Shown: in pieces, positions 1 to 8,683 of the stretch
Layout: each line of letters begins with the position of its first letter
Numbering within the stretch: the stretch's first letter is position 1
Source: an uncultured bacterium
Lineage (GTDB): Bacteria > Patescibacteria > Microgenomatia > Levybacterales > UBA12049
DNA length: 8,683 nucleotides
Direction: 5' to 3'
NCBI GenBank assembly: GCA_946885425.1
Contig: CAMPGJ010000040.1
Location: forward strand, 1-8,683
Position numbers and translations under genes: made by a program
Notes under the pieces: generated by a model
The model's input: only the letters and a program-made list of their open reading frames with translations
Database searches by the model: none
Told to the model about the DNA's origin: nothing

Positions 1-64
1 TAGTATACACATAATTCTCTGGAAGTAAAAATGTGCAACTGATACTCCTGCTAGCTTAAGAATT

Positions 65-2596
65 TTATTTTTTGAGACTTTCCTCAATATTTACTCCTAC
101 TTCCAACATCCCTTTCCACACATCTCCCACTTCTTCAACCCTCTTAACCATATTCTTAACCGTAAACTGACTTGGATGTAATGCATGGGTTACCTCTTCC
201 CAGCTAAGAGGAGCTGAAACAGTTGCTCCCTCCCTCGGCCTGATACTGTATGGCGCTGCCATTGTCTGGCCATAACGGTTTTGCAAAAAATCTATATATA
301 CTCTCTTCTGTCTCCTTTTGGGGGAACGCATAATACTTGTGTAATCTGCTGATCTCTCATGAACTAAATGAGCAATAACTTCACCGAATTTCCTTACAAT
401 CTCATGTGAATATTCCGCCCCCATAGGAATATATATATGCATCCCTGTCGCTCCTGATGTCTTTACAAAACTGGGAATAGCAGCCCTTTCCAAAACATCT
501 TTCACAACAAGAGCCGTATCAATAACCTTTTCAAAACTTATATCTTCAGGGTCCAGATCAATGACAAGATAGTCTGGATTTTCCAGATGTTGTATCTGTG
601 AATTCCAGACATTTATTTCAATACAACCAAGATTGACTGCGTACAGGAGCGACTCCATATCTTCACAAACAAAATAGCGTATTTCCTTATCCTCAGAATC
701 CGAGTACAGTGGAACAGTTTTAATCCAATCAGGGATCAAGACCTGCCTGCCGGCAGGCAGGTCTTTTTGGTAAAAAGATTTTCCATCTATTCCATCAGGA
801 AACCGGTTCAAAGACTGCGGCCGATCCTTCACATACGGAAGCATAACGTCAGCTATCTCTTTATAATAAGCAATCACATCCCCCTTAGTAATATTGTCAG
901 AAGAGAAATAAACCTTATCTAAATTTGTTAATTTAAGTTTATTGGACCCTCTTTCGTCATTGGATATTGGATATTGGATATTGGAAATTGGATATTTCTC
1001 CACCTCCTCTCCCTTGTCTTCCCTAATTCCCAAAAAAACCGGGTGCCTCATCACACCGTCTCTTGTCCACTCCGAAAAGGAAACCTCGCACATGATTTTC
1101 GGCTGAATCCACTGAACAGGCGCATTGGGGATAGGAGATGTTTGAAAAGGAGAGTCCTTTACTTTATATATATCCAATAATTCCTTCGTTGATTTGAGCG
1201 TCTTATCATCGAATCCCGTTCCCGTATGTCCGATATACGTAAGTTTTTTATTTTTATACATTCCCAAGATCAATGCGCCGAAATATTTTCTTCCTCCCCG
1301 CGGCTTCGTATACCCGCAGATAACCGCTTCTTCCCGGTACTTTGCTTTGATCTTCAGCCAATGTTTACTTCGCACATCTTCTTTATAGATACTCTGCTTT
1401 TTTTTTCCAATTATTCCTTCAATCTTCTGCTGTTTTGCCAAAACAAAAAACGCTTCACCCTTTCTCTCTACGTGATCACTGTATTGCAGCCTTTCGGTAT
1501 GGGGAATAATTTGTTTAAGTATCTCCTTCCGTTTAATGAGCGGTACATCACGTAAATCATATCCATCCAGATAAAAAAGATCAAAAATAATATAGACTAA
1601 ATTCAAATTTTTACCCTGCCTGAGCCGCGTTTGACGCGGAGCTTGCCGAAGGGTCAAATAATTCTGAATGTTTTGAAACCCGGCTCTACCATGTTCATCT
1701 AATACTGCAATCTCACCATCTAAGACACATGCATGCTGCACATTCTGTAATGCAGCAACAATAGGGGAGAACTTAACAGAAAAATCCTTACCGTTTCTCG
1801 AGTAAAGTTTAATGTTCCCATTTTCCACCTCCGCAATACCACGATAGCCATCCCACTTAATCTCAAATAACCATTCATCATCAGTAAAAGGCTCATCAAC
1901 AGATGCCGCAAGCATCGGTTTGATGTCGTGAAGCATAGATCCCGGACGAGCACTTTCTATTTTAGATAAATCTATTTTTTTGTCATTCCCGCGTAGGCGG
2001 GAATCCAGGAGGGGTGGAGATTTTAGCCGAAGAGTGGATTCCTGGTCTGCCTCCAGGAATGACAAAGTGTGAGATAATACTGAATAATCCAGCTCGGTAA
2101 CATCTTCATTCGAATTATATTCATCTTCCTTCTTAATCAAAAACCATGCATTCTCTTCCATTCCTTTTCCTTTTACCAAACTAAACTCACCCATCAGCTT
2201 CTTTCCATACAAAACAACCGACAAATGTCCCTTCTCAATCTTCTCCTCAATAATATCGTCAGTGTTCTTAGTTTTTTGTTCTCTGTTCAAAGTTGGCACT
2301 TCGTAAGTGCCTTCATCCCAAACAATCACTTCACCTGCACCATAATTTCCTTTTGGGATAGTTCCTTCAAATGTACGGTATTCCAGAGGATGATCTTCTG
2401 TCATCATAGCCAACCGTTTATCCTCCGGATTTAATGATGGTCCTTTCGGTACCGCCCAACTTTTCAAAACACCATTTACTTCAATACGGAAATCATAATG
2501 CAGCCGTCGAGCAGCATGCTTCTGCACAACAAAACGATGAGGACGGGGTTCAGGAGTAGCGTTAAACTGACGCTTTTTGAAATACTGGTCTAACAT
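65..2596 (-). CDS. ligD: Multifunctional DNA ligase D (phosphoesterase-ligase-polymerase) for non-homologous end joining
   Basis: Repairs double-strand breaks with Ku: it trims 3' ends, fills in nucleotides and seals. At 843 aa it has the size and domain order of the long Pseudomonas-type LigD. The phosphoesterase domain (about 1-160) shows H27, H33, D35, R37, H69 and Y73 with family spacing. The ATP-dependent ligase domain (about 222-530) has catalytic K247 in EIKWDGYR, E295 in LDGE, the LVYIIFDLFYLDG segment at 333-345, EGIIGK at 393-398 and WLKIK at 413-417. The archaeo-eukaryotic-primase-type polymerase domain (about 555-835) has metal-binding D680 and D682 in IDLDPED and D769 in YIDF. 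Four repeat-derived stretches lie in frame at residues 177-206, 315-328, 535-546 and 612-619; all catalytic motifs survive, so the enzyme is probably active. The ATG gives the usual N-terminus just before the phosphoesterase fold; no Shine-Dalgarno is visible. It lies 204 bp downstream of ku on the same strand. Confidence 0.96.
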   Translation of the reverse strand: MLDQYFKKRQFNATPEPRPHRFVVQKHAARRLHYDFRIEVNGVLKSWAVPKGPSLNPEDKRLAMMTEDHPLEYRTFEGTIPKGNYGAGEVIVWDEGTYEVPTLNREQKTKNTDDIIEEKIEKGHLSVVLYGKKLMGEFSLVKGKGMEENAWFLIKKEDEYNSNEDVTELDYSVLSHTLSFLEADQESTLRLKSPPLLDSRLRGNDKKIDLSKIESARPGSMLHDIKPMLAASVDEPFTDDEWLFEIKWDGYRGIAEVENGNIKLYSRNGKDFSVKFSPIVAALQNVQHACVLDGEIAVLDEHGRAGFQNIQNYLTLRQAPRQTRLRQGKNLNLVYIIFDLFYLDGYDLRDVPLIKRKEILKQIIPHTERLQYSDHVERKGEAFFVLAKQQKIEGIIGKKKQSIYKEDVRSKHWLKIKAKYREEAVICGYTKPRGGRKYFGALILGMYKNKKLTYIGHTGTGFDDKTLKSTKELLDIYKVKDSPFQTSPIPNAPVQWIQPKIMCEVSFSEWTRDGVMRHPVFLGIREDKGEEVEKYPISNIQYPISNDERGSNKLKLTNLDKVYFSSDNITKGDVIAYYKEIADVMLPYVKDRPQSLNRFPDGIDGKSFYQKDLPAGRQVLIPDWIKTVPLYSDSEDKEIRYFVCEDMESLLYAVNLGCIEINVWNSQIQHLENPDYLVIDLDPEDISFEKVIDTALVVKDVLERAAIPSFVKTSGATGMHIYIPMGAEYSHEIVRKFGEVIAHLVHERSADYTSIMRSPKRRQKRVYIDFLQNRYGQTMAAPYSIRPREGATVSAPLSWEEVTHALHPSQFTVKNMVKRVEEVGDVWKGMLEVGVNIEESLKK
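738..765. repeat. Perfect 28-bp palindrome inside the ligD polymerase domain
   Basis: Positions 738-765 read identically on both strands, with a GC-rich core CCTGCCTGCC/GGCAGGCAGG centred at 751.5. On the ligD strand it encodes DLPAGRQV (residues 612-619), placed between FYQK and PDWI, where other LigD proteins have a shorter turn. A near-copy with one mismatch lies in a spacer at 5484-5503, so this is a dispersed family and not native coding sequence. I recall this palindrome as common in uncultivated bacterial genomes. Confidence 0.9.
960..994. repeat. Five-copy heptamer tandem array (TTGGATA) within ligD
   Basis: Five consecutive 7-bp units, TTGGATA x3, TTGGAAA, TTGGATA, fill 960-994. They encode YPISNIQYPISN (residues 535-546) in the linker between the ligase and polymerase domains. 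A 7-bp period is not a codon multiple, so the peptide repeats only every 21 bp. Similar arrays with different units occur in the spacers of this window. Confidence 0.9.
1613..1654. repeat. Imperfect stem-loop repeat inserted in the ligD ligase domain
   Basis: The stretch starts ACCCT and ends AGGGT, with an inner hairpin CCGCG-TTTGA-CGCGG at 1625-1639, so it folds as an imperfect stem-loop of about 42 bp. It encodes an arginine/glutamine-rich peptide at residues 315-328, between QNYL and LVYIIFD, a place where typical LigD ligase domains have only a few residues. The basic, glutamine-rich peptide and the foldback both suggest a dispersed-repeat origin. No second copy is visible in this window. 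Confidence 0.7.
1979..2066. repeat. 88-bp two-hairpin palindromic element (MITE/BIME-like) within ligD
   Basis: Perfect 11-bp terminal inverted repeats, TTTGTCATTCC at 1979-1989 and GGAATGACAAA at 2056-2066, bound two internal hairpins: ATTCCCGC/GCGGGAAT at 1985-1992 and 1997-2004 (loop GTAG), and ATTCCTGG/CCAGGAAT at 2038-2045 and 2053-2060. It encodes residues 177-206 in the linker between the phosphoesterase and ligase domains, and the reading frame stays open throughout. The ATTCCC...GGGAAT core resembles short dispersed repeats known in other bacteria, such as neisserial dRS3. There is no transposase in the element, so any movement would need one acting in trans. Confidence 0.88.
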
Positions 2597-2800
2597 AATG
2601 ACGCAAAAAATTTGAATCCTTGACGTGCGAAGTGGGAGGTCTTTGAAACTGGCGCTTTGACTTCTTGATTATTTGACGTTTTTGAACGGATCCCACTTCA
2701 AGTATTCAAAATATCAAACATTCAAGATCAAGAACATCTCATTTCTCACTTCAAAAATTCTAACCGCAAATGGAAAATGGCAAATGGACAATGGCAAATT
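2597..2800. other. ku-ligD intergenic spacer made largely of degenerate short repeats
   Basis: This 204-bp gap separates two genes expected to be co-transcribed. It holds degenerate 7-bp-period sequence rich in TTTGA/TCAAA words (about 2640-2760), a 9-bp inverted repeat (GAAGTGGGA at 2629-2637, TCCCACTTC at 2691-2699, 53-nt loop) and a cleaner heptamer array at its right end. I see no credible ORF, Shine-Dalgarno or strong promoter in it. Whether ligD relies on read-through from ku cannot be decided from the sequence. Confidence 0.6.
2767..2800. repeat. Heptamer tandem array (CAAATGG type) next to the ku stop codon
   Basis: Units are CAAATGG, AAAATGG, CAAATGG and ACAATGG, followed by a fraying CAAATT, with a strict 7-bp period. 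The array ends directly against the ku stop codon (TAG, complement of 2801-2803). Confidence 0.85.
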
Positions 2801-3574
2801 CTAATGCACTGCCCTTTGTTCCAGACTGGCTTTTAGCAACTCCATAAGGTCTTCTGCCTTCGTAGCCACTGGCTCTTTTCCTTTGACACGGACAGTCTCT
2901 CCTTTTGATTTTGCTTCTATTATTTTTTCCAGCTCATTTTTGTATGTGTCATGAAATTGTTTGGGATCGAACTTATCAGTCAATTGTTCAATAAAAGCAA
3001 CTGCCATACCAATCTCTTTTTCTTTTAAATTTGTATCTTCCGGAAGGTTCAGCTCTTTAGTATCCCGGATATCCTGAAAGTACCGCATTTGATCCAATAC
3101 CAAAGCATCTTTACGGGGCTTTACGATTGCCACCCGTTCTCTTGTCCGCAACACAAATTTCGCTATACCAACTTTTTTTGATTTTTTTAATGCTTCCAAA
3201 AGGAGGGCATAAGATTTTTCCGCTCCTTTCGCCGGTTCCAAATAATATGGTTTCTCAAAAAACATTGAATCGATTTCTTCTTCCTCAACAAATTGCATGA
3301 TCTCTATGGACTTCGTTTTTTTTACATTGGCTTTTTTCATATCGTCTTCAGACACGACGACATAATCATCCTTATCAACCTCATATCCTTTGATAATCTC
3401 ATCATAGGGGACTTCTTTGTCTTCCACACGGCAAAACCTGGCATAACGGATTGGAGAAAGATCCTTCTTGTGAAGCATGTCTAGACTTATGGTCTTTTCC
3501 TCCGTCGCCACATACAGTTTAATGGGAATATTCACAAGCCCAAATGATAATGATCCAGACCAGATAGACCTCAT
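2801..3574 (-). CDS. ku: Ku homodimeric DNA end-binding protein (NHEJ)
   Basis: Bacterial Ku forms a homodimeric ring on DNA double-strand ends and recruits LigD. At 257 aa it is compact for the family: essentially the Ku core with a short tail. The N-terminus MRSIWSGSLSFGLVNIPIKLY is the diagnostic start of bacterial Ku and fixes the ATG. Further family blocks are the RYARFC region near residue 45, the SIEIMQFV and YYLEPAKGAEKSYALL blocks, and RERVAIVKPRKDALVLDQMRY. The C-terminus keeps the short amphipathic DLMELLKASLEQ segment, corresponding to the part of bacterial Ku implicated in LigD contact, and lacks the long lysine-rich extension of some homologues. It is the upstream partner of ligD on the same strand. 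The start has no visible Shine-Dalgarno, and I found no convincing promoter upstream. Confidence 0.96.
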   Translation of the reverse strand: MRSIWSGSLSFGLVNIPIKLYVATEEKTISLDMLHKKDLSPIRYARFCRVEDKEVPYDEIIKGYEVDKDDYVVVSEDDMKKANVKKTKSIEIMQFVEEEEIDSMFFEKPYYLEPAKGAEKSYALLLEALKKSKKVGIAKFVLRTRERVAIVKPRKDALVLDQMRYFQDIRDTKELNLPEDTNLKEKEIGMAVAFIEQLTDKFDPKQFHDTYKNELEKIIEAKSKGETVRVKGKEPVATKAEDLMELLKASLEQRAVH

Positions 3575-3581
3575 GATAAAT

Positions 3582-3763
3582 CGCAGAACTACGCAAAACT
3601 CGCACGCAGATCTAATCAGAAGTTTAAAACAAATATCTTTGATGTGAATGAAAACGCGGTAAGAAGGGTGAAAGAACCTATTGACTGATATTTTTTATTG
3701 CAGTAAGATATTTTTATTGTTATTTTCAGCGTAGTTCTGCGTAGTGTTCAGATTAGTTCTGCG
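3582..3763. repeat. Inverted CGCAGAACTACGC-type repeats flanking the ku promoter region
   Basis: CGCAGAACTACGC at 3582-3594 is matched exactly, in inverted orientation, by GCGTAGTTCTGCG at 3729-3741. A second related pair, 3605-3621 and 3747-3763, matches at 15 of 17 positions. The order of the units is not mirrored, so this is a cluster of short degenerate repeats on both strands and not one clean hairpin. The left copies begin 8 bp upstream of the ku ATG. Confidence 0.75.
3681..3709 (+). promoter_or_regulatory. Possible sigma-70-type promoter for the 96-aa gene
   Basis: TTGACT (3681-3686, five of six consensus positions) is followed after 17 bp by TAAGAT (3704-3709, four of six). Transcription would begin near 3716 and give a leader of about 115 nt. 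The region is AT-rich, so a chance match is quite possible. Confidence 0.3.
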
Positions 3764-3829
3764 AAAGCTTGCAGGACAAAAAAGCTAGAAAAACCAAACT
3801 AAATCTGAACTAACAAAAAAGATTGTAAA

Positions 3830-4120
3830 ATGAGTAAGTATAAGCAGCAATTTGAAGACATGCTCCTGCGGCACAAAGCTATTTTTGATGAATTCAAGGT
3901 ATTACATGACAAATATGCCGCCGACCCCAAAAAATATCAAAAACAATTTAACGAAGAAGGTGAGGACGTCTTGGTGCTTATCCAACGCTGGGATAGTATC
4001 CTGTGTGCAAAATCAGAAGGCGGTAAATACGGTAAATTCTCCAGCAACCTCTCTGAAAAATTCTGGGGAGAAGTCCGCACCCACTTTCCTAAGATAGATT
4101 ATGTAGGCTTAGAAAGTTAA
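3830..4120 (+). CDS. Conserved-looking hypothetical protein, 96 aa
   Basis: Function unknown. The product is soluble, highly charged and probably mostly helical: no signal peptide and no membrane segment are visible. The N-terminal half (residues 1-35) reads as a long charged helix followed by HDKYAADPKKYQKQFNEEG. The C-terminal half carries a CAKSEGGKYGKFSSNLSEKFW stretch rich in K, S, G and aromatics, then a short FPKIDYVG motif near the end. I recall similar short proteins from Patescibacteria genomes, especially in the NLSEKFW...FPKIDYVG region, but cannot verify that here. It lies divergent to ku and converges on hflX, so no operon partner suggests a role. The stop lies just before the repeat-filled gap at 4121. 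The ATG has no Shine-Dalgarno. A real gene is favoured over a shadow because no competing ORF better explains this stretch and the composition is protein-like. Confidence 0.78.
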   Translation: MSKYKQQFEDMLLRHKAIFDEFKVLHDKYAADPKKYQKQFNEEGEDVLVLIQRWDSILCAKSEGGKYGKFSSNLSEKFWGEVRTHFPKIDYVGLES

Positions 4121-4186
4121 GTCTCAAGTCTTAAAGTCGAAAGTCGTAAAGCCCTATTGCTAATTGCTCATTACTGATTGCTGATT
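4121..4186. repeat. Two adjacent short tandem repeat tracts between the 96-aa gene and hflX
   Basis: Positions 4121-4151 carry alternating 7/8-bp units beginning GTC (GTCTCAA, GTCTTAAA, GTCGAAA, GTCGTAAA). After a short CCCT junction, 4156-4186 carry four 7-bp units of ATTGCTA type (ATTGCTA, ATTGCTC, ATTACTG, ATTGCTG). The convergent gene ends are therefore separated almost entirely by repeat sequence. No rho-independent terminator hairpin is seen. Confidence 0.8.
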
Positions 4187-4188
4187 CG

Positions 4189-4221
4189 GACTTGATGACT
4201 TTATGACTTGATGACCTGACG
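4189..4221. repeat. Octamer tandem array (GACTTGAT) overlapping the 3' end of hflX
   Basis: Units GACTTGAT, GACTTTAT, GACTTGAT and GACCTGAC, plus a final GAC, run with an 8-bp period. The array overlaps the last codons of hflX: residues 367-372 (RQVIKS) and the TAA stop are read from it on the minus strand. Confidence 0.82.
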
Positions 4222-5319
4222 ACTAATACACTCCTTTATTTTTCCGATGCCTTCATCTTTCTTTACTGATATGAAGATGGGGGAGAATAGTCCGTATTTT
4301 TCTGCGATTTCTTCTTTGTTGAGATCAGGAACGGCGTCAGTCTTATTGAATACATAAATAACCTCATCAACATTTCTACCCAACTCTTTCAGGATATCCC
4401 GGACAACCCGTATTTTGGTATTCATCTCCGGATCTGATACATCAATCACATGCAAAAGCACATCGGCATGGATTGACTCCATGAGCGTTGATTTAAATGC
4501 ACTTATCAAGAGGGGAGGCAAATCCCTAATAAATCCAATCGTATCAGTCACCAAAACTTCTGCTTGCAAGTCTTCAAGATACATTTTCCCCACGCTGCTA
4601 TCGAGTGTCGCGAATAAAACATTTTTCGCCAGAACATTTTTATTTGTCAGGAGATTGAAGAGGGAACTCTTTCCCGCATTGGTATAACCAACAATAGAGA
4701 CTGTTTTGAATCCTGCCCTTTTCCGCCTATCCAACTGTTGTTCCCGGCTTTTGCTGATCTTTGCTAATTCATCAGCTATCTTCTTTTTCTGATCCCGCCA
4801 ATGACGTTTCATAAGCTCGGTATTCGTCTCACCAACACCCAAAGTCCCGATCCCTCCACCTTGCCTGGACATGATAAAACCCATACCATAGATTCTGGGC
4901 CCCATGTAATTCATCCGCGCCAGTTCAATTTGCAGCTTAGCCTCCTGTGTTGATGCATGTTTGTCAAATATATAAAGAATAAGGTCAACTCTGTCCCATA
5001 CTTCGATATCAGGTTTTGCTTTTTGCAGCTGTTCTTTAAGCGCGTGTACTTGTCTGGGCTTTACCATCGCGTTAAGGACAACAACATCTATCTCGTCATC
5101 AATAATTTTCTGGGCAACTTCAACGATTTTACCCTTACCGATATATGTCGCCATATTAGGCCTGTCCAGCTTTTGGATAATCCGGTCCGGAATCTCTGAA
5201 TCCAATGTTGAGATGAGAGTTTCCAGCTCCTCCGCCATATGCAGCGCTTTTTCTTTATTCAGCTGTGGATTAATAACATGAACAGGTAATATCCGAAGAG
5301 AACTTTTTAAATCTATCAT
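4201..5319 (-). CDS. hflX: HflX-family ribosome-associated GTPase
   Basis: HflX GTPases bind the 50S subunit, and several split stalled or stress-arrested 70S ribosomes. The 372-aa product has the HflX N-terminal domain (about 1-150) and linker helices (about 165-200). The G domain is complete: G1 GYTNAGKS (211-218), G2 T238 in FATLD, G3 DTIG (259-262), G4 NKTD (325-328) and a G5 ISVKK near 350-354. The glycine-rich HflX signature is present as GGGIGTLGVGET (154-165), but the following segment is NTELMKRHWRDQ where typical HflX has a K-L-E-x-D-R-R pattern, so it is a divergent subfamily. The ATG follows closely behind an extended -10 promoter with no Shine-Dalgarno. The last six residues and the stop are read from an octamer repeat array. 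It stands alone, divergent from the phosphotransferase gene. Confidence 0.94.
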   Translation of the reverse strand: MIDLKSSLRILPVHVINPQLNKEKALHMAEELETLISTLDSEIPDRIIQKLDRPNMATYIGKGKIVEVAQKIIDDEIDVVVLNAMVKPRQVHALKEQLQKAKPDIEVWDRVDLILYIFDKHASTQEAKLQIELARMNYMGPRIYGMGFIMSRQGGGIGTLGVGETNTELMKRHWRDQKKKIADELAKISKSREQQLDRRKRAGFKTVSIVGYTNAGKSSLFNLLTNKNVLAKNVLFATLDSSVGKMYLEDLQAEVLVTDTIGFIRDLPPLLISAFKSTLMESIHADVLLHVIDVSDPEMNTKIRVVRDILKELGRNVDEVIYVFNKTDAVPDLNKEEIAEKYGLFSPIFISVKKDEGIGKIKECISRQVIKS

Positions 5320-5328
5320 GCATTAGAC

Positions 5329-5337
5329 ATTATAACA
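5329..5337 (-). promoter_or_regulatory. Extended -10 promoter of hflX, probably leaderless
   Basis: On the minus strand, TGTTATAAT occupies 5337-5329: a perfect TATAAT with the TG motif of an extended -10, which needs little -35 help. No good -35 is visible. Nine bases separate the hexamer from the ATG, so transcription is expected to start 2-4 nt before the start codon, giving an almost leaderless message. Confidence 0.72.
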
Positions 5338-5429
5338 CTAACCCTCTAGTTCGTAACAGCTCACTAGTGTGGCAGAACCGTCATTGCGAGGCGAGCACAG
5401 CGAACAAAGCAATCTCGTCCACCAAAAAG

Positions 5430-5528
5430 GTCATCCTGAACTCGTTTCAGGATCTAATAATTCCTTAGAAAATTGTAGAATGACCTGCCCGCCGGCAGGC
5501 AGGGATGCTGAAATAAATTCAGCATGAC
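5430..5528. mobile_element. Inner two-hairpin element nested in the outer one
   Basis: The ends are GTCAT (5430-5434) and ATGAC (5524-5528). Two hairpins sit at the termini: ATCCTGAA/TTCAGGAT (5433-5440 and 5446-5453) and ATGCTGAA/TTCAGCAT (5505-5512 and 5518-5525). The plan matches the element in ligD, but the stem sequences are unrelated. It lies wholly inside the GTCATTGCGAG element, and a GC-rich palindrome interrupts it. Confidence 0.75.
5484..5503. repeat. Innermost GC-rich palindrome, near-copy of the one in ligD
   Basis: CCTGCCCGCC/GGCAGGCAGG differs at a single base from the core of the 738-765 palindrome. Here it sits inside the inner two-hairpin element, which sits inside the outer element. 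Confidence 0.85.
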
Positions 5529-5598
5529 ATATGGACCAGATTGCCGCGCTCCTACGTCACTCGCAATGACGGCTAAACGCTAGTCTTCTCATCCTTCT

Positions 5599-5652
5599 TA
5601 GACCCTAGACCCTACCCTAGACCCTAGACCCTAGACCCTAGACCCTAGACCC
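5599..5652. repeat. TAGACCC heptamer array upstream of the phosphotransferase gene
   Basis: Seven exact TAGACCC units and one 5-bp truncated unit (TACCC at 5613-5617) run without gaps. The array ends 22 bp before the ATG at 5675. It resembles a telomere-type repeat but is short and internal, and belongs with the other heptamer arrays of this window. Confidence 0.93.
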
Positions 5653-5668
5653 TTCTAAAATATATACT
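5639..5668 (+). promoter_or_regulatory. Probable leaderless promoter of the phosphotransferase gene
   Basis: TATACT at 5663-5668 (five of six to TATAAT) ends exactly six bases before the ATG at 5675, so the expected start site is the A of the start codon. Spaced 18 bp upstream, TAGACC at 5639-5644, part of the heptamer array, matches TTGACA at four of six positions. No Shine-Dalgarno is present. The -10 is reasonably convincing; the -35 is inference. Confidence 0.55.
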
Positions 5669-5674
5669 TAATAT

Positions 5675-8287
5675 ATGACACAGAAGCTGGTGTATCTATT
5701 TCCTCAGGACTCAGAGTCCACCATCGCGGAAGTTGGTGGGAAAGGCTTGTCACTTATAGTGGGAAGTGGGGCAGGATTACCCGTTCCCCCGGGATTTATT
5801 TTATCTGCTAATTTCTTCTCTGCATGGATGACACAACTCCAGAAGACGAAGGCTTGGACGGCGTTTCTTAAAGCAAACGATAAAGAGTTGCAAAGTACTT
5901 GCGATAATCTAAAAAAAGAAGCCTTAACATGCATCTTCACCTCAGAACAAAAAGACCTAGTGAAGGAATCTCTGAAAAATTATCCTGCGCATACACTATT
6001 TGCTGTCCGCTCATCTTCTCCTGAAGAAGATCTGGAAGGGGCATCATTTGCAGGCGGTTATGAAACAGTACTTGGCGTCTCACCAGATCATTTGGAAACA
6101 GCTATTAAAAAAGCATTTGCCTCCTGTCTGGATTACCGCGTCGTTATGTATAAGAAGGAGAACGGATTTGCTATAACCAAACCTAAAATAGCTGTCATAA
6201 TCCAGGAGCAGATAGCCAGTCACATCTCCGGAGTGGGATTTTCTCTCAACCCTGTTACCAACAATTATGATGAAGCAGTATTTAATGCCAATTGGGGACT
6301 GGGGGAGACGGTTGTCGCCGGTCTGGCAACTCCGGACACCTATACTGTTGATAAAGTATCAGAAGAAATAAAGCAAAAAACAATCGGTACAAAAGAGCTC
6401 TCTCTTTGGCTAGGTGCAAAAGGCGGCACAGAAAAGAAACTTCACTATAAAAGTAAAGAAAGCACATTGTCCGACAGACAAGTTATTGAACTAACAAAAC
6501 TAATTAAGAATGTGGAAGAGTATTATAAAAAGCCAATGGATATAGAATGGGCATATGCAAACAATCACCTATTCTTATTACAAGCAAGACCTATCACGTC
6601 GTACATACCAATGGCACCAGATATGCTCACCCAACCGGGAGAAAAAAAGCGCCTCTATCTGGATGTGACTGTCACTGCCCAAGGCATGAACAAACCCGTC
6701 TCCAAAATGGGTACATCAATGTTCCGCCAGCTTCTGAAAATAATTGGCAGGATCATCGCCGGACGCGATATCACACGCAACATTGATACAACAGTAGGCT
6801 GGATCAGCGATGGGAAAATATTTATCAATCTTTCTAATGCTTTTGTTATAGCGGGCAAAAAGAGAATTTTGGAGATACTCGCTATTATCGATCCACTCGG
6901 TGTAAAAGCTATAGAACCGCTTGACGAAAACATATATAAATCATCTACCCCAAAGTTGCTTCTCTTGCCGTTTATTCTTCTGTTACGGTTACCCGAAATT
7001 CTATTCTTTATCCATCAGGCAAAAAGTAATCCGGATAGGACACACCTGCATGTTCAAAAAAGTCTTAAATCATTTGAACAAGAAAGTAAAAACATCGCTG
7101 AAGAAGATATGCCGCTTCATCAACTTATTGATGTATTGATTCATAAAATGTTTTTTCAAGTTTTCAAAAAAACAGTACCACTAACAGTTGCCTCACGCAT
7201 CGCTCTAAATAAAATGAAAAGCATAGTAGGGGATGATCCTGAAGTAAGTACATTAGAACTTGCCTTACCTCATAATATGACAATAGAAATGGGTCTGGCA
7301 CTCTCACATGTCGCAAGACTCCTCCCTGATAATCTCACTCAAGAACAATTAGATGAAAAGATTGATAAGAAGCAATTACCTCAGGATTTTCTCATTGCCT
7401 GGCAGCTCTTCCTGGATAGATATGGGCATAGAGGAGCATCTGAAATAGACCTCGCAGCGCCCAGGTACCGAGATAACCCGCGTCTTCTTCTCGATCTTCT
7501 TCTCTCCATGAAAAACACAGATGGAGAGGACGCTCAAACAAAATTTGAGAACAATCAACAAGAGCGCAAAAAAGCATACGAAAGGCTTCATGAGAAACTG
7601 CTTGCTAAAAACCAACGCCTGGCTCAAACATTTGCCAAAGAATATCATTTCTTTGAAACCTTTGGGGGATATAGAGAAACACACAAATTCTATTTGGTTC
7701 TCACCGTCGCTCTTGTAAGGCAAAAAGTTCTCAAACAAGCAAATATGCTCGTCGCCTCAAATCGTCTGGATGAAGTAAACCAAGTTTTCGATCTAACCAT
7801 TGATCAACTGGACCAAGCCAGGCATGACACATCTCTAGACCTAAGAAAGCTTGCGCAGGATAATACTACTTTTCTCAAAAAACTATCGAGCGTCCCTCAA
7901 GCTCCATCCATAATTGACTCCAGGGGATTTATCCCCAGACCTCCTACACCGCCTCTGCATAAAGGAGAACATGCAGGCACGCCTATCTCACCCGGCATTA
8001 TCAGAGGTAGAGTAAAAGTCCTTCATACACCGGATGAAAAGCCATTAGAAAAAGGAGAGATTCTCGTCGCCAGAGCCACTGACCCGGGGTGGACTCCACT
8101 TTTTGTGAATGCAGCCGGCCTCATACTGGAAATCGGCGGCTCACTCCAACATGGAGCATTGGTCGCCCGGGAATACGGATTGCCATGCGTAGCAGGAATT
8201 GAAAACGCAACAAGTTTATGGAAAGATGGCACACTGATTGAAATAAACGGCGCCTCAGGAATCATACGAACCATAAAAGAGATTTGA
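5675..8287 (+). CDS. PEP synthase/rifampin-phosphotransferase-like ATP-dependent dikinase, substrate unknown
   Basis: Family members transfer the beta-phosphate of ATP through a swivelling phosphohistidine to a substrate. The ATP-grasp domain (about 1-312) shows GGKG with K23, R112 in VRSSSPEEDLEGASFAGGYET, ANWGLGE near residue 210, and E291, Q303 and R305 in DIEWA...LLQARPIT. A largely helical middle domain (about 320-750) begins YLDVTVTAQGMNKPVSKMG and has a hydrophobic leucine-rich stretch near 430-450. The phosphohistidine domain (about 767-870) carries the catalytic histidine H826 in GGSLQHGALVAREYG. The C-terminal PEP/pyruvate-binding barrel of true PEP synthase and PPDK is absent. Length, domain order and histidine position closely match rifampin phosphotransferase (RPH; about 867 aa, H825), and B. 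subtilis YvkC is a similar uncharacterised case. The drug or other substrate cannot be inferred. Residues 752-766 are a proline-rich linker. Confidence 0.9.
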   Translation: MTQKLVYLFPQDSESTIAEVGGKGLSLIVGSGAGLPVPPGFILSANFFSAWMTQLQKTKAWTAFLKANDKELQSTCDNLKKEALTCIFTSEQKDLVKESLKNYPAHTLFAVRSSSPEEDLEGASFAGGYETVLGVSPDHLETAIKKAFASCLDYRVVMYKKENGFAITKPKIAVIIQEQIASHISGVGFSLNPVTNNYDEAVFNANWGLGETVVAGLATPDTYTVDKVSEEIKQKTIGTKELSLWLGAKGGTEKKLHYKSKESTLSDRQVIELTKLIKNVEEYYKKPMDIEWAYANNHLFLLQARPITSYIPMAPDMLTQPGEKKRLYLDVTVTAQGMNKPVSKMGTSMFRQLLKIIGRIIAGRDITRNIDTTVGWISDGKIFINLSNAFVIAGKKRILEILAIIDPLGVKAIEPLDENIYKSSTPKLLLLPFILLLRLPEILFFIHQAKSNPDRTHLHVQKSLKSFEQESKNIAEEDMPLHQLIDVLIHKMFFQVFKKTVPLTVASRIALNKMKSIVGDDPEVSTLELALPHNMTIEMGLALSHVARLLPDNLTQEQLDEKIDKKQLPQDFLIAWQLFLDRYGHRGASEIDLAAPRYRDNPRLLLDLLLSMKNTDGEDAQTKFENNQQERKKAYERLHEKLLAKNQRLAQTFAKEYHFFETFGGYRETHKFYLVLTVALVRQKVLKQANMLVASNRLDEVNQVFDLTIDQLDQARHDTSLDLRKLAQDNTTFLKKLSSVPQAPSIIDSRGFIPRPPTPPLHKGEHAGTPISPGIIRGRVKVLHTPDEKPLEKGEILVARATDPGWTPLFVNAAGLILEIGGSLQHGALVAREYGLPCVAGIENATSLWKDGTLIEINGASGIIRTIKEI

Positions 8288-8290
8288 GAT

Positions 8291-8674
8291 TTATACATCA
8301 TACATCTGTTTCTTCTGATTCCCCAGTAACTTTAAGAGCATATAATTTGTCGGAATAAAAACAACTATTGTAATAAGCACGATCCCCAATATGGTTCGCA
8401 TAGGATTAGAAAAATGATCCAGATAAAATAAAAACGTACGGCAATTATCTATAACATGGACACAGTTGGTTGTATCATGAGGACCCGCAAAAAAATAGGT
8501 GAGAGAAGCTGCTACTGCAGTAAAAATACATGCGCCTATCCAGGCTGTTTTGTGAATTACTTTTTCTTTTATTATGCCAATGAATAGAAATGGAATCATA
8601 AAAACATGATACGATGTGATCAGGAAATCTTTTGTGGAATAATTGCCTGTAAATAAATAATCAGTCAACCCCAT
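8291..8674 (-). CDS. Small integral membrane protein with three predicted helices, possibly 5'-truncated
   Basis: Function unknown. The 127-aa product shows three hydrophobic segments at about residues 17-35, 43-63 and 92-114. The loop between helices 2 and 3 contains two cysteines (C71 and C78) in NCVHVIDNC, which could form a disulphide if that loop is extracytoplasmic. The tail (LGNQKKQMYDV) is mildly basic, and the inside-positive rule would favour a cytoplasmic C-terminus. No family is recognised with confidence. The reading frame stays open upstream of this ATG to the window edge (three further codons) and no Shine-Dalgarno precedes it, so the true start may lie outside. It converges on the phosphotransferase gene with only 3 bp between the two stop codons, and no terminator hairpin separates them. 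Confidence 0.75.
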   Translation of the reverse strand: MGLTDYLFTGNYSTKDFLITSYHVFMIPFLFIGIIKEKVIHKTAWIGACIFTAVAASLTYFFAGPHDTTNCVHVIDNCRTFLFYLDHFSNPMRTILGIVLITIVVFIPTNYMLLKLLGNQKKQMYDV

Positions 8675-8683
8675 AAAACTTTT

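Follow-up and report, generated by a model that had tools for sequence, protein, structure and literature searches.

Dispersed palindromic repeats lie in frame within a bacterial ligD gene and within other core genes of Patescibacteria

In the DNA analyzed here (the window, a stretch of 8,683 nucleotides), one ligD gene carries four different repeats, elements A to D, all of them in frame. The peptides that they encode are absent from the nearest LigD relatives, and three of the repeats (A, B and D) belong to families dispersed among genomes of Patescibacteria, with copies in other core genes too. We think that these scattered repeats probably became embedded in ligD as passengers and persisted because they left frame and fold unharmed: the net change in length is a multiple of three, their reading frame is free of stops, and the residues added lie in linkers or loops. 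The bearer of the gene would be a bacterium rich in repeats, probably one of the Patescibacteria, in which the unrelated palindromic families A, B and D and the heptamer array C came to lie in ligD; the gene itself would be a permissive multi-domain target and not the cause, with selection acting solely by purging harmful copies. Since like repeats sit in core genes of related bacteria, we see in this ligD a striking instance of something already known, which does not show the repair gene to be special.

The ligD reading frame is open over its full length, and a Pfam search placed all three LigD domains in its product: a phosphoesterase at residues 25-142, a ligase at 227-417 and 436-528, and a polymerase at 570-827. 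The protein scored above the cut-offs of TIGR02776 (544.7 bits, cut-off 373.2), TIGR02777 (190.6, cut-off 144), TIGR02778 (238.2, cut-off 214.7) and TIGR02779 (298.3, cut-off 227.75), and below those of longer models (751 of 895 for NF004628, others likewise). We aligned 20 LigDs, among them that of the window, and long runs of invariant columns marked the conserved stretches. These columns, which we take to include the catalytic residues, are kept in the window's protein, so that the motifs of the three domains appear unbroken, as had been proposed. The protein presumably works. With its three domains and ku next door it resembles the LigD of bacterial non-homologous end joining, and it differs from the usual form in having repeat-encoded added segments at four sites. 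The Ku protein aligned from residues 2-251 to positions 1-259 of TIGR02772 and thus has no net added length. Insertions were also looked for in the HflX gene and the PEP-synthase-like neighbor, and none were seen. One repeat-like segment of the latter, PPTPPLHKGE, was considered and rejected, being of equal length in the 8 relatives displayed and no insertion when set against 20. Relatives of the HflX protein include proteins labelled 'Patescibacteria group bacterium' at 76% identity (P0142 and P0156) and others under the names Limnocylindrales (74%) and Sulfotelmatobacter (68%), so that the phylum labels are mixed; one further relative, P0121, is 97% identical. In searches of 379 and 288 genomes no close genome emerged: with E at 1e-90 or better, HflX identity reached at most 51% across the greater part of the protein and 54% across a portion.

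Table 1. Positions of ligD, ku and the repeat elements in the window.
Feature	Position	Strand	LigD residues	Basis
ligD, 843 aa	65..2596	-		ORF, Pfam, NCBIfam above cut-off, PDB relatives
ku, directly upstream of ligD, same direction	2801..3574	-		TIGR02772
Element A, two-hairpin repeat; phosphoesterase-ligase linker	1979..2068	-	177-206	Coordinates, fold z
Element B; probable ligase-domain loop	1613..1654	-	315-328	Core in other genomes, LigD lengths
Element C, heptamer array; ligase-polymerase linker	959..994	-	535-546	Tandem Repeats Finder
Element D, perfect 28-nt palindrome, core CCTGCCTGCCGGCAGGCAGG; polymerase domain	738..765 (residues encoded by 740-763)	-	612-619	
Second copy of D palindrome, 95%, intergenic, amid other hairpins	5482..5503	+		
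Possible fifth element E, GGCACTTACGAAGTGCC stem-loop, 17 nt; phosphoesterase domain	2295..2311	-		Fold z -4.0

The four elements differ in build, and their coordinates checked exactly, which bears out the earlier claim of four different repeats in frame in one gene. Element A ends in an 11-nt terminal inverted repeat (TTTGTCATTCC / GGAATGACAAA) and contains the hairpin ATTCCCGCNNNNGCGGGAAT; GTAG sits in the loop of one of its hairpins. Element B is a CCCTTCGGCAAGCTC...CTCAGG repeat broken by a 13-nt palindrome (CGCGTCAAACGCG), with GCTC direct repeats on the palindrome's flanks. Tandem Repeats Finder reported element C as 5.4 copies of ATTGGAT on the plus strand, with 93% matches, over 959-996. 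Element D encodes DLPAGRQV; it has no stop in any of the six frames, and each of A to D is stop-free in the frame used. Folding of the DNA gave z values of -3.8 for A, -2.8 for B and -5.7 for D, and the tandem array C did not fold (z -1.0). Across ligD we counted three hairpins with arms of at least 8 and loops of at most 8 nucleotides, against 0.39 expected from 100 first-order simulations, and one with arms of at least 10 (the D palindrome), against 0.01 expected from the same number. All four repeats fall in ligD and none in four other genes of the window (4797 bp), a placement that may be non-random (P 0.014 under a uniform model applied after the fact, in a count that left out a 127-aa ORF at 8291-8674). 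Arrays of other repeat units are present between the genes, and dispersal within the window's own organism is represented by one intergenic copy of D together with several other hairpins and arrays. The stem-loop E, which the earlier reading did not list, adds three to four residues relative to the nearest two LigD relatives, with 5 of 120 relatives as long or longer, and was found as a dispersed repeat in 0 of 80 genomes.

We compared the protein with the 120 best listed of 7998 LigD relatives. Searched for as exact words, the peptides of A to D occurred in none of them, so that no repeat-free protein sharing these segments came to light there. The closest LigD among the matches listed (P0001, 66-71% identical) is without all four peptides, and P0002 is without those of A, B and D; the latter has another repeat-like peptide and a probable false N-terminal extension. 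Matches of short-word motifs in P0031, P0056, P0086 and P0094 were judged to be chance. The sequence-only reading had called all four repeats insertions. As many residues as in the window's protein were found in 0 of 120 relatives at site B and likewise in 0 of 120 at site D, and insertion is therefore clear at these two sites. It is less clear from length at A, which is matched or exceeded in 38 of 120, and at C, matched or exceeded in 111 of 120; both sites are linkers of variable length across LigDs anyway. The D palindrome is 28 nt long, yet the protein gains only 5 residues (15 nt) relative to P0001 and P0002, which suggests that part of the target sequence was lost or that the ends of the element were trimmed. 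The same reading had placed the repeats mostly in linkers and loops, and this was supported, with a reservation. Confidence in our structure model fell below 50 at residues 158-206, 531-552 and 591-620. Only A and C can safely be placed in linkers, because the model, built from a 20-row alignment, is weak (mean pLDDT 71.5, pTM 0.39) and the stretch 591-620 also spans conserved polymerase sequence.

The repeats of A, B and D are dispersed in the sense that many copies occur in related genomes above control. The exact D core was present in 85 of 379 genomes, with up to 25 copies, and its reversed control in 0. Searching 80 of these 85 genomes, we found the A hairpin in 32 and the B core in 35; among 75 palindrome-negative genomes (the first by number of 294, without the five LigD genomes, and not a random draw) the counts were 20 and 11, and reversed controls gave 0 in every row listed. 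B thus clusters with D (35/80 vs 11/75, p 9e-5), and an association of A with D is weak at best (p 0.09). Pairs of A hairpins spaced by 33-42 nt recur in two genomes, G118 and G175. The heptamer of element C, searched as an exact 19-nt pattern, was found in 0 of the 80 genomes, and this array could have grown in place; absences in these genomes are soft because genome completeness is not given. At 77 palindrome copies there was no clear excess of target-site duplications (5 with at least 3 nt; permuted mean 1.7, maximum 7), and insertion into hairpin tips was not supported (30-nt flanks, mean longest stem 4.64 vs 4.54 permuted).

Some of these copies lie inside genes. For D we read copies in 30 of the 85 genomes, taking the first places listed; for A and B we read a single locus per genome in 30 genomes (of 32 and 35, respectively). 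After copies with identical flanks had been merged, 8 of 78 copies of D, 11 of 35 of A and 17 of 32 of B proved to lie in long ORFs. The hosts include DnaE, ThrRS, ValRS, Fpg, TsaD and MnmA. A Pfam scan of 29 of the 33 distinct long-ORF genes (L239, L243, L261 and L263 were left out) identified domains in 24, and the hosts of the repeat families span translation, replication, other repair and metabolic genes. By our own grouping, 8 of the 24 are translation genes and 4 are replication and repair genes. Six proteins were aligned to solved structures, and in five (TsaD, Fpg, DnaE, ValRS and MnmA) the peptide of the repeat coincides with an insertion flanked by gaps; no such placement was clear for UvrC. 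One Fpg (L101) gains 5 residues for a 20-nt core, and DnaK (L264) has almost no added length at its repeat. Besides ligD, one gene carries two families: fpg of G182, with D and B. D is translated as LPAGRQ, PACRQA or CLPAGR, and copies of both D and B use different reading frames. Some elements (L221, L223 and L254) are close to the end of their ORF.

That the repeats sit in a gene for an end-joining enzyme had been offered as a suggestive pairing, with repeats that may spread through breaks collecting in ligD. Spelled out, the host's end-joining machinery would capture repeats at double-strand breaks, and ligD would be hit often on account of that pathway, a reading that we consider improbable. 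In its favor, ku and ligD lie side by side, the short gains at D and in the Fpg of L101 resemble target loss at a joint, the 77 palindrome copies lack a clear excess of target duplications, and many published intragenic repetitive extragenic palindrome (REP) elements lie in replication or repair genes, DNA ligase included (excerpts of PMC3733652). One genome with 12 palindromes (G072) also has both LigD halves, in neighboring broken or split frames. Against it, the repeats are spread through many genomes without LigD, which leaves the tie to end joining unsupported. A one-gene LigD over the family cut-off occurs in 5 of the 379 genomes and in 0 of the 85 with the palindrome, and the five are repeat-poor, with no palindrome, no copy of B and a single copy of A in one genome; avoidance of LigD genomes is not demonstrable from these numbers, five genomes being too few (Fisher p 0.59). 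Translation genes, moreover, outnumber replication and repair genes among the hosts. We also considered and rejected repair genes as favored targets (just 4 of 24 hosts) and ligD as a general hot spot in Patescibacteria. Seventeen other LigD-family loci (L175-L191, five of them one-gene LigDs) are without the cores of A, B, C and D; 3 had hairpins with arms of at least 8, 5 hairpins in total and none of them A to D, in a test that excluded L188 (a cut contig), covered L180 in part and took in a stretch that did not reach the phosphoesterase end.

A REP-associated tyrosine transposase (RAYT) could instead move the elements as REP/BIME or MITE-like units with ligD as a random target, which we regard as possible though doubtful. 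Element A is like REP/BIME doublets and MITEs in its paired hairpins of inverted order and its terminal inverted repeats, and the paired hairpins of G118 and G175 fit this; no linked transposase gene came to light. Of 80 genomes, 54 encode a Y1 transposase (PF01797), whose number shows a weak correlation with the copy numbers of A (rho 0.28) and of D (rho 0.35). On the other side, the gene is present in 26 of 32 A-positive vs 28 of 48 A-negative genomes (p 0.05), none of the 30 Y1 loci read (of about 150 matches listed) lay near an exact copy of the A hairpin, of the palindrome's 14-nt core or of the B core, a loose 7-8 nt piece of A was at 13 of 30 against 8.0 in shuffles (maximum 14), and element C is left unexplained. 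One genome (G240), possibly incomplete, has 21 copies of A and no Y1 gene that we found. Such a transposase is compatible with the passenger reading and would supply its missing mover. A further reading, in which selection favored the segments because LigD profits from them as flexible linkers or loops, with the repeats merely raw DNA, we hold to be very improbable: A and C do lie in linkers of widely varying length and low model confidence, but the same peptides are in 0 of the 120 relatives listed, B and D fall inside catalytic domains, and the peptides, being translations of a DNA repeat, recur in unrelated proteins. Misjoining of repeats into ligD during assembly is hardly credible; a metagenome or draft origin is likely, but each of four separate joints would need to preserve the frame and leave LigD sequence undamaged on either side, and many other genomes have a like pattern.

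As passengers, the repeats would be analogous to two described systems. Intragenic GTAG/CGTC REPs are palindromes of 20-40 bp, often dimers and some in frame inside ORFs, with targets that include uvrA (two inserts), dnaE and a DNA ligase of Opitutus terrae (excerpts of PMC3733652, 2013). REPs within repair genes, a DNA ligase among them, are thus already published, and the likeness extends to short in-frame palindromes in ORFs with repair and replication genes hit; the window's ligD differs in combining three families and a tandem array in one gene, and those excerpts do not name Patescibacteria. Rickettsia palindromic elements (RPEs) are in-frame inserts of about 100-150 bp in unrelated genes, each with a conserved peptide (excerpts of PMC10969869 and PMC3767692, which cite Ogata 2000, 2002 as the originals). 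The present elements share in-frame palindromic insertion into unrelated genes and absence from homologues; they differ in size (20-90 bp), in the use of more than one frame by D and B, and in a host that is not Rickettsia. We found no published report of in-frame dispersed repeats in Patescibacteria. Rickettsia is the best-known setting for in-frame palindromes within genes, and Patescibacteria, with several families in core genes, would add a second large system, one that would serve questions of how repeats move, what proteins tolerate and whether new segments arise by this route in genome-reduced bacteria.

More tentatively, and with the odds in our view against it, Patescibacteria may hold a phylum-wide, multi-family pool of palindromes that template switching or break repair pastes in frame into essential genes; of the genes seen, ligD would bear the heaviest load. 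Pasting of this kind, and not classical transposition, is suggested because target duplication is not clear, a few target bases are lost and palindromes are sometimes nested in other repeats. If true, very small genomes would have in such a pool a lasting supply of new protein segments. Its essential-gene hosts would be the replicative polymerase, tRNA synthetases, and tRNA-modification and repair enzymes. For annotation, peptides such as LPAGRQ or DSRLRGND in unrelated proteins should be read as translated repeats and not as domains.

We rechecked the four in-frame repeat segments of ligD (elements A to D) and found the coordinates assigned to them by a sequence-only reading to be exact. Element A spans 90 nt, encloses two hairpins within an 11-nt terminal inverted repeat, and looks like a REP doublet. 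Element B is a CCCTTCGGCAAGCTC...CTCAGG repeat, split in the window by a 13-nt palindrome with GCTC direct repeats on both sides, a repeat within a repeat; the B core continues straight as AGGG in 24 of the 32 copies read elsewhere, the remainder being mostly near variants. Element C comprises 5.4 copies of a heptamer, and element D is a perfect 28-nt palindrome. Long-armed hairpins number three in ligD, compared with 0.39 by chance.

Features of the window (nt positions; residues refer to LigD)
Feature	Position	Strand	Remarks
ligD	65-2596	minus	phosphoesterase, ligase and polymerase domains, all above curated cut-offs
Element B	1613-1654		residues 315-328
Element A	1979-2068		residues 177-206
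Element C			residues 535-546
Element D			residues 612-619
Stem-loop E	2295-2311		possible fifth repeat in ligD
Tandem arrays	2766-2799 and 4126-4224		between genes; 7- and 8-nt units, different in each
ku	2801-3574	minus	directly before ligD
GTAGTTCTGCG-type units	3581-3770		between ku and 96-aa ORF; related, both orientations (by eye)
Short arrays	3581-3604 and 3725-3745		Tandem Repeats Finder
96-aa ORF			between ku and hflX
hflX	4201-5319	minus
Intergenic cluster	5340-5670		inverted repeats, nested; by eye, the outer pair is CGTCATTGCGAG...CTCGCAATGACG
Inner hairpins of cluster	5433-5453 and 5505-5525
Palindrome D, second copy	5482-5503		within cluster
PEP-synthase-like gene	5675-8287	plus
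127-aa ORF			after the PEP-synthase-like gene

As that reading had implied, the four peptides are absent from relatives: the closest LigD found (P0001) lacks them all, and none of the best 120 of 7998 relatives has them. Its description of all four as insertions is clear for B and D, where 0 of the 120 relatives are as long, and less so for A and C, which lie in linkers that 38 (A) and 111 (C) of the 120 match or exceed in length. Another LigD relative, P0002, has a different repeat-like peptide, RPLPLGKGQGEG, at about residues 175-190 within the phosphoesterase domain; a further family may thus have struck LigD independently.

A, B and D are dispersed repeats, as counted in Patescibacteria genomes, none of those searched being close to the window's organism. 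The exact 20-nt core of D occurs in 85 of 379 genomes, with a maximum of 25 copies, and the same letters reversed occur in none. We counted A and B in 80 of these 85 genomes and in 75 palindrome-negative genomes. The A hairpin was present in 32 of the 80 (up to 74 copies in one 0.6-Mb genome) and the B core in 35, with controls at 0; among the 75, A was found in 20 and B in 11. Neither the exact heptamer pattern of C nor stem-loop E, which the sequence-only list lacked, occurred in any of the 80.

Copies elsewhere also lie inside genes. Within long ORFs we found 8 of 78 D copies read (10 under a stop-to-stop rule), 11 of 35 A copies and 17 of 32 B copies, under an ORF rule crude enough that elements near ORF ends may fall outside the true gene; DnaK (L264) has nearly zero extra length. 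These copies represent 33 distinct genes, and a Pfam scan of 29 found domains in 24. They include synthetases (ThrRS twice, with different repeats, ValRS, CysRS and a LeuRS-like synthetase) and DnaE, Fpg (twice), MnmA, TsaD, MiaA, UvrC, RNase Y, ScpA, GAPDH, malic enzyme and others. In alignments to solved structures, the repeat peptide lies at an insertion with flanking gaps in five proteins: TsaD, Fpg, DnaE, ValRS and MnmA; the UvrC alignment gave no verdict. In the fpg gene of G182 (L101/L237, contig C31), palindrome D sits at the zinc-finger end and a B repeat is also present, both in frame; a gene with two families is thus not peculiar to the window, and no second gene with four repeats appeared among those read. 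Two in-frame B repeats lie in the ORF of a LeuRS-like synthetase (L242, G330:C23), whose synthetase domains have a NUDIX match between them.

On the simplest account, the repeats land at many sites and survive where tolerated. Within genes, survival would require a net length change that preserves frame, a reading that meets no stop and a tolerant site. D is stop-free in all frames, and 68 to 70 of its 78 copies lie outside long ORFs by the rules used. The D copies show no clear target duplication and do not favour hairpin tips; in single cases D is nested in a B repeat (L138) or in a longer palindrome (L142). In protein alignments, the gain at D is 5 residues in both LigD and Fpg, shorter than the palindrome, which hints that target bases may have been lost. 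Y1 transposases occur in 54 of 80 genomes, with an exact repeat at 0 of 30 transposase loci read, and their tie to the repeats is weak.

The sequence-only reading had tentatively paired the repeats, as elements that may spread through breaks, with an end-joining enzyme. All four lie in ligD, and the 4797 bp of the other four genes in the count have none (P = 0.014, post hoc); both LigD halves occur in adjacent frames in G072, a genome holding 12 palindromes. Many genomes lack LigD, yet the repeats spread there, and the five of 379 genomes with a one-gene LigD above cut-off hold no palindrome, no B and one copy of A in a single genome. Five such genomes are too few to establish that LigD genomes avoid the repeats (p = 0.59), and the pairing is not supported.

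Landing and tolerated survival would have known parallels. In-frame intragenic REPs are described, many of them within genes for replication or repair, with one DNA ligase among the targets (PMC3733652, in the part available), and the classic example is that of the Rickettsia palindromic elements (PMC10969869, PMC3767692, likewise in part). The literature searched, with few subscription papers and preprints outside its scope, held no report from Patescibacteria and none of these repeat sequences; 'palindromic' had only its CRISPR sense in the available parts of the Patescibacteria papers checked. In-frame intragenic repeats are therefore known, and what is new is a heavily loaded case in a phylum where we found none described.

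Among the window's other proteins, the PEP-synthase and HflX have no insertion (each aligned with 20 relatives), and Ku has no net length gain relative to its family model. Two HflX relatives at 76% are Patescibacteria by source name, on which basis the window is provisionally assigned to that phylum; others, at 74% and 68%, carry the names Limnocylindrales and Sulfotelmatobacter. Gene order is probably shared with a sister organism, the probable common source of P0001 and the HflX relative P0123. In genomes G488, G427 and G489, hflX frames contain 12, 5 and 3 in-frame TGA codons, respectively, as expected if these lineages read TGA as an amino acid. Between genes of the window, an array of eight TAGACCC copies comes after the intergenic inverted-repeat cluster.
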